NCBI RefSeq assembly: GCF_025024155.1
Contig: NW_026251758.1
Location: forward strand, 124,001 to 188,000
DNA length: 64,000 nt
Direction: 5' to 3'
DNA from: Gamsiella multidivaricata
Lineage: Eukaryota > Mortierellomycota > Mortierellomycetes > Mortierellales > Mortierellaceae
Within the stretch, counting starts at the first letter, position 1, and every line of letters starts with the position of its first letter. Shown here piece after piece: positions 1 through 64,000 of this stretch. Both the position numbers and the translations under genes were made by a program. The notes below the pieces were generated by a model that was not told where the DNA came from, made no database searches, and saw nothing but the letters and a program-made list of their open reading frames with translations.

Positions 1-87
1 CAAAACGCGTCCAAACTTGACCCGGAAGAAGGGCTTTCCTGCACAAATTGCTAATATCGTTTTTTTTTGTGTGCTTCTTCACGTTAG

Positions 88-2801
88 ACACAATGGAGTA
101 GTCGCGATAGTATTCTGTTCGTAATCGATTGCTCTCCCGCTATGCTTAAGGCCTCCGAGGACGGCGAAATTCCTTTCTACACGGCAATCAAGTGCGCCAT
201 GACCGTACTCCTCAACAAGATCATCAGCAGTGAGTCGGATTTGGTCGGCATCGTTTTGTACGGTACAGTAAGTGGCATTCCTACTTTTCTGACCCATTGA
301 ATGGATTTAAGCGCCATTAAGCACTGTTACTGACATTCATATTCACAGCAAAAATCAAAAAATGCGAACAATTCTGAACACATTTACGTGCTCCAGAACC
401 TGGAGATACCGGACGTGAACAAGATCCAGCAGTTAGAAGGCATTGATGACAGTAAATATAGCTCTGGCGTAGTTCTCACAAATGATTGCCCTATATTGTC
501 GCAACAAAACTAACATTAGTGATGTCTTTTCTAACATAGGATCCATCAACTTTGACGAAGAGTTTGGAACCAGCAATGGGCAGTACACGCTAGGCGAGGT
601 TTTCTGGACCGCGAGCAACCTTTTCGGAAGCAGGTATGAATTCGCATCGTTTATTTTCCATTGGTCGTATTATCAGCAAGGATGGGAGGCATGACCGACA
701 GCTAATAAAGTCATGCTTGAGTTGTCAACACTAATAGCGCTCAGAGAGTCGGATCCAAACGCCTGTTCCTTTTCACAAATGAAGATGATCCCCATTTAAA
801 TGACATCAGCCTGCGAAGCGCTTCTAAAGTTCGTGCCAAGGATCTACAAGATTTTGGCATCAAGCTTGAGCTTTTTGATATGGACAAGCCGGATGAAAAA
901 TTCAATCGAAAGAACTTTTACAAGGTATAATGTCTTTCCTGTCACCTATGGTTCGACCTTGCCTTTGGCCTTCGCTCACGCTTTTCCACGTTGATTTGTG
1001 TAGGATATTCTAATTGATGGAATTGACGACGATGATGAAGAGGGCGCACCTTCAGATGGTACATCAGCGAAACTGGGCGAACTTCTACAAAGAGTCCAGC
1101 GAAAGGAAGTAAAGAAGCGCGCTATGTTTAATATTCCTCTCAAGCTGGCGCCGGGTCTGGAAATCGGCGTCAAGGGCTACAACCTCGTTATGCAACAGAC
1201 AAAAGGCCCGCACAGGAACGTCTACACCTTGGGAGAGGCCATTCGGGAAGTTCAAACCGTCACCTCATGGATCTGCGCAGACACAGCCCAATACATCATG
1301 CCAGCTGACATGAAATACTACTGGGAGTTTGGAGGCGTCAAGGTCGTTTTCACAAAGGAGGAAAAGGCCGCCATGAAGACGTTTGGGCCTCCAGGACTCG
1401 CTCTGATCGGATTCAAGCCTAGGAGTGCGATCCAGATGAACCACAACGTCAGCCACGCCATGTTCCTATATCCAGACGAGAGATCATACGAGGGCAGTAC
1501 ACGTGCGTTTTCGTCCCTGCTGAAATCGATGGCCGAAATGGACAAGGTCGCTATTTGCTCGTTCACTCAGCGCGCTAATTTTGGCACACGCCTCGTGGCC
1601 CTGTTCCCACAGGTATGCTACTCTTGAAACGAAAACTCGACTTGTACTTCACGATATACGGAATTAACTCAAGTTAGTTTTTATTTTTTGATATCTAGTT
1701 GGAAGTCGTAGGCTCAAACGGTCAAGAGCAGCCTCCCGGTCTTCAGTTGATTCCCCTGCCATGGGCGGATGACATTCGGCCGCTTCCTATTCAAACGGAT
1801 TTCACGCGTATGTCATTGTCTTCAGCTTTCTGGGTAATTTTATCGAAACTGTACAACTAACCATGAAGTGGGCGATAAATAGCCCCCACGGACCTCATTG
1901 ACGCTGCGAAGGCCTTCATCTCGAAGCTGAACATGAAAAAGGGCTTTAACCCTGACAACTATGAGAACCCATGTAAGTGTGCATCCACGAACAATTTTTA
2001 TCGCTTGAGACGCATAAAACTTTCTTCCAGCTGTTCTAAAGTGTCTTGAATTTTTTGTATGGTATCATAGCGCTGCAGAAGCACTATAAGGTCTTGCAGG
2101 CCACAGCACTCAACCAACCTGACATGGACATCGATGATAAGACGCTCCCAAAGACCGAGCAGATGCACACAGTATGTCGCCTCTCGTCTCTGTTACTTGC
2201 TCATATATCGTGGCGCTCGCTTCCCTTGGGGAATGCCGACTGGTTTGTTGTATTGTGTTCTAATTTATATTTGTGATATATGAACGTAGCGTGCTGGAGT
2301 ATATATACAAAACTTCAAGGATGTCGCAAGTACTGTCGAGTCGCCTGAACCAACATTCGACCCTTCGCTTTCGTCTTCCAAGAGATCTTCGGTAAGACCT
2401 CTCTAATGTCGATAGCCCTTCTTTGTTGTGCAGCAGCTTCATGAAAATGACGAATGTCATTTATTCTTGATTCTTAGCAATCGCTGTCGCAAGGGTCGAC
2501 CTCTGCCAAGAGAGCAAAGAACAGTCAGCCAGATGGCAGCGCGGGGTTGATAGAGGATATGAAGTCCAAGTACGATAGCGGCCAACTCAACAAGGTAAAT
2601 GCATCGATCTACAAACAACGGAAAATTATCCTGGGTGGTTTTGTGAAGCAAGATTCAATGAAGTTGACATGGGTTTTGTTATACCAACTACAGGCAACTG
2701 TTGCAACTCTAAAGGAGTTCCTTAACTCTGTAAATGGGAAGCCCAGTGGGTCCAAGAAGGCGGATCTGATCAGCCAGGTGGAGGCGTATTTTGGCAATTG
2801 A
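88..2801 (+). CDS. KU70: Ku70 (XRCC6/YKU70) homologue, 5'-partial
   Basis: DNA-end-binding subunit of the Ku70/Ku80 heterodimer, acting in non-homologous end joining and at telomeres in the nucleus. Eleven exons are visible: 88-267, 349-451, 540-633, 747-924, 1004-1612, 1699-1807, 1883-1972, 2071-2171, 2290-2391, 2478-2594 and 2694-2801. Together they encode 596 residues plus stop. The first visible exon follows an acceptor (gttag, 83-87), so the start codon lies left of the window. Domains in order: N-terminal von Willebrand-like domain (SILFVIDCSPAML, then KIISSESDLVGIVLYGT), the Ku core beta-barrel in the large fifth exon (VYTLGEAIREV, IMPADMKYYW), the C-terminal arm (NPSLQKHYKVLQA), and a final SAP DNA-binding domain (VATLKEFLNSV, GSKKADLISQVEAYF). 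Length and domain order are normal for fungal Ku70. The splice at 747 needs acceptor cagag rather than the nearby cag to keep frame. Confidence 0.95.
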
Positions 2802-3074
2802 CGTGGGTGATAGTTGGCCTTATTCAACAAACAAAATAAAGACATGGAGGATACAATGGCAGGTGTTGTGGATCCTACAATAGCTTAAGATAATGGAATA
2901 ATGGAAGCTGGCAAGGCAGACAAGGCAGCAAAAAAGTGGGACACGGAGGCACGCCACTTGAAATAGGGTTTGAAGAAGGTGTGATTCCAAATCGATCTAC
3001 CTTTGCCGTCTTCATTCCCTCCTCACTTCATCGCTTGGTTCATCCACCATCACTATACCCTGCAACACACAACC

Positions 3075-3691
3075 ATGTCTGTACCTGTCACCTCTGTCAC
3101 GCTCGAGTCCCTCACGGAGGCATGCAACGCCCAACTTGGCGCCACGCACGTTGTAAGAACCTGTCTTGTGCCTCTACTGCTTCCTGCTGCTCGTTTCTGT
3201 GATGCTGTCTAGGTTTGAATGGTCTTAGTTTCCCCATCCCCATCTTACTACGTTCTTCCTTCTCCTGACTATTGCATTCGTCCATTGCATCCTATCCCGC
3301 AGGAAGGGAAGGATATCTCTGGTAAGTGTATCGCAACATCGCAAACTGCGACTATCTGATCTTGCTGCAGGCGTCTTATCAGATCGAAAAAAATTTCGCG
3401 TGCTTGTCTTTGTGCAAATTAGGTGGTTGCGGACAAAACTTTGAGATCATTATAGTGTCGCCCATGTTCGAGGGCAAGACAACGCTGCAGAAGCACCGCA
3501 TGGTGAACGAGGCATTGAAAGATCAAATTGCTCTCGTGCATGCCTTTTCTCAGGTAAAGGGCCCTGTTTACGTTGCCTGTGTCGTCAAGACAAGCTGTTG
3601 TTGAAGAATACGCACTAACACATCGTTTTCAATCGTTTTATCACTACAGAAATCGTACACACCAGCTCAGTGGGAAGCTCTTCAGAAGTAA
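3075..3691 (+). CDS. BolA-like protein 2 (Fra2/BOLA2 type)
   Basis: Small BolA-fold protein. Family members of this subtype bind monothiol CGFS glutaredoxins through a shared 2Fe-2S cluster, and in yeast Fra2 relays iron status to transcription factors. Four exons (3075-3152, 3303-3321, 3423-3553, 3650-3691) give 89 aa. The protein opens [13 protein letters not shown]. It keeps the Fra2-type cysteine (GGCGQNFEI), the class signature [15 protein letters not shown] with the conserved histidine, the second conserved stretch VHAFSQ, and the usual ending [13 protein letters not shown]. No mitochondrial presequence is visible, which fits the cytosolic BolA2 class rather than BolA1 or BolA3. The 19-nt second exon is unusual. 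The gene lies 273 bp after Ku70 on the same strand and converges on PDCD5. Confidence 0.9.
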
Positions 3692-3955
3692 TAAGCTGTC
3701 AATTCAGGCTCTGGAATCATACCTCACGAGGAACATCTGTACCAAGACGGCGTCTAATCGTGGCTATGGGGTCCGCGATAAGAAGCAGCAACCTCAATAT
3801 ACTTTCGCTCGATACAGTCGCCAATGCCATACAGGCCACATCTTACCAACCTAGCAGCAATAAAGATGCCATACAAACAGCTGCTGTAAATTACCAAAGG
3901 TCTTTTTTATTCGTCTGCCCGCAATGACAGCTACTTGCTTCCACATTTCATCTGC

Positions 3956-5072
3956 TCAGAGGCCATAATCATCGTCATCCGAGTCGTCGTAACGGCGACG
4001 GTTGTACTATTGTTATGAGAACAAGAATCCAATGAAGGATCGCCGTTGAGATCACAATGGACCAATGATCCTCGGTACAGCACGACACTACATGACAAGG
4101 AAACAGACATACCACAATCTTTGTCTCAGATTTCGTTTGCTGATTGACCTGTTCCAAGAGTTCGATGAGTTGCTTCTCTGTGATCTTGGAGCGGACCTGA
4201 CCGCCCTGAGCCATACGAAGCAGAAGATCCTCAACAGCTCTAGCCTTGTCCGCCTTCACCATGGCGATACGGGACACTATTGTTCAGGGTCAAAACGAGA
4301 AGCATTGACGGCGAACAAAATTAACACGGCAAATTCCACGTTGATATCCTACGTTATACAAGCTGATCATCCATGAGCCTACAGCGTTCGCGAGCTTCTC
4401 CGTCCAAGATTTGAATCAACTAAGGTTATATACAAATATACAAAGTACTCGTTAGTTTTATTCTCCATGCATTTGAGATCTACTGTTCGCATCGTGTTTT
4501 GTTGACGTACCATAGTGCGGCGCATCTCTTCCATTTGGCTATATCGGCGAGGAGCGATGAAAAAATGTCACCATGTATTTAGTATTCCTAAGCGTGAAAT
4601 ATTGTGCTTAGTACGGCTGGTTGCCACCGGTCATCCAAATTGCGCGCTTACTCCTTCTTGGCCTTTTCCTCTTCGCCCTTCTTGCCACTACTCAGACCGG
4701 CCTATGTGGAAGAGCAATTGAGAGGCTATGTTGTTTAGAAATACACGAGTCATATCGTGAAATGAACCATTAAAGCACGCGACGAAAAAAGGATGTTCAG
4801 CCGCCGTATTGCGACAATATTGGTTGACAATGGAATCTTACAGGGAGGCCACCCATGCTGCTTCCTGCGCCTCCGGACTGAGCTCTGAGTTCTGCCATGC
4901 GGCTATTAAGCGTGCAGAAAGGATGTATGGCGAGGATGCGTGGTGTCAGTTACTGCTCCTTGGCACTTCGTGTTTTGAGTGAATCCCCTGTGCATGGAAT
5001 TTAAACTGGCTGTTTTCTGGTCTCCTGAATAGCATACCGGGCGCGGATCTGTTCGAGTTCGTCGTCTTCCAT
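3956..5072 (-). CDS. PDCD5/TFAR19 family DNA-binding protein
   Basis: Homologue of human programmed cell death protein 5 and archaeal/yeast (Ymr074c) relatives, a small helical protein of the DNA-binding TFAR19 family. In animals it is linked to the chaperonin TRiC and to p53/Tip60; its fungal role is little known. Seven exons, read right to left: 5072-5038, 4902-4842, 4701-4652, 4538-4511, 4419-4383, 4276-4113 and 4006-3956, totalling 141 aa. The start MEDDELEQIRARRMAEL, the central QMEEMRRTMLIQILDGEAR with RLSRIAMVKADKA, and the acidic tail NRRRYDDSDDDDYGL all match the family. A Gly/Ser- and Lys/Glu-rich linker (GGAGSSMGG, KKGEEEKAKK) sits between the N-terminal helix and the core. Seven exons for 141 codons is very intron-dense. 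Confidence 0.9.
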
Positions 5073-7039
5073 GTTGTCGAGTAGATGGTAATGGGATTAA
5101 TGAACTTCTGGATTGTACAGCGCACCTCCTTTTGCTCGTTCAGCCGCGGAGAAGTGGCTTGTCACACTTTTCTTTTTGTTCTTTGGGCGACCATTCACCG
5201 CTAGAATTGTGCTACATCACTCACCTCGCCATCACACCGTTGTTCACCTTGGCTTCTCAGGCATCAGTTTAGCGAAAGTCTCATCAATAAGTGATCCTCT
5301 TCCAATTTTACTATGTCTTCTGGGGTGAGCATTGGGTGTTCCATGCCTACTGGATGAGAAGGCACAAGGACGTGCCGAATTTTCAGCTGGGTACGCCCGC
5401 AAAACGATTGGGATCCTGCCAACTTGGACAAACCAGCCTACAACCTTGATGTCTGGGGGGTAGGTTTTTCGTTTGGGAGGTGGACCACTTATAAACGTTG
5501 ACCGATACGCCCTAGCGCTTTCGGTCGACGGCTGTCCAAGCAGTGTCATCATCATGGTGATAATGGGGGGTCCGAGCCGACTGAATGAGACGACAGCTCT
5601 GTGGAGCTTTCAATGTCCATATACAAGCTGTCGTGCTTTTCAGTCTGGTATGCTCGCCAAGCGATGGGCGGTCTCAGTATGAGTACATATCAGTCTGACG
5701 CTCAGCATTCGTTTGCATTGTGAGGATAAGGGGTATTTCGTTTGGGAAGTGGATCGCTTTTATACGCTGAGCGATGGTACACAAGCTGTCGCTCAATGTC
5801 TGCCTGAGCAGTGTTCACTTCATTTTTCTATGGACTCGTAGTCATTGTCTTTTGCTTTGATTCTGAGCCTCGTTGCTTGTTTCTATAACGTTATGTCGCT
5901 ACAATTGCATGGCATCTCTACGACCCACATCAACATGCCGACGCTCATTTTCGACTCGATTTGAGACATCGGAGAAAGGTCAGCGAACACATCAATGCAT
6001 CAAAAATAATGGTCGTGCCGAAGCGCACGCTGCGCACGACCCACCAATCCGAGAGCAAGCACGTCCTTTCTGAGCCGCTCTGGAAAGCTGCCATAAAGAA
6101 GAACAAGCCCAGTGCGAGCTACTTCCTTTCCACCATGCCTTCAAAATTTGATCAACTAGAGTACCCGAAGGGCCGGAACGCGAAAATTCGGACTAGAGGA
6201 AGGCACTGGAGTTTGAATGGGCTAGCTGGCTGGACTCTTTCAGTACATCTGGGGTACAACCTCTTTGGGGCATCAGCGTCAAACTCTGAAGGTTTATTCT
6301 CGCTTCAGTACACGATGATGTCATCGGTGCTTCGCCCATTTTACATTCCAGAGTACTGTTGGCATCGACCCAGCCATTATATAAAACCTATCTACACGTA
6401 GACTAGATAGCAGGGTTTACATAAATAAAGTCCTCTTTCTTCACTAGATTGACACTCTCTGGATACCATCGTTTGCATCTTTTAAGAAGTAAAAGGTACT
6501 CGCCCAATTCTAGAAAGATCTTGCCCGATAAGAGACACTTCGGCGGCAGCATCAGCAGCTCATAGATAAACGGAAGATGGACATCCGGATGCAGAATGTC
6601 GAGCAGTTTCGAGCGGGAATTTGGGTGGTACGTAACATTCACTTGTCCTCATTTTTCACTTGGACGTACTATACATGCGCGTGTACAAACTTTAACACTA
6701 GAATGTGCAAGATAGCAGAAGCCACGTCAATGTCAGCATCAGTAAATGCGGATGCCCGATCGCCTACTAAAGGATCATCGTCGAACTCAGAGCTAGCGTC
6801 TACCACGAGCTAAGGCACTACCGCAGCGACACTTGGCGGCGATCAGACCACCCTTGGCAACGCGTGCGATCGTTACACAAAGATCTACAGTATATTATAT
6901 AGCTCCGTATCTGTTTATTCCCCATCTAGTAACTTGAATACAACCCTACGCTTTCCTTGACTCTGTCTCTTAAAACTGTATCACCCTTCCTTGCTCTGCC
7001 TTGCTTAGAAAAGGTCATTCTGACTCTGAATAGGCGTAG
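5073..7039. other. Gene-poor stretch with weak ORF remnants
   Basis: No convincing intact gene. Two segments look faintly protein-coding. On the plus strand, an open frame at about 5961-6401 contains VPKRTLRTTHQSESKHV and FLSTMPSKFDQLEYP. On the minus strand, 6642-6403 reads SKLLDILHPDVHLPF and WYPESVNLVKKEDFIYV; an acidic open segment at about 6830-6700 (EFDDDPLVGDRASAF) could be an upstream exon of the same locus. I recognise none of these. Two diverged copies of a roughly 270-bp sequence lie at about 5376-5560 and 5630-5830. The stretch most likely holds decayed repeats. Confidence 0.4.
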
Positions 7040-7779
7040 GTTCACGACACCATCCATGTCTCCGGTACGCTCATCGATGGGATGTTGAGCGATCTTTCTG
7101 GTGTCCAGCCTCTTCAGGGTGAGAATATGTCGGTAAGCTCAAGCATAAGCAGAAGCCAAAGCCGAGACGTTACGTCTAAGAAGGCAGTTGGGCGCAAGGT
7201 AGATGAATATTCACAAGCAGGAACTCGAACAGAGAGTACGGTGCCATAGAGGTCGGTAGAAAAGACGAAGGAGCCGCTGGGACCAAGATACTCTCGGATA
7301 GACTCAATACAGCTAAAGTCTTGAAGGATATGTTCAACTAAACATTTTCTACATCTATGAACTAGGCCTTCGTAAAAAAAAATCCGGAGGTGGTCGGGAT
7401 CTTGCAATCGGCCCTTCGGATTCAATTCGTGTCGCTCGATTTCGTGGCTGGCCGGTTCATCCGCCTGAATCAAGAGAAGACGTTGAGGTACCCAAGTTAC
7501 TGTATGATGCAAGGTCGCTCATATTGTTGATCAAAGAAATCCTAGTCCTCGGTCGACGGCTTGAGAGAGCAGACGAAACTCCCAAGTAGGCAATCATCAT
7601 GGACAAGAGCCGGTTTCTGGATGACTTGGTCGGTACCTTCAACACCTTATCAACGCCGCCTCGCGATTCAGCCCCCAATCCCGCCACACTACAAACACCA
7701 GATGTCAACTTTGTGTCATGGATGGTCCAGGTGGAACCATTAACCAAAGAAAAGTTACCAGAAAAAGGACTGCACTAAG
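7040..7779 (+). pseudogene. Broken ORF of unknown, possibly repetitive family
   Basis: Several plus-strand segments look coding by composition but are separated by stops and frameshifts. The first, 7040-7249, opens after an acceptor-like tag and reads VHDTIHVSGTLIDGMLSDL, then a Ser-rich stretch and KKAVGRKVDEY before a stop. The second, about 7252-7341, reads EVGRKDEGAAG then ILSDRLNTAKVLKDMF and a stop. A third, about 7380-7590, reads RFRGWPVHPPESREDVE then LIKEILVLGRRLERADE and a stop. A short ORF at 7599-7779 starts MDKSRFLDDLVGTFNTL. The order suggests one degraded gene, or exons whose introns I cannot place. I do not recognise a domain. Minus-strand open frames here appear to be shadows. 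Confidence 0.4.
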
Positions 7780-9009
7780 TGTTTGGAATAAGTAGTATCT
7801 AATAGCTCAGACATGTACCGCAAATAGTACGAAGATCGAATTGTGCGCGTTGGATGGATCACTGTTTCACTGTAGTTATGTTAGTTATGTTGCTACTTGT
7901 TTCACTGACCGAGAAGTATTGCAATGGCAATTGCGCGAATGGGCAGGCAGGTAAGGTTGGTATCAAAATTTGAAGTTGGTGGCAGTGTTTTAAAATTTGA
8001 CAGTGCAGCAGAGTAGGCAGCAGCGTGCACTGCATTTCTTTTTTATTCTCGGCTTGACGCGGTGCTGAATTTGGTCCGATGACTCAGAATGGCTCTCCTA
8101 GTGCTACTAAACCAGTGGAGAGCAAGGTATCCCTGCGCAGAGTCATATTTTGCGCTGGTGCAACAGGATTACCAAGCTGCACGGTTACGACATGCAGACC
8201 CAGGATGGAGGCCGGCACCATAACAACACCGTTACTACATTGTACAATAGGCTATGGACATGTATATGTAGGCCTCGCTTATGATCATTAAACAGCATTC
8301 ATCTACACGCCTTCCTAGTTCCCCATTGTCCCTTTACCCCTTGACACTGCTGCCGTTGCAGCTGGCCAGTCTGGGGTCTGGCCAATTTCTGCGATGTTAA
8401 TTTTTTTACAGCAGCCAGGCCTTGCTGATAGTCTCAGTTTTTTCTCCATCTATTCCTGAGTTAGAAAAACCATATGGGATAGTTAGCGCATGTCTGTGGG
8501 TCCAAACACTCTTCCAGATGATGGGTTCACCAGTTGCCATTATTAGGGGGTTTCAAACTGTGACATTCGCACAATCAAACGCTTACTCATTAGCCAAACA
8601 TACTGCACACAAACGTGCCATATAATCCGCCCTTTCAAACCTCGTCATTATGGCGGATTTCATTTGCCTCTGTGGCGTGTTTGCCCACAACTAGTATCCG
8701 CGTGCTCACCTGATTTTTCAGCTTTACGATTGCATCCTCTGTTCCTTCATCGTCATCGATGAGAATCGTGAGAATGATGAGCTGCTCCAGGTCGGATAGT
8801 AGCTGTCGGCGTTCTGACTTGAATGGCATGGGGATCAGGCTGGTGGGTTGGCTTTTGTGCCCATCATTTTTTGAATTCTAAAAGTCACAGGCGTGTTTGA
8901 TTGAACATTTTGGCGCGTGTTTTGCAGACGCGTTTTGCACAAGCGCGCCACGATATCTGCCCACAAATAATTTACGCAAAATGTCAAAGTTTGAAACCTT
9001 ATTTTCGCC
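7780..9009. other. Intergenic, no gene seen
   Basis: AT-rich sequence with scattered short frames. None shows family features or plausible splice structure. The right part (about 8900-9000) leads directly into the minisatellite array. Confidence 0.5.
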
Positions 9010-9158
9010 ACTCTATTTACGCGTCTACTCCCACTCTGCTTGCTTGTCTACTCCCTCCATTTGATTATCTACTCCCATTCTATTTCCCACTCTATTTGCG
9101 CGTCTAACCCACTCCATTTGCTTGTCTACTCCCACTCTATTTACGCGTCTACTCCCAC
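9010..9158 (+). repeat. 23-bp minisatellite, array 1 (direct)
   Basis: About seven tandem units, mostly 21-23 bp with one truncated to 12 bp. Their core is GTCTACTCCCA followed by CTCTATTTGCG or a variant. The array sits about 225 bp upstream of the proposed start of the zinc-finger ORF. The same unit recurs inverted at 12361-12550 and direct at 12583-12710. Confidence 0.85.
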
Positions 9159-9196
9159 TGTTTCCTCTGTTTCATCGCCAATCCTTTCCATTCCCC

Positions 9197-9270
9197 ATTT
9201 CTTCTCGATTCTCCTCGGAACTCATTCACTTCTTTTTCCTCCCCACAATCGAGGTCTGTTCATGGCTGTA
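9197..9270 (+). repeat. Leader repeat, copy 1
   Basis: About 74 bp beginning ATTTCTTCTCGATTCTCCTC and ending CATGGCTGTA. It is closely matched by 12708-12779. In both places it follows a GTCTACTCCCA array, although here about 40 extra bases separate array and leader. It is probably the 5' leader of a repeated element that includes the downstream ORF. Confidence 0.75.
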
Positions 9271-9382
9271 TATGTTCACTTGTTTGTCTTGTTCATGCCT
9301 GTGTTTATTCCGCTTATTGCCGTTCTCTAATACTCATTTCGTTTTCATTTATTCTTTCATCCTACTTTTAGTGTCTAGGAGA

Positions 9383-11179
9383 ATGCTTAAGCGAAACTCT
9401 GACTTCTTGGCTGATCCTGTTGATGAGCGTCCGATTGTGGATGGAAAACGAGGTAGGTTGTCTGACGCCCTTTCTGACGACCGAGCGACTTCACCTGTGC
9501 AATCTGACGAAGAGCATAGCGAAGTCATGAACTCAGAAGGTCAGGATATGCCTGACAGCCCAAGCGCAACCAAATGCACATCTTGTGGAAAGTCGTATAA
9601 GTCGCTGAAGCAACTCCGCACCCATTTTCGTGATTGTCATGAGGAGACTGGGACGGTCCGCCTGAACGATGGATCTTCTGTGTTTGTGAAACGGGAAAAG
9701 GACAAAAAACTCCATTGCCATGCCTGCCGGGCGAATTTCGTCAGCAAGAGTGGAATCCGAAAACATTTCCTGGACAAAGTGCAGTGTTCGGAACTCGCCA
9801 AGATCAACGAGAACATCGTTTCTGGAAGCACCTTCAGCAAAGATTTGCTTCTTACTCTTCCTGAAAGACGGAGAACGTTAGAGGAAGGAATACTCCATGC
9901 GCAAGGAGTGGAGGACGGTCCAGAATCTATCAAGCTCAGGACATTGCTAGCAACATCTCAGCTCGGCATGTCTCCTGTTGGGATCTCGATTGGGGGTGTC
10001 GAGACCTCTTTCACCGTGAGCGCAGCCCTCTACGACATGTTGCCGGATAAACCATTCGTTGTTTCGGCACACAAATCCGTTCCCGATAATAACAAACGCG
10101 GCCTAATCATTGATCGCAACTGCACCAACTGCTCTTCACCACCAACAACCCCAGTCATGGACCTGATCAGGCAATCACCCTTTGCAAGGATCCTTGAAAC
10201 AAGATCGTTCAAGGAGCTGAACAAGAAAGCCAGCACGTATCTAAACCTAGACTGGAGCAGATATCCTCAGGCTGGTTATATTACAGCCCATCTCTTATCT
10301 GGATCGGTGATTACTAACATTCAAAGCGGACAAACCATTCTTGTTAACGAAGTCGAATTTTACGGAAGAGACGCGATGCTTGACTGCCACAAAGAACCAA
10401 CAGGAGAACAAAAGGGTGTTCCCGAGAAGACATCAATACCGAGTACCACGGGAGAAGAATATTATAAACGTGTTCGCCCAGTGACATTGCGGCGCAGGGA
10501 CGGTGTTCGACTTGTTATTGGGACCAACACATGTGGAGTGTTAGTCACATCGTGTATCCGTGTCGACAGGATATTGGAAGGATCAATCTCAGTCGGAGGA
10601 GACACTCGGAATTTCGAGATCTCAGAGAGTGAGCTCAAAAACATTCGAGTGTTCGTTGACAATGAACGCCTGGGAAAAGGAAAGAAGATGAAGAAAAAAA
10701 CCGTGAAGAAAATCACCAAAGACTTCGGGGCCGACAGATTGCGACAGGTCCGCTCGAAATTTCATCGACTCAACACGTTTCGATTAATACGCTGCTCTGG
10801 ACCGCTTACCGACGCCCCGCAGTTCCGGCCATTCAGCGTATTCACGATCGGGAGGAACAGCGACCGTGACTCGGCATCCTCTGGCGCGGCCCACATATTC
10901 TACAAAATGGCGCTGGCAGTCATTCACTACCAAGAGAAGGCAACTTTTACATTGGAGGACATTCGGTTTGGGCAGCAATTATGTCAGTCTGCTAAGGACA
11001 TCTCAATTCCGATGCAAAATATACATGAACTATTCGCAGAAGTTGATACGAAGATTCCTATCATCGGCAACAAACCACTCAACAAACAGCTGCACGCAAT
11101 CGCCGAAGCTCAGTCCACTCGAATCGCGAAAGCAAACAAGAATGTCGCGACAGAACTCAAGGATCTATTTCTTGGATGA
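9383..11179 (+). CDS. Uncharacterised two-zinc-finger protein, element-associated
   Basis: A 598-aa uninterrupted ORF of unknown family. The start chosen is MLKRNSDFLADPVDERP. The frame stays open upstream to 9122, but that part translates the minisatellite and leader and looks non-coding; a tag acceptor just before the ATG could also join an upstream exon. Residues about 1-65 are acidic, Ser-rich and contain a KRGR basic patch. A C2H2 finger follows (CTSCGKSYKSLKQLRTHF then H, spacing C-x2-C-x12-H-x4-H), then a C2HC-like finger (CHACRANF then GIRKHF and C). The remaining roughly 450 residues match nothing I know; a Lys-rich segment (KGKKMKKKTVKK) lies near residue 440. The fingers suggest DNA binding. 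No transposase, reverse transcriptase or recombinase motif is visible. The surroundings (minisatellite, duplicated leader, downstream poly-A) suggest a mobile or amplified gene. Confidence 0.7.
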   Translation: MLKRNSDFLADPVDERPIVDGKRGRLSDALSDDRATSPVQSDEEHSEVMNSEGQDMPDSPSATKCTSCGKSYKSLKQLRTHFRDCHEETGTVRLNDGSSVFVKREKDKKLHCHACRANFVSKSGIRKHFLDKVQCSELAKINENIVSGSTFSKDLLLTLPERRRTLEEGILHAQGVEDGPESIKLRTLLATSQLGMSPVGISIGGVETSFTVSAALYDMLPDKPFVVSAHKSVPDNNKRGLIIDRNCTNCSSPPTTPVMDLIRQSPFARILETRSFKELNKKASTYLNLDWSRYPQAGYITAHLLSGSVITNIQSGQTILVNEVEFYGRDAMLDCHKEPTGEQKGVPEKTSIPSTTGEEYYKRVRPVTLRRRDGVRLVIGTNTCGVLVTSCIRVDRILEGSISVGGDTRNFEISESELKNIRVFVDNERLGKGKKMKKKTVKKITKDFGADRLRQVRSKFHRLNTFRLIRCSGPLTDAPQFRPFSVFTIGRNSDRDSASSGAAHIFYKMALAVIHYQEKATFTLEDIRFGQQLCQSAKDISIPMQNIHELFAEVDTKIPIIGNKPLNKQLHAIAEAQSTRIAKANKNVATELKDLFLG

Positions 11180-11892
11180 GAGAGCAAAGAATGGATACTC
11201 GAGCAACCTCAAATGGACGGCACATTCAGGTCCAATGGTATGTGTGGCCTTTTATTGATAACTAATGAAATATCATCAACACACACGCGACTGATGAGGA
11301 AGGCTTTTAGAACCTGAGGTTTTTCATTATTTGCTTACGATCAAAATTAAAAAAAAAAAAAAAAAAAAAGTATGCATGCATGCATGTATACATGGCAGTG
11401 AATGAGGACGCATACAGGTACAGATCTCCCATCATTGCTATGAGGCTCAATAAGGAATGCAATATGGAGTGAATGCAATGAGAGAAGTGCAACTGTGATA
11501 ATCTCGGAGCTCCTCAAGTTCTAGCGACGTTCATGTGTAACGTGTGGAACAGAAGCGTTAACCATGCCTGCTGGCTCCCTCTACTTCCCTTGACTCCCTT
11601 GACTGAGCAAAAAAAAAAAAAAAAAAACCTAAGAGACCGCAGATACAAGGAGATGGAGCGTGAGCTGGTTCATGGAAATAGTACTCTTTTATTTTGTCCC
11701 CCATATGCTGTTAATTCTAAGGGGTCTCTTAAGCCCAGCGGAACCTTGCAGATCGTAGCAACAAGGCTACCCTACTGCTTACAATACCACATTGCTTAAA
11801 AGTCATCTGCAATGGATATATCTCTTCCAATGTTTGAAATTAACATTAGCAGGCGCCTCATGAAGCCTCCCCGCTCCACAAGACGACTCCAC
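11180..11892. other. Region 3' of the zinc-finger ORF
   Basis: No gene seen. It contains an A tract at about 11349-11368 followed by GCATGCATGCATG, and a second A tract at about 11610-11627. The first could be the 3' tail of a retroposed copy. Confidence 0.5.
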
Positions 11893-12175
11893 ATAATATG
11901 ATTCAAGACTCGAGGGTATATTCGTATGAGAGACTGAAGCAATCCTGCAGGGCGTTGATGAATGAGTTTGTTGCGTTGACAGCTCTCACACGTCTGTACA
12001 TATAGTTGGGTGCCGCGAGCGATCTTAGGCCAGAGGGTGCGACGAAGAGTATCGTATGTCTTGTCAAATACGAGGTGGCCGGCAATAGCAGGTCATCAGC
12101 ATCAAGAAGAAGAGTAAGGCAAACGTCGGGCTTCTGTGGGATGCAGACGAGGGTATCGCCGCGTCGAAGTTGCAA
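11893..12175 (-). mobile_element. Ty3/gypsy integrase fragment (degraded)
   Basis: Read on the minus strand, with at least one frameshift, the segment shows the integrase zinc-binding region of an LTR retrotransposon. One frame gives LVCIPQKPDVCLTLLLDA. The next gives IAGHLVFDKTYDTLRRT, LWPKIARGTQLYVQTCESC and QRNK. The HHCC pattern (GH, CESCQRNK) is typical of Ty3/gypsy elements. No reverse transcriptase, protease or LTR is recognisable nearby, so this is a dead remnant. Confidence 0.75.
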
Positions 12176-12360
12176 ACGGTCGTTGGGTCGGAGTGGTCAA
12201 AGGGTTCTAAAGCTGAATTAGTTGTTTATTCGATGATGATGGCTATTTAAATTCAAAGGATATAGCTAGGCAGAGCAGCGCAGGAATGCTGTAGAAGCTT
12301 GTGACATCGTTCTCGAATGAACCATTGTATCTGTTGCACGTATGCAGAGGAAATGAACAA

Positions 12361-12550
12361 GCGAACGGCGAGGGAGTAGACAGGCAAATGAAGGAGGAGT
12401 AGACGCACAAATCGAATGGGAGTGGGAGTAGACCAGCAGGAAGAGGGGAGTAGACGCACAAATCGCGTGGGAGTAGACGAAAAAATCGAGTGGGAGTAGA
12501 CCAGCAAATAAAGGGGAAATAGGATGGGAGTAGACGAGTGGAGTAGACGA
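12361..12550 (-). repeat. 23-bp minisatellite, array 2 (inverted)
   Basis: Same unit as array 1 but reverse-complemented (TGGGAGTAGAC cores, about eight copies). The segment 12479-12510 is nearly the exact reverse complement of about 12590-12625, so arrays 2 and 3 form an inverted repeat around a spacer of about 40 bp. Confidence 0.85.
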
Positions 12551-12582
12551 AAATGGGCACCAACATAAGCACTAAGCAGTTC

Positions 12583-12710
12583 CCACCCTATTTGCTGGTC
12601 TACTCCCACTCGATTTTCTCGTCTACTCCCACCCTATTTCCCCTTCTATTTGCTGGTCTACTCCCTCTATTTGCCTGTCTACTCCCTCCATTCGCTCGTC
12701 TACTCCCATT
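12583..12710 (+). repeat. 23-bp minisatellite, array 3 (direct)
   Basis: About six units with the GTCTACTCCC core in the same orientation as array 1. It runs directly into leader copy 2. Confidence 0.85.
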
Positions 12711-12779
12711 TCTTCTGATTCTCATCAGAACTCTTCGCTTCTTTTTCCTCTCCACAATCGAGGTGCGTTCATGGCTGTA
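12708..12779 (+). repeat. Leader repeat, copy 2 (no ORF follows)
   Basis: About 72 bp closely matching 9197-9270 (AATCGAGGT then GTTCATGGCTGTA at the end). Similarity stops at 12779, and no zinc-finger ORF follows. This is the 5' stub of a second element copy. Confidence 0.75.
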
Positions 12780-12935
12780 AACAGTGCTTTGAAAAACGAT
12801 TGTCTTCGTGCCTTCACTCCATGATATACTTTCGAAAGGTCATCCTAGTGAAATACGAAGGCAACTATCGGGGCTATAGAACGAAGTACACGTGACTACC
12901 TTTTGCCTTCAATACAACTTGAACTCGGCTGTGCA

Positions 12936-13516
12936 TTAACTCGAGAGCTTCCTGATGAAGTCGTCAGGAACCTTTTCACACTCCTCGTAGATACTGGTGG
13001 GTCGTCTTTCTCGCAGACCGATACGGGTTTTGCTGTACCTCCACACATACTCTATGGGGTCTAAATCAGTGGATGTTGCAGGCCATGGCAGCAGCGTGTA
13101 TCTCTGCCCATCCAAAAAGCACCTTGTCGCAAGAGCAGCGTGTTTAGAGTCATTATCGTGCTGGAAAATAAAATCCTCAACTTGAAGCCTGTAATATTCG
13201 ACCGTGTCCTTCAACGTTGCGAATATCCCAATGTAATCTTCCTTTTCCATGGTGCCGTCGTAGATTTGGCAGCCGTAGCCAAGCCCATTCCATGTCATAC
13301 AGCCCCAAAACATCAAAGACCCTCCACCATGCTTGACTGTTGGCTCCATATAAAACGACTAGATCGGATCGCCTGGTCTTATCCAACAATACTGAATCCC
13401 ATCAGAGTTCGTCTAAAAAGATAACGCGCTTCCAGTCCTCTACAGTCCATGCTTGGTGGGCTTTTGTCCAGTTATATCGCTCTTTGATGTGCCCCTTAGT
13501 CAAGTGTGGTTTCTTG
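12936..13516 (-). pseudogene. Tc1/mariner transposase, broken
   Basis: Cut-and-paste DNA transposase of the Tc1/mariner superfamily. Read right to left it shows KKPHLTKGHIKERYNW, then EDWKRVIFLDE with the first catalytic Asp, then KHGGGSLMFWGCMTWNG. After that come FQHDNDSKH with the second Asp and STDLDPIEYVWRYSKTRIG with the Glu. Thirty-four residues separate the second Asp from the Glu, the DD34E spacing of Tc1. The piece from 13349 down to the stop at 12936 is open. The part between FLDE and the KHGGG motif has stops in every frame (for example a TGA right after DEL), and the N-terminal helix-turn-helix is not seen. It is therefore a dead copy. No clear terminal inverted repeats were found. 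Confidence 0.85.
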
Positions 13517-13539
13517 ACCTTACATCTCGGAAACTATTT

Positions 13540-13751
13540 GCTTTAGAAGACACCACACATCCGCTGCTGTCTTGCACTTGCCACAAAGGCAGCAGCAGCA
13601 AGAGGAAATGGCTCGACAGCTGGAAGAGTGTGAAAAGGAACTGAAAACTATGTGGATGGACTTGGGAAGGCTAGTTCATAACGACAAAACTCGAAAATGC
13701 ACACTGACTTACTTTCAGTCCGCCGTCGCTTCTATGAAGAGAGATGAATAA
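13540..13751 (+). other. Possible isolated exon or gene fragment
   Basis: After a ctttag acceptor-like site, an open segment runs to a stop at 13751. It reads LHLPQRQQQQEEMARQLEEC and then KTMWMDLGRLVHND and FQSAVASMKRDE. The composition is coding-like and partly coiled-coil. No start or partner exon is evident because the Tc1 remnant lies immediately upstream. It could be the tail of a gene split by that insertion. Confidence 0.25.
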
Positions 13752-13967
13752 ACGAAGTCATTACTGGTTACCACTGCCAGTGAGCGGCCCTTATTTCCCG
13801 CATTCAGCAGCATTATATCCCATCCGGCTCCTTATTTCCTAAACTCCAGAAAATGATAAATACTTTACTTCCACTCCTCAAAAACACTATTATTTCGGCC
13901 AATCAGAAAGATAGCACCTCGCTTCCTTTCTCCTCCACTGCATGAATCCAATGTGCATGCTACCTTG

Positions 13968-15436
13968 ATGAATGCGCCAAAGATCCTATGGGGGATGGAT
14001 CCTCTACTGCATGTGCCCCTACAACTGATGATTTTCCAAGTCAAGACGCTGACATCTGTGCCTGAACACGATGGTACTGTACCCCAGCATCCCATTTCTA
14101 GCCAATTCAATTGAACACCGGTATGTATGACATATATGACCCGTCTTTAATCCTTTGTACTCTGTTGCATAATATAGGGATCTACTGCCACCACTCTCAC
14201 CCCGTCAGGAATGTTGAAATCATGGGAGTCGTTCAAATGGTGCACCGAGCAAGCAAGCGTATCCTCTACAACTGTACGAAAAGATCTCCGCCTGCGTTTG
14301 CTGTCATTTTAGTTTTGACGCCACCAAATTTTCAACTTTCGAGAAGCCCAGGCTGAGCAATTGACCCTAACCCGACTGTGTCGCCTACTTTCTTTTGTCT
14401 AGTGGATGACGGGACCGGAGCAATACAATGCATAATGTGGATACCGGACCAATACCTCGCTATGCAGATTACAAGCGGGATCCCTGGTCACCAAGAACAC
14501 AAGTTGGGCGAAGTCATTCGGCTGATTGGTCAGCCCACCGAGTTCAAAGGCTGTATCCAGATTACTTTTCAGCCCGGCGACACTGGTAGTGTATTCTTAT
14601 TCATTGCAAAAACTGCGATTGCGTACATCATTCTGTCTGAGGCCATGCTATTGAACAAGATGTTCGCTTATCTCCATCAAATAAACAAATATAGCGACTT
14701 GCGAGGATCCAAATGAGGAAACTGTATTTCGACTGAGGGTGCTGAACCAGGAGCGTTTTGTTTATTCGAAACCCGTAGTCCTGCCAGACATTGTACTTCA
14801 GGAAGCTGCAAGTCGCTTTGCAATTTTGCTACCGCTTTGCTTCTCTCTCTTTGGCAGGCGACCGTTCAAACTCATACTCTGATATTCAATGGGATATAGG
14901 AAAAGAAAAGTAGACCACCGGTCTCTACGATCACGCTCTTAGACAGGATTCGTGCTTGGGTGAGCAGCCGGGATGAATTCGATTACCTCGAGCTCGAGGA
15001 CGACAAGGTGAACAACGAGCTCGCACGAGAGATAGTGCGGGGAGCGGTATGTCTGTCTAGCGCAATCTTCAATTGTCTCGATCGGTGTCCTCATTGTACA
15101 AACGTCGAATTTAGGGTCGTGCAGCATCCCACTAAGACATCCCGTACCTCCTGCTCTGCTGTCCATGCTCTCTTGCCTTGCGGACCAAATTAGGCGCCGG
15201 GAATCCATCCTGCTCTTGAGACAGCACAAGCGGCAAAGCTGATAAGCAAGTGCGTGCAGCAGCTTATGTCCGAGAGAATAGTCGAGTTCAAGAGTATGTC
15301 GCAGATGATCCTTCGTGTCGTCAAGGCGCCCTCACTTTCAACTACGATCCCAATGCTGTTGGACTCTGCTCGAGACGAGTGGACTCCCAACTTGATAGTG
15401 CTTGATGACTCTGAGGAAGAAACTATTGAATCCTAA
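13968..15436 (+). CDS. STN1: Stn1-like OB-fold telomere-capping protein (CST subunit)
   Basis: Single-strand-DNA-binding component of the Cdc13/CTC1-Stn1-Ten1 complex that caps telomeres and promotes C-strand fill-in by polymerase alpha. Six exons give 282 aa: 13968-14073, 14178-14273, 14403-14585, 14695-14811, 14943-15046 and 15194-15436. The N-terminus (LWGMDPLLHVPLQL) resembles the W-G-LDP opening of fungal Stn1. The OB fold follows: HPVRNVEIMGVVQMV, LDDGTGAIQCIMW, KLGEVIRLIGQP. Later parts (FRLRVLNQERFVYSKP, and a helical tail ending in acidic DDSEEETIES) are less conserved. The first donor (gtactg) and the donor after 14811 (gtcgct) are non-consensus, but the model closes in frame. A short upstream ORF begins at 13942. 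Vps27 starts 135 bp downstream. Confidence 0.78.
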
Positions 15437-15571
15437 ATAAAAAGGGACACATGCTGTAGTATAAAGTTTTCAATACTCTTTGTACTTCTTCTTGCCCTTA
15501 CTCTTGTGATTGGAATCAGTACCTCTCTCTTCTCTTTTTTCCATTCAGACCCGCACGCCACCACCCCTATC

Positions 15572-18500
15572 ATGTCTTGGCTTTGGAGCGCCTCACCAAT
15601 CGACGAGCTCGTTGGTAAGGATGTCCTCCTCTCACTCTATGTTGCTCTCTCCATTGCTTGGCTCTCACAGGCAGCTTTTTTCAGGCAAAGAGTACATGCT
15701 GCTTCGCCAGGCATTCCTTCCAGCAAACCCGCTAATCACGCTTTTTGGGACTCATTTGTGCCTGGTGCCAAACATAGACAAAGCGACGTCTGAGAACCTG
15801 CCTGCGGGTTCGGAAGACCTGGCACTGAATCTGGAGATTTGCGATCAGATTCGGTCTAAGCAGGTCTCGCCAAAGGAGGCTGTCAAGGCTCTGAAGAGGC
15901 GTCTTGACCACAAGAACCCAAACGTGCAATTGCTTGCGCTTGGCGTACGTTGGCACCATACCAATTCTTGGGTGTTCATAGTGTCAAAAAAGTGATTCTC
16001 ACACGCGTTTGTCTGTCGACTTCTCACGCTGCTGGATTAGCTGACCGATGTCTGCGCCAAGAACGGAGGACATCACTTTTTGGTCGAAATTGCGTCGCGC
16101 GAATTCATCGATAACTTGACGTCGATTCTGAAGGCACCTGTACGTCGAAGACTGCACTGCCTCTGCAAGATTGCCATGACCACGCTTTGCTGCTAACTGA
16201 CAACTGTTTGCTTTCGCCTTGGTAATACATGATAGTCTGGATGTAACTTTGAGGTCAAGAACCGCATCCTGGGGTTGATTCAGACATGGGGAATACTTTT
16301 CAGAGGAAAGCAGGGCCTGGGATATGTCTGCGACACATATATGATCCTCCAGCATGAAGGCTTTCAGTTTCCTCCAAAGGACAATATCGGTGTAGCCCTT
16401 GTCGAGTCGGAAGCGGTAAGTAGGATTAACCCACTTGCAATATTGAAGAGGCAGGACCGTTATTTTGTGGACCACATCTTCCCTTGCTCACATTTCTCGT
16501 CGCGTTTGTGCTTCACTCATATAGCCACCGGACTGGACGGACTCGGATGTTTGCACACGCTGCCGCTCGGCTTTCACCTTCACCAATCGCAAGCATCATT
16601 GCCGTGCGTGCGGTTCGACATTCTGCGGGCAGTGCTCCAGCAAGACCATGGCACTGCCCAATCTCGGGGTGATGCAGGAGGTCCGTGTGTGTGACGGATG
16701 CTGGATGAAGAAAAAGCTTGGCAACAAGAGTGTTGTCGCCCTTGAGAGTCATGGATTGGGAGGCGGCCTGGAGTATGTACCGAATTCCAGCAAGACTTCC
16801 TCCACCGCGGCGGCTATCGCATCAAAGAGTTCGTCATCAACACCAATCCCCTCAACATCGACGGGCAGTGCATCGAATTCGGCTGCGCAGGCGGAGGATG
16901 CTGACTTACTGAGGGCCATCGAGTTGTCATTGAAGGAGGCCAACAATCAACCTGGATATTCTGCTCTCAAGCGTTCCAGCACTGAGCCTGCAAAAAAGGC
17001 ACCCACTCTGACAGAAGAAGAGGAGGACGCGGACCTTTTGGCCGCCATCGAGGCTTCGTTGAGAGAAACCAGCATTCACTCATCATCGTCGCCTGCGGCA
17101 CCTCGGTCTAACCAGCGACAGTCTTCATATTCATCATACACGTACACGAAGAAGCCGATCGTAAGTGTGCTTTATCCTTACTCGAAAGCAGGATACAAAC
17201 ATGAAAGGACGTATTTAACCTATTGCCCCGATTTTTCTCTCTCTCAACCTAGGCCACATTTGTTTCTCCTAATGAGCTGTCTGACACTGAGAAATCCAAT
17301 ATTGAAATGTTCTCTGTGCTGGTTGACAGAATTCATGTGATGCAGGGCGATGTTACGGGCAACTGCGAGGTTCAGGCGTTATATGAACAGATTTCAAAGC
17401 TACAGATGAAAATCGCTCTCAGCACCGAGGAGGCTGCCCGGAAGCAAAGTAAGTGTTGCATCAAATTTCTTATTGATACCGGATTATAAACATGGGTTTT
17501 ACTAATATTATTGCTATGATTTTATAGGAGAATTTATCGCATTCAATGACAAGATTGACCATGCGGTCAGGATCTATGACCATTTATTGCAAGAACGCTT
17601 GAATTCGACGTATCAACGAAGGATGAACGCGAACAATCATGGACACCCAGGAATGCACTCAGGCGCAGGTCAAGGACTGTACAGTGGGGCGGCAACGCCC
17701 CAGATGCCTCAGGTCAACCATATATACCCTCCGGTTGGCGCACCAGAATCACGATATGCACAATATGCACCAGCAACAGGCCCATATGGCAGCGTTCCTC
17801 AGACCCCGCAGATTGCATTCCAGGTACCATACCAGCAACAACAACCACAGCAACAACCACTCCAGCAGCAACAGGCCCCATATCAATACCAGCCCATGCA
17901 ATCCCAGCAACCATCTGCTACTGCACCCTACTCAGTCGCCTCGCCTAGGATTCCTGAGCAGCACCAGCCTTTTTCTGCGGCTCCAGGAGGACAGCCACCT
18001 GCATTACAGAGCTCATTCTCATATCAGAATGCTCTACAACAGCAACAGCCTCTGCCCCAGGCTCAACCTCATTCTCAGACTCAACCCCAGCAGAACTTTG
18101 CACTTCAGCAGCCGACATCGCAGCAGCAACAGCAGTATCATAATAATACTGCACCCTCTGTTACATCACCTATAAGTAGTCAACCGCCGATGCCCAATAA
18201 CGCGTATCAGCTTACAGGTCCAACGACGCAGCTGCCTCCTCCCCAACAACAACAACAGCAGCAGCAGCAGCAACAGCCGATGCAGTCAATCATGGGACCT
18301 GGTACTCAGCAAGCGCAAGGACCCTATGTCCCCTATGACCAACAGAAGCAGCAACCACAGGTGCAGCAGCAACCGCAGGTGCAGCAACCGCAGGTGCAGC
18401 AACTGCAGCAGCAAAAGCAACAGCAGCAGCAACAACAGCAACAGCCGGCACCGGTTTCACAGCAGTTCTCGGTTGCTAATCAGAACGTTTCGTTGCAGTA

Positions 18501-18645
18501 TGCGCCACAGCAACATCAGCAACAGCCTATGCAGCAACCGATGCAGCAACCACCTGTAATTCAGCAGCAGCAGCAACAGGGTTATGTCATGGTACCATCT
18601 CCACCGCAGCCTCAGGTAGAGGATGCACCGTTGATTGAACTGTAA
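15572..18645 (+). CDS. VPS27: Vps27/Hrs, ESCRT-0 subunit
   Basis: Endosomal ubiquitin receptor that starts sorting of membrane cargo into multivesicular bodies. Seven exons give 812 aa: 15572-15614, 15778-15944, 16041-16139, 16236-16415, 16525-17160, 17253-17448 and 17528-18645. Domains in order: VHS domain at the N-terminus ([31 protein letters not shown]); FYVE zinc finger with the PI3P-binding motif RKHHCRACG and the WTDSD opening (about residues 165-220); two ubiquitin-interacting motifs ([16 protein letters not shown] and [14 protein letters not shown]); a helical core ([15 protein letters not shown]); then a long Gln/Pro-rich tail. The last four residues, LIEL, form a clathrin box as in yeast Vps27. 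Choosing the acceptor at 15777 rather than one near 15685 restores the conserved ELVDKATSEN junction. Confidence 0.95.
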
Positions 18646-18927
18646 TAATGGCGTCCAAGTCTTTTATCAGTTTACGGATAAAAAAAAAAAAAGGATGCCA
18701 TATGTACATTTTTTTTTTTTTTTTTTACAGAACAATAAGAATGCATTGAATGGATGCAATAAGATCGGCGGATCCCTTTCTAAATGAACATGCAAGAGCA
18801 ATTGGCGAAGCACCGCACCCACGATGGGGGGTTTTTTTTCTTTGGGCTGAAGCACAATGTGTCACGGCAGACTTTTTTGTCGATCGCGCCAGAAATTCAG
18901 CGGAGATCGATCGACTGCGGGGTAGTG

Positions 18928-18962
<35 letters not shown>

Positions 18963-19183
18963 ATCAAATCCGCATCCTCTTTTTGGACACCATGACTCTG
19001 ATACGGAGGGGGGGGGTTTCTTCTTGTGATGAGAATGGTATTGTTTTCAATAAAGATAAGTTCTGCAATATGTCTATACAATGAATATGAAATGAGCGAT
19101 GGGCGATGAGTAAAAGGAAAAAAGGGCGAAGAAAGAGAAGGGGAAAGGAAAAAATGGTATGATGTGGGGTGATTTAGTTTTTT
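18646..19183. other. Convergent 3' region of Vps27 and IDO
   Basis: No gene. It contains A and T homopolymers, the largest an uninterrupted 33-A run at 18928-18960, and a G9 run near 19010. Probably the 3' untranslated regions of the two convergent genes. Confidence 0.6.
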
Positions 19184-21570
19184 TTAGGCCGCAAATGAGG
19201 ATTTGCGTGTGCCGATCGAGGATGTCGGCACGATTTTCGAATCGTTTGTTTCATCACGCGCTAGAAAGAAAGAAAAAAAGATGAACGAAAAACGACCGGG
19301 ATTAGTAAGATAGTAAGATAGCCATGAATATCATACCACCAAGCAACCCGATTCGACCGATGAGAGACAACAAAATAAAATAAAATAAAAACTATTTGCT
19401 TACATTGGCGCAAGAACGGGATCAGATCCGTGCCGCCTGTGCCACGGACGACACCTTCCTCCTGCTTCTTTGCAAGACCGTAGGGTGCTCCAAAGATAAC
19501 CTTCTGTGGGTACAAGATGCTTGAACCCTTCTTTGCGGACGCGAGACTTGCGCTCGTTTCGTCAGCTCCATTGGCAACCGGGGCAGTCTTCTCTGCTGTG
19601 CCGTTTGCCTCTGCCTTCTTTGGTGCGTGCGCATGGGATGGTGAAACAAACCCGCCGTGCGAGATCGAGGGCCCACGGTTGGCTTGCATAACGATGTACA
19701 GAGTCACCATCTGAATATGGACATCCCGGAAGACCTTGATCTGATGGACACACTCGTCATAGACCGTAATCAATTCCTCGACTTCGGCAGGACGGCTGCC
19801 CTTCTCAAATGCTGCTGCTTGACTGAGAACATACGGACGAATATTCGCGACGTCGGTCAAGTGGGTCAAGAAGTTGCGGTGAGGTCCAGGCATGTAGAAG
19901 CGCATCTTTTGGATAAAGTTGGTCGATCCCGATCCAAGTGCTGGCGCCGGCGCAGTCGCGGCTGCCTCTGTGGTCGAAGGTGCCAGTCCCTGAGCCTTGG
20001 GTGCTGCGTCGTTGTATGAGTTCGATGTATGGCCGTTCACATGCGCAGCGTTGGTATGGGCGCCGTGGGACTTGTTGGGTCTGAATCCCGTTGGATGATG
20101 TTCTACGCCAAATGCAATGTCCAACACATGGATCAGTGAGCTCTGGGCAGCACTGCCGCCTGCCAATCGCTTGTACTGTCCGTTGTCGACGCCCTCGTAT
20201 CGCACACCGTTGGGCAACCCAGCCTCGGTCATGTTCTCCCATCCAGCCAAATAAGGGCGGACCTTCCAATAAAAGACATAGGGGTCACATCTCTCAAACA
20301 TTCTACGGAGAACTGCGACAAGATCCATGATGATCCCGCGAATGGCCTCCAGTTCTTGAATAAGTCCAGTTTGATCCGCGTCCCGGACGAGCTGCATCGC
20401 GCTCAAGATCTTGCTGAGCACGGGGGCACCGGTTGCTTCGATCGCTGTTGTCACGAGGTAGAACCATGATTCATCGCTCGAGCCCGACAGTGTCGCTAGG
20501 GTATCGAGATTACTAAGTATTGACAGCGATAGAATAGAAAGAAATGGTTAGGTTTTGTATTAATATACAAAAAAAAAAAAACGTAATACACATTGGCAAT
20601 TCGTTCCGATCCAACGGATGACTGCTTCAGCCGGCTCAGGCTTAAAAAAAAAGTTTCCAATTTTGATCGGTGTGCCCGGATGCCTTTCTCCGTGAGGGAG
20701 AGGTTCTCACCTGAGATCCCTTGGACCGTCCTTGTACAACAATCTCCAGTTCCACAGAACAACGGCTGCATGGGTCAGCACGGGCTGCATCTCCAACATA
20801 TCGGCCACTTTTTGCCAGGGAACAGCCAAGGAAGCAGGCAGGGACTAGATGAAAGATGGATAAAATAAAGATAAAACAGTAAAAGCACACACATACACAT
20901 ACACAAAAAAAAAAAAAAAAAAAACGTTGAGTATCGGGTAAGTTCGCATTATTTTGTGTTAGTGACATCAAAAAAAAAAAAAAAACAACATAGGAAGCCA
21001 CGAGCATAGGTTACCTCGGCTGCGACCTCATGCTTGCCCCAGACGTAGGCATGCGAGAGCATGCATAGGATTAGGTAGCCTCTTCGTTGTTCAGCCTTGG
21101 TCTTGAGGCGGGAAGCGTCGAGCACAGGAAGCTATGGGTTATCAACAAGTGGAAGCGATCGAAAATCGAGCGCAAGAACAAAAAAAAAAAAAAAAAAAAG
21201 GTCAGGAACAGCGCAGACAATGCAGGGAGGATTCGTGAACTACGCCCTACGGTGTGACAGGGTTATAACAGAAGGAAGGAGAAAAAGAATTCGGGCTGTA
21301 GAGATCACAACAGAAAATTGGGGTGGGTCCACAGCACAGCAATGAGGCGAATGGGGAATTCGGGGGTGGGGATGGCGAGGGGTGCAGTACCTCTTGGACT
21401 CGCTGGCGGAGTCTGGAAGCGAGGAGGAGGCCGTTGAAGGAGTTGAAGGTGTCCTCCCAGGGCTGGAAGTAAGGGTCCGACAGCAGCTGGAGTGGCTCGT
21501 CCGTCGGCAGGAAGCCTGTGACGGGCGAGATATCGTAGTTGGTCAGGACAGGCAGTTCCTTGACAGCCAT
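19184..21570 (-). CDS. Indoleamine 2,3-dioxygenase (BNA2-like)
   Basis: Haem dioxygenase opening the indole ring of L-tryptophan to N-formylkynurenine, first step of the kynurenine route to NAD. Five exons, right to left: 21570-21391, 21131-21015, 20844-20711, 20512-19404 and 19260-19184, giving 538 aa. The start MAVKELPVLTNYDIS and early DPYFQPWED are typical. Later parts include AVVLWNWRLL, a haem-pocket region VFYWKVRPYLAGWE with the Phe and Arg corresponding to F226 and R231 of human IDO1, the glycine loop LAGGSAAQSS, MRFYMPGPHRNFL, FRDVHIQMVTLYI with the proximal haem histidine, and the GTGGTDLIPFL loop. An Ala/Thr-rich insert (residues about 280-330) and a second one before GTGGTD make it longer than human IDO1, as in many fungal IDOs. 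It diverges from the Tao3/Fry gene. Confidence 0.95.
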
Positions 21571-21639
21571 TGTCGAAATGAGGATGGGGGTGGGGGATGG
21601 GGGATGGGAGGTGGAGCTGAAGAAGCAGGGACAAAGAAA

Positions 21640-21755
21640 GAGAGAGAGAGAAAGAGAGAAAGAGAGAGAAGAAGGAGAAGGAGAAGAAGGAGAAGGAGAA
21701 GAAGGAGAAGGAGAAGAAGGAGAAGGAGAAGAAGGAGAAGGAGAAGGAAAAGTAT
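21640..21755. repeat. GGAGAA/GAA microsatellite upstream of IDO
   Basis: An AGAGAG run followed by repeated GAAGGAGAAGGA units, about 70-185 bp upstream of the IDO start. On the IDO sense strand it is a pyrimidine-rich (TTC/TCC) leader. Confidence 0.85.
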
Positions 21756-21865
21756 TGGCTGAGTGCTGGGCAGAGGGTGGCACCTGTGAAATGAATGAGG
21801 AAGGAGGGTGTGGATCGGGGTTTGGATCAGAGACAGAGACAGAGACAACGAGGCAAACGAGGCCG

Positions 21866-21875
21866 CTTTTATATA
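21866..21875 (-). promoter_or_regulatory. Candidate TATA box of IDO
   Basis: TATATAAAAG on the minus strand, about 295 bp before the IDO start codon and upstream of the pyrimidine-rich leader. Position and sequence fit a TATA element; transcription starts are unknown. Confidence 0.4.
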
Positions 21876-23529
21876 TTCCAGTCCCACCCATCCCCCATCC
21901 ATCCCATCGTCCTTCCCTTCCCCTTCCTTCCTTCCTTCTGCTCCTCAACTCCATATTTCCCACCACCGGCCCTTTTACGCTCTTGTCCGGACAAAGGGAA
22001 TTCGTCGTATCAACCCATTAAGTACTTAAGAGGTACCGGGGTAACTCCCTGCGCGGTCAGGGACACATTGCGTTGGTGAGCAGAAAGACAAAAGAACAAC
22101 CTCATCCGCAGCCTGTTGTTTACTCCCCCTCCGGCTTTGTGCGCACCTGACTGTGGGAAGAGTCCAAATGGGGCATGCGCGGTAATGTATGAACTTTGAA
22201 GTTATGAACCCACCAACAAAGAAAGAATGAAAGAAAAAGGGCGCGCGCTCCCTTGCCTCCTCCTCCTCGTCCTCGTCCTCGCCCTTGGCCTCAGACTCAG
22301 ACTCAGAGCGTCTGTCCTCTCCCTCTCTCTCTTTCTCTCTCTGAACCCTAGGATACTCATCTCCTCTGTTTTTGTGAGGATAGAGCAGAATAGGTTTCAA
22401 TTCGCTATGGATCCATACAAAGTACTCTACAAGTCGTTGTGGGGTGTTGCATAGAAAAACAACAACAACAAGGATGACTGAATGACAGAATAGCGTTTAA
22501 GGCCATGTCACCCAAAAGTAAAAGTAAAAAACTCACTTTCTCACGGTGCACGTTCCCTGAAAGCCGGAATTTCATTTTCAAGCATCAAAACGAACCGCCA
22601 TTCTTTTGATTACATGTACAGACATATACGTGAGAAAGACTGAATTCTCAATAGAAAAAGATTCTATAAGAGTGCCTGTCAAATGAGGGAACAGGTTAGG
22701 GTCTACTTTTTTTTTTTCCTTTTTTACTACGCACTGGATCTAGTCCAAGTACGGCGGATTCTCTGTCTTGGTCAGGAGATGGACGGGATCTGCAAAAAGG
22801 CTGGTGATAGTATGTGTGGATGCATGAAGAAAAAGTAGAGGTCAGCCATCCTGTTCTTTTTTTCCTTCTTGGTGGGAGTGATGATCCTTCAAAAGGCGTA
22901 TGTGATGTGGATTGCAAGGTCGCTTAACCCGCTGGCCCTGGACCCTTAAATACATTGCCGAATCACGCTGCCCACGCGCTAAAGACGTGCAGCACAGCAA
23001 AAGATGCAGAAGCACGTACGAGCGTGTACGATGCCCCCACCCCCTCGGCTGTGTGTCCCTCTTGTCCGACAGCATGCTCGACATGCTCGACAGCACCCAA
23101 AGAAGACCGCGTCCAGCAGAATCGAGGCGAAGGAGAGCACTCTTCCGGACAGGCAGGAGCGACACATACACACCACACGGCACACATCGGCCCATATCCG
23201 CTTCCTATTTCCTATTTTTCATTTCATTGGCACACACTCCAGCCTGAACACCCATTCGCACACTCCTCCCCTCTCCCCTCTCCCCTCTCTCCCCCTCTCT
23301 CCCGCGCTACCGGTCGGCCCAAAGTCCAATCCACCCTCACCCTCACTCTCCTTCGGCCTCGTTACTCTTTTACCCACTAATTCCCGCCTCATTCCTTCTT
23401 CCATCCATCCATCCCTCAACACCCCTTCCTCCCCATTGACATCATTGACTTACTCAGTCGCCACCACCTGCACTCGTCCGTCGTCCTCGTCGTTGTTGTT
23501 GCTGTCGTTGTTTTCGCCCTGAATTAGCC
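21876..23529. other. Divergent intergenic region, IDO and Tao3/Fry
   Basis: No supported gene. It holds CT-rich tracts (for example 22310-22345 and 23265-23305) and a segment with many short frames around 22950-23200. The last 200 bp before the Tao3/Fry start are pyrimidine-rich, as in other leaders here. Confidence 0.5.
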
Positions 23530-26500
23530 ATGGCACAGAATGGGGACCTTGACTTGACCGGAGACACCGCCCCTGCTGCCAATACTACCACCACTACTAC
23601 TACTACCGCCACTACTGCTACTGTTGCTGCTGCGGCTGCTACCCCATTACCAGGCGTCACCAATGGAGGTGTTCAGCACAGTGTTCAGGAATCCGCTTCC
23701 GCCAAAGCGGGGCCCGGACCAGCAGCCGTAGGGACGGGCCATCGTCCTGCCCTCAACGACTGGAAGTTCCCATCCACACCTCGCGTCGCCACTCCTGCGC
23801 CATTCGAACACCCATCCAACCAGCTGGATGAACAGCACTTGGCGGGCGCCTCATCGCCCGCCATAGGGCAGCTGCACCAGTTTCAACACCAACAACCCGC
23901 AACCATGGACTATTTCAATCATCCAACATCTTCCTATGTCCAAACAACCCAACAACAGCAACAGCAACAGCAACCGCAACCGCCATATTCCTCCAGCAAC
24001 AGTCAGTTCAGAGACGGGCCACAGACACCTCGGTCGCCATACTCCTTTGCAGGATCCTTGGACGGCATGTACGCGGAACAGCAGCAATCCGGTCCTTCGC
24101 AGGAGATTCATATCCAGCTGCAGAACGGCGGACAGGTACAAGGCATGCGGCGGAGCAGTCATAGCCACAGCCAAAGTCAGGAGAGTGTCGGAGCCCCGAT
24201 CGACCATCCAGGGATGTTACACCACCTGCCATTGCATCGGCATCAACTGCAGCACGACGTTGCTCAACCAGGACATGCTCCCCTCCCCAATGCCTCTTTA
24301 CTGCCGCAGCTACAACCACAGGGACTGGCACTCTCGCCGCACCAGATGCAGACCCCGTCCGAGTTTGCACTCAAGATGCTGTTCACTCAATTTGTCAAGA
24401 TGGCTGAAGCAAAGCTAAACGCCATGGTTCACCTGCCATTGGTAAATCCTGTACCTGAATTTTTGGCGGTTTGGATGATTTGAGATATAGCCTATCTTTT
24501 GCTGATCATGTATTTTTTTATTTTATTTTTCCATCTCTCCTGTCGGCAACCCAATAGCAAGACACAGAACCCGATATCTTGTCGCCTCTCAAGCATGGAG
24601 TCGACCCAAAGTTTGACAAATTACTGGAATCACTTGGATCCGTTGCTCGGCATCGACCGAAACCCGTCATCGACTGCGTTATGCTCTGGCGCAAGGGAAA
24701 AATTGAATCGTCGGACGATCCGTCCATAAAGACAACATCGTAAGTGAACGTACACGCTACTAAAAATATCTTCTGGAAGGGACGGGAGGAATACACAACA
24801 TGAGCAATTACAGGATGTCTAACCAAAAAGAAACGCGTGTTCATTTGATACTGTTGTAGAGGCGACTGGTCAGCCAACTTCAAGTTTCGGGACCCAAAGA
24901 GTGTAATCAAGGAGCGGAAATCGGCAAGTATTTTTTTTTCTCCTATTTGCATCTGGATACGAGCCTCCTATCAAATATCATTGAGGTAGATGGCTAACCA
25001 ATTGTCTAATCTTACATATAGGTCGTCTCGTTATTCATCATGTCGCGGTCGCTCATTGAGATTGTACGACAGGTTCAAAAGGACAGCCTGCCGGATGAGC
25101 TGGGTTCTCGACTGGAGGAAACTGTCTTTAATCAATTGGAGAACGTGGATCCGTAAGGCGCAATCTCTTGCTTCCAAGAATTTTACAAGCATGTAATATA
25201 AGACTTGACAAATGCGTTTTACTAACAAAGACCTATCTGATCATTTCGTCTATAGCGAATTTATCCAGAGATCCTCGAATCGTACAGCGAATATGAACGT
25301 GTTGGTCGAGCTCATGGGGTCTCTTTCCAACGTCCGCTTTGCAACAGTCAGCGACCGCTTTATCGCCGAGCTGGAAAAGTACAAAACTGGAGCGCCTGTC
25401 AAGGACAAGGAAAGAGAGCAGCGCATGGAGATGCTCATTCGCGGAATGCGATACTTGAATCTGAAGGCAAGTCCATCGTGTTTCCAAGGTCTTTATCATC
25501 CTTACCGGGGTTGGAGCGAGCGATCATAAATCTAATGTTGCATTTCTGATGATTTTTTTTTATAGCTGTATCCCATGGACTGTCTTGAAGAGACAGCGGA
25601 TTTTCTGCAGAGTTGTGCTGGATTTTTCAAGATGGCAAGGGGAATCAGGATAAAGCACGCGTATGCCGAGCTCTTTGTTCAGCTTTTGACCCCAGTCGCA
25701 AAGGTTCGTTCATACCACAACACACAACTATCTCTGGTGATCTAGCTCCAGAAGGCGATGGCTAATTTATAATACTACTCTCCTTGAAAACAGGTGGCGT
25801 TGGCGGAGGTCAACCATCCAAACTGGTCTAAAACCGTGGAACTTATATACCCAAAGGCTCGTAAGATGACCAACAAACCGAGGCACGTCCAAGTCGCCCT
25901 CCCACTTGTTACTATGCTACTGTGCGTCAGCAAGAAGGATTTTTTCCTCAAGCATTGGCTCTCAGTGTTCGACTCTTGCCGCGAAAAGTTCAAGGATAAG
26001 ACTATACGTCCGATCGCTCTAAACTGCATCTCACAACTGCTCTGGGTATTCTTGTATCGTTGCTCGGATGGAACAGGCAGTACATTCCGAACTCTCGATA
26101 CAATTGTCAAGGCTTTGTATCCATCCAACAGGAAATCGTCCGGCATGGTGGATGGAACACTGGGACATTTTATCCGCATCGTTCATTTTATCGGAGCACG
26201 ACATGCCGATTACGCCACTCGCTCAATCATCTTTCAGCTGCTGAACCTGGAGAATCTTTCGAATGTCATCTTTACAAATTTGACTATGGATATGATTTCG
26301 CCAGAGCGCATGACAATCGCTGTGCGGTCGTTCATGTTGATTCTAGCAGATCTCGACAAAGGAAATAGTCGACCGCCGTTTCCGACCGCTGGAGATGCCG
26401 TCAATGTCATCTCGGACTCACCAACGTCATCCGATATTCTCGATCCAAGTGTAATCAACCGCGCAGGAATGAGGGACACCTATGATCAGATGACTGCTGT

Positions 26501-29500
26501 CCTCGGAAAGATCGCTATCGTTTGCGATCGTAATTACGGCCACACTTTGATCCTCGACGAGAAATATACAACAGCGAGGAGCATGTTTTCGGCGGCGGCT
26601 ATTATGGCAACAGCTACAGGCGATGGTGGGGCATCAGTTGTTCACCAATATTCGACTTTTGCAGTGTCGTACTCAAAGGAGAAGCAGGTCTACTTTGACC
26701 TCATGACCGCATGGGTGTCATGTCTACCGCGTTGTATGCCATCTGGTATCCCATTGTTGAAGCTCGTCGAAATGCTGTCACGATATACTGCACACGTGGA
26801 TCCAGAACTTCGCAAAGCATCTGCAGCAGCTCTCGTCCGTATTGCCACGCAATGCAATTCTCAAGTGGCAGTGGCAGGATATTCGGCCTTTGTTTGTACG
26901 GTAGAGGACCGTCTTTCGGAGCTACTGGCTGGCCTGAGTATACCTGGGTCGGGAATGCCAGCCGAAAATGGACTCTTGGCAATCTACATCCGCATTCTCG
27001 AGGCATGGATTGAAAACACGGACGGCAAGAAACAGCAGGAAGGGGAGGGCAGTAAAGACGAAGAGGGCCAGGCATCTTCAGGAGGTCTCACCAGTCCGGT
27101 TACATCTATAGAAGGAAGTCGGTCGTTCTCTTCGCCTTATGTCCCTGAGGTGAATTTGGTTACTCAGCTGCAGACGACAGAGGAAAATGGATTATTATTC
27201 CTTTGCAACCAATCGCCTGTTATCCGCCGATACGCCATTTCGATTCTGAAGCTTGCAACATCCTTCGACCGTCCTGAAATACAAATCACTGGACCTGGGG
27301 GCGAGATCAAGGAGGGCGTCATGCCAGCGAGCGTTTCAGTCAGGCCACGCCTGGAGGTCACCAGGATCTATCATCTACTGCAGAATGCTGTTCAGGAACT
27401 GCTTCAAGTCGACGAATACGGGAATGCGCATAAGGATTGTCCACTGGCGCTGCACGAGTTAATCCGACTGCAGATTCACCACCAGAAGGGCTCGAGCGAG
27501 GTCTTTTCACTGCTTGCTGCGAGCGAGCACGTCGTGGATGTCGGGATCTGGCGTTTCTGTTTTCCGTTGTTGATCACAAAGATATTCCAGCACTTCCCCG
27601 GACTCTGTGAACCTTGTTTGGATACCGTGAGCAGGCGTCTGATGCAGCTATACCCGGCCATTGTCACTACAACGGATCTAGCCCTCAACAGCACCCTGGC
27701 CTCCAAATTCTCTATCAAAAACACGCAGGTGGCGACGGATGAGATGGTGGAGCAATGGCGCACTTATCTCATCTATGTGTGTTCAACTATGACCCGACAC
27801 GAGCACCAATCGCCCGCGACTCCAGGACATGGCCGCAAGAAATCAGCACCTTCGGAAAAGATCACCTGCGCCCGGGATTTGTTTCGCCTGGTCCTTCCAC
27901 TTTTGTACAGCGATCGCCATTTGATTCGAGAGTCCGTCGTAGCCTCTCTAGGAAGGATCAATGTTCATCTTTACAAGGCTCTGTTGGAGGATATTCAGCC
28001 GCTGCTTTACTCTGTTCACGATGAATTCCGGTCAAAAAATGGCGGCAGCAGCATCAAACCACCCTATCAAGGGAAACGCAACAAGAAGGTCGATCGACTC
28101 CGAGCAGAGATTGCTCACATACTGGATCTAACAGCACCCCTACTGAGGAGTCCGGCGTTAGTGCACGATGAACACATCACCTCATGCTTGAAAGGCTATG
28201 TCCGGGAGACCCTGATTTTCCTCCTGGACTCTGAAGTGCAGCATGAATGGGAGTTTGTCAAGCTCCGGACGCATTTTTGCGGGTTCGTGTGTCATTTGTA
28301 TAACGGGATCTCGCAGATCGGGAACACAGAGGCCATCATGCCATTTGATCTCCGGCTGGCACTCTTCAGGCTGTTTGAGGACTGGTGTGGACACGGACCG
28401 AACAGTTTTATCCGCGATGGTGACCACAAGTCGTTCTGGTTCGGCTTAGATCTCAACAACGAGGTTCAAATGGCCGAGAAATTTGATCTCGAGCTAGCCG
28501 CCCTGCGTGCAATGGCATCTCTTTGTGTAAGTGCCCTTGTAGGATACGATCACTTTTTTTTTTATTTTATTTTATTTATTTATTCAAGTTCGCCATTTGA
28601 TATCATTACTCATCCATATAACATTTTGTTTTTGGTCATAATAGCAAGGGCCGATTAACAATCCAGCACCAAGCCAAAGGCCCGATAGATCGCGGACTTG
28701 TTTCAACATCGATGAGGTGTTTAGGTGGATCGAAAGCGTCTTCCAGAGTCCGGAAGAGCGACTTCACGCGATTGCACAGTAAGTCCTTTCTCATTTTTCC
28801 AGTCATAATCAGCATCTGAATATTCTCTGTTTTAGCCCTCGGTTCTTACTCTCTGTGTCCTCTGTTTCGCTTTAGGAATGCGCTGGAGGCATTGCTGATC
28901 CATAACCAGGACAGGGCAGAGCTCCTGGAAGATGCGCTTCACCAATGCTATGCTGGGGACATATCGCAAAAGTTTATTCAGGGCCATTTCACAGCGTTGG
29001 TAGACATCATCCTGAGGGTCGAGTCTTATCCTTGTCAAGTCAGCCAAATGCTTAGTCTGGCCTTATTCAAGTGCGGAGACTCCAATATCCAGATTAGGAC
29101 CCGGGCCATCAAGCTACTAAAGGTTATCGAGGAACGCTATTTCCCCGAGACGTGTGCTGGTGAATACGAGATTGGTATCATCAACAAACTACCGACAATC
29201 TACCGCCAAGCACAGTACGTGCTGTCTGCTCGACTCGCACAGGATCGGCCTGAACAGACCTACTCGTTATTATCGGAGGCAATGATGAGGTTCGATTTGG
29301 TCCACCCGGGCTGGCGCGGGGAGATGCTGTACTACATCGCACCATGGTTAGAAAACGTTGAGCTGGTCGTGGACGGAGATGATGAGCTCAGTACGACTTC
29401 ATTCGTTGTCCTGACGAACTTGTTCTACCTGACGGTCAAGTATGGCGACGACCATGTCAAGGAGATTGAGACACTCTGGGTGCAGCTCGTCGCCGGCGAC

Positions 29501-32500
29501 AACTTTGCGAATATCCGGCCGGTCATTGTGTTCTTGCTGGACCTTGGGCTCGAGAAGAGGAATCCAGAGTTTGTGCACCCGGCTAAGAAGGTCATTGTCT
29601 TCCTTGGGCGCACATCGGCCTGCTCCCGAATGGTCGATATCTTGATCAATGAGATCTCCCCCAAGGCAATGGTCCCGAAATTGAAGCAGGAGCGCAACCA
29701 CTTCGAGCCACCGTTCACGTCCGAATTCTACCTGGCTAATCTCGATAGCCTCATGAATGGAATGGAGAAGAGGCCTGCTTTCTCGCGAGGACAGCTGGCA
29801 ACTGTTCTTCTTGTTGACCTTGCTGTCGAGGCAGGAGCGGAGCTGCGGCGGCACCTCCCTCTCCTGTTGCAGACACTCTTTGTGCAACTGGACCATTACA
29901 CGGCTTTGATCTGTGATCAGACAAGGTCCCTTCTCGTGCATTTGATTCACTCTATTATCATTCGCGAGTCGAGAAGCCTCGAGATTATCGATCAGTCGAC
30001 CGACCTGGTCAATTTTTTGAACACCAAGGAGGGCAAGCCATTGTGGGCGTACGACGACATTATCTCGCTCAACATGCGCGAGTCCCCCGAACTGGAAAAC
30101 CTTGTCTATCGTTCTGTCCAGGTCTTCCAAGCGTCTGAAGTCGAGATCCGTCAGCAATGGGGTGAGACGGCGCTCCAGTGGGCTACCGCTTGTCCTGTGC
30201 GGCATATCGCCTGTCGGTCTTTCCAAATCTTTCGCGCTCTGGCACCGTGTTTCAACCAGCACATGCTTGCAGATATGCTCGCTCGGTTATCAAACACGAT
30301 TGCGGACAAGAGCCAAGAGATCCAGGCATTTGCGATGGAGATCCTGATCTCTCTTCAGTCGATCATCGAGTCGTTTGATGCGCCAAGGATGATGCAGTTT
30401 CCGCAAATATTCTGGGGCTCGATTGCGTGTCTTTACACGGGCCACGACCAAGAGTACTTTGAAGGACTCAAGGTTCTGGAGATTGTGACAACTCGACTGG
30501 ATTTGATGGATCCGCCTACGCTCGAGTTCCTCCTCTCTTACTTTCCTGATCAATGGGATAGTGCGTTTATGGGAATCCAGCCTTTGCTACTGAAGGGGCT
30601 CCGATCAACCTTGACGCAGCAGATCTCGCTGCGACTGTTAAGGCGCCTGCTGTTTGTCTCTGAGAACGCGCTCATTGATCCGTCGGAAAACCGAGTCGTA
30701 TTCCTGTTCCTTGGCCTGTTACCGTTACTGGCTGAAGGTCTCGAGACAAAGGACATTAATGAGGAATGTCTGCAGTGGGCCCAGGATATCGGTACGATTG
30801 CTGAGCGTGATGGATACGCAAACATCGCGCACCTGCTGGCAGTCTATGCCAAGCAACGCTTCCGATCCAAGGAAGACTTTTGGCGGCAGGTAGCGGTCCT
30901 GATGCGCGAGATCTTTATTCCGGAGCTCCAGGCAGAGATAATTCTGTTCTTTATGAGGCTGCTTTATAACAGCAACTCTATATTCAAGCACAAGGCGCTT
31001 AAGTGTCTAAAGCTGCTTCTGCCCCTTGTGGACACGAGCCGTGTCGAGTTTCTGGAGATTGGACCAGAGTTGGTGATGCCGTTGCTTCGTCTTTTGCTCC
31101 ATGCTGAGTATGCGACTGAGGCGCTCGAGGTCCTGGACACGGCAATGAATCTGTCGGAGCAGTCCGCTGAGGTCTTCAAGATCAGGGTACCTCTCGATGC
31201 CCAAAGCCCTGGTCCTGGCCTGAACTTTGAGGATATGACCAAGGGTATCCTCGGCGGTGGAACGGGTCTGGAGAGGCGATCCATGGTCGAAAACTGGTCG
31301 GAACCACGCCGGGAGCAGTTTTGGCAGATGACAAGGGCGAATGTGAATGCTGTTGTCTTTACTTGCACTGGAACAGGTTATTGGGGCGGCAATGTCGAGC
31401 TGTTGGCGGAGCACGACATGAACTATGGGTATGGGGCGGACCAACATATGGACTTTGTGGACCACGATGGCATGCATATTGGGCTGGACGCGAACCCATA
31501 TGGAGCGGCCTATGACATGAACCCCAACGACAGTCTTAATCGCAGCCAGGTTCAGTATGGACACTTGGTCTCTGCTCTGGACGACCTAACAGAGCATTTT
31601 GCGGAAAGCGCACGGGTTGGCGATGCTAGGAAACGCGAGAGCATGGCATATGGGCCCCCCTCATACGGCGACTCAAGCCATCAAACCCACTGGAACTACC
31701 GGCACAGTCTCCTGGCATCCGATCCCGCCCTGAACTTGGAATCAGCCGGTCGTGATGGTGCACCGACGTTTCATTCGCTTAATGCAACTGGGGAGGGCCT
31801 GGGCCTGAGCTCAGGACCTGGATTCGCCCGTGGACACCAACGTCATTCTCGCCATGGTAGCAAAGGCAGTCGGGACGAGTTTGGGTCGTTTTACTCACCT
31901 CACCACGACCGCATTGTAGAGGACGAAGAAGAGGAATCGACACTGATGGCAGCAGAGATTTTGAACAAGAGCCTTTCTATTAATCGATCGTATTCCTCGA
32001 TCCGATCCTCATTCATGATGGATCCCTCGTCGTTCATCAACATTGCAGATAACATTGCAAACAACAGTAATAGCACACAGGAAGAGGGTAGTGTTGGATC
32101 GAAGGGAGAGACTGGATCGAGTTCTGGGCTTGGATCTCCAGTATCCGGTCTGGCAGCCATATCTACAACTGTCGCAAGGGACCCTAGTGGTCGAATGAGA
32201 CTGTATGCTCCTGGGCATGGCCATCACACTCACCGGTCCTCGTCTGGTTCTGGTTCTGGAGGAGCCAGTACTACGATCGGCAATCTTGGTGGAACAAGTC
32301 TTGCGCTGAGTATGAGTGGTCAGAGTCACCGCACAGGAAGCAGCAACGCAGGTAGCAATTCGAGCTCAATTGTCAATCCAGGAGGAGGCAGCGCGTGGGG
32401 TGGAGCGGGTCAGGTCAGCAACGGTAGCAGAATTAATGGGCATCGGACGCGTGCGAGTTGTGACGACCTATCATTGTCTTCGTCCGATGATGACGATGAC

Positions 32501-32932
32501 GATGACGAGGACTCGACGGATAGTGGCGATGAGGATTGTAATGGACAACCGCAGTATTCGCAGTATTCGCAGCAGCACCAGCACCAGCACTCGTCTGGTC
32601 GATACAATGCCAGACGCCCCCGTACCCGAGAAAACAGTTTTGCAAGCAATCCCAGACCGAGTATGGACAGCACCTCCCTGAGTCCATCTGGCGGAGGAGG
32701 TGAAGGCATGGTTGTTGGTTCACCACAGCGGGCGGCAAGTGGACAGCAATCACAGCCTGATTCGTGGGCGGGGTCTCAGTCTGAGTCAAGAGCAGAGTCT
32801 CGAGTGGGATCAATTCCTGGGTCACCATCGCCGAAGCGAGCAATGGACCGAATGACGTCGCGACTGATAGGGGTGGGAAACCAGGGCGAAGCCGTCGGCG
32901 GTGTGTCTAACGTGTACCTGTCACAGAAGTAA
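23530..32932 (+). CDS. TAO3: Tao3/Pag1/Mor2/Furry cell-morphogenesis scaffold
   Basis: Very large HEAT/ARM-like scaffold of the RAM/MOR network, which activates the NDR kinase (Cbk1/Orb6) to control polarised growth, septation and wall integrity. Nine exons give 2,853 aa: 23530-24441, 24558-24739, 24860-24923, 25022-25152, 25256-25466, 25566-25703, 25794-28526, 28645-28778 and 28876-32932. Residues about 1-280 are low complexity (Thr/Ala, then Gln/Pro/His). The conserved N-terminal Furry region follows (FALKMLFTQFVKMAEAKL, PVIDCVMLWRKGKIES, MSRSLIEIVRQ, LYPMDCLEETADFLQSC). The helical repeats fill exons 7-9, and the C-terminal roughly 500 residues are Ser/Gly-rich with an acidic run near 32490. 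Introns 3 and 5 use GC donors. Size and order match fungal Tao3/Mor2. Confidence 0.93.
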
Positions 32933-33546
32933 GGTAGCATGGTGCCCATTGTAGTAAATAGTCTATCATAGTACAGTAGTATATATTTTTCCCTGTATTG
33001 TAAATGTTTAAACTGAAGACGAAAAAAATAAAATAAAATAAAAAAAAAGATGGCCCGCTAACGGTGCTGGCGCTGGTACCCGCGAGGGGGCTGGTGCCAA
33101 TGGGGCGGTGGGTGGGGAGTGCGGGGAGAGAGAGTGGGTGGGCTGAGCTGAGCTGAGCTGTCATGGGACGCGGTCGTTTTTTTTTTCTTTTTCTCCACAG
33201 TTTTGAGGGATGGTCAGTGCGAGGGAAAGGGGGGTGGGGGGTGGGGGACCGGCTTTCTTCTTTCGGACAAGGACAAATAGACTCTCCATTCTTCTCTTTC
33301 CCCATTCTTCTTTCCATTCTTCCCATCACTTGACACTTCTCTTCCATCACCCTTCCAAAAGAAAAAAGCGAACCTTTGAACCAAAGACATTCGTTATTAC
33401 TTCCTGTATCAAAGCACTCTCGTTATTCCATCACGATCTTTTTTTTCCCTTACTCTTCCTTCCAAACTTCCTACGAGTCTCTCTGATCTCTCTGACGTTC
33501 AAGAAGCAACACCTTTTGTCCTATACTTTCTCAAACTGTTATCAAA
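32933..33546. other. Intergenic with pyrimidine-rich leader
   Basis: The left 120 bp are the Tao3/Fry 3' region (AAAATAAAATAAAATAAA). A G-rich patch lies near 33100-33250. The final 250 bp are CT-rich and lead into the next gene. No coding signal. Confidence 0.5.
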
Positions 33547-34919
33547 ATGGAGACAATATACGGTATCCAGGTAAAATTCAGAAGCGAAAGAAATGATGAA
33601 AAAAACATAAGCTGTGGTTGCCGAGCATGCTTTCTTATCCTGCCTGCCATTTGGGTTGCTACGTTTTGCAAAAAAAAAAAAAAAAATGACATGGCGTTGG
33701 GGGTGAAGAGAACCATGGGCGGGGACCAACACGCTTATTCTTTGTCGAGAGAAAATATGACACTTCTCTCTCATCCCTCTCCCTAAGGATGACAACCCCT
33801 GTTTCCCCCCCCCCCCCCCCCCCCCCCTTACCCTTACTTCCCCCACCTTTCCCCCTCCCCTCTCCCCTTTTTCTCCCCTTTATCCATTGACATTACGTGA
33901 AACTCACTATGATGCCCTCGTTGTAACTGTAGGTCGACACTGATAGCCTGCGTGAGGCGCATGAGCGTCAGAAGCGCTTGCACCAGCAACCACAACAACA
34001 ACAACAACAACAACAACAGCAACGACCCTCCCCTTCGGTCGTGGGAGATTTCACAAAGACCTATTCTGGCCCAGCAACGTTGAAGAGTCCACCGGAACCG
34101 ACGGTAGTGGCTCGATCGACCTCGACGTCTGCGATCCCCTCATCCGGGGCGTTGGATAAGAAGGCTAGAGCTAGTGGAACAGAAATGGGGATACCGAAAA
34201 AATCGCCCGCGGCGACGGTTACGGGAGCGTTGGGGGTCTCGGGTTCGCATACACCGCCACCGCACCATTTTCATGCATCGAGTGGTGCTGCGACGTCGCC
34301 GTTCCTGGCCGCGGTTGGGTTGCATCACCATCAACAGCAGCATCAACAGCAGCAGCAGCAGCAACAGCAGCAGCAAGGAGGAGGAGGAGCGGGGGCAGGA
34401 CAGATCCGATCAGCGACTCATTCGCCGTCGTTTATGACCCGATCCGCGAGTCATTCTCCGGGTTTTTTGACCTCGACATCCACGACCCATTCCCCGGCGT
34501 TCTTGCCAAAGTTTTATGATCTTGAGCATCATGGGCATACTGGGAGGTTGTCGAACGCGATCCCATGGTTGGCTTTACCGGGGACTGCGACGCCTACGGG
34601 ATTGATGAGCAGCAATGGCAGTCGAGCTCAGAGTCCGAGTCTGTTTGGACGACGGAGGTCGGATGGAGGAGCGGCGCCGACTGAATTGGGGGCGGCGGCG
34701 GCGGCGGCGGGGACATTGGAATTGGGGCGTGAGAAGCAGCATCTGCAACAGAAGTATGGAGCATTTGAGTTGATGTTGGGACTGGAACAGCAGCAACAGC
34801 ATCATCAGCATCCGCTGCAGCTGCAGCATCAGCAGCAGGAGCAGCAGGAGCATTCGTTGGTGCGTCCACAGCAACAGCAGAATCCGCAGTCGCATCCACC
34901 ACATCCTTTGGCAGCTTAG
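33547..34919 (+). CDS. Uncharacterised Gln/Ser-rich protein
   Basis: Two exons (33547-33570 and 33933-34919) give 336 aa. The first exon encodes only METIYGIQ, and the second continues VDTDSLREAHERQKRLHQQ into a polyglutamine run. I recognise no domain. Visible features are two Gln tracts (residues about 30-42 and 125-140), an Ala tract, a His/Gln C-terminus, and three copies of a short Ser-Pro module (THSPSFMTRS, SHSPGFLTS, THSPAFLPKF) near residues 155-190. A possible folded segment follows (FYDLEHHGHTGRLSNAIPWL). The Ser-Pro modules could be kinase targets; that is inference. The intron carries a 23-C homopolymer. The start exon is short and depends on one splice choice. Confidence 0.6.
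33805..33827. repeat. C23 homopolymer in intron
   Basis: Twenty-three consecutive C within the single intron of the Gln/Ser-rich gene. Confidence 0.9.
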
Positions 34920-36074
34920 GGTTTAGGGTTGAGGACCCAAACTAGGAGAACCGACACCCTGTTGATGACGACAAACGACGTTTAAGAAAAAAAAAAAAAA
35001 AAGAAGGAAAAGAAGAAAGAAGAAGAAGAAGAAGGAGGAAAAGAAGGAGAAGAATGCTTCTGTTTGTACATATTTTTTTTGAATTATTATTATTATTATT
35101 TTTGCATGTTCTACGCTTCCCTACTCTTCTACCCTTTTTGCTTCACGAAAATGACCCATGTTAGCAATTTGCTTCAGTCGCATACACACTGCCCTTTTTT
35201 TTTTTTACTACCATCATATTTTTATTATTATTATTATTATTATTTTGCTCTGCCTTCATGCGGACAACAAATAAGATAAATAAAGTAAACAATTTATGCT
35301 TATTTTGGCTAACAATAATGTCGACTTTTGGAATGAAGTGGGGTAATTGCCTCCCCCCGCTCCGCTCGGAGCACACACAAAGTAAACAAAAGGAAAAGCA
35401 AAGGCGGAGTAATATACCTGCGTCAGTCTTTTTCGGCTTGGGGGGTTTTGGATATCTTTACAACCCACGACAGAAATGGATCCAAGGAAGTTAGTGTGCT
35501 GAGGAGAGGGAGGGGAATGAGGAATGACATGACGGCGTCCTACGGCTGTTACGCCTAGGAAAACGGTCAATGTTGCCTGTGCGCATGCGCGCATTTCTTA
35601 TCTGAGGTCTAAGGCCAGACCGGCCCAGCCCAGCCCAGCCCAGCCCAGGTCGAGTGAGGTCAGATCAGGTCAGGTCAGGTCAGGTCAGGGTGAGATGCAT
35701 GAAATGGTGGCGCCCGGAAGTCTGCCTTTGGACAGCGCGGGAGGGGGGGTTTTTTCTTTGGTGGTAATAGTGAATAAAAATGAAAACGGGCCAACGAACG
35801 GGCGCGAGAAGGCGTAAAAATGTCTTGGATGCTTTTTGCTTTTTGCAGTTGAACGGTTTATTTTCTCAACTTTACGGTTAACTTTTTTTTTTCTTTTTTT
35901 TTTCTCTCACCCTTCGTACTTTTTTCTTTGTCCATAACGAACAACATCGATTGACCCCTTGAGCATTCGCCCAGTTTACAACCACCGCTTCCTTCTGCTC
36001 TCTTTTTCTCTCTTACTCTCTTTCTCTTACTCTCTCCTGCATACTTCTAAAAAACAAAAGAAGCAAGTAAAAAA
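34920..36074. other. Intergenic with simple repeats
   Basis: Contains GAA runs near 35010-35040, (ATT)n at about 35080-35101 and 35222-35245, and two adjacent pentamer arrays at about 35617-35690. A leader rich in T and CTCTTT precedes the next start codon. No gene seen. Confidence 0.55.
35617..35690. repeat. CCCAG and AGGTC pentamer arrays
   Basis: About five CCCAG units are followed within 20 bp by five or six AGGTC/AGATC units. Confidence 0.85.
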
Positions 36075-37132
36075 ATGGACGAGTTAATATTTCCACAGCC
36101 ATCTCCAACGCCTATGATCCTCCCCCGAAGACTCTCAATCCACGGTGGCGGTGGTGGTGGCGGCGGTGGTGGCGGCAATAGTCTCTTCCAAAAGAACCGT
36201 CCATGGCAATACCCATCCCCAGCTCAAAAATCTCCGCTGTCCCTCCCACAATCTGCACCCTTACTCCCCACGGTCCCCGTATTTGGCCAACTCAGTCCCT
36301 TCTCTGCCCCGCTCTCAAGCCCGCGACGCCGCCGTGTGCGGCGACATTCCGTCGCGACAGGGTCCCCGTCCACGAGCACGAGCGCGGGCACGGGTACAAA
36401 CATGAACATGAAGATGAGTACGAGTGCGAGTTCGAGTGCGATCCCACCACGGCACGCGTTGCATATGCCGATCATGAAGATTAGTCCCGAGATCTGGAGG
36501 AGTGAAAGTCATCAACGAGAGATCCATAGGTTACTGCATGCGGGCCGAGAGGAGGCCGTGATGAAACGGAGGGGGATCCGGAGTGGGATGGATATGAGTG
36601 ACGATGAAGACGCTGAGGACCAGGAAGGAGAAGGAGAAGGAGGGATGAGGGGAGTGGAAGTCACGACGGATCTTGGGGGTTTCCGGGCTCTGGAGGAGCG
36701 TGAGAAGGTATTGAATATACGTTGGTATTGTTTGGTTCTGATCATTGACGAGCGGTGGCGTGAGAAGGGAGGAGGGGGGGGAATGGGGGAGAAGTGAGGT
36801 TAGATCGCTTAGGGCGCAGTTCGAGGATGAAAGAAAAAGAAAAAAAGTAAACTAACGCTTGTCGTTACTTTTGCTTTTGTTTTATGTCTTTGAGACAATA
36901 GGAGCGGATACGAGAGGAGGTTCGACAGGAATGGATGCAGACAATCCGTCGGTCTGAAGAAGCAGCAGTCGCGGCAGCAGCAGCAGAGGCCTCCCGACGA
37001 AAGAGCTGGCCGATTCTGTCGAGTGAACAGCAACAATCGCCACCACTGCAGCGCCTTCATTTTCAGGAGCAGTACCTAGAACTGCAGCAACAGCAACAAG
37101 CGCGGCTCTTGGCGATTCATCAGCAACAGCAA

Positions 37133-37203
<71 letters not shown>

Positions 37204-37342
37204 GCTTTTGGCGAGTCCTCAACATCAATACCAGTTCTCTCACAGCAGTGGATCGATAGGGCCGTTGGAGAATCCAGGTGGATATCAAAAGGCTCCGGGA
37301 GAGGTTATACGACGGGAGTCGTTTACGACGTATCGTGGGTAG
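36075..37342 (+). CDS. Uncharacterised low-complexity polyglutamine protein
   Basis: Two exons (36075-36707 and 36902-37342) give 357 aa. It starts MDELIFPQPSPTPMILPRR, followed by a Gly run, a Ser/Pro region with a basic patch (SPRRRRVRRHS), and a more ordered part (IMKISPEIWRSESHQREIH, then REEAVMKRRGIRSGM). An acidic Glu/Gly segment follows. Exon 2 encodes a charged helix (ERIREEVRQEWMQTIRRSEE) that probably forms a coiled coil, then about 30 near-continuous glutamines encoded by CAG/CAA at 37118-37204, ending ESFTTYRG. No known domain. The central IMKISPEIW and EEVRQEW stretches are the best places to look for homologues. The basic patch could act in nuclear import (inference). Confidence 0.65.
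37118..37204 (+). repeat. CAG/CAA repeat coding polyglutamine
   Basis: Nearly pure CAACAG repeat inside the second exon of the preceding gene; likely length-polymorphic. Confidence 0.9.
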
Positions 37343-38005
37343 ACGCTACAGACGTCCTTTCGTGTACGGAGAGAAAGACTTCGTGGTCTTGGTTTCCATA
37401 GGATGTCTCGTACGTGAAATGCATATAAAAACGGCCTATGATAAGGACATGATCTCATAATGCTGGGAACAGGTGGATCTTATGCAGAAAGGTGGCCCGG
37501 CCTGTATCTATTAGCTTGATGGGCCCTCGCTCGTATCTGTCCCAGAGGAGATTTTTCTCCAGAATAAGACGCGAGAATGATGAAAGAGAGCATAATTTGT
37601 CACAATCTACCGATTGGGTGGGTCTCCGATGGCTTGTCCCACGGCCATCCATGCCCGTTTGCTCTTCTTTCCCCCCATATTGAGCATATTGAGGGTAATG
37701 CCAGCCCGAGCGGGTGCTGAATTTGTGTGCCCGTTGGATAAGACAATTTGTCATCTCTCGAGTTCTCACACTCCCACAGTCAATGCAGACGTATGGGTGT
37801 CACATCCTCCTTGGAGCAGTAGCATCGCGCTTGTCGACGTCTCTCGTTTCGTGGGACAACCAAAGCGACTATAAAAGACTTTGTGCATAGCGCATCCTTC
37901 TCTCGCCTTCTCCTCTTCAACTCCAACTCTTCAACTCTCCAACTCTCTCTCTCTCTCTTCTCTCATTTCTCTCATTTCATTTCTTTTTTAAAAACTTGAT
38001 TCAGC
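37343..38005. other. Intergenic, AKR promoter region
   Basis: No convincing gene. Short frames on both strands lack family features. A TATA-like site and a CTCTCT leader precede the aldo-keto reductase. Confidence 0.5.
37870..37877 (+). promoter_or_regulatory. TATA box of the aldo-keto reductase gene
   Basis: TATAAAAG, 136 bp before the start codon, followed by a pyrimidine-rich stretch (37900-37975). This is the best TATA element in the window. Confidence 0.55.
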
Positions 38006-39391
38006 ATGTCGTTCGGAAAGGTCGCAACACTCAACACCGGTGCCACCATCCCTCTGGTTGGGTAAGTCAACTACACAAATTATTATTCAGATCGATCAGC
38101 TATCGCATCCTTTAATCGCGAAAAAAAGGGGAATGCATAGCGCTTTGCCTTGCCTAAAAGGGCATGCAATTTGTTTGCTGTTTGTCCATTTACGTGATCC
38201 AACTGTCTGTACACCAGCATCATATCATCTCCAATTGCAAATCGATCACTGTCCTAACCCGTTCTCATTCGCCTTTCTCTTTTCATTTTTTTTTCTTGTT
38301 TTGCTTTGTGCATACAGCTTGGGAACATGGCAGGGTAAGAAGGATGAATTAAAGCAGGCGGTGAAGATTGCGCTCCAGACCGGATACCGCCACATCGATA
38401 CCGCCTGGATCTACGGCAACGAGAAGGAAGTCGGCGAAGCCATTAAGGAGTCGAACGTCCCTCGTGAGCAGATCTTTGTCACTACCAAGCTCTGGAACAA
38501 CTCGCACCGTCCCCAGGATGTCCAGCCTGCCCTTGAGACCTCGCTCAAGAACCTCGGCTTGGACTACGTTGACCTTTACTTGATGGTAATCATCATCGCG
38601 TCACATTTCCTAGTTTCATTCGTCCATTTGTCTATGCATACTTCAAGCATCGGTGAAATCTGACGTTATTACATACATTGCGCACTGTTCTTGTGTATGA
38701 ATAGCATTGGCCTGTGGCATTCAAAGCCGGCTCTGAGGCCATTCCCAAGGATTCGGAGGGCAATATCCTCCAGGAGGACGTTGACTTTACAGAAACCTAC
38801 AAGGCCATGGAGGACCTTCTTAAGACTGGCAAGACCAAGGCGATCGGAGTCTCGAACTTCACGATCAAGAACCTCACAAAGTTGTTGAAGAGCGCCAAGG
38901 TCGTCCCCGCCGTCAACCAGGTCGAGCTCCACCCCGAGCTCCCTCAGTGGGACCTTCTGGAGTTCTGCGAGTCCAAGGGAATCCACTTGACCGCTTACTC
39001 TCCCCTCGGATCCACTGATTCGGCCCTTATCAAGCGCGGTGAGGTACGAAACTTGATATGCTAATACTCTCTCTGAGATTTCGTGTGGGTCCATGTAGTC
39101 GAATACGTCCTTGTAACACCATTTTCTTTTGTGTGAACGTTGTGGATGTAGATCGCCGAGATTGCAAAGAAGCACAAGAGCACGCCCGCGAACGTCCTGA
39201 TTTCCTGGGCTCGCCAGCGCGGTACCAGTGTGATCCCCAAGTCCGTGACGGAGTCACGTATCATCTCGAACTTTAAGGACATTGAGCTCGACTCTGAGGA
39301 CTTGAAGACCCTCAAGGCTCTTACTGAGAACGATCCTCCTCACCGCTACACCAACCCTGAGTCCTCCTGGGGCATCAGCATCTTTGGATAA
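38006..39391 (+). CDS. Aldo-keto reductase
   Basis: Cytosolic NADPH-dependent reductase of aldehydes and sugars (AKR superfamily, closest in style to aldose/xylose reductase and Gcy1-type enzymes). Four exons (38006-38061, 38318-38585, 38705-39043, 39152-39391) give 300 aa. The barrel starts [18 protein letters not shown]. The catalytic tetrad is complete: Asp in [14 protein letters not shown], Tyr in the same motif, Lys in VTTKLWNN, and His in the HWPVAF motif that opens exon 3. The cofactor region reads [31 protein letters not shown] and [12 protein letters not shown]. The KSVT-x-x-R pattern favours NADPH. The substrate cannot be deduced. An upstream TATA box and strongly optimised codons suggest high expression. 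Confidence 0.95.
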
Positions 39392-41206
39392 AAAGAAAAA
39401 AAAAATCTGTCCAGCAATCGACCTTGTAAATAGAAAGCAGCAGTAACTTTGAAATACTGTTATATCAAAGTATAAAAAAAATAAAAAAAATTACATGCCT
39501 GGAATGGGAACACAATCGAACCATTTTTTTTTGGACTCAAGGAATGGAAGGGGGGGGGGGGTCAAAAAAAAGCATGTCCGTGCTATTTACCATTCGCAAC
39601 ACAGCTTTGGGACTGGTGAGATCCTATTGGCATGGCCAATACTACAGGACGACCAGCAATGTGGGCATGCCTTTAATAAGCGTTCATTGATTTGGTAATC
39701 TCCGGGTATGGAAAAGGCTGGACGGGACATCTTCTCTTAGGGCTTTAGACAAAGGATGGCTAATGGCTAATAAAAAATAAATGAGCCTTTTTCGTCTTTA
39801 GAGTAAAAGACGACCCATGCTTTGTTTGTTGGTTTGGTAAACGATACAGAGAGCATGCAAGGGAGCCCATTAAGATTGGGTGAGCTTGCTTTCATGGCAT
39901 CGAAGACAGACCTCAAGAAGATGATAAAACCAGATGTTAGGGATACAGAGATATGTGTGGAGAGAGCAAGGGAAAGAGAGACAGAGAGAGAGAGAGGCAG
40001 GCATGTAAAGTGCAGATAGATAGTGTAGTGTGCCTTGGTCCGGCTTAGCCCCGCTATCTCCGGCGGCTAATTTGCCTCATTTTACATAACATAGGCCATG
40101 CACTACTACTGCTTACCATCTTTCTATCTCTCATCGCTGCCTAACTGAGTCCTGCACCGGGCTGAGACATGTAAATATGTATGCAGGCCAACATTCTTGC
40201 TTCCTGGTCGTACTTGTTGTTGTTAATGTTGTTGTTGCTGCTGCTGCTGTTGCTGCTGCTCTCCAGTGGTAAGAAAGATACGGATGATTGTACTCAGGAA
40301 GAGAGGCGGGCGAGGGGCAACAGAGTGGGCCGAGGGCATACGGCTAAAAAAAAAACAAAAAAAACAAGTAAGGCTACTGAGGATGGAGGCACAAGGGCCT
40401 TCTCCTTCCTCCTTTTCCTCATGGAAATTAATATTTGATTGTTACACTGGGGTCGGTAAGCATGTTTAGGACGCTATGTTTGAGTTTGGGTTTCGAAATA
40501 ATATGCTATCAAACACACTAACCAATTGAAGAACGCGCCCTTTTTTATTCAGGAACGAGAAACAAACAACTCCACCTTCATCATCACCAAAGGTGTGCGA
40601 TTCCAACCAGCCCAGCCCATCACCTCTTTCCCTCTCTTTCTCTCTCTCTCTCTCTCTTTTCCTTTTCTTCTCTCTCTTTCTTCTTCTCTTCTTCCACCCA
40701 CTCCCTCTCTTCGTTCCCTTTTCTTCCCTTCCTTCCTCCCCTTCCCCTTTCGCCACGTCCCTTTCCTAATACATACCCCCCCCCCCCCCCTCCCGCCTCG
40801 ACGCAAGGCCACACCGTGCTCCTGACATATACCCTCCACACGGCAGTATCGTCACTCACCTTCTCCTCCATCTCGAACCCCTCTTCTTCTTCCTCCTCTT
40901 CTTGACGACATATCTTTTCGTTCCTTCCTTTCCTCTTTATACATTTATTGCACATATATCACACTCATCGACCCCTCACTTCCTTATACCAGTATCATCC
41001 CTGTCACTTACACATACGACTACAGCTGGCTCCAAAGGACGATCCCTGTGGAAGAAGGCTACTATTACTCTTTCTTCTCCCTCAATTCCACACCTCCTTC
41101 TTATTCTGCGACAGTTATCTAAGTATACTGTTCCTGCTACGCCCAACCCGAACTCCTTCCCTTCACACTCGTCCCCTTCATTTTTTTTTCTTTTTTTTTT
41201 TAGTCA
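39392..41206. other. Long intergenic region with simple repeats
   Basis: No gene found on either strand. It contains a GAGAGA patch (39958-39995), TGT/CTG repeats at about 40205-40262, a CT-rich stretch at 40620-40750, a C run at about 40777-40790, and an AT-rich leader ending in two T tracts just before the SH3-protein start. Confidence 0.55.
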
Positions 41207-43709
41207 ATGACATCCTCCTTCACAAAACGCAGCCAAGGGCTCGCACGGACACTCGGTGCTTTAGCACTCTTCGCTGCTGGTGTCCAGTCAGCCTGTATTT
41301 CCCTGGCGGGGTCGACAGCCTGTCCAAGCTACGCAAAGTACCAGGTGGACACCAGTGCGGCCCAGAACGTCGTTGATTGGGGCATGGGTATCAACATGGC
41401 TCAATTCACGGACGTCAAGACCTTTGACGCGGCCGTGTTGAACGCTACCGGATTCTTGACCTCGGCCTCGACCTGCACGGGGTATAATTCGACGCAACGT
41501 ATCCGGTACCAGGACACGCTGCTGTGTGTGATCCTCGCACAGGATTCGGCGTCTATGGCCTGCACGGCGGACGCACCAAACATGTGTGGGACTTCGTGTA
41601 CGCTCTATGCGGATGCGATGTCGGCGATGATCACGAAGACGTGCCCGACGGACTCGACGTCGACCAAACAGTTGACGAGTCTGAAAAAGATCTGTTCCGG
41701 TGAGGACAATAGTCTTCCAGGATTGCATGATAACATGCCAAGCTGTGTGAATGCTACGACGAACGAGGCGACTTCGTGTGGTAAGTTGTTATTTTATTTT
41801 ATTTTATTTTATTTTATTTTATTTTATTTTATTTTATCTTTTGACAACCACCCTGTTTCAAGTATTACGTGCATTGCATTTCATGGTAAAGAAAGGTCAT
41901 GGGCAAGGGGAGGGGGGAAATGAATAACTGTGTCCAGAGGGGATGGAAAAAAATGAGAGAGGAACTTTGCCACGGAGGCTGTACGAACGCTAAGGAGGGA
42001 TACATTTTTTTAAAAAAAGATGGACAATGAAAAAAGATTGTCTTCCTTATTATTATTTCTTTGGCATACACACGCAGACCTTGTCCCCATTCCTTCACTC
42101 TTCATCCATAATTTCTCGAATGGAGATCGGTAGTAGTAGTAGTAGTAGTAGTAGGATTTAGCAGTTAGGCCGTACTAGTGTCTTGGCCAGCTGGGTCGTG
42201 TACGTAGTCTAGTGCTGGTTACTAGTGAGAAAAAAAAAAAAAAGAGAAAAAAAAATAGCCGGCGGGTTTATTTTATTTGAGTTGGACCACCATAGACCAG
42301 TTATATTTGAGAGCAATTTCTTCGTTTAATTGCTTTCGCGTACATTTTTGTGTAGCCCATCTTGTGTTATTTTTGTCCGCCCTGTATTTTTTTTTGTACA
42401 CTCTCGAATGGGAAAGAAACAAACAAACGCTAACGAGTCTTTCTCTATTCTGTCCTACTGGGTTCCCCCTCCCCTGTGCCGTGCCGTCCGCCTCTCGTTA
42501 TCTCTGCACCAACCATCTATACAATTCAAACGCGCTCTCAAAAAAAAAAAAAAAAAAAAAAAACCTGATCCTCAACGATAACGAACACGCGCCCGTATAT
42601 ATATATGTATATGAATATATTTATGACGGAATACAGGATTCGGCTCACAAACGGCGATGTGCAGCTTCTGCGCGACCAACACTACAGACACCTGCTGTAT
42701 CTCTGGCGCGGGTGCCGTCTGCAGCACCCCTACCTCCACCCTGATCACGCCCACGGGCGCAACCACGATCACAGGCATGGTCCCACCCTCGGCCACCCCT
42801 TCCTCGAACGACTCGACACAGAAATCCGGACTCTCGACCTCAACACTGGCGGCGATCATCGGCGGAGCCGTCGCGGCCCTGTTGATCTTCTTTGCGCTGA
42901 TCGTCTGTTGCATCCGTCGTCGATCCCGTGCGACGAAACCCGCCAAGGGAGGCTCGAGGAATCTGGCCAGGAACGTGTCGACCTCGAGCGCGAGCAAGTA
43001 TAATATCTCGGCACCAAAGATTCAAGAGGAAGGGTTCTCCTCGGCTCTGACGCCCTCGGCCCCGATCCCCATGACGGCCTTGCCTATGATCTCGACTACG
43101 GATACCTCGTTGGGAGCGGGAGCGACAGCAGCAGCAGCGGCGGCGGCGGTGAACAGGATCTCGAAGCAGAGCAGTGTTTCAGGAAATGGTAAGCAGTCGT
43201 ACTGCCAGGTTCTCTATCCCTACCAGGCCTCGATGGCGGACGAACTCGACTTGACCCCCGGAGATCTCGTGAACGTGCACCGGGTCTTTGACGATGGATG
43301 GGCCGTCGGTGTGAACATGAACACCTCGAACGAGGGTGCCTTCCCGGTGGTCTGTGTCATGTTCGTGGACGAGTCCGCGCTGGATGATGATTTTGAGGAT
43401 GTGAACATGCACTCGATGACGCCGATGGGACACCGAGAGGACGACATGCAGAGCAAGGGATCCCCACGATCGTCGGTCATGCCCTCAAGATCCTCGAGCC
43501 CTGTGCATCTCCCAAGGAGACATTCGTCCATGATCCGGGATAGTGCTGTCCTGCCGGGCCTGAACGGCCCGATGACGAGCTCTCCGCTGGCCGGAGGGAA
43601 CAATGTGGCTCAGCAAGGAAGGTTGCAGCCCCCAGCAATGAGAGATACGATGATGAGTGACGCGAGCTCTATTAACCGATGGTGGGAGGGCGAAGGTTCT
43701 GCCAAATAG
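41207..43709 (+). CDS. Single-pass membrane protein with cytoplasmic SH3 domain
   Basis: Two exons (41207-41780 and 42637-43709) give 548 aa. A signal peptide (about residues 1-28, hydrophobic LGALALFAAGVQSA) is followed by a Cys-rich, Thr/Ser-rich ectodomain (residues about 30-240; CTGYNSTQRIRYQDTLLC, MCSFCATNTTDTCC). One membrane segment (TLAAIIGGAVAALLIFFALI) is followed by a CIRRRSR stop-transfer. The cytoplasmic part has an Ala run and then an SH3 domain (CQVLYPYQASMADELDLTPGD, ending DDGWAVGVN and GAFPVVCV). The Ser/Pro-rich tail ends SINRWWEGEGSAK. The layout resembles fungal surface proteins such as Fus1 and Sho1-like sensors, but the ectodomain is not Sho1's four-helix bundle. Signalling or scaffold roles are inference. 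The 856-bp intron holds an ATTTT array and an AGT array. Confidence 0.85.
41789..41838. repeat. (TATTT)n array in intron
   Basis: About ten consecutive ATTTT pentamers starting close to the donor of the SH3-protein intron. Confidence 0.85.
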
Positions 43710-43927
43710 AAGACAGCAAAGCATCTCTTTGGACATTTTTTTTTTTTTTGGGCATTTTTGGTATCATATATTTTAGGTTTTAATGGTCCTGGATGGCCAA
43801 GGAGTAAAAACAAAAAAAAAAAAACAAACAAACTATGCCTTCGTCGTATTAAAACGAGCGGACGGACCAGGATGATAATGATTGTGCAACACCGCTACTC
43901 AGGGACCAAACAATGCCCTCCTGCTGA

Positions 43928-43958
<31 letters not shown>

Positions 43959-43962
43959 GCTG

Positions 43963-43965
43963 TTA

Positions 43966-44001
<36 letters not shown>

Positions 44002-46347
44002 GCCAGCCTCCTGCTGCTTCTCCGCCTCCTGTCGTCTACGCAGACATCTCCTCAGACTCTCCATCATCGGATCCGAAAACATACCCACGCACCGGCACTC
44101 TCTCTGGATCCGCTCCAGTTCCCTCAAGAATTTCCCCCGTCGACTCATTTCCTCTTCATTTATATCATCCTGAGAGCTCGCACGCTGAAGAAGCAGCTTT
44201 TGCTGTGTTCGCGATATGGATTCTACAGGGTTCCATGGACTTTTAGGTGAGATCGCGTTGTCCTGAGCGGAGGTGCCGGAGGTGATACACATGGGTATCG
44301 TAGGTGTCGTGTCCGTGTCTTCAGCGTCCGTGTCCGTGCCTGTGCCTGTGAGATTGTCGAATGTTGTAGAGGTCATGCGCAGACTGACTGGTACGCGTCT
44401 TCGGTGGTACGGTTGCAATGTGTTCGATCCTTCTGCTCCTGTTCCCACCCCTAGTCCTGATCCTGATCCTGACCCTGATCCTGATGCAGATGCAGGCCTA
44501 AATGCCTCAGAGCTCGATAGCGGTGCAGACTTGGGTGCCGATGATGACGGAGAAGCGCTATAAAACGACAGTGAGGACGGTGTGACGTTCAAGAACTTTG
44601 AAACCAAGAACTGTCCCTCACCTCCTCCGCCCAAATCATTCGGGTGTCGTGACACTCCGGGTGGCAATACCCCAGAAGAGGTTCCTGCGCTCATGGTTCG
44701 ACGGATGGGCGAATGCTGATGATGAATGAAGGCAGAGAGGGAGCGGGTCGAGCGGGTGGATGCGGGGGAGGATGAGACCAAAGGTTGGCGGGCATGATGT
44801 CTTCCCAGCGCGTAATGCTGGAGGTTGTTTTGTGAATTCGACCGTGCACTCGTCCCAGACGTCGTTCTGGTGACGGCGTAAGATGCCAAGACCTTGGAGA
44901 CCAGTTCCTGGACCGGAGAGGTAGTCGTCTGGTGCGGGCGGTCGCCTTGTGTTGAAGATACACCCGGCGTGTACGCGTCCTCGACATGGTCACCATTGTC
45001 TCCATTACTGCGGCTGTTGGGGCTGTTGCCATCGTCGACACTGCCAGGGTCGGAGGAATGGCTTTGGGAGGGTCTGAGGACTGTCAGGACTGGGTGGGAG
45101 GTGGTTCTGGTGATAGAGGGGATGGGTGCGGTAGCAGGGGTTGGACTCAGGAGACGGCTGAGACGTTTAGAGGGCTGGTGGTGTGCTGATGCTGGTGAGG
45201 GTCCTGGCGGCGGTATTGGCGTGGGGCTGGTTGGGTCCGTGGGTGTTGAGGTAACTACGGCGAGAGACGGGACACTCTGTGTCGTTGTTGAATCCCCTGC
45301 CTTCTCCTGCTGGTGCTCGTCGTTTAGGCCCTGCGTTTGCGCCTGCTGGTTTTGCTGCAGCTCCTGGTGATACATGTTGCGGGGTTCCGATTCCGCGTCC
45401 TGCACGGTCCTGTGATCCGAAACCTGGACTAAGCGATGAGACCCTTCTGCGGTAATAGTGAAAGACGCACCCGTGGTCTTGGCCTTTGTCGCCCCCAGCG
45501 AAAGATCCTCCATGGATTGCCGCAAACTGCGAGTTGAATCTGTGTCCTCTTCTGGACCTGCTCGTCCTAGTGCTCCTGGTACTACTGTCGGAGGTTCGTC
45601 CGACATGGTCTGTGCACTGTCATTCTGCCTTGCTTGAACATTTGGGTCGATGCGCCGTGGATGGCTGAGTTGAGTGTTATTGGGTATGCTCTCCGATGTT
45701 GGACCCTGGTCCATGTCCTGGTTCCCGCCCTGATGCGTCCGCTTGTGTGGACTTCCTGCATCCCCTTCCAGTCGTTCCTGGTGATGCTGCTGATGAGCAT
45801 CATGGGATGAATGCGGCTGCGTCTGCGGGTAGGGATCATGGACATGTCTCAAGCAAGCGTGCTGAAAAGGACGGTGTCCCTCATGAACGAGTGTTCGCCC
45901 AGGGCTCTCGTCCTTGTCGTCTAGATGGTGCTGTTCGTAATCTTCCTCCTGATCTTGATCTTGGTCTCCTCCCCCACAAACGAACTTTGCTCTCCGTCTC
46001 CGCTGTCGTGCAGGTTTTGGTCGGTGATCTGGGCGCCCTGCAGTTAAAGGGCTGCTGTTGCTATTGCTTGCGTTCGAATTGTTGTGATGGTTGTGGTGGT
46101 GAGTAGGAGGATTGGAGGCGGATCGCACCATGGGTCTGGTTTTCGGATGGCCTGCGATATGGCCGTGTCTTCTGCTGTTGTGGACATGGTGGCTGCTGTT
46201 GCTGCGGTGTTCCGCAAGAGTAGATGTAGCTGTCGTTGCTGTTGCTGTAGCTGCAGCTTTGCTTGTCTTTGCCTCTGCTTGTCTTTCCTGCTGTTGAGGT
46301 GCTTTGTGGATCGACTCTTGGTCTGTAAGGTTGAGAGCGTCTTCCAT
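43963..46347 (-). CDS. Tco89-like protein (putative TORC1 subunit family)
   Basis: A single uninterrupted 794-aa frame starting MEDALNLTDQES. Most of it is disordered and rich in Ser, Thr, His, Gln and Pro, with short basic (ARQRRRRAKF) and acidic (DQDQDQEEDYE) patches. Near the C-terminus (residues about 695-775) it contains SRTQQKLLLQRASSQ, then FLRELERIQRECRCVGMFSD and PMMESLRRCLRR. This pattern (R-T-Q-Q-K-x-x-L-Q-R-x-S-S, then a helix with ER-I-x-R-E, then DP-M-x-E-S-L) is what I recall of the fungal Tco89 family, a TORC1 component at the vacuole. The rest is too variable to help. It ends in a Gln run encoded by CAG at 43966-44010. The call rests on this motif alone. Confidence 0.6.
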
Positions 46348-46922
46348 TTCGGTGAAAGGAGCTTAATGGAATTGCGAATGAGTGATGGAGTAGGAGAGAA
46401 GGAGTTCAGCGGTGAGAAGGAGAGGGGGTGTGTGCTTGGTGTCAGTGTTGAGCCTGTGCGGTGCTTTTGCTGGTGCATATTTCTCCACAGATGCTTCGCC
46501 CGCTTTGAGTGCACACTGTCTGCCCTCAGGCTACTCGTACTTTTTTCGATTGCATGCAGTGCCCGCCTGGAAGTGCATCCTAGATCGACCGACCCGGACC
46601 GACAGCAACTGCTCCTCCGTGCTCTAATTGGCAGCCTACATCGTCTCAGTGGCACCACAGTAATCCATGGATCCATTCTACCCCTACCGCTCTGTCACAT
46701 CGATGGCATCGTTCGCGGTAGGCAAGCATAGGATCTCTCACCGATCCATTCAGCTCCCTTCCCTAATTCTTCTTGTCCCAACCACGCTCGTTGTTACGCA
46801 AACCAAAACTGGCACAACTCTGGCGGCCATCGAAAGCCCCTGCAGCGGCTTAGTGGGGGAAGCGTTACAAAAACCATAAATTGGGCTGCTGATCACATTT
46901 CATCCTCATTCAGCATCCATCC
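46348..46922. other. Divergent promoter region
   Basis: Lies between the Tco89-like gene (minus) and the acetyltransferase gene (plus). A short plus-strand frame at 46670-46879 has no family features. No other gene seen. Confidence 0.5.
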
Positions 46923-47735
46923 ATGGTTGACATCGCACTTGACCCCACCATCGAGGCTGAGAACCTGAACGCTGTTGACTCTGTGTACGCTCTTTGATGC
47001 CCGCCCAAAAAATCTGACGATATTATGTACAATTGATGTGTCGTATATGATTATGTTCAATTGCTGTGCCTGATATGTATGCCATATCTCATTTCCTCAA
47101 ATGAATAGCAAAGAGCCAATCTTGCCCCACCCTGCTCTGGACTATGTGATCCCTAATGCTGAAGAACATCAGACGCTACTGAAAGCCATGCGTAAAGCCT
47201 GTGGCTGGGACGTTGCCAATGTATGTCCTTTCGCAATTGACCAGTAGTGAATTTCCCCCCCCCCCCCTGCTGCGCAATTTTTCACACCGTGCAAGTTCAT
47301 CACCCCTAAATCGTTTTTCATTCGCTATCGTAACGCATTCACTAGGTCCCGAAGTGGTTTGTCCAACAGGCTGAGGGCACGCGTGTGATGTGCATCTTCT
47401 ACGTCCCTGGAACGAACACGGCTGTCGGGATGGGTGGTGTTGAAATGAAGGATTTCGATCGTCAGGATAAGGACGTTGCAGATCTCGAGACCAAGCGTGG
47501 ATGTGTCGTGTCCTTGTTCCTGTACAAGAACTACCGTGGCAAGGGCTATCTCGGTCGCATGCTCGAGGTCCTAGAAGACATAGCCCGGCAGAAGGAACTT
47601 GAGACTTTGACGATCTATGGGCTGAGCAAGGCAGGAGGGTATGAGAAGTTCGGATACAAGACGTTCAAGATCGAGCCTAGGAACTATGGAGGCGAGAATA
47701 ATTGGGAGACAAGGTTCTTGGCAAAGTCACTTTAA
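46923..47735 (+). CDS. GNAT-family N-acetyltransferase
   Basis: Three exons (46923-46984, 47109-47220, 47346-47735) give 187 aa, the size of a single GNAT domain. The acetyl-CoA-binding motif A is clear: VVSLFLYKNYRGKGYLGRML, with the R-G-K-G-Y-L pyrophosphate loop. It is followed by the C-terminal helix and strand (LEVLEDIARQKELETLTIYG, GYEKFGYKTF). The N-terminus (MVDIALDPTIEAENLNAVDS, then ALDYVIPNAEEHQTLLKAM) is not diagnostic, so the substrate is unknown. The first donor (gtacgc) is weak but is the only choice that keeps frame. Confidence 0.85.
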
Positions 47736-49481
47736 GTCCTGTAACCTTTGTGGAAATGAGATATCCTTTTTTATTTTGAATTGTTCCAACCGCCTTGGCT
47801 TGCAAGCAGGTGCTGAGTCATCTCCTGCCTGCGAGTTCAGCCCGACAAAATGTGCGTATATATGTAAATAGACTAGACTGCATCTGGACAAACGCTCAGC
47901 CCTAGAATACCTGTCTAAAGATGTCGCAATGGCTGTGCAGGCTGAGCTTTGCAATGCTTCCTCGATAAATCCTTCCGCAACGGGTCAATATCTTTTGCGC
48001 CCCGGCGATGAAAAAGCTGCTTCGTTGGATGCATTGCTCAGATACGGCAAACGGTGCATCTCCGTGGAGCAAACAGACAAAAAAGAAGCGACTTTTCGTC
48101 CTGCGAAGACGGATAACTGTTGGCCCCAGCCTAGAAAAGGGGCGCAGACGTGGTCGTCATGTGCCAGCATCTTTGTCTTTTGGCACAAAGGTCTTCTTAT
48201 TTTTAGCCAATGACTGACCCCTTTTCCCTTTGGGCAGGACAAGGATTGAGGGGATCTCGGCCTTGTCTGTTTATCTATAGACGCGCTTAACTCTGTAAAG
48301 GAAGAGGCGTCCTCCCCAGATAAGAAAAAGTTTATGCCTGGCAGTGAGTGGTCTGCAGGGGTTTCTGTTAAAAAAGAGGGATTGGAAGAGAAACGCCCAG
48401 ACCATGTCCACTATTACTCTTTTTGACGATCCCGCGTACAATGTCTGTGTCATTGCTGTTGTCGTTGTCAAGGTCCACTGTATGTTGTTTCATTCTGCAA
48501 AAGACTCCTCCTGGGCACATTGGATGGGGCTGATGCAGAGTAAGCGTGAGCATCTGTGGTAGACGACCACCAAAGTTGCCCCCAAGATGTCGAGGGCGTT
48601 AGATCACTGGACGCATTGGAGAGACAAAACGATCTTGATAAGGCAAGAGATGGGGGCGGGGGTGAACACAACAACACACGGCAACATTCACACGGCCATC
48701 TCCTCGACTTCTTCCTTTGTTTGTGTTTTCTTATATCTCTGTTTTCTGCTTCTTTGCATTTCATTGCTCACCTCGCCGTAGCAGAACCCTAAACATCCTC
48801 ATCCTTATTGCCTGTTCACTCTCCCTTTCCTCCACCTCCTCTACACTTCCTCTACACTTCCTCTACACTTCCTCTACATCTCCTGTGCTTCTCTTCTCTT
48901 CCCTTTGACCTGCCTCCCCCCCCTTTCCAATCACACCCTCACGCCTGCGTCTTGCAGACCTCTATCCATCCTCACAACGTGGCCATCCTCACTTCTCTGC
49001 TCATACATCATCGCGTCTTCCTTGTAACACCTAATTTTCGCTGTTTGACCATCTGCCATCCTATAAGCATATTGGTCTTATTGGTACTCCTTCCGCCATA
49101 CCATTAAGCTTCTCTGGCTCTGAAGGAAACCGTCGTCCGGTCTCTTTCTTTGTCACCCATTTCCCTGCTGTTTTTACACATATCTCTCTCCCGCGCTCCA
49201 TACCTTACTCTTCCGGTTCATCCCCCCATATCATCCTACGCCATCTCCTCTCTTAATTGCTTAAACCTTGACTTTCCATATTGCTCACCGCTCGTTCATC
49301 CGCCTGGATGGGCCTTTGTTTTTTATTGTATTAATTAAATACGCGCCCGCATCCTCGTCCCTTTCATTCCTCTGACCTCTTCCTTCCTACTTCTCACATA
49401 TCTCCGTCCTCCCTTTCGGCAGCGATTCTTGCTGCGCGTCCCACTTCTTTGCTCTACGACCCAGGAGAGAGTCCACACATC
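47736..49481. other. Long intergenic region
   Basis: No gene found; frames here are short and without features. A 12-bp tandem repeat (ACTTCCTCTAC) lies at about 48838-48885, and the right half is strongly pyrimidine-rich up to the kelch gene. Confidence 0.5.
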
Positions 49482-51764
49482 ATGCTCCAACGTCTCTTTC
49501 TATCCATCATCCTCCTCACCTATCTCCTACTTTCCACTGACCGACACAGCCTTTTTGTACAGGGGCAGCCTCAGCCATGCGGCGGTATGGCCTTCGCACG
49601 AGTCGGCAACTCATTCTACATTCAGGGCGGTGCTACCGTGGGGGACAACTTGCTCGCACCATTCTGGGCCCTCAATCTCACGACATCGTGGGCCACCAGC
49701 AAACCAGACTGGACTTCCCTTCCTCTAGGCCCCACCAATGCCTACCACTCTGCCGGCTACTCTGCTGACAACAAGAGCTTCATAACCTTCGGTCGAGACA
49801 CCGGTGCAGCTCCGCAGGTCGTTCCGCAATCCTGGGTCAACATTTACGACATCCCTTCAGGCTCTTGGTCGTTCAACACGAACCCTCCAAACATGGCCGA
49901 CAATTCTCGGAGAGATTTCTTTGCTGTGACCAACCCTGGCGCCAACAAAATCTATATTCTCGGTGGCGATGCAGGCACATCGGGTGCAGTCTTCACCAAC
50001 TCATTCGATACTTTTGACCCGACTACGAGGACACTGAGCGAAATCACGACACCGGCTCCTGGGCCGCAGTACATCACAACCTATGCTGCCGTGTGGGTAA
50101 AAAAACTGCAGGCGATGGTAGTGATTGGGGGCTCAATGCAGAACAGCTCAATTCAGGGCCTATATCTCTATAATCCTTCCACTGGCGCATGGACCACCCA
50201 GGTAGGAGATGTCACTCCAATTCTTAAACGCATTTGGCTATTACATTCAGTAATGAAGGCAGGAGATGAATTGGGTTATAAACTAAGATTACCAATATTA
50301 TAAAAAAAAAAAAAAAAAAATAGGCTACTACGGGGTCTTTCGACTATAATCGACGTTCACATTGCGCCGCAAGCAGTAAGTCGTTGTCTTTGCATTGCTG
50401 TTCAGAGTGTCTGTAGAATTTGCGTTATGAATGGTACAGAAACGTTCATGCTCATATTGTTCATTATGCTCACTATGCACGCACTCTTAGACGATGATGG
50501 GTCACTGGTAGCAGTATTCGGAGGGTTCATCAGCCAGCAAAGCACTGGAGATCCCAATGTCTACATTTTGGACACGACAACATGGACATGGACGACAACA
50601 CCGTACTCTGGACCTGGACGAGGCAGTACAGCCTGCGTTCTTGTCGACGATACATTTATGATCTGGGGTGGATTTTTCACTTCGCCCAATACTGTTAATA
50701 GCGTCCCTTCGGCTGCGGACGCCCTTTTGTTGTACTCGGTGTCCAACAAGGCATTCACAACTACATACACCCCCTCTCCTGCTCTCACTGGAGGCAATAA
50801 CAACGGTACCAACAATCCAGGGTCGACTCCCCCTGGCGGAGGATCGAGTGGAGGGCTCTCCGCAGGAGCAATTGGTGGAATCGTAGCAGGTGTGATCGTT
50901 GTCTTAATTGCTTTGGTGGCGGCATTTACGGTGTTCCAGCATCGCAAGAAGAAGAGCCGCGCGGCCAAGAAATATGGCGGCAACGTTGATGAATCCAATC
51001 AGGAGTCTCTGGGTGGCGCAATGACAGAGTACGACCAATCCTTCGCGCCTTCCTGCCGCCCTGGACCAACACCCACTGGGATTTCACACTCGCTCAGTGC
51101 CACGTCTGATGACGCTCATGATCCACGACATAGCGCTGATGGACAATCCAGCAGTGCCGGTTACTCCAACCCAGCAACGCCGACATCGCTTCAGTTCCTT
51201 CATACGGGCGAAAGTGCCGTGGGATCGGAGACCCCGTACAGCTCTGCAGCATTGGCATCAGGCTACAATGGTCGGCAGTCCTATCAAAGTGACCAGACTA
51301 CGACTGTCTACTATCCACCGCCGCCACCTGCGCTAATGTCCCAACAGCCAACGATACCAGAGGAGGGACCTTACATAAGCCCGTATATAGCAAGTAACGC
51401 GAGTATTAACCGTCGGTCGCAAGATCCCCAGACCCTGACAGATAGAGAGGGATACTACCCATTCAACAGCTTCCTGTCTCCATCCACGACTGCGGTTTCC
51501 CCATCGGGAGCGGACCAGTACCACGACAGTTATGGGATGGAGCATGCTTCTATGATGTCTTCGCAATCTGGATACACAGACGTCTCCTCGTCCCATCCGC
51601 ACAGCAACTATGTCTTTGACCCACGACTGTCCCCCGGCATGGCTCCTGCGTCAAAGCGACCTGTGAATGGACCCCAGGGCGGGCCTGGGTTTGGAACGGA
51701 GATGGAACGGCCTTCACTAGGTGCTCCGCAGGCGATCCTGCAGGATCCACTTCCTGACGTTTGA
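49482..51764 (+). CDS. Kelch-repeat single-pass membrane protein
   Basis: Three exons (49482-50201, 50324-50375, 50491-51764) give 681 aa. The start MLQRLFLSIILLTYLLLS is a signal peptide; an earlier in-frame ATG at 49449 would place charged residues before it. The ectodomain (residues about 30-380) is a kelch-type beta-propeller with repeated G-G and Y/W-x-W elements: FARVGNSFYIQGG, WVNIYDIPSGSWSF, KIYILGGDAGTSG, MVVIGGSMQNSS, YNPSTGAWTTQ, VAVFGGFISQQS, DTTTWTWTT, TFMIWGGFF. A Gly/Asn/Pro linker follows, then one membrane helix (AIGGIVAGVIVVLIALVAAF) with an RKKKSR stop-transfer. The cytoplasmic tail is Ser/Tyr/Pro-rich and includes YYPPPPPALM. Such proteins are probably surface or wall sensors; no ligand is known. 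Confidence 0.85.
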
Positions 51765-52822
51765 GGGCTGACTCTACTCCTTCCCAGTTAATGAAGGTAT
51801 ATAGCATGAAATTGAACGGCATACAATAATGATACGCGTACATTTAATTAAAAAAAAAAAAAGAAAAAAAAAAGCGTTAGAGCGTATATACAAGTATACA
51901 AGACACATTGGTAGTCTATAATACGTGGTTTCGTGGGTGTTGTGCCTAAAAAAGTCTGAGTGTGTGGGTTGAGTATATATTTGTACCACGTTCGAGTGGT
52001 TCTTGAAGCTCATTTACTATGGTGGAGATACTTTCATGGAATCGAATCGAATCGAATCGAGCAACCAATATAATTTTTCAATACGCCCGTTCAATTCTTC
52101 CCTCACCACTGCGATTAATATTCAAGAAAAGCGAAACAAGCGAATTAGTCAAAAAGCGGGCAGCATTCTAAAGTCTCTAGAATATATTATGACTTTGTCT
52201 CGTATTGCAGCCTCGTGAGGCATGGCCCCCAGTAGTGGCAGCAGTCGATTCGACGAGTAAGGTTGGCCCTCCGCTCGAAACAGTTGTTTTAATAATTGGA
52301 ATATTAAAAATTGCAGCTGCAGTGCAGGTTAGCAAAACAGACACAGAGTTCAGGTGGATAAAATTCGTCCGGGTAGAGCGCAATCGCACATCGATCATGA
52401 TTCCATAGGGCGTTCATTATTATACCCTGCGGTCATAGTCAGCATTTAGACATCTATAGTCTACCATTCATACATTCTGTATATACAGTGCGCAAACAGG
52501 TAGACGGGGTACATAGACAGACCAGAAAAGGTATATTTTTCATATCTCTCTCCTTCTTACGGTTTACACTCTTTGTCTCCCATCCCTCCTCCACTCTGAC
52601 CACCTTCCCTCCCGTCTTTCTTTTTTGCTACGAACAGAACTACCCCCCATCCTCATCCACCATCAATAAGCATCGTCTCCACCCTCCTTCCTTCCCCCCT
52701 CCCTTCCCATTTGATCATTCTTGATCCAGTCGTGCCTCTCACCTGTTCCTGAACCCACTTAATCCCTTCACACTCCACCTTATTCGACCCGACAAAAGCG
52801 GAAGCGGACGACACACACAACC
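51765..52822. other. Intergenic between kelch and receptor genes
   Basis: No gene seen. It holds A tracts near 51850-51872, four to five GAATC units at about 52037-52061, and a CT-rich leader over the last 250 bp before the receptor start. Confidence 0.5.
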
Positions 52823-54058
52823 ATGAAGATCCTCAGTCGCCCCTCGATGGGCCTGGTTGTCTCCATGGCAGCCTTGCTCACTGCTTCGATACAGCGAGTT
52901 GCAGCATTTGGACGAAGTAGGTGGAATCCCCCTCCTTTTTGGCTAGTGCCAATATTGGATTATACAATCGTTTTTTTTCTTATTATTTTTTTCTCTTCCC
53001 CTGAGTCCATCGCCCAATTGATTGTGCGACAGTTGTTTTACCTGAAGGAATGTAGACTATCATTCAACCCATCCCATCATATGCTCCGCCCCGCGCCTTT
53101 ACCCACACTTTTGGAATCTCATTCAGATGAGGTCCTTCAGGATGTGCACCATGGCAAACTGATTACGAAAAAATTTCCGAATCAGCAACTTGGACGTGTC
53201 AACAGCTCACCGACGTTTTTCTGACACGCATGCTTTTAGTGTACATGTTCATAAGAAGAAAGAAAAAAAGCTGTCAGTTTATTGGTTGCCTTACACCATT
53301 CCTGTATCCATTTTTTTTTTCTTCGCATACTTCCCTTGATTCCGTCTTTGATGGCTCTCTTTCTTTCCATGTAAATTGATCAGTTGCACAACAGTCTTGT
53401 TAGTCGCTTTATGGCTCACGGCGTTTGGGTCGGATTATACAAAACGCAATTTCAATGACAAAGACCGTGTCCAGCATGAATTTTTTTTTTTTGCTTCTTG
53501 GGCAGGGGAACATTGTCTGGCAGCATTGGGGACACAAGGATGGAGAGCAATTCTGCGAAGGGAACACCAAACAGACCACAAAAAGGGACTAGTGTTGAAA
53601 TAAGGTTTAATAGCTGATGTTTATCTTCGAAAGTGCGCTCATATTTTTCTTTGCGGACATGGCTTTTCATATGGGATTCATTATCGGGGAATGGTCTGTT
53701 TATTATAGTCTCCAAAGAACATTGACCACGGTCCCGGCCCTTTGTGTTTTCTGGAGAGTGGAGCGCAAGGAACTGTAAATCGATAGGAGTGGTGTGTGTG
53801 TGTATGTGAGAGGTTAACGGTCAGGCACCACCTGACAAATCAAGTAGCTTTTCTCAAACCAGCCATACGATTAAACCCATATTTTGTCCTTTCTGGATTG
53901 TCACTCGCTTCCGCCTGGAGACATTCCCGTCTGTCTCCATTTGGATCGAAGTCAATCCACTTTGTTGTCTGTATGCACCCCAAATTTATCAACTCATCCG
54001 ATCGCCAGTGCGGCCCTCATCCCCTCCGTCCTATTTGTATCCATTCGAGATGCAGCTG

Positions 54059-54093
<35 letters not shown>

Positions 54094-56924
54094 GGCCAGT
54101 ACGGGGTCATCAGCTAGAGGCTGTTTAATTTCCATCCACTCAACTGCTACTCTACTCTCCCTTGTGTTCACTCCCGGTTTTCTGTGCAACGCTGCACAGT
54201 TCTGCCAGGAGGAAGACCCGCACTTCGGAGAATGACCCTTCGTGTGTATGTGTGTTTCTTTACGCGAGCGGCATTGCTTGCTGCGACAGGGGCTCACACA
54301 TTATCTTGAATGCACCTGTGGCTGCTGGTCTCCTGCCCAGGGTACCACTAATGTTTGCGCGATTGATGGTCTCTAGGATGGGAAGCTCTCTCATTTCCTG
54401 TCTTGGCGTGAGTGAGTGGGTGGGTGAGTGGGTGGATGAGTGAGTAGGCCAATCCGCGTTCGATTTTTTTACCCTACTTTCTCCATTTCTATTTTTATTA
54501 TTATCCACCACGTTTCTACTCAAAATATTTTATTCCTCCAGTCGGCCCCCTCTTATTGGGCAAACACAGCCGTGGACATTCAATTACGAGATGAGTCCCG
54601 CTATTTCTCGCGCGCGCTGTGTCTGACTATGAACTCTTCCCTTCTTTCTCCGTTTGCGCCTTTTCTCTTAGTGGTGGACTATAACGGAACTGTTTGTAAT
54701 GTAAGTAACAGATTCTTTGCTTTTTCAGCACACAATTGCAGGAGCAAATTGAACGCTTTGCTAACCTAACTTGCTCCACATCCAGGGTTATATCGACTAC
54801 AAAGTCTGGCTGCCAGACGGCGCCACAATCGACCTAGTCGAGGCAGGTTTGATCCAGCAGGGTATCCAGCAGGTCGGCGGCCTGGTCGAGCCATGCAAGT
54901 CTACGTTTATGTCCTACACATGCTCTGTGGCCTATCCACGGCCGGTCATCACCGGACAGAGTAAGTGTCTGCGTCCGTTTGTTGTACTTCTCCCTGGGCT
55001 TTCATTTTTTACAAACTCAAGAGTACCTCGCGCAGCAGACGTGGCTCTCAAGGCTACTTCTCTCGAACTGCGACGACTTACATCATGCTGGACCTGGACC
55101 TCTAGTCTAGCCTTACTTTTCACGAGAATTTCTCACAATGAGAGCTACAAAGCCACAGAGCCCAGAACGTGGCGGATGTCTGGATTCATTTGTAGGATGG
55201 CCAACTAACCTGCGAACCGCCAATGTATCTTTACTCTTGTGCGATTTAATCCTATAGCCAACAGCTACAATGTCCTATTCGCATGTCAGTCGACCTGTCA
55301 GGCGGTCCAGCAGACCTGCAAGGCCGATCTCACTTTTTTAAACATGACCCAGATCCTCCCTGACTGCAAGACAGCCATCCCAGGCACAGAGCAGTATCCT
55401 AACGGACCCTTCCCCTATCAGCTCGATGGCTCTTGCAATACTATTCCATGTAAGTTTACAAAGCACCTGATTGCTCCAAGAGAGTGTTTTTTTTTTTTTT
55501 TTTTTTTTTGTTTTTTTTTGTTTACCGGTAATGGTTCCCAGATGTATTAAGACGAGATACCATTGAAATGGTTTGAAATTACCTTCCTAGTCCAGAGCTC
55601 AAACACAACATGCGCGAGCCCGATAACCGAGTGCCCATCGCCGTTCGTTCCAGACTTGGTCTTTCATTCGACGAACGGTCAGCAGAACACGGACGATGCC
55701 TTCTGCGGATGTGGATGCTGCCTTCCCTGCCCTCAAACGAACTCGTTCTACAAGCCGGGCATCATTGACCGGGGATTCTTTATCACCGATATCCTCAAGG
55801 GTGTCTCTGCAGGCCTGGCCCTGGTCCTCGCGCTTTCTTATGTGGTGCTTCCAGATAAGCTCCAGCATCCCTCGAACCTGATCCTCTTTGCTGCGATTGC
55901 GACGGTGCTCTTCTCGGCGGCAGTCGCACCCTCGTACGGAAACCCCAAGAGGATCCAGTGTGCGGCCAATGGGGTGACGACGGCGACGTCGTACAATAAC
56001 ACGCTGTGCACGATCCAGGGCGCGTGGCTGTTGTTTGGAGCGATCGCGACGACGGCGTGGTTGTCGATCGTGATCGTGAACCTGCATTTGCACACCGTGT
56101 GGAACTCGAACTGGTTGGCGAAGAGGGCCTGGTTGTCGCATGTGGTCGGATGGCTCATCCCTGCGGCCTTTGCAGCCATCGCCGTTGTCACAAAGTCGAT
56201 CGGATGGAATAACTCGAATATGTAGGTTTGGCAGGAAGGATGATAGGATCCTACTCGTGGTGCGGACACTAGAGGTCTAGGATTCTGCTCGCATACTAAT
56301 CGCATCCTCTTCTTTATTTTCCTTGTTTTCATTTTTCAACGCTACTATAGGTGCATGGCTACCCAGGATACCTCAAACGCGTTGTTGTTCATCCCTCTGG
56401 GAGTGATCATGGTCCCTGCGACGCTCTTGCACATCGCCACGTTCGCACACATCATCAAGGTCACTCTGCAGGCAGAGAACTCCGAGACCGTCTCACACTC
56501 GACCTTGTCCTCCGGTCGCGCCGCCCGTATCTCTCACCGTCGTCACGTCATGAACGCGATCCGGATCCAGTGGCGCGCTGCTGTCCTGGCCCTGATCGTC
56601 TCGAGCTCCGTTCTTCTCTACTGGGCATTCTACCTGGTCGAGGGCGCCAAAACAGACATGTCCTGGATGAGCACCTGGCAACTGTGCATCTTCACGGGAG
56701 GAACCCAGGAGGAATGTGGAAGCCGGTTCGCGACTGGATACGTCCCCGATTTCATCTTTATGATGGTTACAGAGGGATTGGTCAGCACGACGGGACTGTG
56801 GATCTTTTTGCTGTTCTTCAAGCAGTCGTTGATGATGGAGTGGAAGGAGTACGTGAGCGGATGGGTCTGCTGCGGAGGACGACGGAGTCGAAGGAAAGAG
56901 GAGGATCAGTTCTATGTGATCTAA
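52823..56924 (+). CDS. Frizzled/smoothened-like 7-TM receptor
   Basis: Class F GPCR-like protein. Seven exons (52823-52920, 54542-54618, 54672-54700, 54786-54960, 55258-55449, 55591-56221, 56351-56924) give 591 aa. Exon 1 encodes a signal peptide (LVVSMAALLTASIQRVAAFG). The ectodomain (about residues 33-240) is Cys-rich: YNGTVCNGYIDYKVWL, EPCKSTFMSYTCSVAYPRP, FACQSTCQAVQQTCKADL, CGCGCCLPCPQTN. This is the frizzled-type cysteine-rich pattern. Seven membrane segments follow, including GVSAGLALVLALSYVVLP, NLILFAAIATVLFSAAVA, GAWLLFGAIATTAWLSIVIV, LLFIPLGVIMVPATLLHIA and VTEGLVSTTGLWIFLLFF. The tail is short and basic (CCGGRRSRRKEEDQFYVI). Fungi lack Wnt, so the ligand is unknown. The splice model around exons 2-3 was chosen for frame (a 53-bp intron removes a TGA). 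Confidence 0.85.
54060..54092. repeat. G33 homopolymer in intron 1
   Basis: Thirty-three consecutive G within the 1,621-bp first intron of the frizzled-like gene; on the transcript this could form a G-quadruplex. Confidence 0.9.
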
Positions 56925-56975
56925 AGGACCGCACGCGACTTTTCTCTCTCCTTCTTTCTCTGGTTGTAGGAACGC

Positions 56976-57007
<32 letters not shown>

Positions 57008-57843
57008 GTTTTATTTATTTTAATGGATTATCTGCCTACATTACGCACCACTCTCTTTGCTTTCGACGCTCGGGTTTCTTTTTTTTTTTTTTCGTTCTTT
57101 GTTATTGTTATTGCGCGAAAGTAGGAAGAGTATATATTTATACTATACATGACATGATATCCCCCACCATCCACCCCCCCATTCAAACATTTACCTAACT
57201 ATATACACATACACATACACACACATATACACACACTATAATAAACGTTCGTTATTGGAGTTTGATCCTGTTGGGGCATTATATTTTGCATACGCGATCT
57301 GGATAGCATTTTGTATCCTAGACTGTCCAGTACAAGGAAAGTATTTTGGAATTGCATACAAAAAGGCTATGGAGGTACTCTGTTCTGGGTACCCTCCTCC
57401 CTCCCTCCCTCCCTCCCTCCCTCCCTCCCTCCCTCCTTCCCTCCCGCATGGCGCGCGAAATTGAAAATTGTTATCGTGCATATTCATCCAATCTTGCTGG
57501 CACATAAAAAAAAAAATTAATGAAGTGCCACAGAATATGGAGGAGCCAGGAGTTTAGAATGAAGAACGAGAGCCTCAACGGGAAGGGAGGGAGGCGAGAT
57601 TGTGTCTCATATCATGCAATGATCTTCTCATTTTGCTGCTGCTGCCTTTAAAAAAGTGGCATATTAATATTATTCATTTTATTGCTGTTGCTGTTGCTGT
57701 TGCTGTTTGTTATTGTTGGTATATGTAAATGAATGATGGTGAAGAATATCTAAATCAAGATGGAGATGAAGATGGAGATGAAGATGGAGATGAAGATGGA
57801 AATGATAAGGATGTTGAAAACGGATGCTGAAAGTGAACGACGT
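56925..57843. other. Convergent 3' region with simple repeats
   Basis: Contains T30 at 56977-57006, CA/TA repeats near 57200-57235, (CCCT)n at about 57402-57440, GTTGCT units near 57686-57706 and GATGGA/GATGAA units at 57758-57800. No gene seen. Confidence 0.6.
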
Positions 57844-59762
57844 CTACTTGGAGATATCTGCGCGACTGGTAATGGTACTACAGTCCCCAGTCTCCCTCTC
57901 GATTTGATCTGTGCCCGTCAACTGTGGTGGGACACCCACCAGATCAGCATTCAGGGCCAAGGACTCCACAACCGCGCGTCCTTCCTCCTCCTCCTCCTTC
58001 TCCTCCTTCTCCTTCTTGCCCTCTTTCTCCTTCTTCTCCTCCTTCTCTTCTTTTTTCTCCATCACCGATGCCTCCTCCAAATCCCTTAATTCCTCACCTT
58101 CAGGCTTTCCAGCCGCTGGTGACCGATGCCCAGGTCTGTCCCAGGGCAGGGTCGCCAGGCTCAAGAGGAACGCAAAGACACCAAAGGCCACGACTCCGAA
58201 CAAGGAGTTCTTGAATCCCTTCATCAGTTGTGGGCCACCACGGACGGATGATCCGTCGGCCCCGCCGCCTTGTTGTCCGTTCGTCGAGATAGAGATGACG
58301 TTCAGGATCGCGATACCGAAGGGTGCGCCGAGCTGTAGACCGGTGTTATAGATCGCACCAACCAGACCCTGGTCCTGGTTGGGGGCGTCGCGCACGGCGA
58401 TCAATTGGATAGGGAGGAGACTGAAGGCCATACCGATGATATGGACGATCAGAGCAGGGAAGGGCAGACGCCAGTACGAGACGTCCTCGGTGACGAAGGC
58501 GAACATTAGCGCGGCTGCGCAGCGCAGGATGAAGCCGACGAGAATCAGGGGCTTGAGCCGCAGACGCGGGATCGTCCTGCCAAGGATGGGGAAAACAACG
58601 ATGGCGAGCAAGGCGTGGACGATGAACCCGACGGCGGTCTTGATGGCGGACCAGCCGTAGACTTCCTGGAAGATCATGTTCGCATAAAAGATAAATCCCT
58701 GGATCATCCCCATCTGGATAAAGGCCAGGACAACCGAGGTAGCAAAGAGACTTGATTCCCAGATTCGAAAGGGCATGATCGGATTAACGACCCTGGTCTC
58801 GACCCAGAGGAAGGCACCGATGAGCAACAGTCCGGCAATTAGCATCGGCAATGTCTTGGGACTCGCCCATCCATCCTCGTTGCCCATCGTGATATAGTAC
58901 ACGATCCCAGTGACTCCCAAGACCGACGTGATCGAGCCCAAGAAATCGACGTGGGCCTCCTTGCGGGGCACGACCGGGATGACCAAGAAGGCCATGAGCA
59001 GCAGCACAAACGCCGCGATGGACGAGACCCGGAAGATCCACTCCCATCCAATGCTCGCGATCAACCCTCCAGCCATCAGGACCCCAACCACGGCACCCAG
59101 GCCACCAAAGGCCGCAAAGACCGAGAACGCCTTGGCGCGTTCAGGACCGGCAGGATAGTTAGTCGCGATGAGTGCCATAGCCGTCGGGACAGTCGCGGCA
59201 GCACCAATGCCCTGGAGGGCACGGGCGATGACGAACATGATGGGGGAAGTAGCGAAGGAGACGACGAGGGCCCAGGTCGCGAACCAGAAGAGTCCGAAGA
59301 GGAACATGGGTCGGTGACCGTATAGATCTCCCATACGGCCAGAGAAGAGGAGGAGGCCTGCAAAGGCGATGGTGTAGGCGTTTAGGATCCAGGGCATGAG
59401 TGCTACTGAGAACTTGAGGTGATCTGCGATTGGGATAATCGCGATAGAAACAGAGGCGCCATTGACTATTAAGTAATGGACATTGCATGAAAGGATCGTT
59501 AGTGTTCCAAAATACATACCAACAAAAAAAAAAAATAATGTTCAGAAGATCGTGAGCGCCGATGGGACCTACCGACATCCAAGAACTGGGCCGTGGAGAC
59601 GACGTAGAGCATAATTGGGCGCAGCCTCTTGCGCAGCGCATCAATGTCCCTCTCGTTCTTGGGCGCTGCAGTCAACTGGGAGTCCATGTCGGTCTCTACA
59701 TTGGCAGCGGTATTCGAGTGGGGCGCCGAGGGATCCTTGGTTTCCTGGTCTGGTCGTGCCAT
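57844..59762 (-). CDS. DHA2-type MFS transporter, copy A
   Basis: Proton-coupled drug/metabolite exporter of the major facilitator superfamily, in the plasma or vacuolar membrane. Two exons (59762-59573 and 59465-57844) give 603 aa. After a hydrophilic N-terminus (MARPDQETKDPSAPHS), TM1 spans the splice junction (YVVSTAQFLDVVNGASVSIA). The D-V-V-N-G-A-S motif and the loop SGRMGDLYGHRPMF (motif A) are those of DHA2 multidrug transporters. Later signatures are ARALQGIGAAATVPTAMAL, GGLGAVVGVLMAGGLI (motif C region), NMIFQEVYGWSAIKT and DQGLVGAIYNTGLQLGAPFG. The C-terminal tail is an unusual Glu/Lys-rich run (KEEKEEKKEKEGKKEKEE) encoded by a CTC/CTT microsatellite. Substrate unknown. Copy B lies 2.06 kb away in tandem. 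Confidence 0.9.
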
Positions 59763-61410
59763 GGCGGTGTTGATCTTCCTGAACTATACGTGTAATTAGA
59801 GATCGCTTGGACGCTGTGCTTTGTGTGATGTACGGTGATGTGTGTGTGAGAGAGAGATGCCGTGCTTGGGGACCGCTTAGGACAACGTGCGCCGAAGGGG
59901 GAGGGGTTATCTGACAGGGAATCAAATTCAACAACGAGAATGGTGGATGAAAGGGTAGGAGAATTCACAAAAAAAAAAAAAAAAAAAAAAAGCGAGAGAA
60001 TGAGGAACCAAGTTCGCGATCTTTGATGTATGATGAAGAAGAAAAAAGGTGGGTTGATTCTCCTTTGGATGGGGCCTCCTTTATGTCTTTTTTTGTTGGT
60101 TCTTTCACAGGACCCAGGATACAGAACAAAAAAAAAAAAAAAACTACGCCCAGATGTCTTGTTCTGATGAACCACTTGTTGTCCCGCTGTGTTCAGACGG
60201 CGACATTTGCTTTGCAACTTTGCAGGATCAGATAACAAATAAATCATACTCAGCAAAAAAAAAAACTAAAATTAAAAAACCAGATCCTCACACAGAAGGC
60301 GAGAGAGATGACCGTTGGGCGTATGTGGTTGGTCTGGAGCAGCAAACGCATTCGAGTAACAACACGCTCCCAAAGGGTCTGGAAGAACTCCCCATTTCCA
60401 GGTTTGTTTGTACGCGATGACCACAGAGACAAATTGGGGAAGATGATTATAGTTCTCCATCTGGGTTTCCTTTTTTAATTGTCATGTCCATCACTCGGTA
60501 TTAGTAACAGGGCACAACTCTATTCCTGTTAGACTAAGAACAAATAGCGTTGCGTGTAAAGCGGAATGCCCACTGCGCAGCATCGTGTACGCCCGGGCAC
60601 AGAATTCAGCTTTTGCCAATAATTGCAGCCTCCCCTCCCTTCCTCGAGCCACCGTCGCATCCCCTTTACTCGGTTATACGATGACCCAGGGTAGCGCTGC
60701 GCATCCTCTGCTGTCTTTTTTTCTTTTATTGTTCTTATAGGACAAATAAAATAAACGGTGCGTCTAGAGAGAGGGGGTGAGGCCTCAATGTGCCGCTTAG
60801 TAAGGCGCCTCTCTCGTGAACCACCCCTCGTTGGCCAATTCTTGAAACGGCAAACAGGTTTCTGCGAAGCAAGGAAGCAGGAAGCAGGAAGCGCAGCTGG
60901 ATGATGATATACCCTCCGCAACCCCATGAGTCTGCGCAAACATACGCGTGGCGTTCGAGGGGGAAAGGGTTTAGATTCTGGTTCAGATTCCTTGTAGAGC
61001 GGTATCCCGACCGACCCTTTCCATAACGTATAGTGAACCGTGGCTGCTGCGGGATAGAAAAAATAAATCCCTCCCTTCCTCAAAAGTTGTTATCCAGAAT
61101 CATCGTCAAAGCATTACAACACAAATGCTCTAAGCTGTGCACGAATTTTTTTTTTGGGCGGAGCCGTTTGTCCTGTCAAGATCACACAGCCACGAGATTG
61201 TGTACCTTATCAGTTGATTGTTGGAGGGGTTAACTTTATGTCAGAGCAAATAGAACGAACGATAGAACGTGTGTGTGTGTGTGTGTGTAAGCGTGTGTGT
61301 AGATAAACCACTCTTTCCAGCAGCAAGTCAGATTGCATGGGTGTTCCAGACTGTCGCTGTTGAAGGTTCCTTGGCCGTCCTCATAAACAAGGGAAGCTAG
61401 TGGACATGGC

Positions 61411-61441
<31 letters not shown>

Positions 61442-61820
61442 CGATCCAAGATCATCATGGTAGTATTGTGTTTTTTTTTTGTTATTGGTTCTCATTCATT
61501 TATTTGAGGGCACAAGCATCCTTGCACACGCAGTGGGGCTCCTACCTTCCTCCCACATCTTGCTGTGGATCATCTCTATCTCTTGTAGGACGATCAAGTA
61601 GATATGAATCCTCGCTAACAACTCATTCATGCCTCTGGACTTGGATCATTTCTTATTCATTTAATATTATTCTTTTTCCGATGCAAGTAATATACAGTTT
61701 TGTTCTGGATGTATGCAAGCGTATTCTATAGATAAAAACAGCAATAGCAACAATCACAATACCAGGATGATGCGGGTATTCAAAAAGAAAAGAGCCAAGA
61801 CAGAGCAACGCCCATCCCAC
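59763..61820. other. Spacer between the two MFS genes
   Basis: No convincing gene. A minus-strand frame at 60529-61083 lacks features and is considered chance. It contains A and T tracts (about 59967-59991 and T29 at 61413-61441) and (GT)n near 61270-61288. Confidence 0.5.
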
Positions 61821-63636
61821 CTAGGCCTTGACCTCGTCCTCCTTCTCGCCCTGAATCGTGCCGGCGTCGGTCTCGACCTTGGTGTCCATCTCATCCACCA
61901 CGGACTCCCCATCCATTGGACTACCAACCTCCAAATCCAGTTGCTCCTGCTCCTTTGTCACCTCCTTTTTGGCCGGAATCGCGGGCCTGTCCCAGGGCAG
62001 GATTACCATCGCCAACAGGAATCCAAAGAGCCCCATCGCAATGATCCCATAGAACGCATTCTTATAACCCCTCATCATCGCAGCACCCCCATGCACACCC
62101 TCGACATCGTTCCCGTTCGTCGCGATCGAGATCACGTTCAGGATCGACAGCCCAAAGGGTGCACCGAACTGCAGACCCGTGTTATAGATCGCGCCAACCA
62201 ATCCCTGGTCCTTATTCTCCGCATCACGCACGGCCGTGATCTGGATCGGGAGCATCGAGAACCCGACCCCGAAGACATGGAGGATCAGGCCCGGGAAGGC
62301 CAGGCGCCAGTAGCTCGTGTGCTCCGTCACGAACGAGAGCAGCAGCGCGGCCACGCACCGGAGCAAGAATCCGGTGAGGATCAGGGGCTTGAGACGCAGG
62401 CGTGGCAGGATCCGTCCCATCGTCGTGAACGTCACGACGGCCAAGAGCGAGTGGGTCAAGAACCCGAGGGCGGTCTGGATCGCGGTCCATCCGTAGACCT
62501 CCTGGAAGATCATGTTCGTGAAATAGATCACGCCCTGGAACATCGCCATCTGCACAAACGCCAACACGACCGAGGCCGTGAACGTCCGGCTCTTCCAGAT
62601 CCGGAAAGGCATCAGTGGTGCGCTGACCTTGGACTCTGTATAGATGAATGCGCCGAGGAGGACTAGGCCCGCGATAAAGACCGGGAGCGTCTTGGGACTC
62701 GCCCAACCGTCTTCGACACCCGTTGTGATGTAGTAGACCACCCCTGTGATCCCGAGAGTAGCCGTGGTCGCGCCAACGTAATCGACCTTGGGTTTCTCAT
62801 CCTTGGGCGGCGCCACTGGGATGGAGAGGAACCCGAATATCAAGACGAGGTAGGCCGCAATGGCCGAGATCCTGAAGATCCAGACCCATCCGATAGTGGA
62901 GATGAGTCCTCCGGCCATGAGGATCCCGAACACGGCACCAAGGCCGCCAAAGGCTGCAAAGATCGAAAACGCCTTCGTGCGTTCAGGGCCGGCGGGATAG
63001 TTGGTCGCGATGAGTGCCATCGCCGTCGGGACAGTCGCGGCAGCACCGACGCCTTGGAGGGCACGGGCGATGACGAACATGATGGGGGAAGTAGCGAAGG
63101 AGACGACAAGGGCCCAGGTCGCAAACCAGAAGAGACCGAAGAGGAACATCCGGCGATGGCCAAAGAGATCTCCGAGACGGCCAGAGAGGAGGAGGAGGCC
63201 TGCAAAGGCGATGGTATAAGCATTGAGGATCCAGGGCATAACCGGGACAGAAAACTTGAGCTCATCAGCGATTGGGATAATCGCCACCGAGACTGAGGCA
63301 CCATTGACTGATGGATGAAGGAATAGAAAGTATTCATAATGTTAGAACACGGTTTCTTTGTTCGAGCATGGACGAAAGCGAAGATGAATATATTTGTATG
63401 TCGAGGCGCTTACCGATATCAAGGAATTGAGCAGTCGAGACGACGTAGAGTAAAAGTGGTTGTAGCTTTTGGCGCACCTTCTCAAGGCTGGAGAGTTCTG
63501 GGATTGAAGGTGAAGCAATGGTGGTTTCGCGCGACATGTCGATGGCGCTCGTGTTAGTTGGGGCACTGAGGATTTGAGCGACTGTTGATGTTGATGTAGA
63601 CGCGGACGGCGAGGTCACCGCCTGTGATTGAGCCAT
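61821..63636 (-). CDS. DHA2-type MFS transporter, copy B
   Basis: Paralogue of the preceding transporter in the same orientation. Two exons (63636-63414 and 63307-61821) give 569 aa. The hydrophilic N-terminus (MAQSQAVTSPSASTSTST) is unrelated in sequence to copy A. From YVVSTAQFLDI onward the two align throughout, with motif A SGRLGDLFGHRRMF, the shared block ATWALVVSFATSPIMFVIA, then NYPAGPER-KAFS-FAAFGG, and NMIFQEVYGWTAIQT. The intron interrupts the same codon (phase 1) as in copy A. The C-terminal tail (KKEVTKEQEQLDLEVGSP, ending EDEVKA) differs and lacks the Glu/Lys run. A duplication with diverged ends is the simplest reading. The substrate cannot be deduced. Confidence 0.9.
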
Positions 63637-64000
63637 ATTGAGTGATGCTGCTGCTGCTGGGGAAGTCTGTGGCTGCTGCTGAATGACTGGGGTGTGAGCT
63701 TATTATTGAGGAGAAGGAGAAGGAGGAGGAGAAGGAGAAGGAGAAGGAGAAGAAGAAGGAGATAGGGTATGGGGTATATGTTCGCGTACTTGTTATTATT
63801 TGGGGGGGTAGGAGTAGTTCTAGGACGAGTTTTTTTTTTTTCTTTCTTTTATGCTCGGTTCCAATGATCTTGGTGGTTTGTGCTGATAATCCAGAAAGCG
63901 GGTTCTCTGGCCTGCTTTTATATTTTTTTCTGTTTTTTCTTTCCATCCTTCCTTCTCTCTTGACGTAATGTGCAACGTTACGCGCTCACTAGATTTTTTT
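63637..64000. other. Upstream region of MFS copy B
   Basis: Contains a GGAGAA/GAA microsatellite (63711-63758), like the one upstream of IDO, and T tracts near 63831-63848. On the gene's sense strand this is a TTC/TCC-rich leader. No other gene seen. Confidence 0.6.

Follow-up and report, generated by a model that had tools for sequence, protein, structure and literature searches.

A two-finger zinc-finger gene family of Mortierellaceae with a predicted AAG-type DNA glycosylase fold

Introduction

Alkyladenine DNA glycosylase (AAG/MPG) is a human enzyme of DNA repair. The enzymes of the AAG superfamily are described as compact single-domain proteins (PMC6728418). In AAG itself Glu125 and Arg182 are reported to activate the water molecule, and Tyr127 and Tyr159 to hold the base (PMC12347255). 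Among the papers listed by a literature search (10 of 311), none deals, judged by title and abstract, with a fusion of AAG and zinc fingers. Among the glycosylases which act on a chromosomal mark, the plant 5-methylcytosine glycosylases ROS1 and DME are of the HhH-GPD type. For the adenine mark N6-methyladenine (6mA), levels of 0.8–3.8% are given for a group of fungal phyla including Mortierellomycota, and the demethylase ALKBH1 has been studied in Mucor (PMC11258239).

Here we analyze a zinc-finger gene within a stretch of 64,000 nucleotides of the Gamsiella multidivaricata genome, henceforth the window. We propose, with a probability of roughly 0.6, that it belongs to a host gene family of the Mortierellaceae whose proteins carry a C2H2 and a C2HC finger, then a domain of AAG/MPG fold and a C-terminal helical part, and work by a glycosylase mechanism.

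Results

The open reading frame extends on the forward strand from an ATG at 9383 to a stop at 11179, codes for 598 amino acids and is enclosed in an open frame of 704 codons. An earlier note on this DNA had described a protein of this length, encoded 3′ to a 23-bp array and a leader, in which a single C2H2 finger is joined by a single C2HC finger, and this arrangement is indeed present. The C2H2 finger comprises residues 65–86 (9575–9640, forward strand; C65-x2-C-x12-H-x4-H86), with a match to Pfam zf-C2H2_4 below the cut-off, and the C2HC finger residues 112–135 (9716–9787, forward; C112-x2-C-x12-H-x6-C135). The protein thus shares its two fingers, and weak, sub-cut-off matches to Pfam C2H2 models (best E = 2e-4), with the C2H2 zinc-finger proteins, but unlike these it has just two fingers and then an enzyme-like domain. 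This domain is predicted to adopt an AAG/MPG fold (residues 276–493; 10208–10861, forward) and in the AlphaFold2 model is followed by a mostly helical C-terminal region (residues 494–598; 10862–11176, forward). Since six proteins from other organisms (P0003–P0008) are 36–53% identical to the window protein and since dN/dS is 0.25 against a related piece on contig C137, we regard the frame as a real coding gene. A run of about 20 A at about 11350–11369, about 170 bp past the stop, made us consider a retrocopy; visual inspection of the sequence showed no flanking duplication, and this origin is not supported.

The gene is preceded by a pyrimidine-rich 23-bp minisatellite array (9029–9159, forward; TRF periods 23 and 57 with 81–82% matches; six unit starts from 9024 to 9148) and by a leader of 73% pyrimidine (9160–9382, forward). 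Within the leader a 5′-UTR intron is possible, from GT at 9254 to AG at 9371 or 9378. The earlier note also mentions a repetition of both array and leader at a distance of 3.5 kb, there lacking the reading frame; this is borne out by a second array at 12581–12707 (forward) with a partial leader to about position 12779. TRF and BLASTN reveal in addition an inverted copy of the array at 12372–12509 (reverse strand), which is absent from the earlier note. In the whole genome the 23-bp unit (at most one mismatch) has seven matches, all at the window locus, compared with none for the reversed control pattern; the leader is found in two places, both also at the window locus, by a search that skips very common words. 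At the thresholds used, both are therefore confined to one locus. We read the array 5′ to the gene as a local repeat and not as the terminus of an element. Further on, a piece of a Tc1/mariner-like transposase is located at 12936–13349 (reverse strand; match to DDE_3 with E = 8.9e-6, which narrowly misses the curated cut-off).

Counting copies of the reading frame across the genome, as had been suggested, gave one full DNA copy, one piece of 425 bp (contig C137; 86% identity, 145 codons) and diverged protein relatives at seven more loci, namely C122, C156, C169, C144, C1, C171 and C176. These nine loci correspond to ten match rows, two of which are a single C171 locus. Several are decayed, the copies of C156, C171 and C1 having stops or being partial. 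The 145-codon piece of C137 (L006/L114) is included in an annotated protein, BC939DRAFT_525462 (P0011). In C144 a downstream gene (L010, 154–786, reverse strand) has no Pfam match; a related frame in C169 contains a repeated peptide, and its DNA resembles the unit of a nearby 22-bp array.

The protein searches, which scored about 7,990 candidates each, listed 43 relatives including the window's own protein; the range of the family beyond the Mortierellaceae is to be read within that scope. Of these, 24 are named, from Haplosporangium, Entomortierella, Mortierella, Gamsiella, Linnemannia, Lunasporangiospora, Podila or Benniella, and we take the seven genera other than Gamsiella to be Mortierellaceae as well. 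No functional name has been given to any of the listed members; those with a name are called hypothetical, uncharacterized or unnamed, and the gene family is most likely an undescribed fungal one. In one relative, P0006 of Entomortierella beljakovae, the C-terminal part is swapped against a sequence without Pfam match which by eye recalls a PD-(D/E)XK nuclease; this may be a fusion in the gene model.

A midpoint-rooted tree of 39 rows separates a clade of 15, with the window protein and C122, from a clade of 24, with C144, C169 and C176 (each 100/99). The window protein pairs with one other sequence (98/90). C144 pairs with Mortierella claussenii (99/95) and, with weaker support, C176 with Linnemannia (86/89). 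In the C169 copy, a member of the intron-rich clade, two finger-like motifs were recognized by eye in the first exon, and both fingers thus appear to be present in this clade too. Of 13 pairs analyzed for dN/dS, seven had reached saturation, and the values for the remaining six are 0.25 (against the C137 piece), 0.27, 0.36, 0.42, 0.42 and 0.50 (against a decayed copy). Judged from these sequences the family is old in the Mortierellaceae and under purifying selection.

The AAG assignment of the core is a prediction from structural models. With both predicted models VIA-align placed AAG entries in the top seven positions, all seven of them ahead of the rest in the domain region by a margin above 4 Z units, with alignments of about 160–170 residues at 9–11% identity. 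Foldseek ranked AAG 1–3 for the domain model, none reaching E = 0.001 and with TM-scores of 0.23–0.35; for the full model no AAG was among the best 50 matches listed. The earlier note had proposed to look for an RNase H fold or a recombinase core by structure prediction. What emerged instead was a predicted DNA glycosylase fold, and neither transposase, RNase H nor recombinase folds are among the VIA-align and Foldseek matches listed.

Sequence comparison did not give significant similarity to AAG. PF02245 matches neither the window protein nor 11 aligned family members, and with no match in the genome either, a canonical MPG gene was dismissed; the HhH-GPD profile has three matches there. A comparison by hhalign with 83 bacterial MPG sequences yielded a probability of 0.14% (E = 0.41) and was not co-linear, and restricted to the domain, with human AAG added, it was co-linear and not significant (0.55%, E = 0.11). 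Searching the PDB by sequence, with P0001 and with the family profile, returned zinc-finger chains and a few chance-level rows, with no AAG among the matches listed. As the PF02245 and hhalign similarities are not significant, we speak of an AAG fold that would work like AAG and do not claim membership in PF02245. In summary, the window protein resembles AAG/MPG (PF02245; PDB 1F4R, 1EWN, 1BNK, 3QI5, 3UBY) in its predicted fold and human AAG in the spacing of an E-x-Y-x8-H motif, and differs from AAG in its low identity and its fused zinc fingers and helical C-terminus; counterparts to Arg182 and Tyr159 were not established.

The motif is formed by E325, Y327 and H336 (codons at 10355–10390, forward strand), candidate counterparts of Glu125, Tyr127 and His136; the last we take to be an active-site residue of AAG. 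In the family alignment, counting rows with a letter, E325 is found in 39 of 39, Y327 in 38 of 39 and H336 in 37 of 39, the other two having Tyr. Equally conserved in the same 39 rows are R329, D334, E338, S351, P353 and D426 (39/39) as well as R376 (38/39). All three motif residues are in register with AAG in the domain-only hhalign alignment, which is itself not significant, and the H336 loop has a pLDDT below 50 in both models. The candidate positions for Arg182 and Tyr159 vary or are non-aromatic. In the window protein the two hairpin strands expected to carry Tyr159 and the intercalating residue have, in the register that we infer, the non-aromatic V378, I379 and T381–T383. The pocket is clearly diverged, so that one should not take the classic substrates of AAG for granted.

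We surveyed arrays beside the paralogues (TRF period at least 15, score at least 80) and measured distances from the approximate gene limits. An array lies within 224 bp of the gene at six of the eight substantial loci, or six of nine when the array-less C137 piece is counted. At C169 an inserted element separates array and gene (1,035 bp), and C171 has no array. A control sequence of 168 kb contains 12 arrays, one or more being present in 10.7% of its 1.5-kb windows and 25.4% of its 3.5-kb windows. Array units are common to C122 and C156, to C169 and C144, and to C1 and C176, so that these loci are not independent. The association looks real but modest. The array is 5′ to the gene in C127 and C122, and 3′ in C144, C1 and C176. 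At C122 (L107, 5760–6251) a 21-bp unit is repeated about 23 times, with copies 94% alike, just upstream of the paralogue, with a reverse transcriptase frame on the paralogue's other side. According to the earlier note the protein may bind its own 5′ repeats. Since the arrays adjoining family genes are of several unrelated sequences, one conserved target of the fingers is not favored; that the fingers autoregulate the genes through the arrays is a guess.

An all-against-all BLASTN comparison of the nine family loci (10 kb each) revealed neither element termini nor ends shared between paralogues; the copies differ in their break points, and repeated whole copies with defined ends and a target-site duplication were not found at these loci. 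Two inverted elements of 838 bp, 98.9% identical, surround the C169 paralogue (L109, oriented 1133–1970 and 5349–6186). Each has its own 4-bp flanking duplication, ACGC and CCGA by eye, and one is inserted in the array. They are two separate insertions of another element, and a composite element at C169 was rejected.

Discussion

We suggest that the gene product may excise a modified base from DNA, as key active-site residues are kept. The zinc fingers would anchor the protein to DNA, and the domain with the AAG fold would flip out a modified purine. E325 could then activate a water molecule for cleavage of the glycosidic bond, with Y327 and H336 lining the base pocket, and after base removal ordinary base-excision repair would follow. 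Cutting might have been lost in such an AAG-fold protein, leaving a reader of DNA or of modified bases within a regulatory or silencing zinc-finger protein. The fused fingers, the lack of established counterparts to Arg182 and Tyr159 and the hairpin strands without aromatics point in this direction, but a pure binder has no need of an invariant E325 and nearly invariant Y327 and H336, and we consider a reader rather unlikely. The match to AAG might also be coincidental, the domain having a fold of its own or belonging distantly to some other fold class, for example that of the formyltransferase C-terminal domain. This we consider very improbable, as in both lists the seven AAG entries stand well ahead of all others and an independently chosen motif shows the catalytic spacing.

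The earlier note had left three readings, a non-autonomous element, an unrecognized transposase and an amplified host gene, and the last fits best while the two others found no support. An element could be suspected from the nine dispersed loci, several of them truncated or interrupted, from the arrays close to most substantial loci, which would then be subterminal repeats, and from the transposon pieces nearby (DDE_3 in the window, reverse transcriptase at C122, a chromodomain piece at C176). These pieces suggest a repeat-rich neighborhood. A mobile-element protein, be it transposase or cargo, nevertheless has very little probability in our view: neither array nor leader was found outside a single locus, the side of the array varies, paralogues have no common ends, the C169 repeats are independent insertions, C144 and, weakly, C176 have counterparts in other genera, and no transposase fold is among the matches listed. 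Because the paralogues are old, with such counterparts, and under purifying selection, the zinc-finger gene is most likely a member of a gene family and not a transposon.

If the fold holds, Mortierellaceae have unannotated AAG-like proteins joined to zinc fingers which PF02245 misses, and the family bears on whether AAG-type chemistry, once used for repair, was turned to the regulation or defense of the genome. With regard to the substrate, profile searches of the genome gave four MT-A70 matches on three contigs and one N6_Mtase match, thus 6mA writer-type genes may be present. Together with the high 6mA level reported for the phylum this makes a function at an adenine mark worth considering. 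A lineage-specific, finger-aimed AAG-fold glycosylase serving as base-excision eraser, or as reader, of N6-methyladenine is a long shot at present; if true, it would be the adenine counterpart to the plant 5-methylcytosine glycosylases. The family would then possibly act on a chromosomal mark as ROS1 and DME do (PMC11065753), a functional analogy only; the family is not homologous to them, and its adenine mark is hypothetical.

A viral origin was also considered and discarded, as a pattern scan of viral contigs gave 102 matches and no relative. By structure, the viral proteins that match the domain best are two uncharacterized ones in BFVD, A0A3G5A9Y1 of Hyperionvirus and A0A1V0SB56 of Catovirus (E about 1e-2, weak), and going by the models these two proteins may be AAG-like.
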